From: Aurantiacibacter aquimixticola
GTDB lineage: Bacteria > Pseudomonadota > Alphaproteobacteria > Sphingomonadales > Sphingomonadaceae
Assembly (NCBI RefSeq): GCF_003605475.1
Contig: NZ_RAHX01000001.1
Coordinates: 992,001-1,056,000, forward strand
DNA: 64,000 bases
Reading direction: 5' to 3'
In this document: positions 1 through 64,000 of the stretch, one piece after another
Position numbering within the stretch: position 1 is the stretch's first letter
Layout of the letters: each line of letters opens with the position of its first letter
Notes under the pieces: model-generated
Told to the model about the DNA's origin: nothing
The model's database searches: none
Seen by the model: the letters and a program-made list of their open reading frames with translations, nothing else
Translations under genes and position numbers: made by a program

Positions 1-24
1 AAGGGCGGCTAGGCCGGATGGCAT
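1..24 (-). CDS. possible 5' end of a leftward gene (partial)
   Basis: Eight codons of an open frame reading off the left edge, starting M-P-S-G-L-A-A-L. The only support is a purine-rich AGGGAG about seven bases upstream of the ATG on the minus strand and the empty space to its right, which fits a divergent gene. Too little is visible to name a product. It could equally be chance. Confidence 0.3.
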
Positions 25-458
25 GGTGGTCTCCCTGTTTGTAGGTCAACCGCCCCCTGCCCCGCCCGTTCCGCTATCGCAAGGCCTGCACTGTCCTACA
101 GGCGGAATGGCGGGATAAGCCTGCTTCATCCCGCTTCGGGAGCGGATGACAATAACCAGCCAAACTTCTGCGTGCGACGGGTGAAATAGGAAAGGTTACA
201 GGGGTGATGCGCGAATACCCTCTTAAAGCTCTGAATTATGGTAGCTTTCAAGCACGCTCGGCGGTTCACAAAAATGCGCATCCGTGTAACACCCCCACCC
301 GCTTCTGTCTTGCATTGCGCCCCGATCCCGCTATGTGCGCCCCTTCCGCAGCGAACGGCTCTTATCGCCCCGCCGCGGAGATTCGAAGAAAGCCGGAGGG
401 GCCGCCTGCGATCCGCGCGGGATGTGTCAGCGATCGGCATTGGAAAAGGAAGCGCGAC
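25..458. other. non-coding region upstream of rpsF
   Basis: About 430 bases without a convincing gene. The open frames that cross it have no ribosome-binding sites and no recognisable protein. An inverted repeat of 7-bp arms (GCGGGAT/ATCCCGC) lies at 110-134, with no T tract. The right-hand part, after the candidate promoter near 310-337, would form a leader of roughly 110 bases ahead of rpsF. Ribosomal S6/S18 leaders are regulatory in many bacteria, but I could not recognise the known S6:S18-binding motif here with confidence. Confidence 0.5.
310..337 (+). promoter_or_regulatory. candidate promoter of rpsF-rpsR-rplI
   Basis: TTGCAT at 310-315 and TATGTG at 332-337 are separated by 16 bases and resemble a sigma-70 type promoter. 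Transcription would start near 344 and leave a leader of about 115 bases before rpsF. This rests on hexamer similarity alone in GC-rich DNA. Confidence 0.3.
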
Positions 459-824
459 ATGGCTCTCTACGAGCATGTTTTTCTCGCGCGTCAGGATCTG
501 AGCCAGTCTCAGGTCGACGCGCTCGCTGCCAGCGCCACGGAAATCGTGGAGAACAATGGCGGCAAGGTCGTGAAGACCGAAACCTGGGGCCTCAAGTCCC
601 TCGCATACAAGATCGACCGCAATCGCAAGGCGCATTTCGTCATGCTCAACATCGACGGGCCCGGCTCGCTGGTGTCCGAGCTCGAGCGCCAGAACCGCAT
701 CAACGAAGACGTGATCCGCTGGCTCACCATCGCCGTGGAAGAGCATGAAGACGGCCCGTCCGCCATGATGCGCAAGAGCGATCGCGACAAGAAGCGCCGC
801 TCCGACCGGGAGGACCGTAACTGA
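459..824 (+). CDS. rpsF: 30S ribosomal protein S6
   Basis: 121 residues beginning [15 protein letters not shown], the normal S6 start. S6 binds the central domain of 16S rRNA as a heterodimer with S18. The reading frame stays open upstream to 204, but the extra 85 codons look nothing like S6, so the ATG at 459 is used; a purine-rich AAAAGGAAG sits just upstream of it. The C-terminus ends in a short Lys/Arg/Asp-rich tail. The stop codon shares one base with the rpsR start (TGATG), which points to translational coupling, as expected for partners that assemble together. Confidence 0.95.
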
Positions 825-1048
825 TGGCACGCCCGTTCTACCGCCGCCGCAAGTCCTGTCCGTTCTCCGGCAAGGACGCCCCCGCGATCGACTACAAGGA
901 CACGCGCCTGCTGCAGGGCTTCATGTCCGAACGTGGCAAGATCGTGCCGAGCCGCATCACGGCCGTTTCCGCCAAGAAGCAGCGTGAGCTGGCCAAGGCC
1001 ATCAAGCGCGCCCGTCACCTGGGCCTGCTGCCCTACATCGTGAAGTAA
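824..1048 (+). CDS. rpsR: 30S ribosomal protein S18
   Basis: 74 residues, standard length for S18, with the basic N-terminus [16 protein letters not shown] and the typical C-terminal segment [14 protein letters not shown]18 pairs with S6 on the small-subunit platform. It starts on the last base of the rpsF stop codon and is followed after 14 bases, containing GAGGAGCGAG as a good ribosome-binding site, by rplI. The order rpsF-rpsR-rplI is conserved in alphaproteobacteria. Confidence 0.96.
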
Positions 1049-1062
1049 GAGGAGCGAGACAC

Positions 1063-1743
1063 ATGGATATCATCCTCCTCGAACGCGTCGGCGGCCTGGG
1101 TGCCATCGGCGACGTGGTCACCGTGAAGGACGGCTACGCCCGCAACTTCCTGCTGCCGCAGAAGAAGGCTCTTCGCGCCAATGAGGCGAACAAGAAGGTC
1201 TTCGAAGCGAACCGTGAGAAGCTGGAAGCCGAAAACGCCGAAAAGCGCACCGAAGCCGAAAAGTTCGGCGAAAAGGTCGATGGCACCGAGATCGTCCTGA
1301 TCCGCGCCGCGTCCAATGCCGGCCAGCTTTACGGCTCCGTCAATGTCCGCGACGTCGCGATCGCCCTTGCCGACAAGGGCCATGACATTGACAAGAAGCA
1401 GGTCATCATGGGTGCGCCGATCAAGACGATCGGCATGTTCGACGTGACCGTGCAGCTTCACCCCGAAGTCGAAGTCACGGTGAAGGCCAATGTGGCCCGC
1501 TCCGACGACGAAGCCGAATTGCAGAGCCAGGGCATCGACATCCTTGCGCAAGCTGCCGAAGAAGAAGCTGCCGAACGCGCAGCCGCCGGCGGATTCCAGG
1601 AAGGGCTGGACCCGAACCGCGAGCTCGGCGACTTGCCCCCGGTCGATGAAGACGGCAACCCGATCGAAGCACCGGCAGACGGCGAAGAAGCCAGCGAAAT
1701 GCAGGCCGAAGCGACTGCCGGAGAGGGCGACGAGAACGCCTGA
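1063..1743 (+). CDS. rplI: 50S ribosomal protein L9 with long acidic C-terminal extension
   Basis: 226 residues. Residues 1-148 or so carry the L9 fold: MDIILLERVGGLG, the NFLLPQKKA segment, a charged connecting helix and the C-terminal rRNA-binding domain. L9 binds 23S rRNA near the L1 stalk and helps maintain reading frame. Ordinary L9 is about 150 residues long. Here some 75 extra residues follow, rich in Glu, Ala, Asp and Pro, low in complexity and probably disordered. Such tails are common in L9 of sphingomonads as I recall them. It is the last gene of the rpsF operon and is followed by a terminator. Confidence 0.95.
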   Translation: MDIILLERVGGLGAIGDVVTVKDGYARNFLLPQKKALRANEANKKVFEANREKLEAENAEKRTEAEKFGEKVDGTEIVLIRAASNAGQLYGSVNVRDVAIALADKGHDIDKKQVIMGAPIKTIGMFDVTVQLHPEVEVTVKANVARSDDEAELQSQGIDILAQAAEEEAAERAAAGGFQEGLDPNRELGDLPPVDEDGNPIEAPADGEEASEMQAEATAGEGDENA

Positions 1744-1769
1744 GGCGTTTCGCGCTCAGCGAATTGAAG

Positions 1770-1802
1770 GAGGGCGCTGCCAGCAATGGCGGCGCCCTTT
1801 TT
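1770..1802 (+). terminator. rho-independent terminator after rplI
   Basis: The stem GGGCGCTGCC/GGCGGCGCCC (one mismatch) has a six-base loop and is followed by TTTTT. It starts 26 bases after the rplI stop codon and lies between the rpsF operon and the convergent gene ending at 1811. Confidence 0.85.
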
Positions 1803-1810
1803 CGTAGCGA

Positions 1811-2805
1811 TCAATCGATAACCGCCAGGCCGTCGTCTCCCGGTCCTGTCGGCAAACGACGCAAGACTTCTCCGCTGGCGAAGTCGACCTCGGCAATCGT
1901 GTCGGTCGCGGTTTCAGCGGCGTAGAGGCGCGTGCCGTCCTCGCTGAAAACCAGCGTCACCTGCGCGACCTCGCTGCTGCCGGACACGGGGATGGTTCGC
2001 TCGACGGTATCGGTGCTGGTGTCGATCACCGTCAGATCGCCGCTGCCGTAATTGGAGCTTACCACGTAGTCACCACCCGGGTGCATGGCGAGGCGGATGG
2101 GAACCTTGCCGGTTGGCACCTCTGCTCGCACCTCCAGTGTGTCCGGATCAAGACGATAGGCGACATTATCTCGATTGGAGGAAACCCATAGCTGAGAGCC
2201 ATCGGGCGACAGCGCGCGGCCTCGATCTGGGGGCCTATCGCCTCACGCGCGGCAACGCTGCGGGCCTCCAGATCGTAGCGCACCACCTCGCCGGTCGGGA
2301 TGATAGTGCCCCATGCCAAATTGCGTGATTGGTCTTCGGCGATCAGGTGCGGTCCGGGAACGCCTTCCCCGATCTCCTGCGAACGTCCGCGCGGTGGCCA
2401 GTGCATGTAAAGCGATCCACGCCCCTCCGCGCCCGCCAATATTAGTCCATCGTCCCTCCACAATGCGGAGTGAACCCGCGCGCCCTCACCCAGCTCTATC
2501 TCGCCGATCCGACGCAGATCCTGGGTGCCGAAAATCTCGAGCGTCCGGCCCGAATAGCACGCGACAAGGACCATCTCTTCGTCTGGCGACACGTCGAGTT
2601 CGTGCGGGTTCTCGCAAGTTTCTGCCCGATGCGTTTCATCGCCATTGGCGAGATCGATCCGCGAAAGGCTCGCCCCGCGCTTGTTGGCAACGAACATCGT
2701 GCCTTCGCTGCCATGCTGTTTCATCACGGGGCCAGCGATTTCGGCGGTTGGTGTGCAGGCGCCAACCGCAAATACGGCCAATCCGAGCGGGATCGATAAA
2801 CGCAT
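1811..2805 (-). pseudogene. YncE-like beta-propeller lipoprotein, frameshifted
   Basis: Two overlapping minus-strand frames encode one protein of about 330 residues. The N-terminal part starts at 2805 with a lipoprotein signal (lipobox V-G-A-C, Cys17) and carries repeats such as ELDVSPDEEMVLVAC. The C-terminal part, in another frame, continues with ALSPDGSQLWVSSNRDNV and MHPGGDYVVSSNYGSGDL. These are blades of a YVTN/YncE-type beta-propeller, exported and of unknown substrate. The frames join cleanly at about 2211-2221 in a GCGCGC run, where the gain of one GC unit or the loss of one base explains the shift. It is either a true recent pseudogene or a sequencing error; both halves are otherwise intact. 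Confidence 0.75.
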
Positions 2806-2845
2806 GTGGGCCTCCCGACAGCAGCGCTGCCAGTCTGGCGCAATG

Positions 2846-3604
2846 CTAATCCGAAAGAAAGCGCGCGATCGCTTCGCTGAGCGCGGGCTTCATGACACAA
2901 CTCATGTGCGTACCGGGGATCGTTTCCACCCGCGCATCGGGCAGCGCATCGGCGAGCCGTTGTGGCGAGCCATTGTCGCGGTCCTCATCGCCGATCAGCA
3001 CCAGCGTCGGCATGGCGATCTGCGCGAGCTCGGCGGTGTCGATATCGTCGACGCCCTTGGTCAGCAGCAGCCGCGCGGCGACCGGGTCGATCCCCTGCGT
3101 TTTCATGAAGCTCTTGGCGATGAAACGTGGATCGCCGTGTTTGATCTCATCGAAATGGTCGATCATGTCGACGAAGAAGGCGACGCGCTTTTCCCAATTG
3201 GTGAGGCCCTCCAGCCCCATCCCGGTCAGCACCAGTTTGCGCGGGGCGAGTCCCGCCAGCACCGCGCTCACCGCCGTGCGGGAGCCGAGCGAGAAGCCGA
3301 CGAGGTCGTAATCAGTGAGCCCAAGCGCCTCGACTACGGCAAACGCATCCTTGACCAGCACACCGGAGGGAAAGGCATCCGGATCGGTCGGCGCATCGCT
3401 TTCGCCATGCACGCGCCAGTCGGGTATGATCGCCTCGAAACCCGCATCGGCGAGGACCTGCGCGTGGCCGAACTTGATCCAGTTGACCTCGGCGCTGGAA
3501 AACAGGCCGTGGAGCAGCAGGACGGGCCGGCCCTCACCCAGCCGGTGGACCGCCATGCGCGTGCCGTCGAAGCTTTCGATGAACTCGGTGGTCGGTCTGC
3601 TCAC
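2846..3604 (-). CDS. alpha/beta hydrolase
   Basis: 252 residues with a GTG start. Alpha/beta-hydrolase hallmarks are visible: the oxyanion-side HG at LLLHGLFSS (residues 30-37), the nucleophile elbow GFSLGS with Ser105, an acid at GDEDRD (Asp206 or Asp208) and His233 in GTHMS. The substrate is not evident; family members include esterases and C-C hydrolases. There is no signal peptide, so it is cytoplasmic. The GTG overlaps the stop of the upstream lipoprotein gene (GTGA), so it is probably translated with asd and the lipoprotein as one minus-strand unit. Confidence 0.85.
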   Translation of the reverse strand: MSRPTTEFIESFDGTRMAVHRLGEGRPVLLLHGLFSSAEVNWIKFGHAQVLADAGFEAIIPDWRVHGESDAPTDPDAFPSGVLVKDAFAVVEALGLTDYDLVGFSLGSRTAVSAVLAGLAPRKLVLTGMGLEGLTNWEKRVAFFVDMIDHFDEIKHGDPRFIAKSFMKTQGIDPVAARLLLTKGVDDIDTAELAQIAMPTLVLIGDEDRDNGSPQRLADALPDARVETIPGTHMSCVMKPALSEAIARFLSD

Positions 3605-4146
3605 CGGAAGATGCAGTTCTCGCCCGCCCAGAGCGCCTCTACGGTCGCATCTTCACCCTCGCCCGAGAACAGACCGGAAATCAGCGCGCCTTCGGAGCCG
3701 ATGGTGAACTCTTCGCCCAGAGTGCTGCCTTCGACCATCTCTACACCGGAATCGGCGATCATCGCCGCGCGATCGAGATCGGGCACGTAGGGCGCGGTGG
3801 CGTAATAGCCGACGAACTGGTCGTCGCTGAACGCTGCGGTGAGCCCGTCATATTGCGTGGTAGCGAGTGCGCAATCGTCGCCACCTGCGGTGGAGCCGGT
3901 CGCTTCGCCCAGCACATTACCCAGCGTCGCCTCGGTAGCGACTCGCTGCGAGCCGAAGGGCACGGCCAGCTGCTCGAACCCGCTCTGCGGCGGGACGACG
4001 ATGCCGGTCGCCTGCAGATCGAGCGTAGCGTTCTCGGCAGGCTCAGCGGTGGCAGCTTCCTCGACGGGCGCTTCGGCCTCCTCGGCCTCGGGCGCGCACG
4101 CGGCGAGCAGGACAAGCGGTGTGGCGACGGCGGCAAAGATACGCAT
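3601..4146 (-). CDS. lipoprotein of unknown function
   Basis: 181 residues. A lipoprotein signal (MRIFAAVATPLVLLAAC, lipobox L-A-A-C) is followed by an Ala/Glu/Pro-rich linker and then a globular part of about 140 residues containing two Cys. I do not recognise the family. An in-frame ATG at 4155 overlaps the asd stop, but AAGGG lies at the proper distance from the ATG at 4146, which I prefer. It lies between asd and the hydrolase with overlaps or minimal spacing on both sides, so it is likely cotranscribed. There is no obvious link to lysine/threonine synthesis. Confidence 0.75.
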   Translation of the reverse strand: MRIFAAVATPLVLLAACAPEAEEAEAPVEEAATAEPAENATLDLQATGIVVPPQSGFEQLAVPFGSQRVATEATLGNVLGEATGSTAGGDDCALATTQYDGLTAAFSDDQFVGYYATAPYVPDLDRAAMIADSGVEMVEGSTLGEEFTIGSEGALISGLFSGEGEDATVEALWAGENCIFR

Positions 4147-4151
4147 GGGCT

Positions 4152-5177
4152 TCATCCCTTCTGCAAATGGCGGCGACCCAGAAGTTCGGCGATCTGGACT
4201 GCATTCAGGGCCGCACCCTTACGCAAATTGTCCGAAACGCACCACAGCGTGAGGCCGTTATCGACCGTCGGATCTTCGCGCACGCGGCTGATATAGGTCG
4301 CACCGTCGCCGGCGCTTTCGACGGGCGTCACGTATCCGCCGTCCTCGCGCTTATCGACGAGCATGATACCTGGTGCCTCGCGAAGGATATCCTGTGCTTC
4401 GCTCGCGGAAATCTCGTTCTCGAACTCGATATTGATCGCCTCGGCATGGCCGACGAAGACCGGCACGCGCACGCAGGTGGCGTTGAGCTTAATCTTCGGG
4501 TCGAGGATTTTCTTGGTCTCGACCACCATCTTCCACTCTTCCTTGGTAGAGCCGTCATCCATGAACACGTCGATATGCGGGATCACGTTGAAAGCGATCT
4601 GCTTGGTGAATTTGGCCGGCTCCACCGGATCGCCGACGAAGATGGCGCGGCTCTGCTCGAACAGCTCGTCCATGCCCTGTTTTCCGGCGCCGGAGACGGA
4701 CTGGTAAGTGCTCACCACCACGCGCTTGATCTTTGCAGCATCGTGGAGCGGCTTCAATGCCACCACCAGTTGCGCGGTGGAGCAGTTGGGGTTGGCGATG
4801 ATGTTTTTCTTCGCGTAGCCGTCGATCGCATCCGGGTTCACTTCGGGCACGATCAGCGGGACGTCCGGGTCCATTCTGTAAAGCGAGGAATTGTCGATGA
4901 CGACGCAGCCAGCCTTCGCGGCCTTGGGCGCGTAGGTCTTCGCGGCATCGCTACCGCAGGCAAACAGCGCGATGTCCCAGCCGGCAAAATCGAAATGCTC
5001 GAGATTCTTGCATTTCACCGTCTTGCCGCTGTCGCCAATATCGACTTCGGTGCCGGTGGAGCGGCCCGAGGCGACGGCCGCCACCTCGTCCATCGGAAAT
5101 TCGCGCTCTGCCAGGATGGCGAGCATTTCGCGCCCGACATTCCCCGTCGCCCCGACAACAGCCACCCGGTAACCCAT
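4152..5177 (-). CDS. asd: aspartate-semialdehyde dehydrogenase
   Basis: 341 residues. It reduces aspartyl phosphate to aspartate semialdehyde with NADPH, the branch-point step for lysine/diaminopimelate, threonine and methionine. Visible features are the dinucleotide loop GATGNVG (residues 9-15), the catalytic Cys132 in NPNCSTAQ, and RVPVFVGHAE with the conserved His. Two in-frame ATGs lie upstream (5195 and 5192), but only the ATG at 5177 has a ribosome-binding site (GGAG, about nine bases away) and gives the family's usual MGYRVAVVGATG start. It heads a small minus-strand operon with the lipoprotein and hydrolase genes. Confidence 0.95.
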   Translation of the reverse strand: MGYRVAVVGATGNVGREMLAILAEREFPMDEVAAVASGRSTGTEVDIGDSGKTVKCKNLEHFDFAGWDIALFACGSDAAKTYAPKAAKAGCVVIDNSSLYRMDPDVPLIVPEVNPDAIDGYAKKNIIANPNCSTAQLVVALKPLHDAAKIKRVVVSTYQSVSGAGKQGMDELFEQSRAIFVGDPVEPAKFTKQIAFNVIPHIDVFMDDGSTKEEWKMVVETKKILDPKIKLNATCVRVPVFVGHAEAINIEFENEISASEAQDILREAPGIMLVDKREDGGYVTPVESAGDGATYISRVREDPTVDNGLTLWCVSDNLRKGAALNAVQIAELLGRRHLQKG

Positions 5178-5233
5178 TCGCACACACTCCATCAACGCGT
5201 CGCGCGTTGCCTAGCGGCCCTGTTCGCAGGCGC

Positions 5234-5279
5234 AACAGAAAAGGGCGGCCCTCCCGCGTGGGAGCGCCGCCCTTCTGTT
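5234..5279 (-). terminator. rho-independent terminator after rplS
   Basis: A long inverted repeat: AACAGAA...TTCTGTT arms enclose a GGGCGGC/GCCGCCC stem and an inner CTCCC/GGGAG stem. Read on the minus strand the stem ends in TTTTCTGTT. It begins about 20 bases beyond the rplS stop and closes the ffh-rpsP-rimM-...-trmD-rplS run before asd. Confidence 0.85.
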
Positions 5280-5300
5280 GTCTCTTGCAGAAGAGCCGCC

Positions 5301-5666
5301 TTACTTGGCGACGTTCTCCCGGCGCTCGGCGATGCGAGCGCTCTTGCCGGTGCGGCCGCGCAGATAATACAGCTTGGCGCGACGCACCACACCGCGGCGG
5401 ACCACGGTAATGCTGTCGACGATCGGCGAGTAGAGCGGGAATACGCGTTCCACGCCTTCGCCGAAGCTGATCTTGCGCACGGTGAAGTTGCTGCCCATGC
5501 CGCGATTGGAGCGGGCGATGACAACGCCTTCGAAATTCTGGACACGTTCGCGGTTGCCCTCTTTCACTTTCACGCCGACGCGAACGGTATCGCCTGCGCG
5601 GAATTCGGGAATGTCTTTCCCGAGGGCTTCGATGGCTTCCGCCTCGATGGTCTGGATCAGGTTCAT
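5301..5666 (-). CDS. rplS: 50S ribosomal protein L19
   Basis: 121 residues starting [16 protein letters not shown], with the L19 core ([42 protein letters not shown]). L19 sits at the 30S-50S interface. The frame is open further upstream to 5807, but those residues overlap trmD and are unrelated to L19. The start at 5666 lies eight bases after the trmD stop with a weak AGGA upstream. It is the last gene of the conserved rpsP-rimM-trmD-rplS set and is followed by a strong terminator. Confidence 0.95.
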
Positions 5667-5673
5667 GGCCTGG

Positions 5674-6414
5674 TTATTCCTGTTCATCTCGCTGCACGCC
5701 AGAGGCAGGCTGGACCGGATCGCCACCGTGGCGGTCCCATAAATCCGGCCTGCGTAACCGAGTATCGTCTTCCGCGCGGGCTTTCCTCCACGCGGCGATT
5801 TTCGCATGATCCCCTGATCGCAGCACTTCGGGGATCGTGCGCCCTTCCCATTCCTGAGGTCGGGTATATTGCGGGTATTCGAGCAAACCGTCCTCGAACG
5901 ATTCCTCGGTCCCGCTTGAAGCCGCGCCCATTACCCCCGGAAGCAGGCGAATGCAAGCGTCGAGTATGGCGAGCGCCGCAGGTTCTCCGCCCGAGAGGAC
6001 CACGTCGGCAAGCGAGACCTGCTCGATCTCCGGCCGCGCTTCGAACAGGCGCTCGTCAAAGCCCTCGAACCGGCCGCACAGCAGGATGATGCCGGGTCCG
6101 CTGGCGATCTCGCGAATGCGCTCCTGCGTTATCGGCTTCCCGCGCGGCGTCATGGCGAGGATCGGCGTTTTCGGCTGGCGCGCAATGGCATGATCGACCG
6201 CAGCACCAAGCACATCGGCCTTGAGCACCATCCCTGCCCCGCCGCCTGCAGGCGTATCATCGACGGTACGGTGCTTGTCGGTGGCGAAATCGCGGATCTG
6301 GATCGTATCGCACGACCACTTCTGCTCCTCCAGCGCCCGCCCCGCGAGCGAAATGCGCAACGGCCCGGGAAACATCTCGGGGTAGAGCGTGAGGATGGTG
6401 GCGGCGAAGGTCAT
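5674..6414 (-). CDS. trmD: tRNA (guanine37-N1)-methyltransferase
   Basis: 246 residues from [19 protein letters not shown]. TrmD is a knotted SPOUT enzyme that puts m1G at position 37 next to the anticodon and prevents +1 frameshifting. The SAM-binding knot is seen as [13 protein letters not shown] and [13 protein letters not shown]. The canonical loop usually has Tyr where this protein has Phe (GRFEG). The start overlaps the stop of the upstream membrane-protein gene (ATGA). In most bacteria trmD directly follows rimM; here five genes lie between them. Confidence 0.95.
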
Positions 6415-6827
6415 TGGAAGGTCTTCGGATCGATCGGTTCGCGACGTCTGCTCATCCACGCAATCGCTAACACACTCGCAAAGCACACAAAAATGCCGGG
6501 AAGTAATTGATACACGAACCGACGCAGCCCGATGATCTCAAGCATCTTCTCACTGAAGATGAAAATCGGAGCGATGAACTCGTGTGTAAGTCCTGAAGCA
6601 AACAGAGCAAAGACTGTGGCTAGAAACGCTGTAACGATAGGCCAGCGGTGTAGGTTTAATCGCCGCATGCCCCAAACAAAAAACAATGCAAACGGAACAA
6701 AGACTAGCCCGTCAAGCGCAGATGCCAAAACGTCAACCCACCATTGTGACTGATCGCTGGTCGAAAACTCGGTCGCCGGAGCCCCATTGGCTGCAGCCGC
6801 AAATAGCTCCAGACCAGTCACTGCCAT
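6411..6827 (-). CDS. small integral membrane protein, unknown
   Basis: 138 residues with three or four hydrophobic segments, roughly at 35-55 ([17 protein letters not shown]), 62-80 ([17 protein letters not shown]), 83-95 and 108-127 ([17 protein letters not shown]). I do not recognise the family. The base composition is visibly less GC-rich than the neighbouring genes, which may mean later arrival. Its start overlaps the end of the nitrilase gene by ten bases and its stop overlaps the trmD start (ATGA), so it is wired into the same transcript. Confidence 0.7.
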
Positions 6828-7768
6828 CGCACACCATCCTTCGCCCGCGTATCGACATTCAGCTCGAACACATCGGGCCGCGAGTAATGGCCGTCGGTGT
6901 CGAGGCTTGCGAGGCCCTCGTCGCGCAGTGACAGGTCGAGCTCGGCGAACAGCGTTTCCTCGCTCTCGCCCGCCTGCGCGATGACGCTCGCGTCGGGTGC
7001 GGCGATCAGTGAGCCGCCGCGGTTGATCACGTCTGCCTCAATGCTTTCGATCAGCTCGCGGCCCTCGGCGCTGCCACCCGCGCGCTCCAGCCCGTCGAAC
7101 ACTTGGTCCTTCGTCTGCACCAGCCCCGCCGCCAGCACGAAGCAGCGGCCTTCCATCGCGTAGTGGCGGCTGGCGATTGCGTAGCTTTCGCGCACGGTCG
7201 GCCATGCGGCAACGTGGACGCTTTCGCCGAGATTGTGCGTCGCCGCGCGGGCAAGCGGCATCCAGTGCTCCCAGCAGATCAAGCTACCGACATTGCCCCA
7301 TTCGGCCTGGTGCACGCCGAGCGTCGAGCCATCGCCGCGCATCCACACCAGCCGTTCGCCATGGGTGGGCACCAGCTTGCGGTGATCGAGCACCGGAAGG
7401 CCGGGGCGGAAGGTCATCTGGTTGTTGTAGAGGCTCGAACGCACCCGCTCATGCGCGCCAACCGAAATCACCGCGCCGCTCTCGTCGCACAGCTCCTGCA
7501 AGGGCAGCAGCCGCTCGTCACCCGGCACCACCGCCTGCTCCATGAGGATGCGATGCAGCGCCTTGCTGCCCGGATGGCCCCACAGCGCCGCTCCCGGAGC
7601 CTCGTCCAGCCACAGCGGATAGCCGCCGAGAAACGTCTCGCCGAACGCGACCACGCGCGCCCCGCCCTCCACGGCCTCGCGCGCCAGCCGCACGGCTTTC
7701 TCGATCCCGTCTGAAATGGCGAGCGGCACAGGCGCGGCCTGACAGATGGCGACGTTGATGCTTTTCAT
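6818..7768 (-). CDS. nitrilase / carbon-nitrogen hydrolase
   Basis: 316 residues of the nitrilase branch of the C-N hydrolase superfamily. The catalytic residues are in place: Glu44 (FGETFLGGYP), Lys131 (DHRKLVPTHGERLVW) and Cys165 (SLICWEHWMP). The CWEHWMPL context and length match true nitrilases (nitrile to carboxylic acid plus ammonia) better than amidases or NAD synthetase domains. The substrate is not predictable from sequence. It is cytoplasmic. It starts 24 bases downstream of the TIGR04222-like gene and overlaps the next gene. It is one of the five genes inserted between rimM and trmD. Confidence 0.88.
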   Translation of the reverse strand: MKSINVAICQAAPVPLAISDGIEKAVRLAREAVEGGARVVAFGETFLGGYPLWLDEAPGAALWGHPGSKALHRILMEQAVVPGDERLLPLQELCDESGAVISVGAHERVRSSLYNNQMTFRPGLPVLDHRKLVPTHGERLVWMRGDGSTLGVHQAEWGNVGSLICWEHWMPLARAATHNLGESVHVAAWPTVRESYAIASRHYAMEGRCFVLAAGLVQTKDQVFDGLERAGGSAEGRELIESIEADVINRGGSLIAAPDASVIAQAGESEETLFAELDLSLRDEGLASLDTDGHYSRPDVFELNVDTRAKDGVRWQ

Positions 7769-7792
7769 GTCAGCGCGCCTAGACCGCTTCGG

Positions 7793-8617
7793 TCATCCGC
7801 CGCAACCGCCGCAGCCGCCACCGCAGCCGCTGCCTCCGTCGCCGCCCCCGTCGCCGCCCCCGCCGCCATCGCCACCCCCCGTTTGCTGGCGCATCGCGTG
7901 CAATTCGGAATAGGGCGTGCCGACCAGCACGGCCGTGCCGAAGAGTCCTACGGCGAGCCCCGCTTCGCTTGCCCGCGGGGCGATGCGCAGACGCTCGGCG
8001 CTGCTCTTCGCAGAGTGCAGAGCTTTGTCACCGGCCTCGGTGCGCGGATTAAACCTCGCCCAGCGGATGATCGCGAGCACCACCGTCAGCACCAGCAGCA
8101 TGGTGAGGAAGCCGGTCGGCTCACCCTCGGCCACGCCAGCTTGTCTGCGAAACAGTCCGATAAGAAGCAGGGCACCGAAGGGGGCGAGGGAGAGGCTGCG
8201 CAGCCTCGTTCGCTCGTCGGACGTCATCAGGAGGTGCCGCTCGACCAGCCAGCGCTCTGCGGCATCGGCGTGGGCGGCGAGCGCGCTCACGGCATCCTTC
8301 CAACCCATGCCCTCGGCGCTGCGTATCAAGGCGCGTTCGGCCTCAGTTTCACCCTCAGCATTGACGCCGCGCTCAAGCTTTCGATCGATAACCGCGAGAT
8401 CGCCGCGGGCGAAGAGACTGGCGAGCACGGCATCGGTGAACCGCTTCGGCCCACCGCCAAGCATGGCGAGAACTTCTGCGTCTTCGGGCCGCGTGTCGCT
8501 GCCTTCGGGTCGCAACCTGTTTTCAATGAAGACGCTTGCGAGCACCGCCGCGACCAGCAGGGCGACGTAGAACACGAGGAAATCCGCGCCTGAATAGGAC
8601 GAAAAGCCAATCTGCAT
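7793..8617 (-). CDS. TIGR04222-like membrane protein with Gly/Cys-rich tail
   Basis: 274 residues from MQIGFSSYSGADFLVFY. Hydrophobic segments lie near residues 12-31, 145-160 and 170-187, around a charged cytosolic-type region with EDAEVLAMLGGGPKRF and a helical stretch. The C-terminus is an extreme low-complexity tail of Gly, Asp and then Cys (four Cys in the last dozen residues). The layout matches what I know of TIGR04222-domain membrane proteins; no function is known. The ATG shares one base with the upstream stop (TGATG). The partner gene upstream encodes a GRDP-like protein, a recurrent pairing. Confidence 0.75.
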   Translation of the reverse strand: MQIGFSSYSGADFLVFYVALLVAAVLASVFIENRLRPEGSDTRPEDAEVLAMLGGGPKRFTDAVLASLFARGDLAVIDRKLERGVNAEGETEAERALIRSAEGMGWKDAVSALAAHADAAERWLVERHLLMTSDERTRLRSLSLAPFGALLLIGLFRRQAGVAEGEPTGFLTMLLVLTVVLAIIRWARFNPRTEAGDKALHSAKSSAERLRIAPRASEAGLAVGLFGTAVLVGTPYSELHAMRQQTGGGDGGGGGDGGGDGGSGCGGGCGGCGG

Positions 8618-9162
8618 CAAGAAATTCTCCCCACCAGGAACGCCGTCAGCAACGCCGAGGCGATGGCCCATCCGGCAACCGTCGCCCAATGTCGCGAAAG
8701 GACGATAACGTCATTCGAATTCACTCGAAAGGCGCGCGGATCCACGCCGAAGCGGCGCGATGCAGGCGGCCAGATATCGGCCGGCGGCGCTTCCTCGAAC
8801 GCGGCTTCATAGGAGGCGAGGGTCTGCGCATATTGCTCGTAATAGCGGCTCCATTCGGCATCGCCGCCTGCGGTTGGGCCGTGATGCAGCGGCGCGCCCA
8901 AGACAGCTGGGCAGAAGCGCTCCCAGTAATCACGGCTATATGTGAGGTGCAGATGCCAGGCCTGGTCGACCGCGTCGGACGGTGTGACCTCGTGACCGAC
9001 CGTCACGGCAAGAAAGCAGAAGCGCTTGTATTCGCGAATGACCCGGCGTGCGAAGTGCGGCGACCAGCGGTTTTCGCGCGCAAGTCGATTGGCGAATGTC
9101 AGCGAGGCGGTGTCCGGGCCAATCTGGTAGGCGGCCAGAGCAGCCCGCAAGTCGTTCTCCAT
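8617..9162 (-). CDS. glycine-rich-domain (GRDP/PF07173-like) protein with C-terminal membrane anchor
   Basis: 181 residues from MENDLRAALAAYQIG. The central motif VDQAWHLHLTYSRDYW followed by LGAPLHHGPT is the hallmark of the GRDP-like (DUF1399) family, known from plants and scattered bacteria and of unclear biochemical role. A single hydrophobic helix ends the protein (TVAGWAIASALLTAFLVG). The start is uncertain: the frame opens with a TTG at 9213 overlapping the upstream stop (TTGA), and ATGs also occur at 9183 and 9177. I chose 9162 because the conserved region begins just after it. It is translationally coupled to the TIGR04222-like gene. Confidence 0.75.
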   Translation of the reverse strand: MENDLRAALAAYQIGPDTASLTFANRLARENRWSPHFARRVIREYKRFCFLAVTVGHEVTPSDAVDQAWHLHLTYSRDYWERFCPAVLGAPLHHGPTAGGDAEWSRYYEQYAQTLASYEAAFEEAPPADIWPPASRRFGVDPRAFRVNSNDVIVLSRHWATVAGWAIASALLTAFLVGRIS

Positions 9163-9209
9163 CGTGTCCGCGCGCATGGCCATGCAAGCACGGCTACCAG
9201 CGAACGCGC

Positions 9210-9551
9210 TCAATCGAAAGTGGATGTATCCACCCGCCTGGTGTCACCGATCTTGCGGGACATCAGAAAGGCGCCGGGCAGGGAAACGATCAGCCCGGCG
9301 GCGAACATGAAACCGATGACGAACGCACCGACCCCGGCTCCGCCTGCACCGATAAGTCCTTCGCTCAGGAACGGGCCGAGCAGAAGTGTCCCGCTGGCGA
9401 GTCCTGCGACCACGCTGCCGAAGAGCGCGCGCTGGCTGACATTCGCATTGCCGCGCCAGTGATAGAGGATTGCGACCACCCCGGCCGCGAACCCATTCAT
9501 GATGACGATGCCGATCAGCAAGAACGGCGCGATCGTGAGCAGCGTGGTCAT
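9210..9551 (-). CDS. small membrane protein, unknown
   Basis: 113 residues from MTTLLTIAPFLLIGIVIMNG. Three hydrophobic segments (about 3-27, 40-58 and 65-88) with Gly-rich helices (GAGGAGVGAFVIGFMFAAG). No family is recognised. The ATG overlaps the rimM stop (ATGA), so it is translated directly behind rimM, and its own end meets the GRDP-like gene. It is the first of five genes that separate rimM from trmD. Confidence 0.7.
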   Translation of the reverse strand: MTTLLTIAPFLLIGIVIMNGFAAGVVAILYHWRGNANVSQRALFGSVVAGLASGTLLLGPFLSEGLIGAGGAGVGAFVIGFMFAAGLIVSLPGAFLMSRKIGDTRRVDTSTFD

Positions 9552-10051
9552 TCCTCGACGAAATCCTCGCTCACGGTCAGCGTCTCCGCGTCCCATGCGG
9601 GCACTGCCTCGATACGCATGGGGACCAGGAAGGTCTTGCCACCCTTCTTGCCCCCTTCGGCCCGGCGAATTTCGATCACGTCGCCCGCGCCGAAATCGTT
9701 GATCGCGATCACTTTGCCCAAGGCCTCGCCTGTGTTGGAGACTGCGGCGAGACCTATCAGGTCGGCGTGATAATACTCGCCTTCGTCCAGTTCGGGCAGC
9801 GCCGAGCGGGGTACGGTGAGCGTGGTGCCGCGCAGCTTTTCCGCCGCACTGCGATCCTTCACTTCGGCGAAGCGGGCGATCGCACCGCCCTTCTTGTCGT
9901 CTCGCACCTGTTGCAGCGTGAGCGCGGCGTCATTGAAGGTTTTGTGCAGCTTGAAGCTTGCCAGCCCTTCCCCGAACAGCTTCAGACGGACATCGCCCGC
10001 CACTCCGTGCGCACCGGTGATGGCGGCAAGGGTGACGGGTTTGTCCGACAT
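9548..10051 (-). CDS. rimM: ribosome maturation factor RimM
   Basis: 167 residues, normal length. RimM binds S19 and assists 30S head assembly. The N-terminal RimM domain begins VTLAAITGAHGVAGDVRLKLF, and the C-terminal PRC-barrel carries EGEYYHADLIGLAAV and GAGDVIEIRR followed by TFLVPM. It starts eight bases after the rpsP stop and its own stop overlaps the next gene. The neighbourhood (ffh, rpsP, then trmD and rplS further on) supports the name. Confidence 0.94.
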   Translation of the reverse strand: MSDKPVTLAAITGAHGVAGDVRLKLFGEGLASFKLHKTFNDAALTLQQVRDDKKGGAIARFAEVKDRSAAEKLRGTTLTVPRSALPELDEGEYYHADLIGLAAVSNTGEALGKVIAINDFGAGDVIEIRRAEGGKKGGKTFLVPMRIEAVPAWDAETLTVSEDFVEE

Positions 10052-10059
10052 CGACGAAA

Positions 10060-10617
10060 TCAGCCTTCCGACTTCTCTTCGTCGGCCTTGGCGTCGTCCG
10101 CCTTTTCTTCGGCAGGAGCCTCATCCTTGGCTTCTTCGGCGGTTTCCGCAGCTTCGGCGGCGGCGCCTTCATCAACCTTGGCTTCCTCGGCAGGAGCCTC
10201 TTCTGCAGGCGCTTCCTCGGCGGGAGCTTCCTTCGCAGCCTTGGCCTCTTCCTCGGCAGCCTTCTTGGCTTCCTCGGCCTCGGCGGCCTTGGTGGCCTTT
10301 TCTTCGGCGCGTTCCTTGGCGGCTTCGCCCGGCTCACCCTTCTTGGGGTTGTTGCGCGCTGGGCGCTCCATGATGCCGGCGGCGTCGAGGAAGCGCAGGA
10401 CGCGGTCGCTCGGCTTGGCGCCAACGCCCAGCCAGTACTTGATGCGGTCTTCGACCAGCTTCACACGGGCCGGATCGTCCTTGGCGAGCAGCGGGTTGTA
10501 GGTGCCGAGCTGCTCCAGATACTTGCCGTCGCGCGCATAGCGGCTGTCGGCCGCAACGATGCGATAATAGGGGCGCTTCTTGGCGCCACCGCGGGAGAGG
10601 CGAATTGCAACTGACAT
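10060..10617 (-). CDS. rpsP: 30S ribosomal protein S16 with long Ala/Glu/Lys tail
   Basis: 185 residues. Residues 1-80 are S16 ([46 protein letters not shown]). The remaining hundred or so residues are low-complexity Ala, Glu, Lys and Asp, including three tandem APAEE units, and are probably helical or disordered. S16 is usually 80-90 residues; extended forms occur in alphaproteobacteria. It is required for 30S assembly. It lies 42 bases downstream of ffh with an AT-rich spacer carrying GAAAGG as the likely ribosome-binding site. Confidence 0.94.
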
Positions 10618-10659
10618 TGTAGATTACCTTTCGAAATTGAACTTTTGTAATTGATGTAA

Positions 10660-12126
10660 TTATTTCTTGTTCAGCAAATTCTGGAGGTCGGGCGGTAGGC
10701 CGCCGGCACCGCCACCGGGGAGGCCTGGCATACCGCCAGCGGGGCCACCGCCGCCCATTCCGGGCATGCCTCCGCCGCCGAACATGGCGGCCAGACCCTT
10801 CAGCCCGCCCATTTTCCTGATCTGCTTCATCGCGCGGCCCATTTCCTGGTGCATCTTCAGGATCTTGTTGACCTCCTGCACCGAGGTGCCGCTGCCCGCC
10901 GCAACGCGTTTCTTGCGCTTTGCGTTGAGAAGCTGCGGGTGGGACCGCTCCTTCTTCGTCATCGAGCCGATGATGGCGTCCATGTGGACAAGCACCTTGT
11001 CGTCCATATCCGCGCCGGCCATCGCCGCCTTGGCCTTCTTCATGCCCGGCATCATGCCCGCCAGCATTCCGAGCCCGCCCATATTCTGCATCTGCTGAAG
11101 CTGCTTGCGCAGGTCGTTCATGTCGAACTTGCCCGCCATCATCTTCTTGGCGAGCGCCTCGGCATCTTCGGCGTCGATCGTCTCGGCGGCCTTTTCGACC
11201 AGCGAGACGACATCGCCCATGCCGAGGATACGGTCGGCAACGCGGCCCGGATGGAAACGCTCGATCGCTTCGAGCTTCTCGCCGGTCCCTGCAAACTTGA
11301 TCGGCTTGCCGGTAACGGCACGCATGGAGAGGGCCGCACCGCCACGCGCGTCGCCGTCCATGCGGGTGAGCACCACACCGGTCAGCGGCACCTCGCCCGA
11401 AAAGCTCTGCGCGACATTGACCGCGTCCTGGCCGGTCAGCGAGTCGACCACGAGCAGCACTTCGGCAGGGTCGGCAGCGCCCGCGACGGCCTTCATTTCC
11501 GCCATCAGCGCTTCGTCGACATGCAGACGGCCTGCGGTGTCGAGCAGCAGCACATCGTAATTCTGCAGCTTGGCCGCGCCCATCGCGCGCTTCGCGATCT
11601 CCACCGGCTGCTGGCCGGGCACGATCGGCAGCGTGGCGACATCGGCCTGCTCGCCCAGCACGGCCAGCTGTTCCTGCGCCGCCGGACGGTTCACGTCGAG
11701 CGAGGCCATCAGCGGCTTCTTGCCCTGCTTGTCCTTCAGGAGCTTGGCGATCTTGGCGGTGCTGGTGGTCTTGCCCGACCCCTGCAGGCCGACCATCATC
11801 ACCACGGCAGGCGGTGTGACGTTGAGGTTCAACGGCGGGGCTTCCCCCGCACTTTCCTCCTCGCCACCAAGCATCGCGACAAGCTCGTCATTAACGATCT
11901 TGATGACCTGCTGGCCGGGCGTGACCGATTTCAGAACTTCCTGGCCGACGGCGCGCTCGGTGACGCGGGCGATGAAATCGCGGGCGACCGGCAGGGCGAC
12001 ATCGGCTTCGAGCAATGCGACGCGCACTTCGCGCATGGCATCGCGCACATCCTGCTCACCCAGCGCCCCACGACCGCGAAGGCGCGAGAAAACCGTATTC
12101 AAGCGATCGGACAGCGTATCGAACAT
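10660..12126 (-). CDS. ffh: signal recognition particle protein Ffh
   Basis: 488 residues from MFDTLSDRLNTVFSRLRG. The N domain is followed by the GTPase G domain: P-loop GLQGSGKTTS, DVNRPAAQ, DTAGRLHVD and the TRMDGDARGG loop. A Met-rich M domain (residues about 320-440) binds SRP RNA and signal peptides. The C-terminus is a Gly/Pro/Met-rich tail ending NLLNKK. Ffh with SRP RNA targets membrane proteins to FtsY and the translocon. The frame is open upstream to 12177, but the family start is at 12126. It heads the ffh-rpsP-rimM transcript. Confidence 0.96.
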   Translation of the reverse strand: MFDTLSDRLNTVFSRLRGRGALGEQDVRDAMREVRVALLEADVALPVARDFIARVTERAVGQEVLKSVTPGQQVIKIVNDELVAMLGGEEESAGEAPPLNLNVTPPAVVMMVGLQGSGKTTSTAKIAKLLKDKQGKKPLMASLDVNRPAAQEQLAVLGEQADVATLPIVPGQQPVEIAKRAMGAAKLQNYDVLLLDTAGRLHVDEALMAEMKAVAGAADPAEVLLVVDSLTGQDAVNVAQSFSGEVPLTGVVLTRMDGDARGGAALSMRAVTGKPIKFAGTGEKLEAIERFHPGRVADRILGMGDVVSLVEKAAETIDAEDAEALAKKMMAGKFDMNDLRKQLQQMQNMGGLGMLAGMMPGMKKAKAAMAGADMDDKVLVHMDAIIGSMTKKERSHPQLLNAKRKKRVAAGSGTSVQEVNKILKMHQEMGRAMKQIRKMGGLKGLAAMFGGGGMPGMGGGGPAGGMPGLPGGGAGGLPPDLQNLLNKK

Positions 12127-12424
12127 GCGCGTCTCAACTCCTAATCTGACATCCCGCCGCCCGATATGGGTGGACAAACGCCAAATGCCAAAAACGCCGG
12201 CGGACGAAACCTCGTCGGCCAGCGTGAGCCCGAAGGCCCGCTTAATCGGTGCCGCAAACGTCGCGGCGATTTAGACAAAGTGCCATTTCGTCGGATTTCG
12301 GTTCTGGCCGGAAGCGAAAATGGTGGTTGGCGAGAACCGGCGCGCAGCGGCCATCGAGGCCGTGAGCACCGGAAGCGCAGCAAACCGCCATTTGCAGCCC
12401 GGTCAGGGCCGAAAGACGATGAAA
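12127..12424. other. non-coding gap between tRNA-Ala and ffh
   Basis: Nearly 300 bases with no supported gene; the overlapping frames have no ribosome-binding site and resemble no protein. The region must hold the ffh promoter (minus strand), but I could not pick a convincing -35/-10 pair. Nothing else stands out. Confidence 0.5.
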
Positions 12425-12500
12425 TGGTGGAGCCTAGCGGGATCGAACCGCTGACCTCAACACTGCCAGTGTTGCGCTCTCCCAGCTGAGCTAAGGCCCC
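12425..12500 (-). tRNA. tRNA-Ala (anticodon GGC)
   Basis: 76 bases folding as a complete cloverleaf on the minus strand. The acceptor stem GGGGCCT/AGGCTCC contains the G3:U70 pair that marks alanine tRNAs. The D-arm has AGCTCAGCTGGGAGAGC, the anticodon stem CAACA/TGTTG encloses CTGGCAG giving anticodon GGC, and the T-arm has GGTTCGATCCC. The 3' CCA is encoded. It reads GCC/GCU codons. Confidence 0.97.
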
Positions 12501-12852
12501 GTAACCATCAGTATACGCACCCCGAGGAGCGCGGAGGCAGCCCTTTAGAAAGGTGCCGCCGTTTATTCAAGTAACAAATTCCGCGCTCTGTGGCGAGGAT
12601 CGTTCGTTTCATGCAGCCGCCTCCGCGGCTGCGTCCTCCCGGCTTTTCCCTTCGCTGCGCTGCGGGGCCGGCCCGGGCGGGCGTTCGCCCTTGCCGCCTG
12701 ACGGCGGAGCTCCGCGACACGTTAGCTGGCGAGTGCACGTTTCGGGCGTGACCAGCGCCCGACAGAGCGCGAACGCGCGACCGCAGGTGCCGCGTAGGCG
12801 AAGCCGGAGCGAATAGCACCGAGGAGGTGAGCGCGGATGCGCTCACCCAAAC
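12501..12852. repeat. non-coding stretch packed with short inverted repeats
   Basis: About 350 bases with no credible gene. Perfect or near-perfect hairpins follow each other: GCAGCCGC/GCGGCTGC at 12613-12632, GGGCG/CGCCC near 12679-12690, CCGCC/GGCGG near 12694-12706, and a 9-bp stem GGTGAGCGC/GCGCTCACC with loop GGAT at 12826-12847. The last could help end the FYDLN gene transcript, though it lacks a T tract. The texture resembles multi-copy extragenic repeats of sphingomonads that are often mis-called as small genes. Whether it is repeated elsewhere cannot be judged here. Confidence 0.5.
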
Positions 12853-13176
12853 CTAGGAGTCATCTTCTTCCTTGCCCTTTTCGGCGGTGTCGACGCCAAG
12901 GTCGTCATCCCCGCCGAGGTCGACGTCGTTATCCGGGGAATCGTCGTCCTCGTCGATATCCTCCAGATCGTCATCGGCGAGATCGGAATCGGCTTCCTTC
13001 TTCTCGTCCTTCTTCTCTTCCTCAAACGGAATGGGCTGCTTGGACTTGAGCACCGGCTCTGGCGTCCATTCATTGCCGCATTCGATGCAGGTGACCGGGT
13101 CTTCCTTGCCCAGATCGTAGAAGCGTTCACCGCATTTGGGGCAGGTGCGTTTGGTGCCCCATTCAGCCTTGGCCAT
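12853..13176 (-). CDS. FYDLN acid domain protein (TIGR02300 family)
   Basis: 107 residues from MAKAEWGTKRTCPKCGERF. A zinc-ribbon of two CxxC pairs (Cys12/15 and Cys30/33) encloses the FYDLG motif that names the family, and the C-terminal half is a strongly acidic Asp/Glu tail. The function is unknown; the family is confined mainly to alphaproteobacteria, where it commonly lies next to aroA. The two genes are divergent here and share about 125 bases of upstream DNA. The frame is open further upstream, but the residues there do not match the family. Confidence 0.9.
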   Translation of the reverse strand: MAKAEWGTKRTCPKCGERFYDLGKEDPVTCIECGNEWTPEPVLKSKQPIPFEEEKKDEKKEADSDLADDDLEDIDEDDDSPDNDVDLGGDDDLGVDTAEKGKEEDDS

Positions 13177-13303
13177 TGGTCGTGTCCTTGATTCGGAAAT
13201 TCCGTGAGCGATCCCGGTGCGGAATCGCGAGCGGGCGCGCCTTGCCATAGGGCTATCGCACTGTCAAAGCACCGCGCCGACGACCCGCAAGATAGGCAAC
13301 CGC

Positions 13304-14641
13304 TTGAGCCATTCCAACCCGCCCTCCCCGCGCCGCTTCACCAGCGCCGGCCCGCTGACCGGTCGCATCGCGGTTCCGGGCGACAAATCGGTCAGCCATC
13401 GATCGCTGATGCTGGGCGCGCTGGCGGTGGGCGAGACGCGCGTCACCGGCCTGCTGGAAGGCGAGGACGTGCTCGCCACCGCCACAGCAATGCGCGCAAT
13501 GGGAGCGACCATCACGCGCGACGATGACGGCACCTGGAGCATCCATGGCGTCGGCGTCGGCTCGCTCCTGCAACCGGAGCAGGCGCTCGACATGGGCAAT
13601 AGCGGGACGAGCACGCGGCTGCTGATGGGCCTCGTCGCCAGCCATCCGATCCGTGCCGTGTTCACCGGCGATGCCAGCCTCTCCAAACGCCCGATGGAAC
13701 GGGTGATCGAACCGCTCAGCCAGATGGGCGCGAATTTCGAGGCATCTCCCGGCGGCACGCTGCCGCTGATGCTGCGCGGAATTTCGCCCGCCGTCCCGCT
13801 GACCTATCGCCTGCCCGTCGCCAGCGCGCAGGTTAAGAGCGCGATACTGCTGGCCGGCCTCAACACCGCGGGCATCACTACAGTGATCGAGCCGGTGCCC
13901 ACGCGCGACCATTCCGAGCGCATGTTGCGCGGCTTCGGCGCGAAGCTGGAGGTGGGCGAGGAGAATGGCGAGCGCGTGATCGCGCTCCACGGCGAGGCGG
14001 ATCTGCAACCGCAGGCGATCGCCGTTCCGGGAGACCCCTCCTCCGCCGCTTTCTTCGCCGTCGCCGCGCTGCTGGTGCCGGGCAGCGATCTCTTGATCGA
14101 GAATGTCGGCCTCAATCCCACCCGCGCCGCACTGTTCGACGTGCTGCGCGACATGGGCGGCCGGATCGATGAACTGGACCGGCGCGAAGTCGGCGGAGAG
14201 CCGGTCGCGGACTTGCGCGTGCGCCATTCGCCCTTGACGGGCGTGGAGGTCGACCCTGCCGTCGCACCTGCCATGATCGACGAATTCCCGATCCTGTTCG
14301 TTGCCGCCGCATTGGCGCAGGGCAAGACCACCACGCGCGATCTGGAAGAGCTGCGCGTGAAGGAAAGCGACCGTCTTGCCGCCATGGCTGCCGCGCTCAC
14401 GCTGGCGGGCGCTCGGGTGGAGGAATATGGCGATGGTCTGGTAATAGAAGGCACGGGCGGCGACCCGCTTCCCGGCACGGCGGATGCCACCGCCATCGCC
14501 ACCCATCTCGATCACCGCATCGCCATGAGCATGGCCGTCGCCGGCCTCGCCAGTCGGAACGGCGTGGAAGTGGACGATGTGTCGCCCATCGCGACAAGTT
14601 TTCCGACCTTCGAGAGGTTGCTGGCAGAAGCAGGCGCATGA
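13304..14641 (+). CDS. aroA: 3-phosphoshikimate 1-carboxyvinyltransferase (EPSP synthase)
   Basis: 445 residues; step six of the shikimate pathway, joining PEP to shikimate-3-phosphate. Substrate-binding segments are present: PGDKSVSHRS, GNSGTSTRLL (residues 99-107), RDHSERM, and LEELRVKESDR near the C-terminus. Overall it resembles class II (CP4-like) enzymes, e.g. ASAQVKSAILLAGLNT, but Gly101 stands where CP4 has the Ala linked to glyphosate tolerance. The likely start is TTG at 13304 giving MSHSNPPSPRRFT, a normal sphingomonad N-terminus; the frame extends upstream to a GTG at 13217. The stop overlaps the next gene (ATGA). Confidence 0.95.
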   Translation: MSHSNPPSPRRFTSAGPLTGRIAVPGDKSVSHRSLMLGALAVGETRVTGLLEGEDVLATATAMRAMGATITRDDDGTWSIHGVGVGSLLQPEQALDMGNSGTSTRLLMGLVASHPIRAVFTGDASLSKRPMERVIEPLSQMGANFEASPGGTLPLMLRGISPAVPLTYRLPVASAQVKSAILLAGLNTAGITTVIEPVPTRDHSERMLRGFGAKLEVGEENGERVIALHGEADLQPQAIAVPGDPSSAAFFAVAALLVPGSDLLIENVGLNPTRAALFDVLRDMGGRIDELDRREVGGEPVADLRVRHSPLTGVEVDPAVAPAMIDEFPILFVAAALAQGKTTTRDLEELRVKESDRLAAMAAALTLAGARVEEYGDGLVIEGTGGDPLPGTADATAIATHLDHRIAMSMAVAGLASRNGVEVDDVSPIATSFPTFERLLAEAGA

Positions 14642-14916
14642 CCGAGCAAATCGACATCTACAGCCTCATCGGCTTCGTCGGCACGGCCTGCATCATCGGG
14701 GCGTATTTCTATCTCACAGCGGTCGAGAAACCCAACCCGCTCATCCTGCATGGCACCAACCTGACAGGCGCGGCACTCTTGACGATTTCGCTGCTGGTCC
14801 ACACCAACTGGCCCAGCCTCGTGCTCGAGGGCTTCTGGGCGGCAATTGCGATCTGGGGGCTGGCGAAATGGTGGCGCGGGCGCAATCGCATTCGGGAAGG
14901 GGCGCGAAAAGCATGA
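14638..14916 (+). CDS. CBU_0592-like small membrane protein
   Basis: 92 residues with three hydrophobic helices: IYSLIGFVGTACIIGAYFYL, LILHGTNLTGAALLTISLLV and LVLEGFWAAIAIWGLAKWW, then a basic tail. This matches the CBU_0592 family of short membrane proteins of unknown function. It overlaps the aroA stop and the cmk start, each by an ATGA, so aroA, this gene and cmk are tightly coupled. It interrupts the classic aroA-cmk-rpsA order. Confidence 0.8.
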   Translation: MTEQIDIYSLIGFVGTACIIGAYFYLTAVEKPNPLILHGTNLTGAALLTISLLVHTNWPSLVLEGFWAAIAIWGLAKWWRGRNRIREGARKA

Positions 14917-15533
14917 TCATCACCGTCGACGGGCCCACTGCTTCGGGCAAGGGCACCATTGCAAAGGCGCTCGCTGCACGTTTCGGCCTGCCGCATCTCG
15001 ATACCGGGCTGCTCTACCGCGCGGTGGGCTGGCAGGTCATGCGCAATGATGGCGATCCCGACAATGCCGACGATGCGCTTGCCGCCTGCGACTTTCCCGA
15101 CGAGCTGCTGACAGAGCCCGAATTGCGATCCGAAGCGACTGGCGGCCTCGCGAGCCAGGTCTCCATCCATCCCGCCGTGCGCGAAGCGCTATTCACCCGC
15201 CAGCGCGCCTTTGCCACGCAGGCCGGCGGCGCGGTGCTGGACGGGCGGGATATCGGCACGGTGATCGCACCCGATGCGGATGTGAAACTCTACGTCACCG
15301 CCAGTGTCGAAGCGCGGGCGGAGCGGCGCTTTGCCGAAATGCGCGATGCCGGGCGCGAAGTGACTCTGCACGATATGATCGCGGACTTGACCGCGCGCGA
15401 TGAGCGGGACACGAACCGCAAGGACGCGCCGCTCACCGTGGCCCCTGACGCTATGCTGATCGACACCACATCTCTCGGCAAGGACGCAGCGATTGCGGCG
15501 GCCGTCGACGCGGTGAAAGCCGCGCTTAGCTAG
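14913..15533 (+). CDS. cmk: (d)CMP kinase
   Basis: 206 residues from MIITVDGPTASGKGT, a P-loop at residues 7-15. It phosphorylates CMP and dCMP to the diphosphates. Also visible are DTGLLYRAVGW, LDGRDIGTVIAPDAD and RDERDTNRKDAPL, the kinase's substrate and LID segments. The ATG overlaps the preceding stop (ATGA). The 3' end overlaps the end of the convergent DUF962 gene by eight bases. cmk followed by rpsA is a widely conserved pairing, here separated by that convergent gene. Confidence 0.95.
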   Translation: MIITVDGPTASGKGTIAKALAARFGLPHLDTGLLYRAVGWQVMRNDGDPDNADDALAACDFPDELLTEPELRSEATGGLASQVSIHPAVREALFTRQRAFATQAGGAVLDGRDIGTVIAPDADVKLYVTASVEARAERRFAEMRDAGREVTLHDMIADLTARDERDTNRKDAPLTVAPDAMLIDTTSLGKDAAIAAAVDAVKAALS

Positions 15534-16026
15534 CTTCCCGCGCTTTCACCTCACGGCGCAGACCCGGCGCCAATCCCAGCGCGAAAAGGCCCTCCGCCAC
15601 CATGAAGAGCGGGCCGACGAGAAAGCTGCGCAGATCGTCGAGGAAAGCCGGCTTTCGGCCTTCATAGTGGTGGCCGACGAACTGAAACAGCCACCCGACC
15701 ACGAAAAGCGCCACTCCGCCGCCGAGCCACGCCAGAGTGGACACCTCCGCGATCTGGCGGCCGACAGCATAAAAGATGGCAAGCAATACCGTCATCAACA
15801 GGCCCATCTTGAAATCGAGCTGCAGATACCAGAACGCCGCCAACGCGCTGACGATCAAGGCAGGTGTTGCCTCGATACCCAGCAGTGGCATCGCGAAAGC
15901 CGGTCGTGCCATCAGCACTTCGAGGGCAAGCACGATCATCGGAACACCGGCCGCGTGTGTGAGCACATTGCGGTGATCGCGGTGATACTCGCCATAATCG
16001 GCCAACGTCCTGGCGATGTCGCTCAT
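15526..16026 (-). CDS. DUF962 / Mpo1-like membrane protein
   Basis: 166 residues. Conserved His residues occur at the start (YGEYHRDHRNVLTHAAGVP) and in the GHHYEGRKPA segment, between three or four hydrophobic helices (about 27-50, 57-75, 77-92 and 95-115). This is the DUF962/YGL010W family. The yeast member Mpo1 is an iron-dependent dioxygenase that shortens 2-hydroxy fatty acids during phytosphingosine breakdown. Bacterial members are largely untested. Sphingomonads make glycosphingolipids with 2-hydroxy acyl chains, so such an activity is plausible but inferred. It converges on cmk and overlaps its end. Confidence 0.8.
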   Translation of the reverse strand: MSDIARTLADYGEYHRDHRNVLTHAAGVPMIVLALEVLMARPAFAMPLLGIEATPALIVSALAAFWYLQLDFKMGLLMTVLLAIFYAVGRQIAEVSTLAWLGGGVALFVVGWLFQFVGHHYEGRKPAFLDDLRSFLVGPLFMVAEGLFALGLAPGLRREVKAREAS

Positions 16027-16418
16027 GCACTCTCTCCTCTTCGCGCTGTCCTACATCAATGGCGGCGATGCAGGAAGATCGCCATGAAATCCAAGCTCGC
16101 AAACATCCCGCCTCTCGATCGATTTCGCGACGCTTCCACATTCCCGCCGTTTTTGTCTCCAGGACACTGTCACACTTGTCACACCCCCGGTCGGCCGCCG
16201 CCTTCGCCTCGCCCCAATTCGCTTGCCTTTGGCGCCGCTTTCGCATAGGCGCGCGCCGTTCTCGAAATCGATAGATGGACAGGACCCGGGCGGCGGCATT
16301 CGGCCTCGCACGGACAACGGCCTCTTGCCCCGTACGGTTCGCAATGGTGCGGACAGACGGACCAAGACCCCGGTAAAACCGGTGGCCGGTAGCAAATGTG
16401 AACAGGAACCTAGAACCT
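16027..16418. other. divergent intergenic region and rpsA leader
   Basis: About 390 bases between the DUF962 gene (leftward) and rpsA (rightward), with no supported gene. It holds a tandem TGTCACAC element at 16163-16186, a weak promoter candidate TTGCCT at 16223-16228 with an AT-richer hexamer near 16245, and a small CCGGT/ACCGG hairpin at 16370-16382 some 37 bases before the rpsA start. The transcript leader would be about 160 bases, which leaves room for S1 autoregulation, but no known leader motif is recognised. Confidence 0.5.
16163..16186 (+). promoter_or_regulatory. tandem TGTCACAC element upstream of rpsA
   Basis: Two copies of TGTCACAC separated by one base, preceded by ACAC. The same 24-base element with two differences lies upstream of the atp operon at 22379-22402, in the same orientation relative to the gene. 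Here it ends 36 bases before the candidate -35 of rpsA. The 9-base spacing suggests a direct-repeat protein-binding site. The binder is unknown. Confidence 0.5.
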
Positions 16419-18137
16419 ATGGCAACTTCTGCCAATCCGAGCCGCGACGATTTCGCGGCAATGCTCGACGAACAGCTCGGCGGCGCCGAGGGTGGCTTCG
16501 AAGGCCGCGTCGTCAAGGGCACCGTCACCGCCATCGAAAATGGCATGGCCATCGTCGATGTCGGCCTCAAGAGCGAAGGCCGCGTCGATCTCAAGGAATT
16601 CATGCGTGGTGAAGACGAGCACGGGCTCGAAGTCGGCAGCGAAGTCGAAGTCTTCGTCGACCGGGTCGAGAACGCAGACGGCGAAGCGATGCTCAGCCGC
16701 GACCGTGCCCGCCGCGAAGCCGCATGGGACAAGCTGGAAAGCGAATTCGGCGAAACCGCACGCGTCGAAGGCCGCATCTTCGGCCGCGTGAAGGGTGGCT
16801 TCACCGTCGATCTCGACGGTGCCGTGGCCTTCCTGCCCGGCAGCCAGGTCGACATCCGACCCGTGCGCGACGTCACCCCGCTGATGGACATGCCGCAGCC
16901 CTTCCAGATCCTGAAGATGGATCGTCGCCGCGGCAACATCGTCGTCTCGCGCCGTGCCATTCTCGAAGAAACGCGCGCCGAGCAGCGCAGCGAACTGATC
17001 GATAAGCTGAGCGAAGGCCAGGTCACCGATGGCGTGGTGAAGAACATCACCGATTACGGGGCCTTCGTGGACCTCGGCGGTATCGACGGCCTGCTCCATG
17101 TCACCGACATGAGCTATAAGCGCGTGAACCACCCCAGCGAGGTGATCGAGATCGGCCAGACCGTGACCGTGCAGATCGTCCGCATCAATGCCGAAACGCA
17201 GCGCATCTCGCTCGGCATGAAGCAGCTGGAAAGCGATCCATGGGAAGGCGTCGGCGCCAAGTATCCAGTCGGCGTGAAGGTCAACGGCACCGTCACCAAC
17301 ATCACCGAATACGGCGCTTTCGTGGAGCTGGAACCGGGCATCGAAGGCCTGGTCCACGTTTCCGAAATGAGCTGGACCAAGAAGAACGTCCACCCCGGCA
17401 AGATCGTCTCGACCAGCCAGGAAGTGGAAGTCATGGTGCTGGAAGTGGACGCCGAAAAGCGCCGCATCAGCCTTGGTCTGAAGCAGGCCCAGCGCAATCC
17501 GTGGGAAGAGTTCGCCGATGCGCATCCGGTCGGCTCGACCGTGACCGGCGAAGTCAAGAACGCTACCGAATTCGGTCTCTTCATCGGCCTGCCGGGCGAC
17601 GTGGACGGCATGGTCCACATGTCTGACATCGCCTGGGGCATCTCGGGCGAGGACGCCCTCGCCCTGCACCGCAAGGGTGAGGAAGTCGAAGCCGTTGTTC
17701 TCGATGTCGACACCGACAAGGAGCGCATCAGCCTCGGCATGAAGCAGCTCGAAAAGGGTGCTCCGGCCGAAGGTGGAACGGGCGACAGCCTGCGTCGCGG
17801 CGAAGTCGTCACCGTCACTGTGCTCGAAGTCCGCGATGGCGGCCTCGAAGTGCAGGTGGGCGACGATGGTGCGACCGGCTTCATCAAGCGTTCGGACCTC
17901 GGCCGCGACCGTGACGAGCAGCGTCCCGATCGCTTCCAGACCGGCCAGAAGGTCGACGCGATGGTCACCGGTTTCGATCGTTCGAAGAAGCCCAACTTCT
18001 CCATCAAGGCGCACCAGATCGCCGAAGAGAAGGAAGCCGTTGCACAGTTCGGCAGCGCCGACAGTGGCGCTTCGCTCGGCGACATTCTTGGCGCCGCGCT
18101 GAAGAAGGATGAAAAGACCGACGAAGAGAAGAAGTAA
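16419..18137 (+). CDS. rpsA: 30S ribosomal protein S1
   Basis: 572 residues from MATSANPSRDDFAAML. Six S1 (OB-fold) repeats can be followed, with the conserved strands VVKNITDYGAFVDLG, TVTNITEYGAFVELEPG and VKNATEFGLFIGLPG in repeats three to five and KRISLGLKQ-type ends. S1 delivers structured mRNAs to the 30S subunit. A GTG at 16398 would add seven residues, but the ATG at 16419 gives the usual sphingomonad N-terminus and has AGGAACC upstream. It is transcribed alone, from its own long leader to the terminator at 18164. Confidence 0.95.
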   Translation: MATSANPSRDDFAAMLDEQLGGAEGGFEGRVVKGTVTAIENGMAIVDVGLKSEGRVDLKEFMRGEDEHGLEVGSEVEVFVDRVENADGEAMLSRDRARREAAWDKLESEFGETARVEGRIFGRVKGGFTVDLDGAVAFLPGSQVDIRPVRDVTPLMDMPQPFQILKMDRRRGNIVVSRRAILEETRAEQRSELIDKLSEGQVTDGVVKNITDYGAFVDLGGIDGLLHVTDMSYKRVNHPSEVIEIGQTVTVQIVRINAETQRISLGMKQLESDPWEGVGAKYPVGVKVNGTVTNITEYGAFVELEPGIEGLVHVSEMSWTKKNVHPGKIVSTSQEVEVMVLEVDAEKRRISLGLKQAQRNPWEEFADAHPVGSTVTGEVKNATEFGLFIGLPGDVDGMVHMSDIAWGISGEDALALHRKGEEVEAVVLDVDTDKERISLGMKQLEKGAPAEGGTGDSLRRGEVVTVTVLEVRDGGLEVQVGDDGATGFIKRSDLGRDRDEQRPDRFQTGQKVDAMVTGFDRSKKPNFSIKAHQIAEEKEAVAQFGSADSGASLGDILGAALKKDEKTDEEKK

Positions 18138-18163
18138 GCTTTCTTCCTTTTGGAGGCATCAGG

Positions 18164-18198
18164 AAGGCCCGCTTGCCGGATCGGCAGGCGGGCCTTTC
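18164..18198 (+). terminator. rho-independent terminator after rpsA
   Basis: The stem GGCCCGC-T-TGCCG/CGGCA-G-GCGGGCC closes a four-base loop (GATC) and is followed by TTTCCT. It begins 27 bases after the rpsA stop. Confidence 0.85.
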
Positions 18199-18230
18199 CT
18201 ATATCTGCGCCAAGCGGTAAGTCTGCTCGC

Positions 18231-18632
18231 ATGCCCACCGCCCATTGCCAATGCGGACAGTTGCGCGCCGAGATCGACGGCGAAGGTTCCGGCGTGATGT
18301 GCCACTGCAAGGCCTGCCAGCGCCGCACCGGATCGCCCTTCGGCCTGATGATCTACTACATGGCGGAGCAGGTCACGCTATCGGGCGAAGCAACCGAATA
18401 CACCCGCAATGCCGATAGCGGCGATCCGCTCACCCATGGCTTCTGCCCCATTTGCGGCACGCCGCTCTACCTTCGCACCACGAAGCATCCCGGCGGCATC
18501 GGCGTCGCCATTGGCGCGCATGAAGGGCATTCGAGTGACTCGCCCGCGCGCTCCGTATTCGAAGAATGCATCCACCCTTGGATCACCGTTCCGCAGGAAA
18601 CACAGCAATTCCCTCGCGGCAGGAAAGGCTGA
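18231..18632 (+). CDS. GFA-family (glutathione-dependent formaldehyde-activating-like) protein
   Basis: 133 residues from MPTAHCQCGQLRAEI. The GFA zinc fold is shown by HCQCGQL, MCHCKACQRRTGSPFG and GFCPICGTPLY, which supply the Cys ligands for two zinc sites. The founding member Gfa was proposed to speed S-hydroxymethylglutathione formation; most family members have no proven substrate. Its stop is one base from the ATG of gloB, so both are probably cotranscribed, and both enzymes would act on glutathione adducts. The frame is open upstream to 18150 inside the terminator region; the ATG at 18231 is preferred. Confidence 0.85.
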   Translation: MPTAHCQCGQLRAEIDGEGSGVMCHCKACQRRTGSPFGLMIYYMAEQVTLSGEATEYTRNADSGDPLTHGFCPICGTPLYLRTTKHPGGIGVAIGAHEGHSSDSPARSVFEECIHPWITVPQETQQFPRGRKG

Positions 18633-18633
18633 C

Positions 18634-19392
18634 ATGGCGCTCGAAATCCACCAGTTCCCCTGTCTGTCCGACAATTACGGCTTTCTCGTCCACGACCCTT
18701 CCAGCGGCGAGACGACTTGCATCGATACACCCGATGGCGAGGAGTATCTGAAGCAGGCAGAGGCGAAGGGCTGGCGCATCACCGCCGTCTGGAACACCCA
18801 TTGGCATCCGGACCATGCGGGTGGGAACGAGGCTATCGTGGAGGCAACAGGCGCCACGGTTATCGCTCCCGCGGAGGTCGAACGCATTTTCCCCATCGAC
18901 CAGGTCTTGAGGCATGGCGATACAGTAAAACTCGGCGATCATGAAGCGGCGGTGATCGACGTATCCGGCCATACCAATGGCCACATCGCATTTCACTTGG
19001 CCGATGAAGGCATCGCCTTTGTCGGGGACTCGCTGTTCGCGCTGGGCTGCGGGCGAATGTTCGAAGGCCAGCCGGACCAATTCTGGGCGAGCCTCGAGCG
19101 GCTAAAGGCTCTACCCGCCGAAACGACGCTTTATTGCGCGCACGAATACACGCAGGCAAACGCCAAATTCGCGCTTCACGCCGATCCGGAGAACGATGCG
19201 CTCTCGTCCTATTCGGAGGAGATCGACGCGCGGCGTGAGGCGGGCGAACCGACCGTGCCATTCAAGCTGTCGCGCGAATTGCGTACCAATCCCTTCCTGC
19301 GCGCCGATGCGCCCGAGATGCAGGCGCGCTGGGGCGGAGACGCGCCGCACGAGACCTTCGCCGCGCTGAGAGCGGCGAAGGACGCGTTCTAG
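18634..19392 (+). CDS. gloB: hydroxyacylglutathione hydrolase (glyoxalase II)
   Basis: 252 residues from MALEIHQFPCLSDNYGF. It hydrolyses S-D-lactoylglutathione to D-lactate and glutathione, the second step of methylglyoxal detoxification. The metallo-beta-lactamase motif is THWHPDHAGG (His56, His58, Asp60, His61), with further ligands in SGHTNGHIAFH, GDSLFALGCGRMFEG and YCAHEYT. The C-terminal glutathione-binding helical region (about 170-252) is complete and includes SRELRTNPFLR. ATG lies one base after the GFA stop. Confidence 0.93.
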   Translation: MALEIHQFPCLSDNYGFLVHDPSSGETTCIDTPDGEEYLKQAEAKGWRITAVWNTHWHPDHAGGNEAIVEATGATVIAPAEVERIFPIDQVLRHGDTVKLGDHEAAVIDVSGHTNGHIAFHLADEGIAFVGDSLFALGCGRMFEGQPDQFWASLERLKALPAETTLYCAHEYTQANAKFALHADPENDALSSYSEEIDARREAGEPTVPFKLSRELRTNPFLRADAPEMQARWGGDAPHETFAALRAAKDAF

Positions 19393-19402
19393 GCGTTGAG
19401 CC

Positions 19403-19606
19403 TCAGTCGTTCAGGACAAAGGTCACTTTCAGCGTGCATCGCCATTCGGTGATGGCGTTGTCGTTGACCGTGCATTTTATGTCGCTGACCCAGACGCCGG
19501 TGATGCCGTTCAAGGTTTTCGAAGCGCGCGCCACGCCGGATTTGACGGCATCCTCGATCCCGACGGCGGAGGAGGAAATGATTTCGGTGACTTTGGCGAC
19601 GGACAT
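19403..19606 (-). CDS. dodecin (flavin-binding)
   Basis: 67 residues from MSVAKVTEIISSSAVGIED. Dodecins are small proteins that assemble as hollow dodecamers and store riboflavin, FMN or related ligands. The family core IEDAVKSGVARASKTL is followed by GVWVSDI, with the flavin-stacking Trp, and the last strand TLKVTFVLND. The frame is open upstream, but the ATG at 19606 gives the normal length. It converges with gloB, ten bases away. Confidence 0.88.
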   Translation of the reverse strand: MSVAKVTEIISSSAVGIEDAVKSGVARASKTLNGITGVWVSDIKCTVNDNAITEWRCTLKVTFVLND

Positions 19607-19691
19607 GCGTGCTCTCCCATAGCGGTGGATGTTTGTCCAACCAGCCGATGAGCACCGCAAATGTTCCGAAATCGAGCCGAGCCTCAGTGGC

Positions 19692-20288
19692 TCAGAGCTT
19701 GCCGATCACCTCATCCGCCAGCGCGCGGTCGGCGGCGGCATCGTGGTTCTTGGCGATAAGCTTGGCAGCGGCGGCAGTCGACGCGTCGGCAGCCTTGGCA
19801 CGCAGCTCTGCCAGAGCCTGGCGCTCGGCAGCGGCGATCTTGTCCTGCGCCATACGCTCCCGACGCGCGATCATCGCGGCGGTATCATCCTTCGCCTTGG
19901 CGACGATGCCATCGGCTTCGCGCCGGGCATTGTCGAGCATGGCTTCGGCGTCCTTCTCCGCTCCGGAGACTTTGGCGGCATATTCCTCGCGAAGTTTCTC
20001 TGCCTCGGCGCGCAGCTGCTTTGCCTCTTCGAGATTGTCGCGGATCGCCTTGATCTTGTTGTCGAGGCCGCCGGCGATGATCTTGTGCACCTTCGCACCG
20101 AAGAACGCGATCAGAAGTAGGACAGCCATCGCGATGGCGACCCACTGGTAAGGCTCGAGGCCCAGCAGAGAGGGCTCGAGATGCTTGCCGGCCTCGCCGT
20201 CATCGATCGTGACGGCGACACCCTGCTCCGCCACATCGGTAGCGATGACTTCGGGCAGGTCGGCGGTCTGGGTCTGCGGATTAGCCAC
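19692..20288 (-). CDS. atpF: ATP synthase F0 subunit b
   Basis: 198 residues with a GTG start. About 45 N-terminal residues precede a single membrane helix (YQWVAIAMAVLLLIAFFGAKV), then a long Ala/Glu/Lys/Arg coiled coil to the end. This is the b subunit of the peripheral stalk that ties F1 to subunit a. It overlaps the end of the b' gene by eight bases. Like other alphaproteobacteria and phototrophs, the strain has two stalk proteins, b and b'. No terminator is evident in the 85 bases before dodecin. Confidence 0.9.
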   Translation of the reverse strand: MANPQTQTADLPEVIATDVAEQGVAVTIDDGEAGKHLEPSLLGLEPYQWVAIAMAVLLLIAFFGAKVHKIIAGGLDNKIKAIRDNLEEAKQLRAEAEKLREEYAAKVSGAEKDAEAMLDNARREADGIVAKAKDDTAAMIARRERMAQDKIAAAERQALAELRAKAADASTAAAAKLIAKNHDAAADRALADEVIGKL

Positions 20289-20775
20289 GGCTCATCGCCT
20301 CCTGAACTGCCGAGCGCGCGGCAGTCTGCGTTACCGAAATGTTGGCCAGGCGCTGGGCGATGTCCTGCGCGGCTTCGGCAGCGACGGCTTCGATCTCGGC
20401 AGCAGCTTCGGCGCGGCTCGCTTCGATGCGGGCCTCCGCCTCGGTCAGCTGCGTGTCGATACCGGCCTGCACCTTGGCAAGGCGCTTTTCTGTCGAGGCC
20501 TGGGCCTTCGCCTTGGCTTCGTTCACGAGCGCCTGCGCCCGCTCCCGATTGGCGTTTTCGCGCTGACGCCAGTCTTCTTCCGCCTTGTCGGCGGCGTCTC
20601 TGGCGGCCTGCGCGGCGGCCAGATCGTCGGCGATCTGCTTGTCGCGCATACCTACGGTATCCATGACGCGCGGCACCATGCCCCGCCCGACGACGAAGAA
20701 CACGAAGCCGAAAGTCACCAGCAGCCAGAACAGCTGGCTGGACCAGATTTCGGCCATTTGGGCTATCTGAGGCAT
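20281..20775 (-). CDS. atpG: ATP synthase F0 subunit b'
   Basis: 164 residues. A membrane helix near the N-terminus (SSQLFWLLVTFGFVFFVVGR) is followed by the family's MVPRVMDTVGMRDKQI and a long charged coiled coil. This is the b' (b2) stalk subunit, partner of b. It lies 74 bases downstream of atpE in the order c, b', b that is standard in alphaproteobacterial F0 operons. The symbol is used inconsistently (atpG, atpF2, atpX). Confidence 0.9.
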   Translation of the reverse strand: MPQIAQMAEIWSSQLFWLLVTFGFVFFVVGRGMVPRVMDTVGMRDKQIADDLAAAQAARDAADKAEEDWRQRENANRERAQALVNEAKAKAQASTEKRLAKVQAGIDTQLTEAEARIEASRAEAAAEIEAVAAEAAQDIAQRLANISVTQTAARSAVQEAMSRG

Positions 20776-20849
20776 GGACGGATTCCGCCTGTCGGTGCGA
20801 GGTCAGTCTTGAAACCGGCCGAACGCGTATCGCCCGACCGGAAGGATCG

Positions 20850-21074
20850 TCAGACGAAGAGGATGATCATCGCCACGACGAAGGCCAGCAGGCCGAGAAG
20901 CTCGGCAGCGGCGAAGCCGATGAACAGACGGCCCTGCTGGCCGTCCGCAGCACCCGGATTGCGCAGCGCGCTTTCGAGGAACGAGCCGAAAACGTTACCG
21001 ACGCCCAGCGCGGCCATGCCGGCGCCGATTGCCGCGAGACCGGCACCAACCATCTTGGCAGCTTCGAGATCCAT
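20850..21074 (-). CDS. atpE: ATP synthase F0 subunit c
   Basis: 74 residues forming a helical hairpin. Helix one is Gly/Ala-rich (AGLAAIGAGMAALGVGNVFG), the loop is RNPGAADGQQG, and helix two carries the proton-binding Glu58 in FAAAELLGLL. Subunit c forms the rotor ring. The sodium-specific ligand set is not apparent, so a proton-driven enzyme is expected. It follows atpB after 48 bases, with AAAGGAAATT upstream of the ATG as a strong ribosome-binding site, fitting its high required copy number. Confidence 0.95.
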   Translation of the reverse strand: MDLEAAKMVGAGLAAIGAGMAALGVGNVFGSFLESALRNPGAADGQQGRLFIGFAAAELLGLLAFVVAMIILFV

Positions 21075-21122
21075 GAGAATTTCCTTTCGAGGTAAACTTG
21101 TAAGCGATTGAAGAGAGTGAAC

Positions 21123-21908
21123 TTAGTGCAGGTTCTCGGCGTCGTTGATGTAGAGCGACGAGAGCAGCGCAAAGACGTAGGCCTGGATACCGGCAACGAG
21201 GATTTCCAGCGCGGAAATACCGATCATCAGGATGAAGCTGGGCACGCCGACGAGGACGCCGAAACCCGCGCCCGCATTCCAGCCATCGATGACGAAGCCG
21301 GACAGTACCTTGAGCAGCACGTGCCCCGCCATCATGGCGACGAACAGGCGCAGTGCCAGGCTGAAGGGGCGCACGAGGAAGGAGATCAGCTCGATCGGGA
21401 AGAGGATCGGGATCATCGGCAGCGGCGTGCCATGCGGCACAAACAGGCTGAAGAAGTGAAAACCGTGCTTCCAGAAGCCCACGATCAGAACGATGGAGAA
21501 GCTGATGATCGCCAGCACGCCCGTTACGGTGAAGTGGCTGGTGAAGGTGAAAGGGTGCACGCCGACAAGGCCGACAGGCAGCAGGCCGAGCAGGTTGGCA
21601 AAGAGGATGAACATGAACAGGCTGAAGATATAGGGCACGTATTTGCGCCCCTCCTTGCCGATATTCGCGTCCAGCATATCCTCGATGAAGCCGGTAAAGC
21701 TCTCCACCGTCATCTGCCAGCGACCGGGCACCAGTTCGCGCTTCATGCCGCCGAGCATGAACACGAAGAGGACCACTGCGGTGATCGTCATCCACAGTGC
21801 CGAATTGGTATAAGCGATGTTGTAGCCGGCAATGTTCCAGTCGGCGCCGACGAGCGGCTCCACCGTGAACTGGTACATCGGATCGACTTTTGCCGTCTCG
21901 GCTGCCAC
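21123..21908 (-). CDS. atpB: ATP synthase F0 subunit a
   Basis: 261 residues with a GTG start giving MAAETAKVDPMYQF. Five or six membrane helices include the essential Arg187 in FSLALRLFVAMMAGH, which faces the c-ring and strips protons from Glu58. The segments GFIEDMLDANIGKEGRKY and FANLLGLLPVG are also typical of the family. It lies between atpI and atpE in the F0 operon. F1 genes are not in the window, as expected for alphaproteobacteria. Confidence 0.95.
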   Translation of the reverse strand: MAAETAKVDPMYQFTVEPLVGADWNIAGYNIAYTNSALWMTITAVVLFVFMLGGMKRELVPGRWQMTVESFTGFIEDMLDANIGKEGRKYVPYIFSLFMFILFANLLGLLPVGLVGVHPFTFTSHFTVTGVLAIISFSIVLIVGFWKHGFHFFSLFVPHGTPLPMIPILFPIELISFLVRPFSLALRLFVAMMAGHVLLKVLSGFVIDGWNAGAGFGVLVGVPSFILMIGISALEILVAGIQAYVFALLSSLYINDAENLH

Positions 21909-21946
21909 GTCCGGGAAACCCCTGTCCTAATCGCTTTGCCGACTGC

Positions 21947-22264
21947 CTATTCGGGCGGCCGGCTCGAATTCCTAATGATGTTCCTGAAGGCGACCACTAT
22001 TCCGAGGAACAGGCCGACCAACAGGGCCCAGGGATTGGTGCCGGTGAACCAACCGATGGTCCAGCCGACAACCGCTCCGCCGAGAAGCCCACCTACCAGG
22101 TCCGCCAGTGCACGACTGCCAGCCTTGTAGCTGGCATCGGCACCTTTGACCTTCGGCGCGTTGCGCTTCTCTTCCCGCTCGCGCGCGGCCCTGAGCCGCT
22201 CCTCGAGCGCGTCGATACGCGCATCCTCGCCGATGGGTTCCCGTCCGGGCTTTTCGTCGCTCAT
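21947..22264 (-). CDS. atpI: ATP synthase accessory protein AtpI
   Basis: 105 residues from MSDEKPGREPIGEDARIDA. A charged N-terminal helix is followed by two membrane helices (ADLVGGLLGGAVVGWTIGWF and PWALLVGLFLGIVVAF). AtpI aids c-ring assembly or stability and has been linked to magnesium import; it is dispensable in several species. It is the first gene of the F0 operon, with CAGGAGCAGG just upstream as ribosome-binding site and a promoter about 60 bases further up. Confidence 0.9.
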   Translation of the reverse strand: MSDEKPGREPIGEDARIDALEERLRAAREREEKRNAPKVKGADASYKAGSRALADLVGGLLGGAVVGWTIGWFTGTNPWALLVGLFLGIVVAFRNIIRNSSRPPE

Positions 22265-22324
22265 GCCTGCTCCTGATTGGGAAGTGGGCACGGGCACCGA
22301 AACCTGCCCGCCGAGGGCGCCGCC

Positions 22325-22353
22325 CCCTTAGAAGGGGGGTCATGGCGAGTCAA
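22325..22353 (-). promoter_or_regulatory. candidate promoter of the atp F0 operon
   Basis: On the minus strand TTGACT (22353-22348) and TAAGGG (22330-22325) are separated by 17 bases, giving a start site near 22318, about 55 bases before the atpI ATG. The -35 hexamer is strong and the -10 poor, which can indicate dependence on an activator. The tandem TGTCACAC element lies 25 bases upstream. Confidence 0.5.
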
Positions 22354-22378
22354 CACGTGCGCGGCCCCTTTTGGTGCA

Positions 22379-22402
22379 GGGTGTGACAGGTGTGACAGTG
22401 TT
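22379..22402 (-). promoter_or_regulatory. tandem TGTCACAC element upstream of the atp operon
   Basis: On the minus strand two TGTCACAC units are separated by one base and preceded by ACAC, as at 16163-16186 upstream of rpsA (22 of 24 bases identical). The A-rich sequence that follows on the far side (AAGCAAAA here, AGACAAAA there) is also similar. Its position just upstream of the -35 is that of an activator site. Confidence 0.5.
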
Positions 22403-22523
22403 CAGAAGCAAAAGTCTGCGGGCGCATCTGCACAGGCATGAGAAGCGTTTGACGGCAAAGGTTGGACACGTCGGTCATGTCGGCGAACCGAGCAGTTCAT
22501 GTAGGTTGTAGGACAGCCCAAGC

Positions 22524-22913
22524 TTAGGGACAGCGCGGATCGCGCAGCGGGGCTTCGGTGCCGCGACGGGTCCACTCGCCGCTGGGTGCCTGATACATCT
22601 CACCCGGCACGGTGCGGACAATGGCGAGGCAACCAGCGGTGAAGGCGTATTCGAGCAGCGTGGCGCCTTCTGCCTGCGCACGTTCTGCATAGACAGCGCG
22701 CCGGCGAATATTGATGTCGTCCACCAGACGTCGCAATTCCGGCGTCGCTTCACCGACGACGCCGAGATAGCCGTCCATCTTCTCGCCCACCTGGCCATTG
22801 TCGCGCGCGGACTGATATGCCGGATCGCGCTGCTGCGCGGCGGCAGGCGTGCCGAGAAGCAAGGCGGCGGCAAACGCGCAGCCAAGCGCTATCGATTTTC
22901 GTCCGATCGTCAT
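22524..22913 (-). CDS. ydbL: YdbL family periplasmic protein (DUF1318)
   Basis: 129 residues with a Sec signal peptide (MTIGRKSIALGCAFAAALLLGTPAAAQQ). The mature part has the DUF1318 core: SARDNGQVGEKMDGYLGVV then LVDDINIRRRAVYAERAQ. In E. coli YdbL is the periplasmic partner of the YdbH-YnbE envelope bridge and is thought to prevent YnbE from misassembling. It is the last of three minus-strand genes, 22 bases behind the YnbE-like gene. Confidence 0.85.
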   Translation of the reverse strand: MTIGRKSIALGCAFAAALLLGTPAAAQQRDPAYQSARDNGQVGEKMDGYLGVVGEATPELRRLVDDINIRRRAVYAERAQAEGATLLEYAFTAGCLAIVRTVPGEMYQAPSGEWTRRGTEAPLRDPRCP

Positions 22914-22935
22914 GTCACTCGCTCCAATCGCCGCA

Positions 22936-23181
22936 TCAGAAGATGTCGGCATTCTCCTCGATCACCTCTTCGGCATCTTCCGCCAGACGATAGATCACTT
23001 CCTGCGTGATATTGATGTTGAGCTCTATCACGATCGGCTCGTCCGGTGCCTCGAGATTGATGCAGCCTGAAAGCGCCGCGCTTCCCACCATCGCCATCAC
23101 CGCGCTCGCCGCTTTTTTCCCGCCCGTCATATGGGGCCTATGCGCGCGGCGTGCGCACTTCGTCAATTTGCGGGCGATCAT
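22936..23181 (-). CDS. ynbE: YnbE-like outer-membrane lipoprotein
   Basis: 81 residues. After a basic N-terminal stretch and hydrophobic segment, the lipobox A-L-S-G-C leads into the short mature protein CINLEAPDEPIVIELNINI, typical of YnbE. In E. coli YnbE stacks on YdbH by beta-strand augmentation to complete an intermembrane bridge. The ATG at 23181 overlaps the YdbH stop (ATGA) and has GAGGA at the right distance; a second ATG at 23130 would give a more usual signal-peptide length (64 residues in total). I keep 23181 because of the ribosome-binding site. Confidence 0.82.
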   Translation of the reverse strand: MIARKLTKCARRAHRPHMTGGKKAASAVMAMVGSAALSGCINLEAPDEPIVIELNINITQEVIYRLAEDAEEVIEENADIF

Positions 23182-26100
23182 GGCGTTTCCTCGCTTTCCT
23201 GAGGCTGAATATCGGGTTCGCTGGCGTTCAGCGATTCGCGAAGCTCGCGCTCTGCTTGCTCGGCGGCGGCTTCGTCCATCGCGTCCACCGTGTCCTGATC
23301 CACCGCATCGCGCAGCACCGTGCCGTCTGCGCCGATCAGGCCGAGCGAGCGTGGATCGCGCAGCGCCATCGGGTCGTAAAGCGCGCGCAGGGTGGAGATC
23401 AGTTTATAGAATGGCGCGCGGATATTGATGCGCAGGTCGATCGGCAGCTGAGCTACGGCGCGGGTCACGATATTGCGCTCCGCCGTTTCGCCCTGCCCTA
23501 CGCCGCTGAAACGCACGCGGGTCACCAACTCGCCGGTCAGCGGACCGTCCATCGCCAGCGTCATTTCCTCGTAGCTGAGATCGCGTAGCGCCTCGAAGGC
23601 GAGATTGCCGAACGTGCCGAGATTTTCGTAGGTAAGCTCTCCGATATAGGCGACGTTGCCGCCGGGCGGGCGCGATTGGAGCGTGCCGCCAATCAGCCGG
23701 CCATTGCCATCCGCGTCGAAGACGATGGGGATCGTCCCGTCGAATATGCCGTCGGCGGTCAGATTGGACAGGCCCATCCGCTCGATGAAAAGCGGCGCCT
23801 CCAGCCCGGCGACGTCGATGATATAGGTGCGGCTTTCCTGCACGCCGATATTCAGCGTGACTGGCCGCACGGAAAGCGTGCCGCCAAGGAAAGGCCAGCG
23901 GCCGCCGGTCACCTCGATCCGCTCGCCATCGATGAGCTGGAAACCCATTTCGCCTTCGTAGATCTCGATACCGGGATTTACTGCTTCCAACGCGATGCGC
24001 TGGTCGGGCGCGGTGGTCAGACCGAGAAGATCGGTAAATACCACCGTTCCGCTTGCCCCGCGGACCGGGCCGAACGCAGCAGCCAGGTCGAGATCGTCCG
24101 TGGAGAAAGCGCCGGTGCTGGTGACGCCGCTCTCAGCCCACGCAATCCGCCCTTCGCCCGTCACGGTTCCCTCGACATTGGCGACGACGCCCAGCGCAAG
24201 GCGCGTCAGGTCGAGCGGCTGCAACGCACTCCCGAAGGTGACGCCCGGCACATCAAGCAGCGCTTCGCCGCGCCCTGTCGAAAGATCGTGCACGATGTCG
24301 GCATCGGCAATTGCGACATCGGTCTGTGGATAGCGGAGCAATGCGTCGGCGGTAATGCGATTGTCGGCCAGTGTCAGCGTCGCATCGCGCGTCACTAGTG
24401 GCTCGAAACGGAACGGCGCTTGCCGATCTTCGAGAGTGAAACTTCCCTGCGACAGCGACAGCCGCTGCCCGGCATAGCGCCAGGCTGAATCCAGACCGAC
24501 GATATCGAGCGGGACGGAGGCGAGAAACACATCCGCGCCCGTTATCGTGCCCGTCACGGCGTCGGTGCCGAAATTGGCAGTGACGTCCGTGATAGTGAAA
24601 CGCTGAGCATTGTCTGCCGGACCGAGCGCGATATCGAGATCCCTTGCGGAGACGGCACCCGGATAGGCGAAGCCGACCGCACCGGTGCTCAATCGGATCG
24701 GCGTTTCGGCGAGCGTTCCGGCCAGGTCGAGCTCGGTGGTGCCTGCCGCAATGCGCAATCCGTTTTCCCCGTAACCCAAGATCGAACCGGTCGATGGCGG
24801 GCACAGGGTCAAGGACTGGCGACCGAGCGTCAGATTGGCGTAGCGCAGCCACTCGAAGCGCAAATTCCGGCAGCCGTTCCACAGTGCGAGACTGCCATCA
24901 GGTGCGATGGTGCCGTCCACGGGCAGGACCAGGCCTTGCGCAAACCCACCCGGCAACGGCCCGCTGGCGAGCACCTGTCCATCCAAGGTGATGCGTCCAT
25001 CACGGCTTCGAAAGATGGACAGCCTAGGCACGGTGAGGCGGGAATTGCCGCTTGCATATTCGCGCATGGTCAGCCGCAATTCGCTCGCGCCGCCCACTGC
25101 CTGCTCAACGCGTCCGGTGATCCGAGGTAACCCTTCCCCGCCGGTCGCGAGATCGCCGGAGAAGCGCGGCATGCCCGCGGCATTCGTCAATCGGATCCGA
25201 GATAGCGCGAGCACGCTTTGCCCGCTTCCGCCGCGAAGGCGCGCTTCCGGGACGATCACACTGGCGATGTCGCCGATCAATCGCGCATCGAAACGGCCTG
25301 CAAGCGTGCTGCCACGCATTTCCCGCGCGAGGTTGAGGCCGAGACGGTTTGCAAGCGGCGCGACCAGGGTGCCCCTCCCAGCGTCGGCGAGTTGGGCGAT
25401 GGCGCTATCCAGGTCGCCCCCCATCCGCAGTTCCTCGCCCGACACCTCACCGGCGAGCTGGATATTGCCGAAGCCCTCCACCGCGCGCAGCCGACCGTCG
25501 ATCGTGAATGTCTGCGCCGCCGCGTAGTCGCTCTGCAATGCGCTCGCCGTAACGTCGTAGAGCGCATTCAGCGTGCCATCGCGCCAGCTGAAGCGCCCCT
25601 CGCCAGCCAGCTCGTCCATAGCCAGAGTACCGGCGGAGGATGGGCCAAGCGCCAGCGCATATTGGCCTTCGACATCTTGCAAATTGCGTTCGGCCCGGGC
25701 GGACACGTCCACTGTACCGTCTGCCAAGGCGAGACCCGCGTCTTCGCAGCGGAGCCCTTCGAAACGCAGCGGACCATCGAATGCGGGGCGCTCGGCATCG
25801 ATGGACAATTCGCCGTAGAGAGTGGGTCGCTCCACCGCGCAGCCACGCAGGGAAAGCTCATCCGCGACCGCTGCCACCTCCGCCGCGAAGCCGCCGCGCA
25901 AATGGCCTCCGCCTGCCAATTTCAGGCCGATGCGCCCAAATTCGGTCTCGAGCAGGCCACGGCCATCGTCGATGAACAGCTCGACATCGGGAAATTCGAA
26001 CGGCTCGCCGGTTTCTTCGCCGAAAATAAGCGGATCGAGCTGACCGAAACTGAGCTCGCCATCGCGCAATACGCCGTAGATGCGCGGCTCGGTCAGTGTC

Positions 26101-26414
26101 ACTTCCGTAATATCGGGCAGGCCGAATTGCGGGCGGATGCGCAGTTCGAGCCGGTCGGCGGTGAAATCGGGGCGTGCCGGATTGCCGAGCACGATATCGG
26201 TCAGCACCTGTTCGCGCAGGCCGATCCGCTCGATATCGTAACTCGCCTCCACGCCTGCATCGGCGAAGGTGTCGTCGATCAGCGTTTCGGCGATTTCCTT
26301 GCGCTGCAGCCACGCGGTAATGAGCGCCAGGACGAGCAGGATGGACACGATGCGCAGCGTCCATCGCAGCCATCGTCGGCCGCCGCGCCCGCCCGTCTCG
26401 CCATCCGATCCCAT
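23178..26414 (-). CDS. ydbH: YdbH-family AsmA-like intermembrane protein
   Basis: 1078 residues from MGSDGETGGRGGRRW. A single inner-membrane anchor (RIVSILLVLALITAWL) precedes a very long beta-strand-rich periplasmic part in which repeats of 20-30 residues recur, as in AsmA/TamB-type lipid bridges. The C-terminus has ERNIVTRAVAQLPIDLRINI and PFYKLISTLRALYDP, shared with YdbH. In E. coli YdbH, TamB and YhdP jointly move phospholipid to the outer membrane. The frame is open to an ATG at 26462, which abuts the divergent radC start. The start at 26414 gives a normal N-terminus. Confidence 0.85.
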   Translation of the reverse strand: MGSDGETGGRGGRRWLRWTLRIVSILLVLALITAWLQRKEIAETLIDDTFADAGVEASYDIERIGLREQVLTDIVLGNPARPDFTADRLELRIRPQFGLPDITEVTLTEPRIYGVLRDGELSFGQLDPLIFGEETGEPFEFPDVELFIDDGRGLLETEFGRIGLKLAGGGHLRGGFAAEVAAVADELSLRGCAVERPTLYGELSIDAERPAFDGPLRFEGLRCEDAGLALADGTVDVSARAERNLQDVEGQYALALGPSSAGTLAMDELAGEGRFSWRDGTLNALYDVTASALQSDYAAAQTFTIDGRLRAVEGFGNIQLAGEVSGEELRMGGDLDSAIAQLADAGRGTLVAPLANRLGLNLAREMRGSTLAGRFDARLIGDIASVIVPEARLRGGSGQSVLALSRIRLTNAAGMPRFSGDLATGGEGLPRITGRVEQAVGGASELRLTMREYASGNSRLTVPRLSIFRSRDGRITLDGQVLASGPLPGGFAQGLVLPVDGTIAPDGSLALWNGCRNLRFEWLRYANLTLGRQSLTLCPPSTGSILGYGENGLRIAAGTTELDLAGTLAETPIRLSTGAVGFAYPGAVSARDLDIALGPADNAQRFTITDVTANFGTDAVTGTITGADVFLASVPLDIVGLDSAWRYAGQRLSLSQGSFTLEDRQAPFRFEPLVTRDATLTLADNRITADALLRYPQTDVAIADADIVHDLSTGRGEALLDVPGVTFGSALQPLDLTRLALGVVANVEGTVTGEGRIAWAESGVTSTGAFSTDDLDLAAAFGPVRGASGTVVFTDLLGLTTAPDQRIALEAVNPGIEIYEGEMGFQLIDGERIEVTGGRWPFLGGTLSVRPVTLNIGVQESRTYIIDVAGLEAPLFIERMGLSNLTADGIFDGTIPIVFDADGNGRLIGGTLQSRPPGGNVAYIGELTYENLGTFGNLAFEALRDLSYEEMTLAMDGPLTGELVTRVRFSGVGQGETAERNIVTRAVAQLPIDLRINIRAPFYKLISTLRALYDPMALRDPRSLGLIGADGTVLRDAVDQDTVDAMDEAAAEQAERELRESLNASEPDIQPQESEETP

Positions 26415-26460
26415 CGCATGCGCTATTGCGCGCTGGCCCGCGCAAAGGCAATGCGCTGGC

Positions 26461-27168
<708 letters not shown>

Positions 27169-27249
27169 CGCCCCGCACCGCTTGCGAATCCGGCCCGGCT
27201 GACCTAGCCGCGCGCTCATCCCCTTCACCCCGATTCCCGGAGCCCGACG

Positions 27250-28560
27250 ATGGTCCCCCGCTACGCCCGCCCTGCCATGACCGCGATCTGGGAACAGGAG
27301 AGCAAATACGAGATCTGGTTCCTGATCGAAGCGCATGCGACGCAGAAGCTCGCCGATCTGGGTGTCGTGCCCGAAAGCGCGGCCAAGGCGCTGTGGGACT
27401 GGTGGAAGACCGATCCGGGCATCGACGTCGCCGCGATCGATGCGAAGGAAGCGGTGCTCAAGCATGACGTCATCGCCTTTCTCGACTGGGTGGCTGAACA
27501 GGTCGGCCCCGAAGCGCGCTTCATGCATCAGGGGATGACGAGTTCCGACGTGCTCGATACGACGCTTGCCGTCCAGCTGACCCGCGCCACGGACTTGCTA
27601 CTGGAAGATATGAACGCGCTGCTCGCTGCGATCGAGCGCCGCGCGCAGGAGCACAAATACACCCCCACCATCGGCCGCAGCCACGGCATTCACGCAGAGC
27701 CGACGACTTTCGGCCTGAAGCTCGCCCAGGCCTATGCCGAATTCGACCGCTGCCGGGACCGGCTGAAGGCCGCGCGCGCGGAAATCGCCACCTTCGCGAT
27801 CAGCGGCGCTGTCGGCACCTTCGCCAATATCGATCCCTCGGTTGAGGAATATGTCGCCGAGCAAATGGGGCTTACGGTCGAGCCGGTGAGCACGCAGGTC
27901 ATCCCGCGTGACCGGCACGCCATGTATTTCTCCGTTCTCGCCGTCATCGCCAGCTCGATCGAGCGGCTGGCGGTCGAAATCCGCCACCTCCAGCGCACCG
28001 AGGTGCTGGAGGCGGAAGAGTATTTCTCGCCCGGCCAGAAGGGCTCGTCGGCCATGCCGCACAAGCGCAACCCGATCCTGACGGAGAACCTCACCGGACA
28101 GGCCCGCATCATCCGCGCCTATGCCTTGCCAGCTCTCGAAAATGTGGCCCTGTGGCACGAGCGGGATATCAGTCACTCCAGCGTGGAGCGGTTCATCGGG
28201 CCGGACGCCACCATCACGCTCGATTTCGCGCTTGCCCGTCTCACCGGCGTGGTCGACAAGCTGCTAGTTTACCCTGAGCGCATGCAGAAGAATCTCGACC
28301 GGATGGGCGGCCTCGTCCACTCCCAGCGCGTGCTGCTGGCGCTGACGCAGGCCGGGATCACTCGCGACGATGCCTACCGCCTCGTCCAGCGCAATGCGAT
28401 GAAGGTTTGGGAAAGCGACGGCCGGCTGTCACTGCTCGAACTGCTCAAGCAGGACGAAGAAGTGACCGCCGCGATGAGCGAGCCGGAGCTGGAGGACAAA
28501 TTCAATCTCGATTACCACTTCAAGCACGTCGATACGGTGTTCGACCGGGTATTCGGGTAA
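27250..28560 (+). CDS. purB: adenylosuccinate lyase
   Basis: 436 residues. It cleaves SAICAR and adenylosuccinate, releasing fumarate, in purine synthesis. The superfamily signature GSSAMPHKRNP spans residues 265-275. Substrate segments include RYARP at the N-terminus, QGMTSSDVLDT (residues 94-104) and the catalytic His in GRSHGIHAEP. It is single and complete, with a start supported by the family N-terminus MVPRYARPAMTAIW. The next gene begins 75 bases later. Confidence 0.95.
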   Translation: MVPRYARPAMTAIWEQESKYEIWFLIEAHATQKLADLGVVPESAAKALWDWWKTDPGIDVAAIDAKEAVLKHDVIAFLDWVAEQVGPEARFMHQGMTSSDVLDTTLAVQLTRATDLLLEDMNALLAAIERRAQEHKYTPTIGRSHGIHAEPTTFGLKLAQAYAEFDRCRDRLKAARAEIATFAISGAVGTFANIDPSVEEYVAEQMGLTVEPVSTQVIPRDRHAMYFSVLAVIASSIERLAVEIRHLQRTEVLEAEEYFSPGQKGSSAMPHKRNPILTENLTGQARIIRAYALPALENVALWHERDISHSSVERFIGPDATITLDFALARLTGVVDKLLVYPERMQKNLDRMGGLVHSQRVLLALTQAGITRDDAYRLVQRNAMKVWESDGRLSLLELLKQDEEVTAAMSEPELEDKFNLDYHFKHVDTVFDRVFG

Positions 28561-28635
28561 GGGATTGCGCCCTTCCCTTGCCGGGCCACCTCGCCTAGCA
28601 TCCATACGAAATAGGGACCAATCGAGGAATATCCG

Positions 28636-29061
28636 ATGCAAATCGTGCGAACCGTGATCTGGGTGCTGCTGCTGGTCGGCCTGCTGCTGTTTTCCATCGC
28701 CAATTGGGACCCCACGGTCACCGTGCGCATCTGGGACGGAATCGTGGTCGACACCAAGATCCCGGCCATCGTGATCGTCAGCTTCCTGATCGGTTTCGTG
28801 CCGATGTGGCTGTATCACCGTGGCAGCAAGTGGAAGTCGCAGCGCAAGATCGCGAGCCTGGAAAACGCCGCGCGCACCGCTGCCGCAACGCCTGTCGTGG
28901 CGCCGACGGCCGGGGCGAGCGCGGATACGCAGGTCTCCGAGGATGCAACCGTGTCGACCGCCACGCCCTCGACTAAAGACACAACCGTGGACCGCGACCC
29001 GACCGAGAACGAGCTATCGCCGGACGCAAATCCCGGCACGCTGCGCAGCGACCGCGACTGA
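28636..29061 (+). CDS. LapA-domain (DUF1049) membrane protein
   Basis: 141 residues. Two hydrophobic helices (VIWVLLLVGLLLFSIANW and IPAIVIVSFLIGFVPMWLY) enclose a short loop, followed by a basic WKSQRKIASLE segment and a disordered Ala/Thr/Asp-rich C-terminal half. This is the LapA/YciS layout; in E. coli LapA works with LapB in controlling LPS synthesis. Here no lapB is adjacent, so the link is by family only. It lies ten bases upstream of pyrF and is probably cotranscribed. Confidence 0.8.
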   Translation: MQIVRTVIWVLLLVGLLLFSIANWDPTVTVRIWDGIVVDTKIPAIVIVSFLIGFVPMWLYHRGSKWKSQRKIASLENAARTAAATPVVAPTAGASADTQVSEDATVSTATPSTKDTTVDRDPTENELSPDANPGTLRSDRD

Positions 29062-29071
29062 GCGCGCGCGC

Positions 29072-29746
29072 ATGTCCAATCCCGTCTATCTCGCGCTGGA
29101 CCTTCCCCAGCTCGATGCCGCGAAGGCGCTGTGCGAGCAGGTGAAAGGACATATCGGCGGAGTGAAGCTGGGCCTCGAATTCTTCTGCGCCCACGGCCAT
29201 CACGGCGTGCACGAAATCGCGCATTGCGGCCTGCCGATATTCCTCGACCTTAAACTGCACGACATTCCCAACACCGTGGCGGGCGCGATGCAGTCGATCC
29301 ACGTCCTCGAACCCGCCATTGTCACCATTCACGCCAGCGGCGGGCGGGCGATGATGGAGGATGCCAAGGCCGCTGCGGGAGAGGACTGCAAGGTCGTTGC
29401 CGTCACCATGCTCACTAGCTTGGACGAGCGCGACCTAGAGCGGACCGGCGTGGGCGGCACGCCGCACGATCACGTCATGCGACTGGCGGACCTGGCCCAG
29501 GATGCGGGCCTTGATGGCATCGTCTGCTCCGGGCAGGAAATCGCCTCTGTGCATGATCGCTGGAAGGACGGCTTCTTCGTCGTCCCCGGCCTGCGCCCTG
29601 GCGGCAAGGCGACCGCCGACCAGAAACGCGTCGTCACCCCGCGCCGGGCACGCGACGACGGCGCATCGGTGCTGGTCATCGGCCGCCCGATCAGCCGCGC
29701 CGACGATCCGCTGGCGGCTGCTAAACAAATAGAGGAGACCCTATGA
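29072..29746 (+). CDS. pyrF: orotidine 5'-phosphate decarboxylase
   Basis: 224 residues from MSNPVYLALDLPQLDAAK. It makes UMP in the last step of pyrimidine synthesis. The catalytic Lys/Asp segment is FLDLKLHDIPNT, with substrate-binding VPGLRPGGKATADQKR and the final VIGRPISRADDP. The length is normal for the type 1 enzyme. It sits between a LapA-like gene and a lipoprotein gene whose ATG overlaps its stop (ATGA). This location upstream of trpF is common in alphaproteobacteria. Confidence 0.95.
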   Translation: MSNPVYLALDLPQLDAAKALCEQVKGHIGGVKLGLEFFCAHGHHGVHEIAHCGLPIFLDLKLHDIPNTVAGAMQSIHVLEPAIVTIHASGGRAMMEDAKAAAGEDCKVVAVTMLTSLDERDLERTGVGGTPHDHVMRLADLAQDAGLDGIVCSGQEIASVHDRWKDGFFVVPGLRPGGKATADQKRVVTPRRARDDGASVLVIGRPISRADDPLAAAKQIEETL

Positions 29747-30237
29747 ACAAGCTTGCGCCAATCGCTATTGCCGCCACGCTCCTTTCGGCTTGCGCCACCA
29801 CCGGGGATTTTTCACCCGAGCGCGTCGTGCTGATGGATCCGGAGCGCGGTGCAGCGGCTCTTGCGACCTGCTCCAGGGCCTCGCCGATGGCCACCGGTGG
29901 ATTCTTCACGCCCTCGCCCGCCGAGATAACGGGCCTTGAGAGCGATCTTGCAACCCTGCTTTCCACATCGCGCGAAGACGTGGGCCCGGCAGCATCCTTC
30001 GCGATCGATCCATCGTCATATCGCCGGGAGTATATCGGTTACGAACAAAACGGGGCGCGCATGATCTATGGCAATTTCCTGCCGGTGGGCATGAGTTCGG
30101 ACCGAGCGCCCACCACCGTCTGCGATGGTGGGCCTGCATTTTTCGGGGTCGAGTACGCAGTCGCAGATGGCAGGGTGAGCGCCGTCCGCTTCGATGGTTC
30201 AATCGCCGGGCGCGTGCAGGAAGATATTCTGCGCTAG
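29743..30237 (+). CDS. lipoprotein of unknown function
   Basis: 164 residues. A lipoprotein signal (MNKLAPIAIAATLLSAC, lipobox L-S-A-C, Cys17) is followed by a compact globular region with FAIDPSSYRREYIGYEQNG and VCDGGPAFFGVEYAVADG. I do not recognise the family. It is coupled to pyrF by an ATGA overlap and ends 48 bases before trpF, so it lies in the pyrF-trpF interval of the transcript with no apparent metabolic tie. Confidence 0.75.
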   Translation: MNKLAPIAIAATLLSACATTGDFSPERVVLMDPERGAAALATCSRASPMATGGFFTPSPAEITGLESDLATLLSTSREDVGPAASFAIDPSSYRREYIGYEQNGARMIYGNFLPVGMSSDRAPTTVCDGGPAFFGVEYAVADGRVSAVRFDGSIAGRVQEDILR

Positions 30238-30285
30238 GCAGTCATTTTTCTGGCAATCGCACATGCCAGTATTTAGGTCGCCCAA

Positions 30286-30933
30286 ATGCCGGAGACGCTG
30301 ATCAAGATTTGCGGGCTTTCAACGCCCGAAACCGTCGATGCCGCCGTGGATGCCGGGGCGAGCCATATCGGGCTGGTGCATTACGAACCTTCGCCGCGCC
30401 ATGTTTCCGTGAAGCAAGCAGCGGAACTGCGCGCCCGCGTGCCGGAAGGCGTGAAGGTCGTGCTGCTGACCGTCAATCTCGATCCGAAGGAGACGGCCTA
30501 CGCCCTGCAGGATGTGCAGCCGGACGTTTTGCAGCTTCATGGCACCGAGACGCCCGAGTGGATCGGCCTTCTGCGACAGAAAACAGAGCTGGAGATCTGG
30601 AAAGCGGTCGGCGTGAAGAGCCGAACGTCGCTGGAAAAGGCGGCCAAGTTCACCGATGCCGCGCACCGGTTGATCTTCGATGCGCCCGCCGGCGCGCTGC
30701 CGGGCGGCAACGGGCTTGCGCTGGACTGGCGGCTGCTCCTCAACCACAAGCACCAGATGCCTTGGGGGCTGGCCGGGGGCCTCACGCCGGAGAATGTCGC
30801 CGACGCCATCCGTTATACCGGCGCGCCGCTGGTCGATGCGTCCTCCGGCCTGGAAAGCGAGCCGGGGGTGAAGGATACGGCCAAAATACGCAGCTTCTGC
30901 GAAGCGGCGAAGAGCGCTAGGGCATCGGCATGA
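30286..30933 (+). CDS. trpF: phosphoribosylanthranilate isomerase
   Basis: 215 residues; the third step of tryptophan synthesis. The TIM-barrel motifs are [11 protein letters not shown] with the catalytic Cys, FDAPAG with the catalytic Asp, and the phosphate-binding [13 protein letters not shown] and DASSGLES segments. It is freestanding (not fused to trpC). The stop overlaps the trpB start (ATGA), the usual trpF-trpB-trpA order of alphaproteobacteria. Confidence 0.95.
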
Positions 30934-32147
30934 CCGAGAACGCGCCCAACTCCTTCCGCAACCAGCCCGACGATCGCGGCCATTTCGGCAAGTTCGGCGG
31001 TCGGTACGTGGCCGAAACGCTGATGCCGCTCATCCTCGATCTGGAGCGCGAATATCGCGCGGCACAGGCAGATCCGGCGTTCAAGGACGAGTTCGACGAC
31101 CTGCTGGAGCACTATGTCGGCCGCCCCAGCCCGCTCTATTTCGCGCCGCGCCTGACGGAAGAACTTGGCGGCGCGCAGATCTGGTTCAAGCGCGATGAGC
31201 TGAACCATACTGGCGCGCACAAGATCAACAATTGCATCGGGCAGATTCTGCTCGCGATCCGCATGGGCAAGACGCGCATCATCGCGGAGACGGGTGCGGG
31301 TCAGCACGGCGTCGCCACCGCTACCGTTTGCGCGCGCTTCGGCCTCCCCTGCGTCGTCTATATGGGCGCGGAGGATGTGCGGCGGCAGTCGCCCAATGTG
31401 TTCCGCATGAAGCTGCTCGGCGCGGAAATCCGCCCGGTGACCGCGGGGCGCGGCACACTGAAGGACGCCATGAACGAGGCGCTTCGCGACTGGGTCGCCA
31501 ATGTGCATGACACGTTCTACATCATCGGTACGGCGGCCGGGCCGCATCCCTATCCCGAGCTTGTCCGCGATTTCCAAAGTGTGATCGGCAAGGAAGCGCG
31601 CGCGCAGATGCTCGACCGCACGGGCAAGCTGCCCGATCTCGCGGTCGCCTGCATCGGCGGCGGATCGAACGCCATCGGCCTTTTCCACCCCTTCCTCGAC
31701 GATCCCGAAGTGAAATTGCTCGGCGTCGAAGCGGCGGGCAAGGGTCTCGATGGAGACGAACATGCGGCCAGCCTTGCAGGCGGGTTCCCCGGCGTGCTCC
31801 ACGGCAACAAGACCTACCTGCTGCAGGACGAGGACGGCCAGATCACCGAAGGCCACTCGATCAGCGCGGGGCTCGATTATCCAGGCATCGGGCCGGAACA
31901 CGCATGGCTGAAGGAAACCGGCCGCGTCGAATACACGTCCTCCACCGATGCGGAGGCGCTGGAGGCGTTCCAACTGCTCTGCCGCACCGAAGGCATCATT
32001 CCCGCGCTGGAGCCAAGCCACGCCATCGCCGCCGTCGCCAACCGCGCACCCGAGATGGACAAGGATCAAACGATCCTGATGAATCTGTGCGGCCGCGGCG
32101 ACAAGGACATCTTCACCGTCGCCGAAGCTCTGGGAGTGGAGATTTGA
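30930..32147 (+). CDS. trpB: tryptophan synthase beta chain
   Basis: 405 residues; condenses indole with serine using PLP. The PLP Lys98 is in [10 protein letters not shown], the phosphate-binding loop is GGGSNAIG, and the allosteric region AETGAGQHG is present. The length matches the TrpB1 type that works with TrpA, consistent with trpA close downstream. The start overlaps the trpF stop. A small reading frame starts on its last codon and separates it from trpA. Confidence 0.96.
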
Positions 32148-32314
32148 GCAGTCCGACGCTTTTCGACGATCTGAAGGAGGTCAGGGACAACTGGCATGAT
32201 CCAGAGTTTCGGCGAGGTTTTTGGATTGGATTGCGGCCGCTACTAATTTCGCTTCCGATCTACATTCTCGGCGGTATCGCGCTCGGCTTCCTGATCTCGA
32301 AACTTCTCGCATGA
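32144..32314 (+). CDS. small one-helix membrane protein between trpB and trpA
   Basis: 56 residues starting with TTG that overlaps the trpB stop (TTGA) and ending on the trpA start (ATGA). A charged N-terminal half ([17 protein letters not shown]) leads into one hydrophobic helix ([19 protein letters not shown]) and a KLL tail. The double stop-start overlap, the amphipathic design and the clean hydrophobic segment support a real gene; AAGGAGG lies inside it, not upstream. The function is unknown. It is easily missed because of its TTG start and small size. Confidence 0.65.
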
Positions 32315-33102
32315 CCCGCCTCTCCACCACCTTCGCCGCCCCCCACCCCGCCCTCGTCGCTTTCATCACCGCAGGCGATGGCGACACTGCGGCTAATCTC
32401 GATGCGCTCGTCGCGGGCGGCGCGGATGTGATCGAGCTGGGGATGCCCTTCACCGATCCCATGGCCGATGGCCCCGCGATACAGGCGGCGAACATCCGTT
32501 CGCTCGGCGAGGGCACGACCACTGCCGACGTGCTCGCCATCGCCACTGCGTTTCGCGAGCGTCATCCGGATGTGCCGCTGGTGCTGATGGGCTATGCCAA
32601 TCCGATGATCCGGCGCGGGCCGGAATGGCTCGCCGATGCGCTCGCCGAGGCGGGTGTGGACGGTGTGATCTGCGTGGACCTCGCGCCGGAGGAGGACGAA
32701 GATCTCGGCCCTGCCCTGCGCGCCAAGGGCATTGCGCCGATCAGGCTCTCCACCCCCACCACGGACGCGGCGCGTCTGCCGCAGGTGCTCGATGGCTCGG
32801 CCGGGTTCCTGTATTACGTCAGCGTCGCCGGCATCACCGGCAAGCAGAGCGCCGCGCTGGCCGACATCGAGGCGAATGTCGCGCGCATCAAATCGCACAC
32901 AGACCTGCCCGTCGCGGTTGGCTTCGGCGTTCGCGAGCCCGAGCAGGCCGCCGCCATCGCCCGCGTGGCAGACGGCGTGGTGGTGGGCAGCGCGCTGGTC
33001 GAACTGGTCGAGAAACACGCATCGCAAGCGCCCGAACACCTGCGCGAATTGACCGAGAGGCTTGCCAAGGCCGTGCATTCCGCGCGAAAGGCGACCGCAT
33101 GA
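32311..33102 (+). CDS. trpA: tryptophan synthase alpha chain
   Basis: 263 residues from [19 protein letters not shown]. It splits indole-3-glycerol phosphate and channels indole to TrpB. The catalytic acids are Glu42 and Asp53 in [28 protein letters not shown] and [10 protein letters not shown] bind the phosphate. The frame is open upstream but runs antisense to the family N-terminus; the ATG at 32311 overlaps the small upstream gene. The stop overlaps accD (ATGA). Confidence 0.95.
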
Positions 33103-33947
33103 ACTGGCTCACCCGTGTCCGCGAGCGCCTGCCCTTCGTGGCGAAGCGCGAAACGCCCGACAATCTGTGGATCAAATGTCCGCGCTGTCAGGAAATGGTT
33201 TTCGTCAAGGAATACGAGGCGAATTGCAGCGTCTGCCCGAAATGCGACCACCACGGCCGCATTGGTGCGGATGCTCGGCTGGAGCAACTGCTGGATGACG
33301 GCTTCGAGATCCTCCCCGCGCCCAAAGTAGCCGAGGATCCGCTCAATTTCCGCGACACCAAGCGTTATCGCGACAGGCTGAAAGCCGCACGCGCCGCCAA
33401 CCCGTCCAGCGATGCCTTCACCGGCGCATTCGGCGCGATCGATGGGAAGCCTGCCGTCGTCGGTGTGCAGGATTTCACCTTCATGGGCGGCAGCATGGGC
33501 ATGGCCGTGGGCGAAAGCTTCATCATCGCGGCGCAGAAGGCGCTGGACGAGAAATGCGGCTTTATCTGCGTTACCGCGGCTGGCGGCGCGCGCATGCAGG
33601 AAGGCATTCTCAGCCTGATGCAGATGCCGCGCGCCACGGTGATGACGCGGCGGCTGAAGGAAGCGGGCCTGCCCTATATCGTCGTGCTGGCGGACCCGAC
33701 CACGGGCGGCGTCACGGCGAGCTATGCCATGCTAGGCGATGTGCATGTCGCCGAGCCCGGCGCGCTGATCGGCTTTGCCGGGCAACGGGTGATACAGGAG
33801 ACGATCCGCGAGCAGCTGCCCGAAGGGTTCCAGCGCGCGGAATATCTGCACAAGCACGGCATGGTCGACATGGTCGTCCATCGCCACCAGCTGCGCGAAA
33901 GGCTCGGCGAATTGCTTGATTACCTGACACCCGCGAAGGCGGCGTGA
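33099..33947 (+). CDS. accD: acetyl-CoA carboxylase carboxyltransferase subunit beta
   Basis: 282 residues from [18 protein letters not shown]. An N-terminal zinc ribbon (Cys27/Cys30 and Cys46/Cys49) is followed by the crotonase-like carboxyltransferase domain with [21 protein letters not shown] [10 protein letters not shown] and [12 protein letters not shown]. With AccA it transfers CO2 from biotin to acetyl-CoA, making malonyl-CoA. The trpFBA-accD-folC order is standard for alphaproteobacteria. ATG overlaps the trpA stop. Confidence 0.95.
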
Positions 33948-33960
33948 CGGCGGGCGCGCC

Positions 33961-35310
33961 GTGAAAGACTTCGCCATTTCCGAAAACCCTGCGGTGCAGG
34001 CGCAGCTGGACCGGCTCGCCGCTCTGCCCTTGCCGCGCGGCGGTCTGGGGCTCGATACGATCCGCACGCTGCTGCAACGGCTCGGCGATCCGCAACGGCG
34101 CCTGCCGCCCGTGTTCCATGTCGCCGGGACGAACGGCAAGGGAAGCACCTGCGCCTTCCTGCGCGCCATGCTGGAGGCGGAGGGGCATCGCGTCAATGTC
34201 GGCACCAAGCCACATCTCGTCCGCTACAATGAGCGCATCCGGCTGGCGGGCGAATTGATCTCCGACGCGCTGCTGGCCGAACCGCTGGAAGAGGCGCTGG
34301 ACAATGCCGGAGACCTGCCCGCCAGCTTCTTCGAAATCACCACCGCCGCGATGTTCCTTGCTTTCGCCCGCACGCCTGCCGATGCATGCGTGATCGAGGT
34401 CGGATTGGGCGGCCGGTTCGATGCGACCAATGTGATCGAGCGCCCCGCTGCGTGCGGGATCGCTGCGCTGGGTCTGGATCACGAAGCGTTCCTCCTCGCC
34501 GACGATCCCGATGCGCCCTCGCCCGAAAACGCTCTCGTCCGCATCGCCTTCGAGAAGGCGGGGATAGCCCGCCCCGGAGCGCCGCTGGTGACGCAGAACT
34601 ACGACCCGGAGGTGGAGGATGAGCTGATCCGCCGCGCCGGCCTGGCGAAATCGCCGCTCAAGATGCGCGGGGCGCAATGGACGGCGCGAGCAGGGCTGGA
34701 CTCCATTGCTTATGAGGACCGCCACGGGCCGTTGGACCTGCCGTTGCCTGCGATGGCGGGGGCTTACCAGGCGGACAATGCCGCGCTCGCCGTCGCCATG
34801 TTGCGGCATCAGGACGCCGTGCCGGTGGGCGCGGCGTCGCTGGCGGAGGGCATTCGCAGCGCCTACTGGCCCGCACGCCTTCACCACCTGTCGGCAGGCC
34901 CGCTGACCGAATTGCTGCCCGATCACGACTGGCTGCTCGATGGCGGACACAATCTGCTCGCGGCAGAAGCGGTGGCGCGATATTTCGGGCGAACGATGAA
35001 GGATCGGCCACGCTTCGCAATCATCGGCATGCTGCAGGACAAGGACTGGCGCGGCTATATCGACACGCTTGCCCCGCACCTGGATGCGCTGGTGGCAGTG
35101 CCGGTCGACGGCCACGCGCACGCGCCGCCTGGCCAGCTGGCGCAGCGCGCGGCGGAGGCTGGTGTCGGGGCGACAGGGACCGCGGCCGATCTGGAAGGCG
35201 CAGCTCGCTGGATCGGCGAGCGTATGACGCGGCCGGGCGAGGTCTTCATCGGCGGCTCGCTCTACCTCGCGGGCAAGGTGCTCAGCGCCAATCTCGAATT
35301 TCCGGACTAG
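33961..35310 (+). CDS. folC: folylpolyglutamate synthase / dihydrofolate synthase
   Basis: 449 residues with a GTG start 13 bases after accD. It adds glutamate to dihydropteroate and tetrahydrofolate. The Mur-ligase-like P-loop is HVAGTNGKGST (residues 53-63), with RLAGELIS, IEVGLGGRFDATN and LDGGHN in the C-terminal domain. Two family motifs are slightly unusual: VGTKPHL where TSPHL is common and LGLDHEAFL where LGLDHT is common. It ends three bases before the end of the convergent transporter gene. Confidence 0.94.
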   Translation: MKDFAISENPAVQAQLDRLAALPLPRGGLGLDTIRTLLQRLGDPQRRLPPVFHVAGTNGKGSTCAFLRAMLEAEGHRVNVGTKPHLVRYNERIRLAGELISDALLAEPLEEALDNAGDLPASFFEITTAAMFLAFARTPADACVIEVGLGGRFDATNVIERPAACGIAALGLDHEAFLLADDPDAPSPENALVRIAFEKAGIARPGAPLVTQNYDPEVEDELIRRAGLAKSPLKMRGAQWTARAGLDSIAYEDRHGPLDLPLPAMAGAYQADNAALAVAMLRHQDAVPVGAASLAEGIRSAYWPARLHHLSAGPLTELLPDHDWLLDGGHNLLAAEAVARYFGRTMKDRPRFAIIGMLQDKDWRGYIDTLAPHLDALVAVPVDGHAHAPPGQLAQRAAEAGVGATGTAADLEGAARWIGERMTRPGEVFIGGSLYLAGKVLSANLEFPD

Positions 35311-35313
35311 CGC

Positions 35314-37071
35314 CTACTCCGCCGGCTCTGCCAGCTCCGTGGTCGCATCATGCGTATCCGGCGCGACGACGCCCGCATAGCCGGTGCGCGCTTCGCGTAT
35401 CCATTCCAGCACGCACAGGACCACAGCGATCACGCCGATCAGCGCGGTGAAGATGAAGACGAAGTAATAGCCGCGATCCTCGATCATCTCGCCCAGCGCA
35501 CCGCGGCCCAGCGTGCCGACGAGCAGAGTGAGCGAAGCAAGCAGCGCATATTGCACGGCGGCGTATTTCTTGTTCACGATGCTCGACAGCCACGCGATAT
35601 AAGCCGCGCCCGCAATGCCGATGGCAAGGTTTTCCCACCAGATGGTGAAGGTCAGCCGCGCCAGCCCCTCGGATCCGAATGGCGCGATGGCATTGATCAG
35701 CGCGGTAAAGCCCATGAGGTCGCTGGCCGCCTGCATATTGGCACCACCCAACGCAAGATCTGCGTAAAGCAGGTTCGTTGCCGCTGCCAGAGCCGCGCCG
35801 AGTGTCAGCGTGAACATGCGGCCGATGACGGTAATCAGCCAGCCGCCAAGTGCCAGGCCAAGGATGATTGCGCCAACGCCGAAGAACTTCGACGCGAACG
35901 CGACTTCGTCGCCAGTGTAGTTCAACTCGCCGAGATAGAACGGATAGGCGAACGTGCCCCAGATCGCGTCGGTGATCCGGTAAGTCAGCACCAGCGCCAG
36001 GATCAGCACCAGCGCCCAGCCCATGCGTCCGACGAACTCGACCAGCGGCAACACGAGTGCGCGATAGAGATGGTCGGTGAAGGTCACATCCTGCGGATTG
36101 AACGCCGCTGCCGTGTGGCTGATCACGCGGTTGCCATCCTTCTTCAGCTTGGACAGCCAGGCGGCGATGAAGGCGGGCACGACGATGGTCGCAAAGATGA
36201 TCAAAGGGCCGTAGGTTGCGGTGAATTCGGTCGGGTTGGGTCGCAGATCGGGCGCATAGGTCATCGAGCGATACATGAAGAGCACCACGGTGCCGATCGC
36301 CCAGGCCCACAGCAGACCGACCGCCAACAGCGCCCAGTTGCGCGTCTTCGGCTCGATCTCGCCGGCGAGATAAAGCTCGGCCACGTCCTCATTGTTCGCA
36401 GCCACCGTCGCGGCGGAGCGTTTCTCCACGTCAGCATCGGGCGCGAACAGACCGGCAAAGCCGATGGCGAGCATGATCACCCCCATCATCACATAGGTTT
36501 GCGGCCAGCCGATCCTCTCCGCGATAATCAGGCCAAGCGCCCCGCCCACCAGTGCGGCAAGGCGGAAACCCATCTGGGTGATGGTGGAAAGGATATCGAT
36601 CGTCGCTTCCTCGTCCGCCACGTCGATGCGCCAGGCGTTGATGGCAATGTCTTGCGTAGCACTCGCAAACGCGCCGATAGCGGCCAGCAGGCTGAACAGC
36701 CCCAGCGCGCTCTTGGGATCGAGCAGGCTCATCGTGACGAGGATTATGCCGAGCAGCAGCTGCATCGGCGCAATCCACTGCTTGCGCTTGCCGAGCCGAC
36801 GCAGGCCCGGAATGTTGACCTTGTCGAGCAGCGGGGACCAGAGAAACTGGAAGGCATAGGCAAGGCCGATCAGCGAGAAGACGCCCATCGTCTCCACGCT
36901 CACCTCGGCCTCTGTAAGCCAGGCATACAGCGTGCCGAGGAAGAGTGCGAAAGGCAGTCCGCTGGCAAAGCCGAACAGCGCCATATAGCCGCTCTTGGGA
37001 TTCTTCAGGGAGACGGCGAGCGTGCGCCAGCCGGGCTTTGTCTTGGTGGTTTCGACGGCGGCTTCGGCCAT
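35314..37071 (-). CDS. AmpG-like MFS transporter
   Basis: 585 residues with about 12-14 membrane helices. The N-terminal FGFASGLPFALFLGTLYAWL and LDKVNIPGLRRLGKRKQW, then SATQDIAINAWRID, are characteristic of the AmpG family, which imports anhydromuropeptides from the periplasm for cell-wall recycling. It is somewhat longer than E. coli AmpG (491), mainly because of a cytoplasmic loop near 205-235 and another near 300-340. The start is taken as ATG at 37071, two codons after an in-frame TTG. It is divergent from the pseudouridine synthase. Confidence 0.85.
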   Translation of the reverse strand: MAEAAVETTKTKPGWRTLAVSLKNPKSGYMALFGFASGLPFALFLGTLYAWLTEAEVSVETMGVFSLIGLAYAFQFLWSPLLDKVNIPGLRRLGKRKQWIAPMQLLLGIILVTMSLLDPKSALGLFSLLAAIGAFASATQDIAINAWRIDVADEEATIDILSTITQMGFRLAALVGGALGLIIAERIGWPQTYVMMGVIMLAIGFAGLFAPDADVEKRSAATVAANNEDVAELYLAGEIEPKTRNWALLAVGLLWAWAIGTVVLFMYRSMTYAPDLRPNPTEFTATYGPLIIFATIVVPAFIAAWLSKLKKDGNRVISHTAAAFNPQDVTFTDHLYRALVLPLVEFVGRMGWALVLILALVLTYRITDAIWGTFAYPFYLGELNYTGDEVAFASKFFGVGAIILGLALGGWLITVIGRMFTLTLGAALAAATNLLYADLALGGANMQAASDLMGFTALINAIAPFGSEGLARLTFTIWWENLAIGIAGAAYIAWLSSIVNKKYAAVQYALLASLTLLVGTLGRGALGEMIEDRGYYFVFIFTALIGVIAVVLCVLEWIREARTGYAGVVAPDTHDATTELAEPAE

Positions 37072-37171
37072 GCTCAATCGCGCTCCCTCATGTTCTTGTC
37101 GTTCGGTCTAGCGGTAATCCATTGCAATGGAAGGCTGGATGAACGGGGATGCAACGCCTAAGGCGCGCGAT

Positions 37172-37933
37172 ATGTCCGACGAACCAAGGCCCGAAGGCGA
37201 TCGTATCGCCAAATTGCTCGCCCGTGCGGGCGTTGCCAGCCGCCGCGAGGTGGAGCGGATGATCGAAGCGCGCCGGGTGAAGATCGGGGACGAGGTGGTG
37301 ACGACGCCCGCCACCTTCCTCACCTCGCTGCGCGGCGTGACGGTGGACGGCAAGCCGGTCGGCAAGCCGGAGCGCACGCGGCTGTTCGCCTTTCACAAGC
37401 CCACCGGTCTGCTGACGGCGGAGCGCGACTTTTCGGGGCGCCCGACGATCTACGCCGCGCTGCGCAATGCGTTGCCGAAGAACACGCCGCGGCTGATGCC
37501 GGTCGGGCGGCTGGACATGAATACGGAGGGCCTGCTGCTGCTTACCAATGATGGCGGCTTCAAGCGGATATTGGAACTGCCCAGCAGCGACATCCCCCGC
37601 ACCTACCGCGCGCGCACATTCGGCGACATCACGCAGGAACAGCTCGAAACGCTGAGCGATGGCGTGGAGGTCGAAGGGATGCGTTACGATCGCATCGACG
37701 CCAATCTGGAGCGCAGCAGCGGCAAGAACCAGTGGATCGAGCTGACGCTGACCGAAGGCAAGAACCGCGAGGTGCGCCGCGTGCTCGAACACTTCGGTCT
37801 CCAGGTGAACCGCCTCATCCGCATCGGCTACGGCCCCTTCGCCCTCGACAGGCTGCCGCGCGGCGCGGCGGTGGAATTGCTGCGCGAAGATGTCGAGCGG
37901 TTCAGGAGCAGTTTGAAAGGACGCAAATCATGA
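37172..37933 (+). CDS. pseudouridine synthase, RsuA/RluB family
   Basis: 253 residues from MSDEPRPEGDRIAKLLARAG. An N-terminal S4 RNA-binding domain (about 10-60) is followed by the synthase domain with the catalytic Asp115 in VGRLDMNTEGLLLLTNDG and the FHKPTG motif. The family makes pseudouridine in 23S (RluB, position 2605) or 16S (RsuA) rRNA; KNREVRRVLEHFGLQVNRLIRI is RluB-like, here cited only by its first motif KNREVRRVL. In-frame ATGs also occur at 37127 and 37139. It is followed by a structured repeat and then rsmD. Confidence 0.88.
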   Translation: MSDEPRPEGDRIAKLLARAGVASRREVERMIEARRVKIGDEVVTTPATFLTSLRGVTVDGKPVGKPERTRLFAFHKPTGLLTAERDFSGRPTIYAALRNALPKNTPRLMPVGRLDMNTEGLLLLTNDGGFKRILELPSSDIPRTYRARTFGDITQEQLETLSDGVEVEGMRYDRIDANLERSSGKNQWIELTLTEGKNREVRRVLEHFGLQVNRLIRIGYGPFALDRLPRGAAVELLREDVERFRSSLKGRKS

Positions 37934-38069
37934 GCCCCCTCCTCTTCAGAGGAGGGGCAGTGAGACTTGGCAGCTTGCTGCCTAGTCGCAGCGGGGTGGT
38001 GTTTGCCGCGAAACGCGACCCTGCGGTCGCGATACCACCCCCAACCCCCTCCTTTGAAAAGGAGGGGAC
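37934..38069 (+). repeat. structured extragenic repeat (three nested hairpins)
   Basis: This element of about 136 bases fills the gap between the pseudouridine synthase gene and rsmD. The left arm is a perfect 10-bp hairpin CCCCTCCTCT/AGAGGAGGGG (37936-37957). The centre is an 8-bp outer stem GGGGTGGT/ACCACCCC (37993-38041) holding a 7-bp inner stem CGCGACC/GGTCGCG. The right arm is CCCCTCCTT/AAGGAGGGG (38046-38067). The left and right ends are also complementary to each other. The AAGGAGGGG at the right end may double as the rsmD ribosome-binding site. The design is that of REP/MITE-like palindromic repeats. Confidence 0.75.
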
Positions 38070-38075
38070 TTTCCG

Positions 38076-38624
38076 ATGCGCATAATCTCCGGCGAGTGGA
38101 AACGACGGCAGCTCAAGGCACCCGCCGGTGAAGCGACCCGCCCCACGGCGGACCGCACGCGGGAAACGCTCTTCTCCATGCTCGCCAGCCGTCTCGGCAG
38201 TTTCGAAGGACTCACCGTGGCCGACCTGTTCGCAGGCTCGGGTGCGCTGGGGCTGGAGGCGCTCAGCCGGGGCGCGGAGACGTGCATATTCGTGGAACAG
38301 GATGCCGCCGCCATCCGCGCCCTGCGCGCCAACATCGCCGCTCTGCAGGCCCAGCGCCGCAGCGAAGTGAATGCCGGATCCGTCATGGCGCTCAGCCCGG
38401 CGAAAGTGCCGCGCGATCTTGTCCTGCTTGATCCGCCATATAGCACCGGCGCGGGCGCGGTGGCGATAGACCGGCTAGTGCGGCTCGGCTGGATCGGCGA
38501 AGCGACCTGGGTGGCGCTCGAAATCGGCGCGAAGGAGGATGCGAAGGTTCGCGCGCTGGATGTGGAAAGCGAGCGGCGCGTGGGCGCGGCGAAGCTTGTC
38601 CTGCTGCGCTGGCCGAGCGTCTGA
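38076..38624 (+). CDS. rsmD: 16S rRNA (guanine966-N2)-methyltransferase
   Basis: 182 residues. It methylates G966 of 16S rRNA in assembled 30S particles. The N-terminus MRIISGEWKRRQLKAP and RPTADRTRETLFSML is diagnostic, followed by the SAM-binding ADLFAGSGALGLEALSRG and the catalytic DPPY at residues 119-122. The reading frame starts just after the repeat element. It precedes uvrD by 64 bases. Confidence 0.94.
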   Translation: MRIISGEWKRRQLKAPAGEATRPTADRTRETLFSMLASRLGSFEGLTVADLFAGSGALGLEALSRGAETCIFVEQDAAAIRALRANIAALQAQRRSEVNAGSVMALSPAKVPRDLVLLDPPYSTGAGAVAIDRLVRLGWIGEATWVALEIGAKEDAKVRALDVESERRVGAAKLVLLRWPSV

Positions 38625-38688
38625 CGGCCTCCGCATAAGCCCTTCGCCGCCCTTGCGCAGGACACTTGCGTTCCCTAGCTGTTCGCAT

Positions 38689-40986
38689 GTGACAGACGCC
38701 GCGCTCCCCGCCACGACAGACGTTCCCGAATGGCTCGCGCGGCTCAACGAACCGCAGCGCGAAGCGGTGATGACCACCGAAGGCCCCGTTCTGATGCTGG
38801 CTGGCGCGGGAACGGGAAAAACCGCCGCGCTCACCCACCGCCTCGCCCATATCGTGCGCGAGCGGCTCGCCTGGCCGAGCGAGATCCTGTGCGTTACCTT
38901 CACCAACAAGGCCGCGCGCGAAATGCGCGAGCGTGTGGGCAAACTGACGGGCGGTGCGCTGGAGGGGATGCCGTGGCTCGGCACTTTCCACTCGATCGGC
39001 GCGAAGATGCTGCGCCGCCATGCCGAGCTGGTGGACCTGAAAAGCAATTACACGATCATCGACACGGACGATCAGCTCAGGCTGCTCAAGACGCTGATCC
39101 GCGAAAACGATGTGGACGAAAAGCGCTGGCCGCCGCGCATGCTTGCCGGGCTCATCGACGGGTGGAAAAATCGCGGGCTCAATCCCGGCGATCTCGATGC
39201 GGTGGACAATGAAAGCTTCGCAAATGGCCGCGGGCAGGAGATGTATCGCCTCTACCAGGAACGGCTCGTCAGCCTGAATGCCTGCGATTTCGGCGACCTC
39301 CTGCTGCATGTTCTCACCATTTTCCGCAAGCATTCCGATGTGCTGGAGCAGTATCGCAAGCGTTTCAAATATGTGCTGGTGGACGAGTATCAGGACACCA
39401 ACGCCGTCCAGTATCTGTGGCTGCGGCTGATCGCGCAGAGCCGCAAGAATATCTGCGTCGTTGGGGATGACGACCAGTCGATCTATTCCTGGCGCGGGGC
39501 TGAAGTCGCCAATATCCTTCGTTTCGACAAGGACTTCCCGGGCGCGAAGGTGGTGAAGCTGGAGCAGAATTATCGCTCCACTCCGCAGATCCTCGCCGCC
39601 GCATCGGGCCTGATCGCAGCCAACAGCCAGCGGCTCGGCAAGACGCTGTGGACGGAGCTTCCCGAAGGTCCGAAGGTCCGCGTGATCGGCGTATGGGATG
39701 CGCCCGAGGAAGCGCGCCGCGTGGGCGAGGAGATCGAGCGGCTTGAGCGCGAAGGGCTCAGCCTCGATCAGGTCGCCATCCTCGTGCGCGCGCAATACCA
39801 GACGCGCGAATTCGAAGACCGCTTCATCCAGATCGGCATGAATTACCGGATCGTAGGCGGGTATCGTTTCTACGAGCGCGCAGAAATCCGCGATGCGCTG
39901 GCCTATTTGCGCGTCATCGCGCAGCCTGCGGACGATCTGGCGTTCGAGCGGATCTACAACCAGCCAAAGCGTGGCCTCGGCGCGAAGACGCTTGAGAAAA
40001 TGCACAGCCACGCGCGCCGCACGCAGCAACCGCTGGCCGCCGCCGCACTGGAACTCGCCGATAGCGACGAATTGCCCGCTCGCGCTCGCAACACGATTGC
40101 CGAGCTGATGCGCGGCTTCCTCCGGTGGCAGGAGATGAGCGAAGCGGTGACGCCGTCCGAACTGCTGCGCACCGTGCTCGAGGAATCGGGCTATGACGCG
40201 ATGCTGAAGGCCGATCGCTCGGCAGAGGCGGCAGGGCGCGCCGACAACCTTGTCGAACTGCAGCGGGCGATGGAGGAATATGAGACGCTGGGCGATTTTC
40301 TCGAACACGTCGCGCTGGTGATGGATGCCGACGCGCGTGACGATGGCGAGAAAGTCACCATCATGACGATGCACGCCGCCAAGGGGCTGGAATTCGATCA
40401 CGTCTTCCTGCCCGGCTGGGAAGAAGGCGTGTTTCCCAGCCAGCGCTCGCTCGACGAAGGCGGCCTCGCCAGCCTGGAGGAGGAGCGCCGCCTTGCCTAT
40501 GTCGCGATCACCCGCGCGCGGCGGCGCTGCACGATCCTGCATGCCGCGAACCGGCGCATTTTCGGCCAGTGGAACAGTTCGATCCCCAGCCGCTTCGTCG
40601 AGGAATTGCCGGACGAACATATCGAAAGCGAGACGACGATGACTGGTGGCCGCTCGCTATGGCAGGCGAACTGGTCGGAAAGCGAAGACCCCTTCGCCCA
40701 TGTCAGCCAGTCCCGCCCCGACCGCTCCAGCGCGCGCGGCCCAGGCTGGCAACGCGCCCTCGCCACCGGCTACGACACGAAGCAGCAACGGGTGAAGGAA
40801 ACCACCCGCAGCGCCGCCAGCTTCGCTGCGAAACCCCGCACCGACATCGCCATCGGAGATCGCGTGTTCCACGAGAAATTCGGCTATGGCGAAGTGATGG
40901 GCCAGGAAGGCAACAAGCTTGAAATCGAATTCGACAAGGCAGGCACGAAGCGCGTGATCGACAGTTTTGTGAGCGGGGCGGACTGA
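38689..40986 (+). CDS. uvrD: UvrD/PcrA-type ATP-dependent DNA helicase
   Basis: 765 residues with a GTG start (MTDAALPATTDVPEWLARLN). A 3'-5' superfamily 1A helicase for excision repair, mismatch repair and clearing RecA. Motifs in order are Walker A AGAGTGKT (38-45), TFTNKAAREMRERV (Ia), DEYQDTN (II), GDDDQSIYSWRGA (III), QNYRSTPQIL (IV), TMHAAKGLEFDHVF (V) and VAITRARRRC (VI). The C-terminus has the Tudor-like RNA-polymerase-binding domain (DRVFHEKFGYGEVM). The frame continues upstream into rsmD, but the family start is here. The ribosome-binding site is weak. Confidence 0.94.
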   Translation: MTDAALPATTDVPEWLARLNEPQREAVMTTEGPVLMLAGAGTGKTAALTHRLAHIVRERLAWPSEILCVTFTNKAAREMRERVGKLTGGALEGMPWLGTFHSIGAKMLRRHAELVDLKSNYTIIDTDDQLRLLKTLIRENDVDEKRWPPRMLAGLIDGWKNRGLNPGDLDAVDNESFANGRGQEMYRLYQERLVSLNACDFGDLLLHVLTIFRKHSDVLEQYRKRFKYVLVDEYQDTNAVQYLWLRLIAQSRKNICVVGDDDQSIYSWRGAEVANILRFDKDFPGAKVVKLEQNYRSTPQILAAASGLIAANSQRLGKTLWTELPEGPKVRVIGVWDAPEEARRVGEEIERLEREGLSLDQVAILVRAQYQTREFEDRFIQIGMNYRIVGGYRFYERAEIRDALAYLRVIAQPADDLAFERIYNQPKRGLGAKTLEKMHSHARRTQQPLAAAALELADSDELPARARNTIAELMRGFLRWQEMSEAVTPSELLRTVLEESGYDAMLKADRSAEAAGRADNLVELQRAMEEYETLGDFLEHVALVMDADARDDGEKVTIMTMHAAKGLEFDHVFLPGWEEGVFPSQRSLDEGGLASLEEERRLAYVAITRARRRCTILHAANRRIFGQWNSSIPSRFVEELPDEHIESETTMTGGRSLWQANWSESEDPFAHVSQSRPDRSSARGPGWQRALATGYDTKQQRVKETTRSAASFAAKPRTDIAIGDRVFHEKFGYGEVMGQEGNKLEIEFDKAGTKRVIDSFVSGAD

Positions 40987-41061
40987 TTTCGGACTTTTCC
41001 GGATCGTCTCGGAACGCTGCGATTTCCGAAGACTTGCAACTTCAGGTCCGAAGGAGGCCCC

Positions 41062-41613
41062 ATGCGATACGCCACTTCCATTTTCTTCCTGCCCGCACTC
41101 GCGCTCGCAGCCTGTTCCGACACCGAGGATACGTCTCCGGCTAACGAAAAGGCGATCGAAGCAGAAGGTGAGATGCAGGCTGGCGGAAGCGATCTGACCG
41201 ACGGCGAGGAGGGCCGACGCATGTTGGAGGCGAATTCTCCCTCAGAGCCGACCGAATCGGGCGCGGGTCCGAATGAGCAACCTTCGGCCGAGACCATCCC
41301 TCTCACCCCCGGAGTATATGTCCGAGCAGGAACGTCGTGCGAAAATCCGGCCAATGCCGCCTTCCGCGTCTGGGACGGAGATGGGCTTTCCGGCAGCGCC
41401 ACACGCGATTGCCGGGGCACCATCGTCTCGCACGACGGGAATCGCTACACGATCGCGAATAGCTGCGAGAACACCTATGACGGCTCGCGCACTACGGAAC
41501 GGCTGACGATGACCGTGACCGACCAGGTGCATTTCTCTATCGCCGGAAGTGAATTCGAGTCCTGCTCGATGGCGCAAGTGCCCGACGCGCTGCAGGAAAT
41601 GGTCACGGGCTGA
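41062..41613 (+). CDS. lipoprotein of unknown function
   Basis: 183 residues. A lipoprotein signal (MRYATSIFFLPALALAAC, Cys18) is followed by a long acidic low-complexity linker (about 20-78) and a C-terminal globular region with four Cys (SCENPANAAFRVW, RDCRGTIVSHDG, SCENTYDG, FESCSM) that probably form disulfides. The family is not recognised. A strong ribosome-binding site AAGGAGG precedes the ATG. It stands alone, 75 bases behind uvrD. Confidence 0.75.
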   Translation: MRYATSIFFLPALALAACSDTEDTSPANEKAIEAEGEMQAGGSDLTDGEEGRRMLEANSPSEPTESGAGPNEQPSAETIPLTPGVYVRAGTSCENPANAAFRVWDGDGLSGSATRDCRGTIVSHDGNRYTIANSCENTYDGSRTTERLTMTVTDQVHFSIAGSEFESCSMAQVPDALQEMVTG

Positions 41614-41681
41614 AGTTTTCGTTCGAAGAGCCAAGAACGGCTACGGCAGTAACGGGATTGCAAGCGAGGGGTGAATTGACA

Positions 41682-42908
41682 ATGACAGAAACTACCAAAT
41701 TCGACCTCGTACTTTACGGCGCGACGAGCTTCGTCGGATCGATCACCGCCGAATATCTGCTGTCGCAATACGGGATCGACGACGGCCTGAAATGGGCCAT
41801 CGCCGCACGTTCACAGGACAAGCTGGATGCGCTCAAGAAGGAACTCGGCCCCGGCGCGGCGCACTTGCCGACGATTATCGCCAATTCAACGGACGAAGCC
41901 TCGCTCGACGCAATGTGCGCGCGCACCCGCCTCGTCATCTCCACCGTTGGCCCCTACGCGCTCTATGGCGAGAAGCTCGTGCGCGCCTGCGCGTCCAGCG
42001 GCACGCATTATTGCGACCTGACCGGCGAGGTGCAGTGGATCGCGGCCATGCTGGAGAAATACCAGGACACCGCGCGCGAAAGCGGCGCGCTGATCGTGAA
42101 TTGCTGCGGTTTCGACTCCATCCCCAGCGATATCGGCACGCATTTTCTCCAGCGCGTCGCGCAGGAACGGACCGGCGGGCCGTGCGCGACGGTGGAGCTA
42201 GGCGTGGCCGCTGCAAAGGGCGGCTTCAGCGGCGGGACGATCGCCAGCCTCGTCAATGTGCTGGACGAGGCGAAGGAGGATCCCTCCCTGCGCAAGAAGC
42301 TGTCCAACCCCTACCTGCTTTGCCCCGATGACTATGAAAACAATGCCCGCCAGCGCACGGCTGCCTATTACTACAGCAACGCGCTGAAATCGTGGTGCGC
42401 GCCCTTTGTGATGGCGGGCATCAACACGCGTGTGGTCCAGCGCAGCAACGCGCTTCAGGACAGCCGCTATGGCGAGCAATTCCGCTACTCCGAATACACG
42501 CTGACGGGCGACGGATTTGCGGGGCGCGCGAAGGCGATCGCCATGACGGCGGGCATGGGCGGCTTCATGAGCGCGCTGTCCCTCAAGCCGACGCGCAAAC
42601 TGGTCGAACGCTTCCTGCCGGAGCCCGGCGAAGGTCCGTCGAAAAAGCAGCAGGAAAACGGCTTCTTCAACATCAAGCTCGCCGGCACGGCGGCGACTGG
42701 CGAAATCGTGCGCGTCCGCGTGACCGGCGATCGAGACCCGGGCTACGGCTCCACGGCAAAAATGCTATCCGAAGCGGCTCTGTGCATCCTCGAAACCGCC
42801 GATTCAGGCGGCAAGCCCGGCGGATTCTGGACCCCGGCGTCGCTGATGGGCGATGCTTTGCGCGATCGGCTGGAGGCGAATGCCGGGCTGGCGTTCACTT
42901 CGCTCTAA
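41682..42908 (+). CDS. saccharopine dehydrogenase-like NAD(P)-binding protein
   Basis: 408 residues from MTETTKFDLVLYGATSFVG. A Rossmann fold with the nucleotide loop GATSFVG (13-19) is followed by STVGPYALYGEKLVRACASSG (opening STVGPYALYGE) and HYCDLTGEVQW, which are typical of the trans-acting enoyl reductase / saccharopine dehydrogenase-like (SCCPDH) family. The exact reaction is unknown; related actinobacterial proteins act on lipids. The frame opens with a TTG at 41658, but the ATG at 41682 fits the family. It converges with the MtfA-like gene. Confidence 0.82.
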   Translation: MTETTKFDLVLYGATSFVGSITAEYLLSQYGIDDGLKWAIAARSQDKLDALKKELGPGAAHLPTIIANSTDEASLDAMCARTRLVISTVGPYALYGEKLVRACASSGTHYCDLTGEVQWIAAMLEKYQDTARESGALIVNCCGFDSIPSDIGTHFLQRVAQERTGGPCATVELGVAAAKGGFSGGTIASLVNVLDEAKEDPSLRKKLSNPYLLCPDDYENNARQRTAAYYYSNALKSWCAPFVMAGINTRVVQRSNALQDSRYGEQFRYSEYTLTGDGFAGRAKAIAMTAGMGGFMSALSLKPTRKLVERFLPEPGEGPSKKQQENGFFNIKLAGTAATGEIVRVRVTGDRDPGYGSTAKMLSEAALCILETADSGGKPGGFWTPASLMGDALRDRLEANAGLAFTSL

Positions 42909-42930
42909 GCCAGCGCAATAGGCCGAAGTC

Positions 42931-43746
42931 TCAGCCCCACTCCGCCGGATCGAGCGCGAACAATTTCGCCAGCTGCTCATAGAGCGCTGTTTCTTCGTGG
43001 CGCATCGCCTCGGGCTTCTCGAAGAAGGTAACGACGGCTTCGGCGAAAAACTCTTGGTGATTTGTCGCTCCGTAGGGATCGATCAGGCTGGCGCGACCCG
43101 CCTGCACCCTCTCTACATGGCCCTCATACGCTTCCAGCATCGCCTTTTCCCAACGCTCGTATCTCTGCCCTTTCCGCAAGATCGGAACGCCGTTCGTGTG
43201 GCCGGTCAGATTGTCCAACTGGTGCGCAAATTCGTGAATGACGACATTGGAGCCGTCGTCCGGATCGAGGCCGCCTTTCAGCGCGTGATCCCATGACAGC
43301 ACCACCGGGCCACGCGACCAGCTTTCACCCGCTATCGTCGAGGCACCTTCATGGACTATACCGTCATCATGGGTATGGCGGCCGGTGAATATGGTCGACG
43401 GATAGATGAGCACGGTGCGCAAAGTATCGAACCAGACGGGGCTGTTGACTACCAGCAGGCACGCTTGCGCCGCGATGGAGAGCTTCATCTCGTCATTCAG
43501 TTCGAGTTCGCCATATGCGTGAAAGGTGACCTGATCGAGGAACAGGTTGATCTTACCCTCCAGCGCAGGTCGCAAAGTTTGCGGCAGTCGACGAGTGATC
43601 GGAACGAGATTGGCCATGATTTCCCGCTGACCCGCCGACAGCGCCGTCGCCAGAAGTTCTTTTCGTTTCCGCCTGTGCGCAGCCCGGCGAAGCAAAAGAG
43701 CCGCCACGACCAGCACGATTGCGGCAAGGATCAGCCAAAGGCTCAT
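42931..43746 (-). CDS. MtfA-like zinc metallopeptidase (M90 family)
   Basis: 271 residues from MSLWLILAAIVLVVAALLL, a membrane helix not present in E. coli MtfA, then a basic RRAAHRRKRKE. The peptidase core has the zinc motif HEFAHQLD (His171, Glu172, His175) with a third ligand likely in the NHQEFFAEA segment. E. coli MtfA is an aminopeptidase that binds the Mlc repressor; the homologues here would be membrane-tethered. The start is ATG at 43746 rather than the TTG just before it. Confidence 0.87.
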   Translation of the reverse strand: MSLWLILAAIVLVVAALLLRRAAHRRKRKELLATALSAGQREIMANLVPITRRLPQTLRPALEGKINLFLDQVTFHAYGELELNDEMKLSIAAQACLLVVNSPVWFDTLRTVLIYPSTIFTGRHTHDDGIVHEGASTIAGESWSRGPVVLSWDHALKGGLDPDDGSNVVIHEFAHQLDNLTGHTNGVPILRKGQRYERWEKAMLEAYEGHVERVQAGRASLIDPYGATNHQEFFAEAVVTFFEKPEAMRHEETALYEQLAKLFALDPAEWG

Positions 43747-43781
43747 CAAGCACAGATAGGATTGGTGCTGCCAAAGACAAA

Positions 43782-44615
43782 TCAGTCCGTGCGGCGGACG
43801 GCCTGCCAGGTCGAACCATCGGTGGGCCCAATCCGCCCGCCTTGCACTGCGCCCTCGAACACCCGCTCTTCCCCGCCAACCGGAAACTCCAGCCGCACCT
43901 GCTCACCCCGCACCTCGCCCGTCACCAACGCAGGCTCGCCGTCAATCGTGGCCTCGCCCGTCAAATCCTGAAATGCCTGCTCCAGCTCCAGCACGATCTC
44001 GCGCCCGTCCACCTGCAGCATCCAGCGGCCGCGCACATCGGCGGGGACGATCCATAGGTAGACGGGATAGCCGCTCACCCGGCGCACTTCGTCGGGGCGC
44101 CAGTCGCCCATGTCGAAGCGGTTGCTGACGATGCGCGTGCCGGGGCGTAGTTCTTCGAGCAGGCGGGGGCGCAGGCGCATGTTCACTTCGGGCAGCAGAA
44201 ACATCGTCACCACGTCGGCATCGGCGAGCGGCGTGTCGAACAGGTCTTCCTCGCGAAACTCGACGCGCTCCGCCAGGCCCTCGGCCGCGGCGTTGGCGCG
44301 CGCTTCCTCCACCAGCGTGGGATCGAGATCGACGCCCACACCGCGCGCGCCATAGTCCCGCGCCGCGGCGATCAGGATGCGCCCGTCGCCCGTGCCGAGA
44401 TCGATCACGCGCTCCTCCGCCGTGACATCGGCCATGTCGAGCATTGCCTCCACCGTATTCCGGCGGCTTTCGACATAGGGCACGTCCAGCGCAGGGGTGA
44501 TGCCGAGCGCCTGGCGCACGGCGCTGCCATCGAGCGTGTAGGCGACGAGGCCGAGAAGGCCGAAGGTCATCACCGTCGCCAGCGACATGCTGAGCGCCTT
44601 GCGGATCATCGCCAT
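43782..44615 (-). CDS. SAM-dependent methyltransferase with N-terminal membrane segment
   Basis: 277 residues from MAMIRKALSMSLATVM. A hydrophobic stretch (SMSLATVMTFGLLGLVAYTL) near the N-terminus resembles a signal anchor. It is followed by a class I methyltransferase: VIDLGTGDGRI (SAM motif I), VGVDLDPTLVEEA (motif II) and EEDLFDTPLADADVV. The C-terminal part (from about 195) has beta-rich GRWMLQVDGREIVLELEQ. The substrate is unknown. If exported, the enzyme would lack SAM, so the segment is more likely a membrane anchor with the catalytic part inside. It is divergent from the GST gene, 49 bases away. Confidence 0.8.
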   Translation of the reverse strand: MAMIRKALSMSLATVMTFGLLGLVAYTLDGSAVRQALGITPALDVPYVESRRNTVEAMLDMADVTAEERVIDLGTGDGRILIAAARDYGARGVGVDLDPTLVEEARANAAAEGLAERVEFREEDLFDTPLADADVVTMFLLPEVNMRLRPRLLEELRPGTRIVSNRFDMGDWRPDEVRRVSGYPVYLWIVPADVRGRWMLQVDGREIVLELEQAFQDLTGEATIDGEPALVTGEVRGEQVRLEFPVGGEERVFEGAVQGGRIGPTDGSTWQAVRRTD

Positions 44616-44664
44616 CGCTGAACCCTTCCCTCGCCCGTGCGTTGCTCCAGCAAAGGAGACAAAC

Positions 44665-45294
44665 ATGACCACACTCTACACCATGCCCGGAACCTGCTCG
44701 CTCGCCTGCAATATCGCGGTGGCATGGATCGATGCTCCGGTGGACATCCATAACCTCGCCTATGGCGATCACAAGAACGACGAATATCTGGCGATCAATC
44801 CGAAGGGCAAGGTGCCCGCGCTGCAATTCGACGATGGCAGCGTGCTGACCGAACTTTCCGCGATCATGGCGTATCTGGGCGCGGAGCATGGCGGCGAAGG
44901 CTATGCGCGCGACAAACAGCTTGGCTACCGCGAGGCGGAGGCATTGTCCTACATGACGAGCGAAGTGCACGCCGCATACGGCCCGCATTTCGCCAAGCAG
45001 ACTTTCGCCGATAGCGAGAGCGCGCAGGAGGAAGTGCAGCAGGCGGCCTACAAGAAACTGGGCAATCACTACGGCCGGCTGGAGAGCAATTTGAAGGAAA
45101 GCGGCGGTGAATGGTATCTGGGCGAGCAAAAGAGCTTTGCCGATGCGTTTCTCTACGTCCTTACCCGCTGGATAGAGCAGACCCCGCTCTCGCTGGGCGA
45201 TTATCCGGCGCTGAAAGACCATCGCAGCCGCATGGAAGCGGACGATGGCGTCAAGACGGCATTGGCGCGGCAGGATATGGAAGCGGCGGGCTGA
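44665..45294 (+). CDS. glutathione S-transferase family protein
   Basis: 209 residues from MTTLYTMPGTCSLACNIAV. The thioredoxin-like N-terminal domain has the bacterial beta-class start with Ser/Cys (TCSLAC), the cis-Pro motif GKVPALQFDDGSVLTE and the S-snail ELSAIMAYL, followed by an all-helical C-terminal domain. The substrate is not predictable; beta-class GSTs bind glutathione through the N-terminal Cys. A strong AAAGGAGA ribosome-binding site precedes the ATG. A terminator follows. Confidence 0.9.
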   Translation: MTTLYTMPGTCSLACNIAVAWIDAPVDIHNLAYGDHKNDEYLAINPKGKVPALQFDDGSVLTELSAIMAYLGAEHGGEGYARDKQLGYREAEALSYMTSEVHAAYGPHFAKQTFADSESAQEEVQQAAYKKLGNHYGRLESNLKESGGEWYLGEQKSFADAFLYVLTRWIEQTPLSLGDYPALKDHRSRMEADDGVKTALARQDMEAAG

Positions 45295-45379
45295 GCGGAT
45301 AAAACTCTTTCCTACAATGCGGATGGTGTGATCGAACCGCGACGGTTCTTTCACATCGTCCTTCCTCCAAAAGCAAAAG

Positions 45380-45402
45380 CCCCGCAGCGATGCGGGGCTT
45401 TC
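45380..45402 (+). terminator. rho-independent terminator after the GST gene
   Basis: The stem CCCCGCA/TGCGGGG closes a GCGA loop and is followed by CTTTC; the left flank AAAAG would serve as the T tract for the opposite strand. It could end both the GST transcript and the convergent DEAD-box helicase transcript, whose stop is at 45476. Confidence 0.8.
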
Positions 45403-45475
45403 GTGTTTCGGGTGCGAATACGGAAATGCATATCCGCTGGCACCGTGCATGTGTTTCATCAACTAACGCATGCGC

Positions 45476-46906
45476 TCAGTCGAAGCCGACATTCAGAAAA
45501 CCGGGCTGCGGGCCGTTCCATTCGCCAGCGGGCACCGGATCGTCCTCCGGCTCGCGTCGGCGAGAGCGGCCCCGGCTGTCGGCCTTGCGATCGTCGCTGC
45601 CGCGATCCGCGTTCCGGCTGGAGCGCGCTGGCTTGCGCTCTTCGGCGGGTGCCTCCGCAGATTTGCGTCGTCCGCCACGCTTCGGCTTTTCGTCCGGTTC
45701 GCTGTCGCTATCGTCTTGCTCAGGCACTGACTTCTTTTGAGGCGCCGACGCTTTCTTCTGTGCTGCCTTGGGTAGATCGACCCGCACGTCATCCTTGCCG
45801 AAAATGTTGATCGCGCTGCCTGTCAGCTTCTCGACATTCTCGATCGCCTCGCCATCTTCGGGCGCGACGAAAGTGAAGGCGCGGCCCTTGTTGCCGGCGC
45901 GGCCCGTGCGGCCGATGCGGTGGACGTAATCGTCCGGATGCCACGGTGTGTCGAAATTGAAGACGTGGCTGACGCCCTTGATGTCGAGCCCGCGCGCGGC
46001 AACGTCGCTGGCGACGAGTATGTTGATCTCGCCATCCTTGAAGCGCTGCAATTCCTTGTTGCGGCTGGCCTGATCGATGTCGCCATGAATTTCCCCGCTG
46101 GAGAAGCCGTGGCGTTGCAAGCTCTTGTTGAGCTCACGCACCGTGGTCTTGCGATTGGCGAAGATGATCGCGGTTTCGACCAAGTCGTTGTTGAGCAACC
46201 AGCGCAGGGTAGAGCGCTTTTCACGGCTCTTCACCGGGATCTTGAACGCGGTGATGTTCTCGTTGGTCGAGGCGCGACGGCTGACTTCGATCCGCTTCGG
46301 ATTGTCGAGAAACTTCTTTGCCAGCTTCTCGATCGGCGGCGGCATGGTGGCGCTGAACAGCAGCGTCTGCCGCTGTTCGGGCAGCTTTTCGCAAATGAAC
46401 TCGATATCGGGAATGAAGCCCATATCGAGCATCCGATCCGCCTCGTCGATCACCAGCAGATCGCAACCATTGAGCAGGATCTTGCCACGCTCGAACAGGT
46501 CCATCAACCGGCCCGGCGTCGCGATGAGAACATCGACGCCTTCGTTCAACGCCTTCACCTGGTCGCCCATCTGCACGCCGCCGATGAGCAGCGCCATCTT
46601 GAGATCGTGGTTCTTGCCGTATTTCTCGAAATTCTCTGCAACCTGTGCCGCCAGTTCGCGCGTCGGCTCCAGGATAAGCGAACGCGGCATCAGCGCGCGG
46701 CGGCGACCGCTGGCCAGCACGTCGATCATCGGCAGCACGAAGCTCGCCGTTTTGCCCGTGCCGGTCTGCGCGATGCCGATGAGGTCTTTCATCATCAGCG
46801 TTGCGGGAATGGCCTCCGCCTGGATCGGCGTGGGCTCGGTATAACCGGCCGCGTCGACGGCCTTGAGCAATTCGGGAGAGAGGCCGAGATCGGCGAAAGT
46901 GGTCAA
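45476..46906 (-). CDS. DEAD-box ATP-dependent RNA helicase (RhlE/DbpA-like)
   Basis: 476 residues with TTG as the preferred start, giving MTTFADLGLSPELLKAVDAA, the usual sphingomonad N-terminus. Motifs are the Q motif (EPTPIQAEAIP), AQTGTGKT (46-53), PTRELAAQ, TPGRLMD, DEAD within VIDEADRMLDMGF, SATM, ARGLDI and HRIGRTGRAG. The C-terminal hundred residues are a disordered, strongly charged Lys/Arg/Asp/Ser tail that probably holds RNA. It unwinds RNA in ribosome assembly or decay. An ATG at 46957 or the frame opening at 46984 are alternatives. Monocistronic. Confidence 0.92.
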   Translation of the reverse strand: MTTFADLGLSPELLKAVDAAGYTEPTPIQAEAIPATLMMKDLIGIAQTGTGKTASFVLPMIDVLASGRRRALMPRSLILEPTRELAAQVAENFEKYGKNHDLKMALLIGGVQMGDQVKALNEGVDVLIATPGRLMDLFERGKILLNGCDLLVIDEADRMLDMGFIPDIEFICEKLPEQRQTLLFSATMPPPIEKLAKKFLDNPKRIEVSRRASTNENITAFKIPVKSREKRSTLRWLLNNDLVETAIIFANRKTTVRELNKSLQRHGFSSGEIHGDIDQASRNKELQRFKDGEINILVASDVAARGLDIKGVSHVFNFDTPWHPDDYVHRIGRTGRAGNKGRAFTFVAPEDGEAIENVEKLTGSAINIFGKDDVRVDLPKAAQKKASAPQKKSVPEQDDSDSEPDEKPKRGGRRKSAEAPAEERKPARSSRNADRGSDDRKADSRGRSRRREPEDDPVPAGEWNGPQPGFLNVGFD

Positions 46907-47020
46907 AATACAGGTTTCCGGATGTTTGAAGCAGGCGCGCAAAGCCGCGCAAGCCATGGAGCGCCGCCTACGCAATGGCGGCAAAAAGTCAAGATTTTCG
47001 GGTTGCGCGCCGGTGGACGA

Positions 47021-47590
47021 TCAGTCCGCTGCGGCAACGAGGCGAGAGAAGTTCTCCACCTGGCAGCTCGCCCCGGCCCGTGAACGCAGGTTCTCGCGAT
47101 TGGCGCAGAGCCGCCCGTCATCGCTACGCTCAATGTAGAAACCGGCATAGAAGGCGCGGGCAAGGCACTGATCTTCCAGCGATGCCGCCAGAATCTGCCG
47201 GTCGCTGGTGAAGAACAGCAGGCGATTGTCGCCCGATGGCTGCACGCCGACGATCGAGGACGCATCTACACAGTCGCCGTGATCTTCCTCGGCAAAACGC
47301 GTCGGCATGGGTCGGCGCGGCAATTGCGCCAGCATGTCCGTCCGCGCGCGGCTGGCGGCAGGGCCGATGCGAATGACCACCCGCCGTTCGATGCGCACCT
47401 GATGCTGCGGCACCGACTGGCGGACCCGGCCGATCGTGTCGAAAGGCTGCGAGGATCGCGGATCGAAGCCGAGCACGGGCACATCGGTTCGCCCGGGCGT
47501 ATCGGGCGACGCATCCTGCGCTCCCAGCTGCGTCGCGGCAATCGGCAGGGCTAAAGCGATGGACGCGGCAATGGCGAGAAAGCGTTTCAT
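47021..47590 (-). CDS. secreted protein of unknown function
   Basis: 189 residues with a Sec signal peptide (MKRFLAIAASIALALPIAATQLGAQ). The mature part has RVRQSVPQHQVRIERRVVIRI and four Cys in the second half (DCVDASS, QCLARAF, LCANREN, SCQVENF) that may form two disulfide pairs. No family is recognised. It stands alone, divergent from the FAD oxidase gene. Confidence 0.75.
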   Translation of the reverse strand: MKRFLAIAASIALALPIAATQLGAQDASPDTPGRTDVPVLGFDPRSSQPFDTIGRVRQSVPQHQVRIERRVVIRIGPAASRARTDMLAQLPRRPMPTRFAEEDHGDCVDASSIVGVQPSGDNRLLFFTSDRQILAASLEDQCLARAFYAGFYIERSDDGRLCANRENLRSRAGASCQVENFSRLVAAAD

Positions 47591-47684
47591 GCGAATGCTG
47601 CCGACTTAGACCAGCGGATTGAATGGCGGCTTAACTCGCGGAGTTTCCTTTGCAAGCCTCCTTCCCCGCTGGCATCAGGACGGC

Positions 47685-49160
<1,476 letters not shown>

Positions 49161-49246
49161 GGCCCGCCACCTGAAATCACGGCGCTGGAAAGCGAGATTC
49201 GCCTCGTCCGCCGCGCCTCCATGTCATCCAGTCCGGAGAGAACATC

Positions 49247-50047
49247 ATGGCCAGCGAGCCGAAAGCCAGTCTGCCTATCCTTTATAACCAGCTCGTTCCG
49301 CTCAACAGCAACGATCACGCGGACTGGAAGGGCCGCACGACCGACAAGGCGCCCTGGGTTGCCACTCAGCACGCCATTCCGCTGACGGTCGAGGAATTCC
49401 CGGTGGCGCAGCGCGATTACCCGATCGTGTTTTCTGCTGGCGACCGCTCCGTGCCGCTCGCTCTGATGGGTCTGAACGAAGGCGTGAACACCTTCTTCGA
49501 GGAAGACGGCACGCCGATCGGCAATCCGTATGTTCCCGCCTATGTGCGCCGCTATCCGTTCCTGCTCGCCAAGCTGCAGCAGGATTCGGACAACCTGTCG
49601 CTCTGTTTCGATCCGTCGAGCGATCTGGTGGGTAAGTTCGATGAAGGCCAGGCGCTGTTCAACGATGACAAGCAGCCCAGCGATCACACCAACGCGCTGC
49701 TGCAGTTCTGCGAAAAATTCGAAGAAGCCGGCAACAAGACGCAGATGTTCATGGAAGAGCTTAAGAGCGCCGACCTGCTGATGGACGGCGAGATCTCCAT
49801 CCAGCGCCGCGACAATCCCGATCAGCCCTTCACCTATCGCGGCTTCCGCATGGTGAACCAGGACAAGCTGCGCGAACTGCGCGGCGACCAGCTGCGCAAG
49901 TGGAACGAGAACGGCCTGCTGCCGCTTATCTTCGCCCACCTGTTCTCGCTCGACCTGATGCGCGTCATCTTCGCTAAGCAGAGCGAAATGGGCAAAGGCC
50001 CGATGGCGAATGCCGCCAACGGTTCCGCCGAGCTGCCGACCGGCTGA
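49247..50047 (+). CDS. SapC family protein
   Basis: 266 residues. The SapC fold is shown by LPILYNQLVPLNSNDH, the family start, and the downstream FPVAQRDYPIVFSAG, NPYVPAYVRRYPFLLA and LCFDPSSDLVG. SapC was named from the Campylobacter S-layer locus, but most proteobacterial members lie apart from S-layer genes and have no proven role. There is no signal peptide. GGAGAGAAC upstream is a good ribosome-binding site, and the gene is followed by a strong terminator. It stands alone. Confidence 0.88.
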   Translation: MASEPKASLPILYNQLVPLNSNDHADWKGRTTDKAPWVATQHAIPLTVEEFPVAQRDYPIVFSAGDRSVPLALMGLNEGVNTFFEEDGTPIGNPYVPAYVRRYPFLLAKLQQDSDNLSLCFDPSSDLVGKFDEGQALFNDDKQPSDHTNALLQFCEKFEEAGNKTQMFMEELKSADLLMDGEISIQRRDNPDQPFTYRGFRMVNQDKLRELRGDQLRKWNENGLLPLIFAHLFSLDLMRVIFAKQSEMGKGPMANAANGSAELPTG

Positions 50048-50076
50048 CCGGCTGACGCCGAGCAAATTCAAGACGC

Positions 50077-50112
50077 AAAAGGGCAGGTCCGCACCGGCGG
50101 ACCTGCCCTTTT
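50077..50112 (+). terminator. rho-independent terminator after the SapC gene
   Basis: A perfect stem of 16 bp (AAAAGGGCAGGTCCGC paired with its complement) closes an ACCG loop and ends in TTTT on either strand. It begins 30 bases after the SapC stop. Confidence 0.92.
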
Positions 50113-50129
50113 GTCTATATGCCGATTCC

Positions 50130-50157
50130 TTGAAGCGCAGACGCGCGATCCTATATT
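50130..50157 (+). promoter_or_regulatory. promoter of the suhB-like small RNA
   Basis: TTGAAG at 50130-50135 and TATATT at 50152-50157 are 16 bases apart, an unusually good sigma-70 match for this GC-rich DNA. A start near 50164 fits the first stem of the downstream RNA. Confidence 0.7.
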
Positions 50158-50163
50158 TAAGTC

Positions 50164-50267
50164 ATCCGGTCGGCGCTCCCCTCATGGCCTGGCCGGACGA
50201 GTGCACTTCGGTGCACTTCCTCCCTGAACCTTGGCCGCCTCGTGCAATCCGCACGGGGCGGTTTTTT
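50164..50267 (+). ncRNA. candidate small regulatory RNA, suhB/MmgR (alpha-r8) type
   Basis: About 104 bases with its own promoter and terminator and no reading frame. Stem one is TCCGG/CCGGA (50165-50169 with 50193-50197). Stem two is GTGCAC/GTGCAC closed by a TTCG tetraloop (50201-50216). Next is a single-stranded CTTCCTCCCTGAACCTTGG, then an 11-bp terminator stem (50235-50261, loop AATCC) and six T. The CCTCCCTGAA segment before a CCGCC-type terminator is what I remember of the alphaproteobacterial suhB/MmgR family; MmgR limits polyhydroxybutyrate granules in Sinorhizobium. The exposed CCTCCC could mask ribosome-binding sites. The family name is from memory and not checked. Confidence 0.65.
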
Positions 50268-50284
50268 CATGGATTTCGAGCCTT

Positions 50285-51241
50285 TTACTCAGCGGCCTGT
50301 AGAAAGTCTCCAGCCTGTCCGGCAAGCTCGTCCGCCAGCCGGCGGACCATCCCGGTCACGATTCCGGCGATCCGATCCAGCCCGTCGCCCGGTTCGCGCA
50401 ATTTTGGGTCGAGATAGGCGGCGCGGCATATTTCCAGCTGCATCGCGCTGATCCGCCGGAATGGCGCGCCGTGACGGTCCAGCACATAGCCACCGGCATA
50501 GGGCCGATTGTGCGCCGATACGGCCCCACTCGCCTCCAGATGATCGAAACTCGCTGCAATCAGCCGGGCCGTGCACGCGGCGCCGAACCGATCGCCGATC
50601 ACGAAATCGGCTGCGGCATCGGGGCCGCTCTTTACGCCCAGCGGCGGCATCGAGTGCATATCGATCAGCAGCGCCGCTCCCCAGCGATCGCGCATACCCT
50701 CCAGCGTCTTTGCGAGCGCCACGTGATAGGGCTGGTGCACCATCTCTATCCGCTGATCGAGGTCGGCCCGGCTCATCTGCTCTGACCACAATTCACCAAG
50801 TCCGGGCAGCCGCCGTGGCACCAGGCCGAGCCCGCTTCGCGCCCTGCGGCCTGCAGCCATGCGCGAGCGCGTGCCCGGCTTGCCGCCATGCACCATCTGC
50901 CAGTCCACATCGTCTGGCGAGCGATTGAGATCGATCATCGCTCGCGGCGCACGTGCCAGCAGCAGCGCCGCGCCGGTTTCCTTCGCCACCCGTTCCGCAA
51001 TCAGATCGACATAGCGATCTTCCAGCCGCAACGCCGCCTCGCGCGGATGGCGCAGTCGCGCGGTCAGGTCGGCGGTGTAGTGGCGCCCGGCATGCGGCAC
51101 CGCGACCAGGATGGGCAGCGGCATCGGCCGCCTTTTGCGCAGCGTGAAGGCGGGAACGCCATCACTGTCGGGGATAAGCCCACCTCCACGATCCAGCGAG
51201 GCATTTACCGAATCGCCGCAGCCTGTTTCAAAACGGTCCAT
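50285..51241 (-). CDS. N-formylglutamate amidohydrolase family protein
   Basis: 318 residues from MDRFETGCGDS. The PF05013 fold shows VAVPHAGRHY near residue 45, RAPRAMIDLNRSPDD, a DMHSMPPLG metal-site segment and AHNRPYAGGYV. The enzyme named in the family cleaves N-formylglutamate at the end of histidine degradation (HutG), but no hut genes are nearby and many alphaproteobacterial members lie beside cpdR instead. The frame opens at 51295, but the ATG at 51241 is preferred. It is divergent from cpdR. Confidence 0.85.
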   Translation of the reverse strand: MDRFETGCGDSVNASLDRGGGLIPDSDGVPAFTLRKRRPMPLPILVAVPHAGRHYTADLTARLRHPREAALRLEDRYVDLIAERVAKETGAALLLARAPRAMIDLNRSPDDVDWQMVHGGKPGTRSRMAAGRRARSGLGLVPRRLPGLGELWSEQMSRADLDQRIEMVHQPYHVALAKTLEGMRDRWGAALLIDMHSMPPLGVKSGPDAAADFVIGDRFGAACTARLIAASFDHLEASGAVSAHNRPYAGGYVLDRHGAPFRRISAMQLEICRAAYLDPKLREPGDGLDRIAGIVTGMVRRLADELAGQAGDFLQAAE

Positions 51242-51371
51242 TACGTGTTCTTGCTGACCGCGATTGTCCCCTGTGTCAAAGCTGGTCACCTGCAAGAGCT
51301 ATCGAGACTCAAATGTGGAGCGAACGTTAGTGGGAAAGCCAGAACAAAGCACTCCCACGAGGACCGAAACC

Positions 51372-51746
51372 ATGATCCGCATCCTTCTTGCCGAAGACGA
51401 TTCCGCAATGCGCGCCTATTTGCAGCGTGCGCTCGAAAAGGCGGGATACGATGTGGTCGCCGTCGGATCGGGCGGCGAAGCGCTGACCATGTTGCAGACC
51501 GAGATTTACGATCTGCTGCTGTCGGACATCGTGATGCCCGAGATGGACGGGATCGAGCTGGCACAGAAATGCGCCGATCTCAGCCCCTCCACGAAGGTGA
51601 TGTTCATCACCGGCTTCGCCGCCGTGTCGCTGCGCGCTAACCGCGAAGCGCCGCATGCCAAGATGCTTTCTAAGCCCTTCCACCTGAAGGACCTCGTGCT
51701 TGAAGTGGAGCGCATGTTCGAGGACGCCGCCGTCGCCTCCCTTTAA
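51372..51746 (+). CDS. cpdR: CpdR-type response regulator
   Basis: 124 residues: a single receiver domain with no output domain. Phospho-acceptor Asp52 lies in LLSDIVMPEMDG, with acidic pair EDD at 8-10, Thr in MFITGFAAVSL and Lys in LSKPFHLKDL. The ITGFAAVSL and SKPFHLKDLVLEVERM segments are those of Caulobacter CpdR, the adaptor that delivers substrates such as PdeA to ClpXP when unphosphorylated, under CckA-ChpT control. An ACGAGGACCG segment precedes the ATG. The pairing with an N-formylglutamate amidohydrolase gene is common in the class. Confidence 0.87.
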   Translation: MIRILLAEDDSAMRAYLQRALEKAGYDVVAVGSGGEALTMLQTEIYDLLLSDIVMPEMDGIELAQKCADLSPSTKVMFITGFAAVSLRANREAPHAKMLSKPFHLKDLVLEVERMFEDAAVASL

Positions 51747-51837
51747 GCGCGCGAACCCACTTGCACTGACATGAAGGCGGCGCTAGATGGCCCGCCTGCC
51801 GCAAGGGATCGTCGATCCAGCGGCACCCGAATGGTGC

Positions 51838-51912
51838 GGGCGTATAGCTCAGTGGTAGAGCACTATGTTGACATCGTAGGGGTCCCAAGTTCGAACCTTG
51901 GTACGCCCACCA
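51838..51912 (+). tRNA. tRNA-Val (anticodon GAC)
   Basis: 75 bases, complete cloverleaf. The acceptor stem GGGCGTA/TACGCCC is perfect; D-arm AGCTCAGTGGTAGAGC; anticodon stem CTATG/CGTAG around TTGACAT giving GAC; T-arm AAGTTCGAACCTT; encoded CCA. It reads GUC/GUU. It lies between cpdR and the MerR gene with no sign of integration at its 3' end. Confidence 0.97.
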
Positions 51913-51940
51913 TTCGAAGCCTCTGGAGAAATTGTCGCGC

Positions 51941-52372
51941 TCAGGCGCTTTTGCGTGCCAGGGCGTCGATGCGCTCCTGCGCTTCGCCTTCCATCTGCTT
52001 GAGCTCCCCGATGGTCTGCTCGATGGCCGCCCGCTGATCCTCCAGCTCGTGCAGCCTCTGTCCGATGCGCATCTGCAAGTGCTGCATCTGGCCGATCTGG
52101 CGCGTCTCGTCATCGTCGTAGAGCGATAAGAACTCGCCGATCTCGCGGATCGAAAAGCCCAGCCGCTTGCCGCGCAGGATCAGTTGCATCCGGCCCATTT
52201 CGCGCTTGGAATACGCACGCATCGTGCCGACACGCTGCGGCGCGATAAGGCCTTTGTCCTCGTAAAAGCGCAGCGTGCGCTGGGTCACGCCAAGCGCTTC
52301 TGCGGCTTCCGCTATGCTCTTGAGCGGCTCGTTGCCCTGAGCCTCGTTCATTCTCGCGACGCTATCAGGCAT
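51941..52372 (-). CDS. MerR family transcriptional regulator
   Basis: 143 residues. The winged helix-turn-helix is IAEAAEALGVTQRTLRFYED (residues 20-39) with GLIAPQR and MRAYSKREMGRM, then a dimerising coiled coil rich in Gln/Glu/Arg and no Cys cluster, so it is not a metal sensor. It overlaps the end of fadD by eight bases on the same strand, with CAGGGGACACAG before the ATG. Location behind fadD, and a palindrome in the fadD/thiolase promoter, suggest a LiuR-like regulator of acyl-CoA degradation. A later ATG at 52351 is possible. Confidence 0.87.
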   Translation of the reverse strand: MPDSVARMNEAQGNEPLKSIAEAAEALGVTQRTLRFYEDKGLIAPQRVGTMRAYSKREMGRMQLILRGKRLGFSIREIGEFLSLYDDDETRQIGQMQHLQMRIGQRLHELEDQRAAIEQTIGELKQMEGEAQERIDALARKSA

Positions 52373-54098
52373 CTGTGTCCCCTGCCGCAGCCGCTTCGCG
52401 CCTGGCCTTCTCTTCCGCGACCAGCGCTTTTTTCTCCAGCTTACCTACAAGCGTCTTCGGGAGCTCGTCCCGGAATTCGTAAGCGTCTGGCATCTCGATG
52501 GGGCTGAGGCGCATCTTGAGGAAAGCATCGAGTGTCCCGGCATCGAGCTCCTCACCCTCGTGCAGAGCGATGAAGAGCTTGGGCGCTTCGCCCCGATATG
52601 CGTCGGGAATGCCGATGGCGACGGCTTCCTTGACTGCGGGGTGCTCGTAAGCCGCATCCTCGATCATACGCGGATAGACGTTGTATCCGCTGCACAGAAT
52701 AAGGTCCTTGATGCGATCGACGATGAACAGATAGCCATCCTCGTCCAGATAGCCGATGTCGCCAGTCCGCAGCGCGTCTCCGAAGAAGGTGTCCTTCGTG
52801 GCGCCAGGGCGGTTCCAATAGCCTTTCATCACTTGCGGACCGCGCGCGCAGATCTCTCCGCGATGATCCGGGCCGATGCCTTCCACCAGCTCGCCATCTT
52901 CGTCACGCAATTCGATTACCGTATGCGGGAATGCGGGACCGGCTGAGTTCTCCTTGACCGGTGTGCGACCGAGCAACGGGTTGCTGGTGATGATGGGGGA
53001 GGCTTCGGTCAGGCCATAGCCCTCGGATACCGGCGATCCGGTGCGCTTTTCGAACTGCATGCGCACTTCGAGCGGCAATGGCGCGCCGCCCGAACAGCTG
53101 GTGCGCACGGCAGACATGTCGGGCACCTTGTCGTCCGGCAGGCTCCCGAGCGCATTATAGATCGTCGGCACGCCGAACATCTGCGTGGGCGGCTTGCGCT
53201 TGATGGTCTTGAGCACCTCGTCCATCTCGAAACGCGGCAGCAGCACGAGTTCGGCAGCCGTATCGACACCGAAATTCATCACGCATGTCAGCGCGAAGAC
53301 GTGAAAAAGCGGCAGCACGCCCAGGGTGCGCTCCTGCTGATCGCGCATTTCGCCCACGTGCAACAGCATCTGCGCGCTGTTGGCGGCGAGATTCGCGTGG
53401 GTGAGCATGGCACCCTTGGGCCGCCCGGTCGTTCCACCCGTATATTGGAGCACCGCGACATCGTGCGGATCGCGCTCCACCGGCGTGGGAGAAGGCTTGT
53501 GCCCGGCGAGGTCGCGGTAATCGAGATAGGAGACACCGCTGCGTTTCTTCGCCAGCGCGCTGCGCTTCACGGTTCGCAGACCGACCGATTTCAGGAAGGG
53601 CAGCACGTCCGCCATCGGACAGAGAACGATCTTCTCGAGCGCGACATTTCCATCATCGTCGGCTTTGCCCCACGCCTCGGCCACCTTGCCGTGGATGAGT
53701 TCGAGGTCCGGCACCGCAATCATCTTGGCCCCGGAATTGGTGACGAGAAATTCGACCTCGCTTTCGGAATAAAGCGGGTTCAGGTTCACCACGATGCCGC
53801 CCGCGCGCAGCACGGCGAAATACATGATGACCGAGTAGGGGGTGTTGGGCAGGCACAGCGCGAACCGGTCGCCCGGCGCAAAGCCGCTGGCCTGCAAGCC
53901 GGTCGCGACCCGGTCGACCAGATCGCCAATTTCGCCATAGGTCCATTCGCGGCCGAGAAAATCGACGCAGACGCGGCCCGGATATTCGGCCACCGACCGA
54001 TCGAGCAATTCCGTCAGCAGCCGCGGGCGGATGTTGCCCTCGGCATCGAGAATGCGAGTGGTGTCGAGCGGGTGCGAGGCGACCTCGGCGCTGGCCAT
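52365..54098 (-). CDS. fadD: long-chain fatty acid-CoA ligase
   Basis: 577 residues; an acyl-adenylate-forming enzyme that activates fatty acids with ATP and CoA. The AMP-binding motif is YTGGTTGRPKGAMLTHANL, with VPTIYNALG, EGYGLTEASP and the hinge/A8 region TGDIGYLDEDGYLFIVDRIKD (given here as TGDIGYLDEDGYLF). The A10 Lys is in PKTLVGKLEKK. The N-terminal GLASG-type region is normal and there is no signal peptide. It is divergent from the beta-oxidation operon and followed by the MerR gene. Confidence 0.93.
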   Translation of the reverse strand: MASAEVASHPLDTTRILDAEGNIRPRLLTELLDRSVAEYPGRVCVDFLGREWTYGEIGDLVDRVATGLQASGFAPGDRFALCLPNTPYSVIMYFAVLRAGGIVVNLNPLYSESEVEFLVTNSGAKMIAVPDLELIHGKVAEAWGKADDDGNVALEKIVLCPMADVLPFLKSVGLRTVKRSALAKKRSGVSYLDYRDLAGHKPSPTPVERDPHDVAVLQYTGGTTGRPKGAMLTHANLAANSAQMLLHVGEMRDQQERTLGVLPLFHVFALTCVMNFGVDTAAELVLLPRFEMDEVLKTIKRKPPTQMFGVPTIYNALGSLPDDKVPDMSAVRTSCSGGAPLPLEVRMQFEKRTGSPVSEGYGLTEASPIITSNPLLGRTPVKENSAGPAFPHTVIELRDEDGELVEGIGPDHRGEICARGPQVMKGYWNRPGATKDTFFGDALRTGDIGYLDEDGYLFIVDRIKDLILCSGYNVYPRMIEDAAYEHPAVKEAVAIGIPDAYRGEAPKLFIALHEGEELDAGTLDAFLKMRLSPIEMPDAYEFRDELPKTLVGKLEKKALVAEEKARREAAAAGDTDA

Positions 54099-54177
54099 GT
54101 ATTTCCTTTCTCTCCCGATCCACTTCTCGAAAACCGATCATGTCACCGGCAAAAGTGCATCTTGATTTCGCAGTGCT

Positions 54178-54191
54178 TGACGTATACGTCA
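54178..54191. promoter_or_regulatory. palindromic operator in the fadD/thiolase divergent promoter
   Basis: TGACGTATACGTCA is a perfect 14-bp palindrome 87 bases from the fadD start and about 90 bases from the thiolase start. It overlaps a possible -35 (TTGACG, 54177-54182) on the plus strand; a possible -10 (TTTATC) follows 19 bases later, a long spacer of the kind used by MerR promoters. The ACGT-N2-ACGT core resembles the LiuR-type sites I recall. The adjacent MerR regulator is the natural binder. Confidence 0.6.
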
Positions 54192-54280
54192 GGTCACAGA
54201 CTTTATCGTAATCATTCGGCGCAAAAGGTCAATCGCGTCGGAGAAGACCGAGACAACAGGAACTGAAAGGCCTCACCACC

Positions 54281-55417
54281 ATGACTGACGTCGTTATCGC
54301 GGGTTACGTCCGCTCCCCCTTCCATCCGGCCTACAAGGGCATGCTCGCGAAGGTTCGTCCGGACGATCTGGCTGCGAACACGATCCGCGGACTGGTGGAG
54401 CGCACGGGCGTGAAGGCCGAGGATATCGAGGATATCGTCATGGGTTGCGCCTTTCCCGAAGGCGAGCAGGGTTTCAATATCGCCCGCCTCGTCGGCCTTT
54501 TGGCGGATCTTCCGCTGAGCGTCGGCGGCATCACCATGAACCGCTTTTGCGGTTCTTCGATGAGCGCGGTTCACTATGCCGCTGGCCAGATCGCGATGGG
54601 CGCTGGCGAAGTCTTCATTGCCGCGGGCGTCGAATCGATGAGCCGCGTGCCGATGACGGGCTTCAACCCGATGCCCAACCCCAGGCTCGCGGAAAAGAGC
54701 GCCGCCTATGTCGGCATGGGTGACACGGCGGAGAATGTCGCCAAGAAATACGACCTGTCGCGCGAGGCGCAGGAACAATTCGCCCTCGCCAGCCAAAAGA
54801 AGGCGGGTGAAGCCATCCAGAAGGGCAGCTTCAAGGACGAGATCGTGCCCTACACGCTCGATGACGGCACCGTGGTGGACGTCGACGGCACGCCGCGCCC
54901 GGATACCACGGCAGAAGGTCTCGCTGGCCTCAAGCTGTCTTTCGACGAACATGGTTCCGTGACTGCGGGTACTGCCTCTCCCCTGACCGACGGCTCTGCC
55001 GCACTGCTTGTCTGCAGCGCCGATTATGCCGCGAAGAACGGACTGACGGTGATCGCTAAGGTGAAGAGCATGGCGATTTCCGGCTGCGCGCCCGAAATCA
55101 TGGGCATCGGCCCGGTCGAAGCCAGCAAGAAGGCGCTCGAACGCGCCGGCCTCACCATCGACGATATTGATGTGGTCGAGCTCAACGAAGCGTTCTCCAG
55201 CCAGTCGCTCGCCTGCATCGGCGATCTTGGCATTCCGGAAGAAAAGATCAATCTCGATGGCGGCGCGATCGCCGTCGGTCACCCGCTGGGCGCGACCGGC
55301 GCGCGCATCGTCGGCAAGGCAGCCAGCCTGATGAAGCGCGAAGGCAAGAAGTACGCTCTCGCCACCCAGTGCATCGGTGGCGGACAGGGCATCGCGACGA
55401 TCCTGGAGGCCGCATAA
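54281..55417 (+). CDS. fadA: acetyl-CoA acyltransferase (thiolase)
   Basis: 378 residues. It cleaves 3-ketoacyl-CoA with CoA in the last step of beta-oxidation. The nucleophile Cys90 is in NRFCGSSM, the catalytic His334 in GGAIAVGHPLGATGAR and the second Cys364 in TQCIGGGQG, so the triad is complete. The length is slightly short for the family (about 390). It begins the plus-strand operon that runs through the HAD-ECH protein, acyl-CoA dehydrogenase and beyond. The stop shares a base with the next start (TAATG). Confidence 0.93.
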   Translation: MTDVVIAGYVRSPFHPAYKGMLAKVRPDDLAANTIRGLVERTGVKAEDIEDIVMGCAFPEGEQGFNIARLVGLLADLPLSVGGITMNRFCGSSMSAVHYAAGQIAMGAGEVFIAAGVESMSRVPMTGFNPMPNPRLAEKSAAYVGMGDTAENVAKKYDLSREAQEQFALASQKKAGEAIQKGSFKDEIVPYTLDDGTVVDVDGTPRPDTTAEGLAGLKLSFDEHGSVTAGTASPLTDGSAALLVCSADYAAKNGLTVIAKVKSMAISGCAPEIMGIGPVEASKKALERAGLTIDDIDVVELNEAFSSQSLACIGDLGIPEEKINLDGGAIAVGHPLGATGARIVGKAASLMKREGKKYALATQCIGGGQGIATILEAA

Positions 55418-57744
55418 TGGCCGACACGAAAATCGAGAAAGTCTGCGTCATCGGCGCAGGCACAATGGGTGCCGGTATCGCCGCGCAAGTCGCCAATGCA
55501 GGCGTGCCGGTGCTGCTCCTCGACATCCTTCCGAAGGATGGCGACAATCGCAACGCCGTCGCCGAAGGCGCGGTTAAGAAGATGCTCAAGACCGATCCGG
55601 CCCCGTTCATGAGCAAAAGCGCGGCCAGGCTGGTCGAAACCGGCAATATCGAGGATCACCTCGACAAGGTTGCCGAATGCGACTGGGTGGTCGAAGCGAT
55701 CATCGAACGGCTCGACATCAAGCAGAGCCTTTACGAAAAGCTGGAAAAGGTCCGCAAGCCCGGCACCGCGGTATCGTCGAACACCTCGACCATCCCGCTC
55801 GCCCAGTTGACCGACGGGCGCAGCGACGAATTCAAGCAAGACTTCCTGATCACCCACTTCTTCAATCCGCCGCGCTACATGCGGCTGATCGAGATCGTTG
55901 CCGGGCCGCAGAGCGATGCCGGCACGGTGGCGATGGTCAGGGACTTCGTCGATCGCAAGATGGGCAAGACCGTGGTCGATGCAGAGGACAGCCCCGGCTT
56001 TATCGCGAACCGCATCGGCACATTCTGGATTCAGCAGGCGGTCAACGCCGCCTTCGATCAGGGTTTGAGCGTGGAAGAAGCCGACGAAATTGCCGGTCGC
56101 CCGATGGGTGTGCCCAAGACGGGCGTGTTCGGCCTCGTTGACCTCGTCGGCATCGATCTGATGCCGCATCTGATGGAAAGTCTGACCAGCACACTGCCGA
56201 AGGACGATCCCTATCAGAAGATCGCCCGGACGGAGCCGATCGTCGAGGCGATGATAAAGGAAGGCTATACCGGCCGCAAGGGCCTTGGCGGCTTCTACCG
56301 CATGAACAAGGACGGCGGTAAGCGCGTCAAGGAAGCCAAGGATCTGAAGAGCGGTGAATATCGCGCCGCCGCGCGCCCCGGCATCGTCCGCGGTCCGGCA
56401 CAAAAGGATCTGAAGGCGCTTATCTCCGCCAAGGGCAAGGTCGGCGATTATGCCTGGGCCATTCTCGGCCCCACGCTGTCCTATGCCGCCAGCATTGTGC
56501 CGGAAGCGACGAAGACAGTGGTCGGCGTCGATGACGCGATGAAGCTCGGTTACAACTGGAAGGCTGGCCCGTTCGAAATGATCGACAAGATCGGCGCTGC
56601 CCATCTGGTCGAGCGGCTCAAGGCAGACGGTCTCCCCGTTTCCTCCATCCTCGAACAGGTTGGCGACAAGAGCTTCTACCGCGTCGAAAATGGCAAGCGC
56701 CAGTTCTTCGGCACCGATGGCGAGTATCACGACGTCGAGCGCCCCGAAGGCGTGTTGCTGCTGGAGGACATCAAGCTCTCCGCCGAGCCGCTTCTGAAAA
56801 ACGGTTCCGCCGCGCTGTGGGACGTTGGTGACGGCGTTGTCGCGCTTGAATTCACCGGCAAGATGAATGCGCTGGACGAAGCTGTCATGAAGCTGATCCA
56901 GCAGGCGATCCCGCTGGTGAAGAAGGACTACAAGGCGCTGGTCGTCTACAATGAAGGCAGCAATTTCTCCGCCGGTGCCAATCTCGGCCTCGCCATCTTC
57001 GCGATGAATATCGCAGCGTGGAGCGAAGTCGAAAAGCAGGTGAAGACGGGCCAGGATGCCTACAAGGCACTGAAATACGCGCCCTTCCCGGTCGTTTCCG
57101 CTCCGTTCGGCCTCGCGCTGGGCGGCGGTTGCGAAATCCTGCTGCACTCGGACGCTATCCAGGCCCATGCCGAAACCTACACGGGCCTTGTCGAAACCGG
57201 CGTCGGCATCATTCCGGGCTGGGGCGGCTGCGGCGAAATGCTGAGCCGCTGGATGGCCAATCCGCGCCATCCGAAGGGCCCGATGCCCGCCGTGTCCAAG
57301 GCGTTCGAGCTGATCTCCACCGCCACCGTCGCCAAGTCGGCGCATGAGGCGAAGGAGCATGGCTTCCTGCGCAAGGACGACCAGGTCACCATGAACCGTG
57401 ATCGCCTGCTCTACGATGCCAAGCAGCGCGCCCTCGCACTGGTCGATGGCTACGAAGCACCCGAGAAACCTGAATATCGCTTGCCCGGCCCGGCGGGCAA
57501 GGCGGCGCTCAAGCTGGCGGTCGACAGCTTCCGCAAGCAGGGCAAGGCCACGCCGCATGACGAGACGGTCGCAAGCGAGCTTGCGCATGTTCTCACCGGC
57601 GGCGATACCGATGTCACCGAGCTGGTGACGGAGGACCACATGCTGAAGCTTGAACGCGAAAGCTTCATGCGCCTCGCCCGCAATCCCAAGTCGCAGGCCA
57701 GGGTCGAGCACATGCTCGAAACCGGCAAGCCGCTCCGCAATTAA
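55417..57744 (+). CDS. bifunctional 3-hydroxyacyl-CoA dehydrogenase / enoyl-CoA hydratase
   Basis: 775 residues from MADTKIEKVCVIGAGTMGAG. The dehydrogenase comes first: nucleotide loop GAGTMGAG (13-20), SNTSTIPL, HFFNPPRYM and DSPGFIANRI. The crotonase-type domain lies at the C-terminus (about 470-700), with FSAGANLGL, LALGGGCEI and the hydratase Glu in LVETGVGIIPGWGG. FadB of E. coli has the reverse order; this one resembles the Bacillus FadN arrangement, so I do not use the symbol fadB. Together with the thiolase it would complete beta-oxidation. The start overlaps the thiolase stop by one base. Confidence 0.92.
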   Translation: MADTKIEKVCVIGAGTMGAGIAAQVANAGVPVLLLDILPKDGDNRNAVAEGAVKKMLKTDPAPFMSKSAARLVETGNIEDHLDKVAECDWVVEAIIERLDIKQSLYEKLEKVRKPGTAVSSNTSTIPLAQLTDGRSDEFKQDFLITHFFNPPRYMRLIEIVAGPQSDAGTVAMVRDFVDRKMGKTVVDAEDSPGFIANRIGTFWIQQAVNAAFDQGLSVEEADEIAGRPMGVPKTGVFGLVDLVGIDLMPHLMESLTSTLPKDDPYQKIARTEPIVEAMIKEGYTGRKGLGGFYRMNKDGGKRVKEAKDLKSGEYRAAARPGIVRGPAQKDLKALISAKGKVGDYAWAILGPTLSYAASIVPEATKTVVGVDDAMKLGYNWKAGPFEMIDKIGAAHLVERLKADGLPVSSILEQVGDKSFYRVENGKRQFFGTDGEYHDVERPEGVLLLEDIKLSAEPLLKNGSAALWDVGDGVVALEFTGKMNALDEAVMKLIQQAIPLVKKDYKALVVYNEGSNFSAGANLGLAIFAMNIAAWSEVEKQVKTGQDAYKALKYAPFPVVSAPFGLALGGGCEILLHSDAIQAHAETYTGLVETGVGIIPGWGGCGEMLSRWMANPRHPKGPMPAVSKAFELISTATVAKSAHEAKEHGFLRKDDQVTMNRDRLLYDAKQRALALVDGYEAPEKPEYRLPGPAGKAALKLAVDSFRKQGKATPHDETVASELAHVLTGGDTDVTELVTEDHMLKLERESFMRLARNPKSQARVEHMLETGKPLRN

Positions 57745-57764
57745 CCCCCGAAAGGACCTGTCCA

Positions 57765-59555
57765 ATGCAAGTCTACGACGCTCCCATCCGCGATATGCGC
57801 TTCAATCTCGAAGAGCTGCACAATGACGACGGCTTCGGCGATCTCGAAGGGTTCGAGGATTTCGACGAGGATATGCGCGCCGCCATCCTCGAAGAAGCGA
57901 ACAAGCTTTGCCGCGAAGTGCTGTTGCCGCTGAACTGGCCCGGCGATCAGCAGGGCTGCCGTATCGAAAACGGCGTGGTCCGCACGCCCGACGGTTTCCA
58001 GGACGCTTACAAGCAGTTCTGCGAAGGCGGCTGGGCCGGCCTTGTGGTCGACCAGAAATGGGGCGGCCAGGGTGCGCCGCACTCGCTCGCCAAGATGGTC
58101 GAGGAAATGAGCTGCTCCACCAATCTCAGCTTCGGGCTTTATCCGGGCCTGACGGGCGGTGCGATGGTCAGCCTCGATGCCTATGGCAGCGAGGACCAGA
58201 AGAACTTCTACATGCCCAAGCTGGCCAATGGCGAGTGGTCCGGAACCATGTGCCTGACGGAGCCGCATTGCGGCACCGATCTCGGCATGCTCCGCACCAA
58301 GGCGGAGCCGCAGGAAGACGGCAGCTATCTCATCACCGGCAACAAGATCTTCATCAGCGCCGGCGATCACGACCTGACGGAGAATATCATCCACCTGGTG
58401 CTCGCGCGCCTGCCCGATGCGCCCAAGGGCGTGAAGGGCATTTCGATGTTCCTCGTGCCGAAATACCTGCCGAACGACGATTACTCGCTGGGCGATTACA
58501 ACAACGTCAAGGCGACGGCGATCGAGCACAAGATGGGCCTCAAGGCGTCGGCGACCTGCCAGATGAGCTTCGACGGTTCCAAGGGTTGGCTCGTCGGCGA
58601 TCTCAATCGCGGTCTCGAAGCGATGTTCGCGATGATGAATACGGAGCGTGTCGCGGTCGGCATTCAGGGCCTGGGCGTCGGCGAAATTGCCTACCAGTCC
58701 AGCGTGTATTACGCGAAGGACCGGCTGCAGGGTCGCTCGCTTTCGGGCGTCAAGAATCCGGACGGCCCCGCCGATCCGATCATCGTCCACCCCGATGTGC
58801 GCCGCATGTTGATGACCATGCGCGCCTACAACGAAGGGTGTCGCGCGGTCTCCGCATGGGTCAGCCGCGCGCTCGATGCAGAGCACGCCGCGACCGAACC
58901 GGAAGCGCGTGCACGGGCGAAGGATTTCGTCGCGCTGATGACGCCGGTGGTGAAGGCGCTCTTCACCGATCTTGGCCATGAAGCATCGCATCTCGCGATC
59001 CAAATTCATGGTGGCCACGGCTACATCCAGGAGACCGGGATCGAGCAGTTCGCCCGCGATGCGCGCATTGCGCAGATCTATGAAGGCGCCAACGGCATTC
59101 AGGCGCTCGACCTGGTCGGCCGCAAGCTGCCCGATCGCATGGGTCGAAATCTGCGTGCTTTCTTCCACCCCGTCTCGCAATTCTGCGAGGATCACGCGCA
59201 GGACGAGGATATCGGCAAGATGGTCACCGGACTGCAGCAAAGCTTCGGCGCGCTGCAGCTGTCGACCGGCCATATCGCGCAGAAGGGCATGAAGGATCCG
59301 GAGGAAGCCGGCGCTGCCGCGTATGACTATCTCCACCTGCTCGGCTTCGTCGCCATGGGTTACTGCTTTGCGAAGGCGGCCAAGCTTGCCAAGCAGAAGC
59401 TGGCCGAGGGCACAGATGACGAACAGTTCTACAAGGCCAAGCTGACCACGGCGCAGTTCTTCTTCGATCGGCTGCTTCCGCCCGCGACCGCCAAGTTCAT
59501 GGCGATCAAGAGCGGCAAGGCCAGCATGATGGATATGCCGGCAGAAGCGTTTTGA
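57765..59555 (+). CDS. acyl-CoA dehydrogenase (large, C-terminally extended)
   Basis: 596 residues from MQVYDAPIRDMRFNLEELH. It carries out the FAD-dependent first oxidation of beta-oxidation. Motifs are MCLTEPHCGTDLG, ITGNKIFISAGDHD, and QIYEGANGIQALDL with the catalytic Glu440 at the C-terminus of the core. The extra 150 residues at the end are typical of the DMSP/FadE5-like (~600 residue) branch, not the 380-residue short- and medium-chain type. An AAAGGA ribosome-binding site precedes the ATG. Its stop overlaps the next start (TTGA). Confidence 0.93.
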   Translation: MQVYDAPIRDMRFNLEELHNDDGFGDLEGFEDFDEDMRAAILEEANKLCREVLLPLNWPGDQQGCRIENGVVRTPDGFQDAYKQFCEGGWAGLVVDQKWGGQGAPHSLAKMVEEMSCSTNLSFGLYPGLTGGAMVSLDAYGSEDQKNFYMPKLANGEWSGTMCLTEPHCGTDLGMLRTKAEPQEDGSYLITGNKIFISAGDHDLTENIIHLVLARLPDAPKGVKGISMFLVPKYLPNDDYSLGDYNNVKATAIEHKMGLKASATCQMSFDGSKGWLVGDLNRGLEAMFAMMNTERVAVGIQGLGVGEIAYQSSVYYAKDRLQGRSLSGVKNPDGPADPIIVHPDVRRMLMTMRAYNEGCRAVSAWVSRALDAEHAATEPEARARAKDFVALMTPVVKALFTDLGHEASHLAIQIHGGHGYIQETGIEQFARDARIAQIYEGANGIQALDLVGRKLPDRMGRNLRAFFHPVSQFCEDHAQDEDIGKMVTGLQQSFGALQLSTGHIAQKGMKDPEEAGAAAYDYLHLLGFVAMGYCFAKAAKLAKQKLAEGTDDEQFYKAKLTTAQFFFDRLLPPATAKFMAIKSGKASMMDMPAEAF

Positions 59556-60457
59556 CGGTCGATGAGTTCCGGGGGCGCCTGCGCGTCCCCGCCATCGCCG
59601 CGCCGATGTTCCTCGTTTCCGGGCCGGACCTGGTCGTGGAGACGTGTAAGGCGGGCCTTTGCGGCACCTTCCCGGCTCTCAACCAGCGCACCAGCGAGGG
59701 GTTCGAGGACTGGCTGAAAGAAATCCAGGATCGTCTTGGCGACGATGACGCGCCCTATGGCGTCAACCTGATCGTCCACAAGTCGAACCCGCGCGTACAG
59801 GCCGATCTGGAATTGTGCGTGAAGCACAAGGTGCCGCTGATCATCACTTCGCTGGGCGCGGTGAGCGATCTGGTGGATGCGGTGCATTCCTATGGCGGGC
59901 TAGTCTTCCATGACGTGATCCAGCGCCGCCACGCCGAAAAAGCCGTGGAAGCGGGCGTCGATGGCGTCATCGCCGTCGCCGCGGGAGCAGGCGGGCATGC
60001 CGGAACCTACAGCCCCTTCGCGCTGGTGAGCGAGATCCGCGATTTCTTCGACGGCGCGGTCATCCTGTCTGGCTCGATGAGCCACGGCAGCCACGTGCTT
60101 GCCGCGGAAGCGATGGGCGCGGATTTCGGCTATCTCGGCAGCCATTTCATCGCCACGACGGAAAGCATGGCCTCCGACGGTCAGAAGGACATGATGATCA
60201 AGTCCGCCGCCAAGGATATTACATACACCGACAAGGTGACCGGCGTCGGCGCGAATTTCATGACCGAAAGTCTGAACGCGGCTTCCATGGAACACGCGCC
60301 GGGCGAAATGTCGCTGAACGAAGAGGCCAAGGCCTGGAAGACCATCTGGTCCGCCGGTCATGGTGTCGGTGCCATCCGCGACGTCCGACCGACCAAGGCC
60401 ATCTGCGAGCAGCTGATCGCCGAATACGATGCGGCAAAGGCGAAAATCTGCGGGTGA
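59552..60457 (+). CDS. nitronate monooxygenase-family flavoprotein
   Basis: 301 residues with a TTG start overlapping the acyl-CoA dehydrogenase stop (TTGA). A TIM-barrel FMN fold: the N-terminal VPAIAAPMFLVSGPDLVVE (sheet with PMF), LNQRTSEGF, then AGAGGHAGTYSPFALV and GSMSHGSHVLAAEAMGADF (phosphate-binding GSM...). The family includes nitronate monooxygenase and 2-nitropropane dioxygenase; members also occur beside polyketide and fatty-acid genes as enoyl reductases. Its role here is unknown, but the coupling to an acyl-CoA dehydrogenase argues for fatty-acid or lipid substrates. The TTG start is inferred from the overlap. Confidence 0.85.
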   Translation: MTVDEFRGRLRVPAIAAPMFLVSGPDLVVETCKAGLCGTFPALNQRTSEGFEDWLKEIQDRLGDDDAPYGVNLIVHKSNPRVQADLELCVKHKVPLIITSLGAVSDLVDAVHSYGGLVFHDVIQRRHAEKAVEAGVDGVIAVAAGAGGHAGTYSPFALVSEIRDFFDGAVILSGSMSHGSHVLAAEAMGADFGYLGSHFIATTESMASDGQKDMMIKSAAKDITYTDKVTGVGANFMTESLNAASMEHAPGEMSLNEEAKAWKTIWSAGHGVGAIRDVRPTKAICEQLIAEYDAAKAKICG

Positions 60458-60466
60458 TCGGCACGA

Positions 60467-61561
60467 ATGCGTGTAGCACCCGTTGCCATGGCAATGGGTA
60501 GCAATTCAGAACGGACCGTGCCGCGCATCGAGGCCATCGCCACCGCGGTGCCCGAATCAGATGTGCATGCGCGCTACACCAGCTGGGCCGAAGCGCAGCT
60601 GGGCAAGACGCGCGAGGCGGCGCTGTTCGCGCGGATGGAGCAGCGCGGCGGTATCGCCCATCGCTATTCCGTGTTGAACGAACGCGATGCCGCCATGGAT
60701 TTCGGCAGTTTCTACGCAAATGGCAGCTCGCCTGGGACTGGCGAGCGCATGCGCCGCTATGGCGAAGCTGCTCCCGATCTCGCCTTGAAGGCCGCCGAAA
60801 AATTGCCTTCCACCGATGGCGTCACACACCTCGTCATCGCCAGTTGCACCGGCTTCATGGCACCCGGCCTCGATCAGGTGGTGGCCCGCAAGCTCGGCCT
60901 CGCTCCCGATGTCGAGCGTGTGAGCATCGGCTTCATGGGTTGCTATGCCGGTGTGACCTTGCTGCGTACGGCCGCGCATATCGTGCGATCCGACCCCACG
61001 GCACGCGTGCTCGCCATCGCGGTGGAGCTTTGCACGTTGCACCTGCAGGAGACCGACGATCTCGAAAGCCTGCTTGCCATGGGCCAGTTTGCCGACGGGG
61101 CAGCCGCCGCACTGGTGAGCGCGAACGGTGAAGGACTGGTGCTGGGCGAAGGCCTATCTGCGGCGCTGGAGGAAAGCGCCGATCTCATCACCTGGCATGT
61201 CGGCGATACCGGTTTTGCCATGCACCTTTCCGGCGCGGTGCCCGGACGGCTGGCGGAAGCGCTTGAGGACAGCGAGCTGATCGCAACCATTTCCGGCGAG
61301 GAAAAGCCGCAGGCATGGGCCGTGCACCCTGGCGGCAAGTCGATACTCGACGCCGTGGAGCGCGGGCTGCAACTGCCAGCCGACGCCCTCACCGCCTCGC
61401 GCGGCGTGCTCAGCGATTTCGGCAATATGTCGTCGGCTACAGTGATCTTCGTGATGGAACGGCTGATGCGCGAGAAGCCCGTAAGCGGCGTTGCGCTCGC
61501 CTTCGGTCCCGGCCTCGCGATGGAAGGCGTCCGCTTCGGCTGGACGAATGGCGATGCTTGA
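60467..61561 (+). CDS. type III polyketide synthase
   Basis: 364 residues. The catalytic triad of the chalcone/stilbene synthase superfamily is present: Cys159 in GFMGCYAG, His287 in WAVHPGGKS and Asn320 in FGNMSSATV. The N-terminus is a little longer than needed; later ATGs would give about 355 residues. It condenses an acyl-CoA starter with malonyl-CoA to alkylresorcinols or alkylpyrones; the starter here is likely a fatty acyl-CoA, given the upstream beta-oxidation genes. It is followed without gap by a methyltransferase and a flavoprotein. Confidence 0.92.
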   Translation: MRVAPVAMAMGSNSERTVPRIEAIATAVPESDVHARYTSWAEAQLGKTREAALFARMEQRGGIAHRYSVLNERDAAMDFGSFYANGSSPGTGERMRRYGEAAPDLALKAAEKLPSTDGVTHLVIASCTGFMAPGLDQVVARKLGLAPDVERVSIGFMGCYAGVTLLRTAAHIVRSDPTARVLAIAVELCTLHLQETDDLESLLAMGQFADGAAAALVSANGEGLVLGEGLSAALEESADLITWHVGDTGFAMHLSGAVPGRLAEALEDSELIATISGEEKPQAWAVHPGGKSILDAVERGLQLPADALTASRGVLSDFGNMSSATVIFVMERLMREKPVSGVALAFGPGLAMEGVRFGWTNGDA

Positions 61562-62237
61562 GGAGCGGCGCCAGACCGAAGAACTGATGGACGATCCGGC
61601 ATTGCCGGAGGCGACCTATAGCGCGGTACTGGCCGATCTTTCCAAAGTCAATCGCGTCACGATGGCGTATCGCCCTACCCTCGCCTTTCTCGATCGCGCA
61701 CTAGCCGATCGACAGAAATTCACGCTGCTCGATGTCGGATTCGGGCAGGGCGACATGCTGCGCGAAATCGCTCGCTGGGCAAAGCGCAAGGGAAAGCAGG
61801 CCGATCTGGTCGGCATCGACCTCAATCCGCGCAGCGCCGCATCGGCACGGGACGCCACGCCGCGCGACATGCCGATAGACTATCGCACTGGCGACTATGC
61901 GGATGTGGCGCGCAACTGGGACGTCGTCGTCTCCAGTCTCGTCGCGCATCACATGAGCCGCGAGGAAGTGCTCCTGTTCCTTCGCTTCATGGAAGCAGAA
62001 GCGCGCGCCGGGTGGTTCGTCAACGATCTGCATCGCCACGCGGTCAGTTATCTCGGCTATCCGGTCCTGGCCGGTCTTGCGCGGTGGCATCCCATCGTGC
62101 GCGCCGACGGTCACACGTCGATTGCGCGATCCTATCGCCCCGCCGAGTGGGATAGCCTGCTTGCAGAGGCCGAAATCACCCAGGCTTCCGTCGAACGCCA
62201 CTTCCCGTTCCGGTTATGCGTTTCCCGCATCCGCTGA
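61554..62237 (+). CDS. SAM-dependent methyltransferase of the type III PKS cluster
   Basis: 227 residues from MLEERRQTEELM; an ATG two codons earlier (61548) is also possible, both overlapping the PKS end. The class I fold has LLDVGFGQGDM (SAM motif I), LVGIDLNPRSA (motif II) and the family's VVVSSLVAHHM (motif post II). It is related to the UbiE/small-molecule methyltransferases. The likely target is the phenolic product of the PKS (O- or C-methylation); srsB of Streptomyces does this in an analogous cluster. Ends 22 bases into the next gene. Confidence 0.87.
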   Translation: MLEERRQTEELMDDPALPEATYSAVLADLSKVNRVTMAYRPTLAFLDRALADRQKFTLLDVGFGQGDMLREIARWAKRKGKQADLVGIDLNPRSAASARDATPRDMPIDYRTGDYADVARNWDVVVSSLVAHHMSREEVLLFLRFMEAEARAGWFVNDLHRHAVSYLGYPVLAGLARWHPIVRADGHTSIARSYRPAEWDSLLAEAEITQASVERHFPFRLCVSRIR

Positions 62238-63316
62238 TCCTCGGCGCAGGCCCGGCCGGATGCGCCGCCGCAATCACGCTCGGCGCCTATGGGCAGGATT
62301 GCACGCTGCTGGACCGCAGCGAGCCGGTCGGCGATCCGCTATGCGGCGGCTTCCTGAGCTGGAGAACGGCGGAGCAGCTCGACATGCTCGGCGTGGATAT
62401 CCGCAAGCTCGGCGCGCATCCCGTCGAAAAACTCTGGCTGTTCGATGGCGGCCGATCGAGCGAGGTGGCTCTTCCCCATCAGGCTTTCGGCCTCAGTCGC
62501 CACGCGCTAGACACCGAGATGCGACGGATGGCCGTGGCGACGGGAGCGCAATTCGTCGTCGATACCGTGCGCGGGCTCGAAAACGGCACAGTGACCGGCG
62601 CGCAGGCTGAGTACGAGGCGCCGACACTTTTCCTCGCCACCGGCAAGCATGATGTGCGTGGTGAAAGCCGCCCGCGGCACTCGCCCGACACCACCATCGG
62701 TATTCGATTGCGTCTGCCCGCCTCGCCCGCTCGCAATCGCCTGCTGGATGGCGCCATCGAATTGCACCTCTTTCCGGGCGGGTATGTCGGCATCGTCGTG
62801 CAGGAAGGCGGATCCGCCAATATCTGCCTCGCCGTGCGCAAATCCGCTCTCACCGAGGTCGGTGGATCGCCCAAGGCCTTGTTCGAGCGCCTTGCCGATG
62901 GCAATTCCGCCCTGGCGGAGAGGCTCGGCGATGGCTGGCAGGGCGCGCAGCTCGATACGATCGGCGCGGTGCCCTATGGCTGGATATGTCGCGACACCAG
63001 CCCCGGCGTCTATCGCCTGGGCGATCAGGCGGCGGTGATCCCGTCGCTGGCGGGCGAAGGCAATTCCATCGCCATTGCCAGCGGAATGGCGGCGGCCAGC
63101 GCCTATATCGCGGGACGCAGCGCGCCGGAATACCAGCGCGATTTCGCCGCCCGCGCGCGGCGACCGGTGCGCCTCGCATCGGCTCTGTGGCATGCAGCGG
63201 AAACGCGGATAGGTGCGCGCGCTGCCATCGCGCTCTCCCACCTGTCGCCCGGCATCATCGCGTCTTTCGCGCAAGGTGCAAGGATTCCGCCCGCCCGCTC
63301 CCTTGCACAGGTGTAA
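62216..63316 (+). CDS. FAD-dependent oxidoreductase (geranylgeranyl reductase / p-hydroxybenzoate hydroxylase-like)
   Basis: 366 residues from MRFPHPLILGAGPAGCAAAI. The FAD Rossmann motif is GAGPAGCAAAI (10-20), a second conserved segment GDQAAVIPSLAGEGNSIAIA (the GD...P FAD motif) lies near 280, and FLATGKHDVRG is the middle motif. It belongs to the flavin monooxygenase/GGR group. In srsABC-type clusters the flavoprotein (srsC) hydroxylates the alkylresorcinol on the way to an alkylquinone; the same role is plausible here. It overlaps the methyltransferase gene by 22 bases. Confidence 0.85.
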   Translation: MRFPHPLILGAGPAGCAAAITLGAYGQDCTLLDRSEPVGDPLCGGFLSWRTAEQLDMLGVDIRKLGAHPVEKLWLFDGGRSSEVALPHQAFGLSRHALDTEMRRMAVATGAQFVVDTVRGLENGTVTGAQAEYEAPTLFLATGKHDVRGESRPRHSPDTTIGIRLRLPASPARNRLLDGAIELHLFPGGYVGIVVQEGGSANICLAVRKSALTEVGGSPKALFERLADGNSALAERLGDGWQGAQLDTIGAVPYGWICRDTSPGVYRLGDQAAVIPSLAGEGNSIAIASGMAAASAYIAGRSAPEYQRDFAARARRPVRLASALWHAAETRIGARAAIALSHLSPGIIASFAQGARIPPARSLAQV

Positions 63317-63375
63317 GGCTCTGCTAGGACGCGCCCAACTCCATTCAAACCAGACGAAAGATACAGGGCAGCCCC

Positions 63376-64000
63376 ATGGCAAAAATTCAGGTCAAGAATC
63401 CGGTCGTCGAACTCGACGGCGACGAAATGACGAAGATCATCTGGCAGTGGATCCGCGAGCGGCTGATTCTGCCCTATCTCGATGTCGACCTGAAATATTA
63501 CGATCTCTCGATCGAAAAGCGTGACGAGACGGACGACCAGATCACCGTCGACGCCGCAAATGCCATCAAGGAACACGGCGTCGGCGTGAAGTGCGCCACG
63601 ATCACTCCCGATGAAGCGCGGGTCGAGGAATTCGACCTCAAGAGCATGTGGCGCTCGCCCAACGGCACGATCCGCAACATCCTCGGCGGTGTCGTCTTCC
63701 GTGAGCCGATCGTGATCGACAACGTCCCGCGCCTGGTGCCCGGCTGGACCGACCCCATCGTCGTCGGCCGCCATGCGTTCGGCGACCAGTACCGCGCCAC
63801 CGACACGCTTATTCCGGGCGCCGGCAAGCTGCGCCTCGTCTTCGAAGGCGCGGATGGCGAGAAGATCGATCTCGACGTGTTCGAATTCGAAAAGCCCGGC
63901 GTCGCCATGGCGATGTACAATCTTGACGAGAGCATTCGCGACTTTGCCCGTGCCAGCTTCAATTACGGCCTCGACCGCGGCTGGCCCGTCTACCTTTCCA
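63376..64000 (+). CDS. icd: isocitrate dehydrogenase (NADP), partial at window end
   Basis: The first 208 residues, running off the right edge. [19 protein letters not shown] is the usual N-terminus of the eukaryote-like (type II, about 405 residue) NADP-IDH found in alphaproteobacteria. Substrate and nucleotide segments include [19 protein letters not shown] (cited by [12 protein letters not shown]) and [12 protein letters not shown]. The enzyme converts isocitrate to 2-oxoglutarate in the TCA cycle. It starts 59 bases after the flavoprotein stop, probably from its own promoter. The C-terminal half is missing only because the window ends. Confidence 0.93.

Follow-up and report, generated by a model that had tools for sequence, protein, structure and literature searches.

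A type III polyketide synthase, methyltransferase, and flavoprotein gene trio shared by Aurantiacibacter aquimixticola and other Sphingomonadaceae, with a phenolic lipid as its predicted product

The window, i.e. the whole stretch of 64,000 nucleotides of Aurantiacibacter aquimixticola that was analysed (contig NZ_RAHX01000001.1, positions 992,001 to 1,056,000), carries three overlapping genes on its forward strand, coding for a type III polyketide synthase (PKS), a class I SAM-dependent methyltransferase (MT), and an FAD-dependent oxidoreductase (FAD). The features of the locus are the following:

54281..60457, + strand: context, fadA, fadB-type, acyl-CoA dehydrogenase, and NMO/FabK-like genes, outside the conserved unit
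60467..61561, + strand: type III PKS gene, 364 amino acids (ATG 60467; ATG 60488 or 60494 also possible)
61193..61195, + strand: Trp243 codon of the PKS, at the position of ArsB Trp281
61548..62237, + strand: class I SAM-dependent MT gene, 229 amino acids (227 if ATG 61554 is the start)
62216..63316, + strand: FAD-dependent oxidoreductase gene, putative ring hydroxylase, 366 amino acids
63376..63999, + strand: context, icd-type gene (isocitrate dehydrogenase), named from its sequence and running off the window

A sequence-only reading of this DNA had proposed that a PKS, a SAM methyltransferase, and an FAD enzyme form one unit of three overlapping genes, and both the ORFs and the Pfam matches bore this out. 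The PKS and MT genes overlap by 8 to 14 bp, depending on the MT start, and the MT and flavoprotein genes by 22 bp; 9 bp separate the end of the NMO/FabK-like gene (60457) from the PKS ATG. The PKS matched Chal_sti_synt_N and Chal_sti_synt_C (PF00195 and PF02797; 81 and 83 bits, cut-off 27), and its predicted structure (AF2, pLDDT 91.7) displayed the chalcone/stilbene-synthase fold. The Cys159/His287/Asn320 triad, said earlier to be intact, was verified and is kept in all 110 PKS rows of loci L002-L111 (L002 being the source genome itself, and species possibly recurring among the rows). By its domains, triad, and fold, the protein is a type III PKS, and it is the only one found in the source genome (2.55 Mb) by a PF02797 search. 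The MT matched Methyltransf_25 (37.8 bits, cut-off 27) and, also over the cut-off, Methyltransf_11; searches of Pfam and NCBIfam returned class I families only and no match to the isoprenylcysteine-methyltransferase (ICMT) family, the kind that SrsB of Streptomyces griseus resembles. The flavoprotein matched FAD_binding_3 (27.8 bits, cut-off 22) and Pyr_redox_2 (28.4 bits, cut-off 26.1). Its fold is of the flavin-monooxygenase/GGR/halogenase kind and corresponds to that of class A flavin monooxygenases (PHBH/3HB6H-type).

A genome scan, from which the best 80 of 533 confirmed loci were retained, covered Aurantiacibacter, Erythrobacter, and relatives as far as Sphingomonas and Sphingobium. In 78 of these 80 loci, the PKS, MT, and FAD genes lay side by side on one strand, a constancy not due to chance; the exceptions were L034, cut by a contig end, and L104, which carried the PKS and FAD genes without an MT gene. 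The surroundings of the trio were less constant. An icd gene lay directly downstream in 30 of the 80 loci, the neighbours varying elsewhere, and the NMO-like gene of the beta-oxidation operon lay directly upstream of the PKS gene in 19 (14 titled Aurantiacibacter or Erythrobacter, four uncultured Sphingomonadaceae, and one Alphaproteobacteria MAG). As the trio was kept and its neighbours differed, the trio is considered the unit and the fad operon a local neighbour. The beta-oxidation operon does directly precede the PKS gene in the source genome, as noted earlier, but the argument for a fatty-acyl starter drawn from it does not hold for the family. Indeed, the 80 loci represent the closest relatives, so that 19 of 80 more likely overstates than understates such a linkage, and the operon was rejected as a general guide to the starter. 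No genes for type I FAS subunits, which accompany the ars genes of Azotobacter as dedicated subunits, were seen adjoining the trio among the window ORFs and their Pfam matches. When 1234 ORFs from the 80 loci were clustered, none of the clusters outside the trio extended to more than 23 loci, this being a coarse test in which the trio itself was under-called (at 60, 55, and 37 loci). Correlations between the PKS, MT, and FAD distances (Spearman 0.60, 0.60, and 0.48; 78 loci) ignore relatedness and carry no weight.

At family level, 149 genomes with a completeness of at least 90% were sampled (PKS match at E 1e-3; MT and FAD cut-off 1e-15). A PKS match occurred in 98 genomes. In 81 of them it was of the trio type, counting G022, where the copy is broken, and G136, where a piece lies at a contig edge; in the remaining 17 it was distant. 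The MT and the FAD enzyme were each found in 80 genomes, all of them inside the 81 with a trio-type PKS and none among the other family genomes sampled. The order PKS>MT>FAD within 500 bp applied to 72 of the 81, which, together with the closest loci, substantiates the earlier expectation that the genes stay together in relatives. Gene order or strand was altered in G117, G039, G066, and G057, the MT gene was on a separate contig in G027, the gap was wider in G133, G022 showed decay, and G092 and G118 probably represent fragmented contigs. Co-occurrence even when dispersed argues for one pathway. Of the three own-genus genomes in this sample, two had the trio. In another sample of the order, drawn in a different way, the FAD enzyme (E <1e-20) was present in 18 of 50 own-family genomes, and nothing better than 1e-6 was found in 48 genomes of other families. 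The icd gene was located in 145 of the 149 family genomes.

The 17 distant PKS genes of the family sample all adjoin an ICMT-type gene, and these pairs are of the BpsA-BpsB type. With an ICMT-type PKS as query, strong matches (E <1e-70) were restricted to the same 17 genomes among the matches listed. The pairs resemble the trio in combining a type III PKS with one methyltransferase, but they belong to another PKS branch and use another methyltransferase, and none of the 149 genomes contained both PKS types. The hypergeometric probability of this exclusion was 5e-5 for 91 genera (54 with the trio, 10 with the ICMT type) and 5e-7 for the 149 genomes, both values still including the effect of shared ancestry.

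At the level of the class, at least 11 of 289 sampled genomes contained the flavoprotein (cut-off 1e-12), three of them of the own family. Within the 4 kb examined, six of the other eight had PKS and MT genes beside it, one the MT gene only, and one the PKS gene only. In a sample of the phylum, the PKS (1e-20) was present in 26 of 299 genomes, with identities of 30 to 100%. Plasmid records carried trio genes in Microvirga (flavoprotein annotated short), Methylobacterium, Roseomonas, Paludisphaera, Psychrobacter (PKS gene opposite in orientation to the MT and FAD genes), and Paenibacillus (genes unannotated, found by tblastn). A Deinococcus plasmid record contained PKS and MT homologues, the match of its trio flavoprotein to the window FAD enzyme not being significant (E 2.1, 19-protein database). 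All three Paludisphaera proteins were homologous to those of the window, with 40% (PKS), 32% (MT), and 27% (FAD) identity, 202, 80, and 60 bits, and E-values of 2e-65, 1e-21, and 4e-13, which refer to a database of only 19 proteins.

A tree of 46 PKS rows, its root serving for drawing only, was split with a support of 96/91 into a trio side of 25 rows and another side of 21 rows. The trio side, some forks of which are open, comprised the window PKS, alphaproteobacterial, planctomycetal, Deinococcus, Psychrobacter, and Paenibacillus PKSs, PKS18, and the Ectocarpus enzyme, versus BpsA-type, ICMT-partnered, Rhizobium, DpgA, PhlD-like, and Streptomyces enzymes on the other. DpgA and the PhlD-like enzyme were flagged as long branches, and the Psychrobacter, BpsA-type, and Ectocarpus rows for unusual composition. 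Placement on an unrelated branch, named earlier as a possible outcome, was not found, the window PKS grouping with the planctomycetal PKSs and PKS18 and apart from the BpsA-type; the comparison with SrsA that had been proposed too was left to the literature, rows for SrsA and HidC being absent from the tree. The classification given in PMC8086630 assigns HidC, ArsB, ArsC, and PKS18 to clade 3, and SrsA to clade 2.22.

Concerning individual residues, W243 of the window PKS aligned with W230 of PKS11, and Trp was present here in 110 of the 110 rows of L002-L111. This position is also common to ArsB of Azotobacter, the ars genes of which encode type III PKSs producing alkylresorcinols and pyrones. 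ArsB Trp281 is described as essential for resorcinol formation (PMC5916927, PMC9927152), and SrsA reportedly has this Trp too. It was found as well in all 14 ICMT-type rows, the B. velezensis BpsA-type row, the Rhizobium row, DpgA, and PKS11; in PKS18 and the Ectocarpus enzyme, the position is occupied by Leu. Given its presence in BpsA-type, ICMT-type, and DpgA rows, the Trp is permissive only for alkylresorcinol synthesis. Similarly, the positions lining the PKS18 tunnel are T, A, C or S in the trio PKSs, and T, A, and S in the PhlD-like row. Both W243 and the tunnel positions, conserved yet non-discriminating, were rejected as markers of product type.

Among described systems, those closest to the trio are the hierridin-type (hidABC) and planctomycetal operons, not srsABC, the comparison being made only through Paludisphaera. 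According to PMC10896814, operons of a methyltransferase, an oxidoreductase, and a PKS hold 58 of 96 planctomycetal PKS genes. Planctomycetal PKSs produced C15/C17 alkylresorcinols, the enzymes of G. maris, R. baltica, S. maiorica, and 'S. ferox', among six tested, being described as producers; co-expression of the MT/FAD pair of G. maris added one methyl group, probably on carbon, the role of the oxidoreductase being left open (PMC10896814). These operons are likewise three-gene units, but with the order MT-FAD-PKS instead of PKS-MT-FAD and 27-40% identity to the window proteins in Paludisphaera, which is not among the assayed strains. The hidABC cluster of picocyanobacteria, likened here by description only, also combines a methyltransferase, an oxidoreductase, and a type III PKS; the order hidC>hidA>hidB, as in the window, occurs in cyanobacteria (PMC8086630), and HidA is described as acting on phenolic OH groups (PMC10896814). 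Neither HidC, HidABC, nor the assayed planctomycetal enzymes were named among the matches listed in the protein searches. As judged from its gene set and the Paludisphaera homology, the trio is thus a member of the known hierridin-like/planctomycetal PKS-MT-oxidoreductase kind. The srsABC cluster of S. griseus, which the sequence-only reading had equated with the trio, and pkqABC of M. smegmatis similarly encode a PKS, a methyltransferase, and a hydroxylase or oxidoreductase leading to alkylresorcinol-derived quinones. This is a resemblance in the way of working, and homology to srsABC was not supported, because the window MT is of class I and SrsA belongs to another PKS clade (PMC8086630).

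The trio probably makes a methylated, hydroxylated phenolic lipid of the alkylresorcinol type, hierridin-like and possibly oxidisable to an alkylquinone; a fatty-acyl-derived phenolic lipid, one of the products envisaged earlier, hence stands as the most likely one. The PKS would load a long-chain acyl starter onto Cys159, extend it with three malonyl units, and form a 5-alkylresorcinol through ring closure by aldol condensation. In the presumed order of tailoring, the class I methyltransferase would place a methyl group on a ring carbon or on an OH group, and the FAD enzyme would hydroxylate the ring, giving an alkyl-hydroquinol. The hydroxylation step is suggested by the flavoprotein fold and by the structure of hierridin, which carries two O-methyl groups and one extra ring oxygen. 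Support for a phenolic lipid comes from the Paludisphaera homology, the resorcinols formed by planctomycetal enzymes, the hidC>hidA>hidB order, the tree grouping, W243, and the FAD fold. Counting against it are the pyrone-making PKS18 as nearest PDB sequence and the non-discriminating Trp and tunnel residues. In addition, planctomycetal enzymes did not yield an alkylquinone in C. glutamicum, the oxidoreductase role is open in that study (PMC10896814), and the Deinococcus FAD match was not significant.

Alternatively, the PKS may be an alkylpyrone synthase, with MT and FAD decorating a long-chain alpha-pyrone. PKS18, the closest solved sequence, which shares the trio side of the tree, is described as a pyrone maker, and the Trp is found in the BpsA-type row too, the Bacillus enzymes BcsA/BcsB being described as pyrone makers (PMC8086630). 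This alternative is nevertheless unlikely, as PKS18 and the Ectocarpus enzyme differ by their Leu at the Trp position, the PKSs of planctomycetal operons gave resorcinols (PMC10896814), and a ring hydroxylase with a C-methyltransferase would better suit a phenol. The Ectocarpus enzyme (4b0n), both a sequence and a structural neighbour, and the PhlD-like row with its same tunnel residues would rather point to a short-starter or malonyl-only aromatic of the phloroglucinol or tetrahydroxynaphthalene type. These common residues slightly weaken the phenolic-lipid reading and slightly raise the short-starter one, which remains highly improbable, the PhlD-like enzyme and DpgA lying on the opposite side of the tree (on branches flagged as long).

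For the flavoprotein, a somewhat doubtful option is that it saturates a side chain, as a reductase of the geranylgeranyl-reductase kind, or is a halogenase, and is no ring hydroxylase. Its best NCBIfam match was indeed TIGR02032 (geranylgeranyl-reductase superfamily), but the score of 74 bits was under the cut-off of 158.8. The WxWxIP motif of flavin-dependent halogenases was found in 0 of 109 flavoprotein rows, aromatic hydroxylases and squalene epoxidase were within a few Z units among its structural matches, and hierridins possess the extra ring oxygen. Finally, the product might be a respiratory, electron-carrying polyketide quinone as reported for the mycobacterial pkqABC, since M. smegmatis and a Streptomyces are reported to form respiratory polyketide quinones by means of a PKS-methyltransferase-oxidoreductase operon (PMC9927152), and the proposed hydroquinol could oxidise to a quinone. 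This is quite unlikely in view of the absence of the trio from many family genomes, including one of the three own-genus genomes sampled, and of the S. maiorica PKS mutant, which grew normally and had no beta-lactam phenotype (PMC10896814).

Whereas the kind of cluster is already known, its wide, co-occurring presence in the family is the new element. One family sample had this compact three-gene route in 80 of its 149 genomes, another the FAD enzyme in 18 of 50. In line with the earlier remark that such clusters are little studied in sphingomonads, no functional study or product of the trio in this group was found in the literature searched, which covered few subscription journals; the accessible parts of PMC9716278 and PMC13292080 merely list an antiSMASH T3PKS region. 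The trio is small and single-copy in the source genome, and natural absences as well as one decayed copy exist, which makes its product and role accessible to knock-outs combined with lipid analysis. From the apparent exclusion of the two methyltransferase types follows a specific hypothesis of functional equivalence. Sphingomonads may keep one, not both, of two interchangeable polyketide-lipid systems (PKS, class I MT, and FAD, or PKS and ICMT), because both serve the same membrane function, possibly that of a further redox quinone of polyketide origin in addition to ubiquinone; this is speculative and is given a low probability. The exclusion itself was complete among the sampled family genomes.

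In the window, the gene of the nitronate monooxygenase (NMO)/FabK-like protein, the last of the upstream beta-oxidation (fad) operon, ends 9 bp before the ATG of the type III polyketide synthase (PKS) gene; the fad operon and the PKS gene together span 54281-61561. This short spacing suggests that transcription of the fad operon may run into the trio of PKS, methyltransferase, and flavoprotein genes in the clade of the window.

The methyltransferase gene was absent from its usual place, located on the opposite strand or on another contig, or found in an altered gene order in one of the closest named loci (L104) and in five genomes of the family sample (G027, G057, G039, G117, and G066). Despite this displacement, all three trio genes were still present in these five genomes. 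A decayed trio, adjoining the isocitrate dehydrogenase-type gene, was retrieved from genome G022 (L149; G022:C1:1986000-1996000). Here, the PKS gene was fragmented and the flavoprotein gene was partial, and no match to the methyltransferase was found in this genome.

A second system, consisting of a type III PKS and an isoprenylcysteine-methyltransferase (ICMT)-type methyltransferase, occurred in 17 family genomes without the trio (L132-L148). Of these ICMT-partnered PKSs, the 11 included in the tree split into two separate groups. A gene coding for a DHA2-family efflux pump adjoins the ICMT-type pair of Sphingomonas parapaucimobilis (L126). Such a gene also overlaps the PKS start in the plasmid-record trio of Methylobacterium oryzae (L115:2388-4028). 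In the plasmid-record trio of Microvirga terrae, the flavoprotein gene is annotated as just 229 aa (L114:5799-6488), and a plasmid of Photobacterium damselae carries a type III PKS whose annotation is split into two adjacent pieces (L131:3941-4985).
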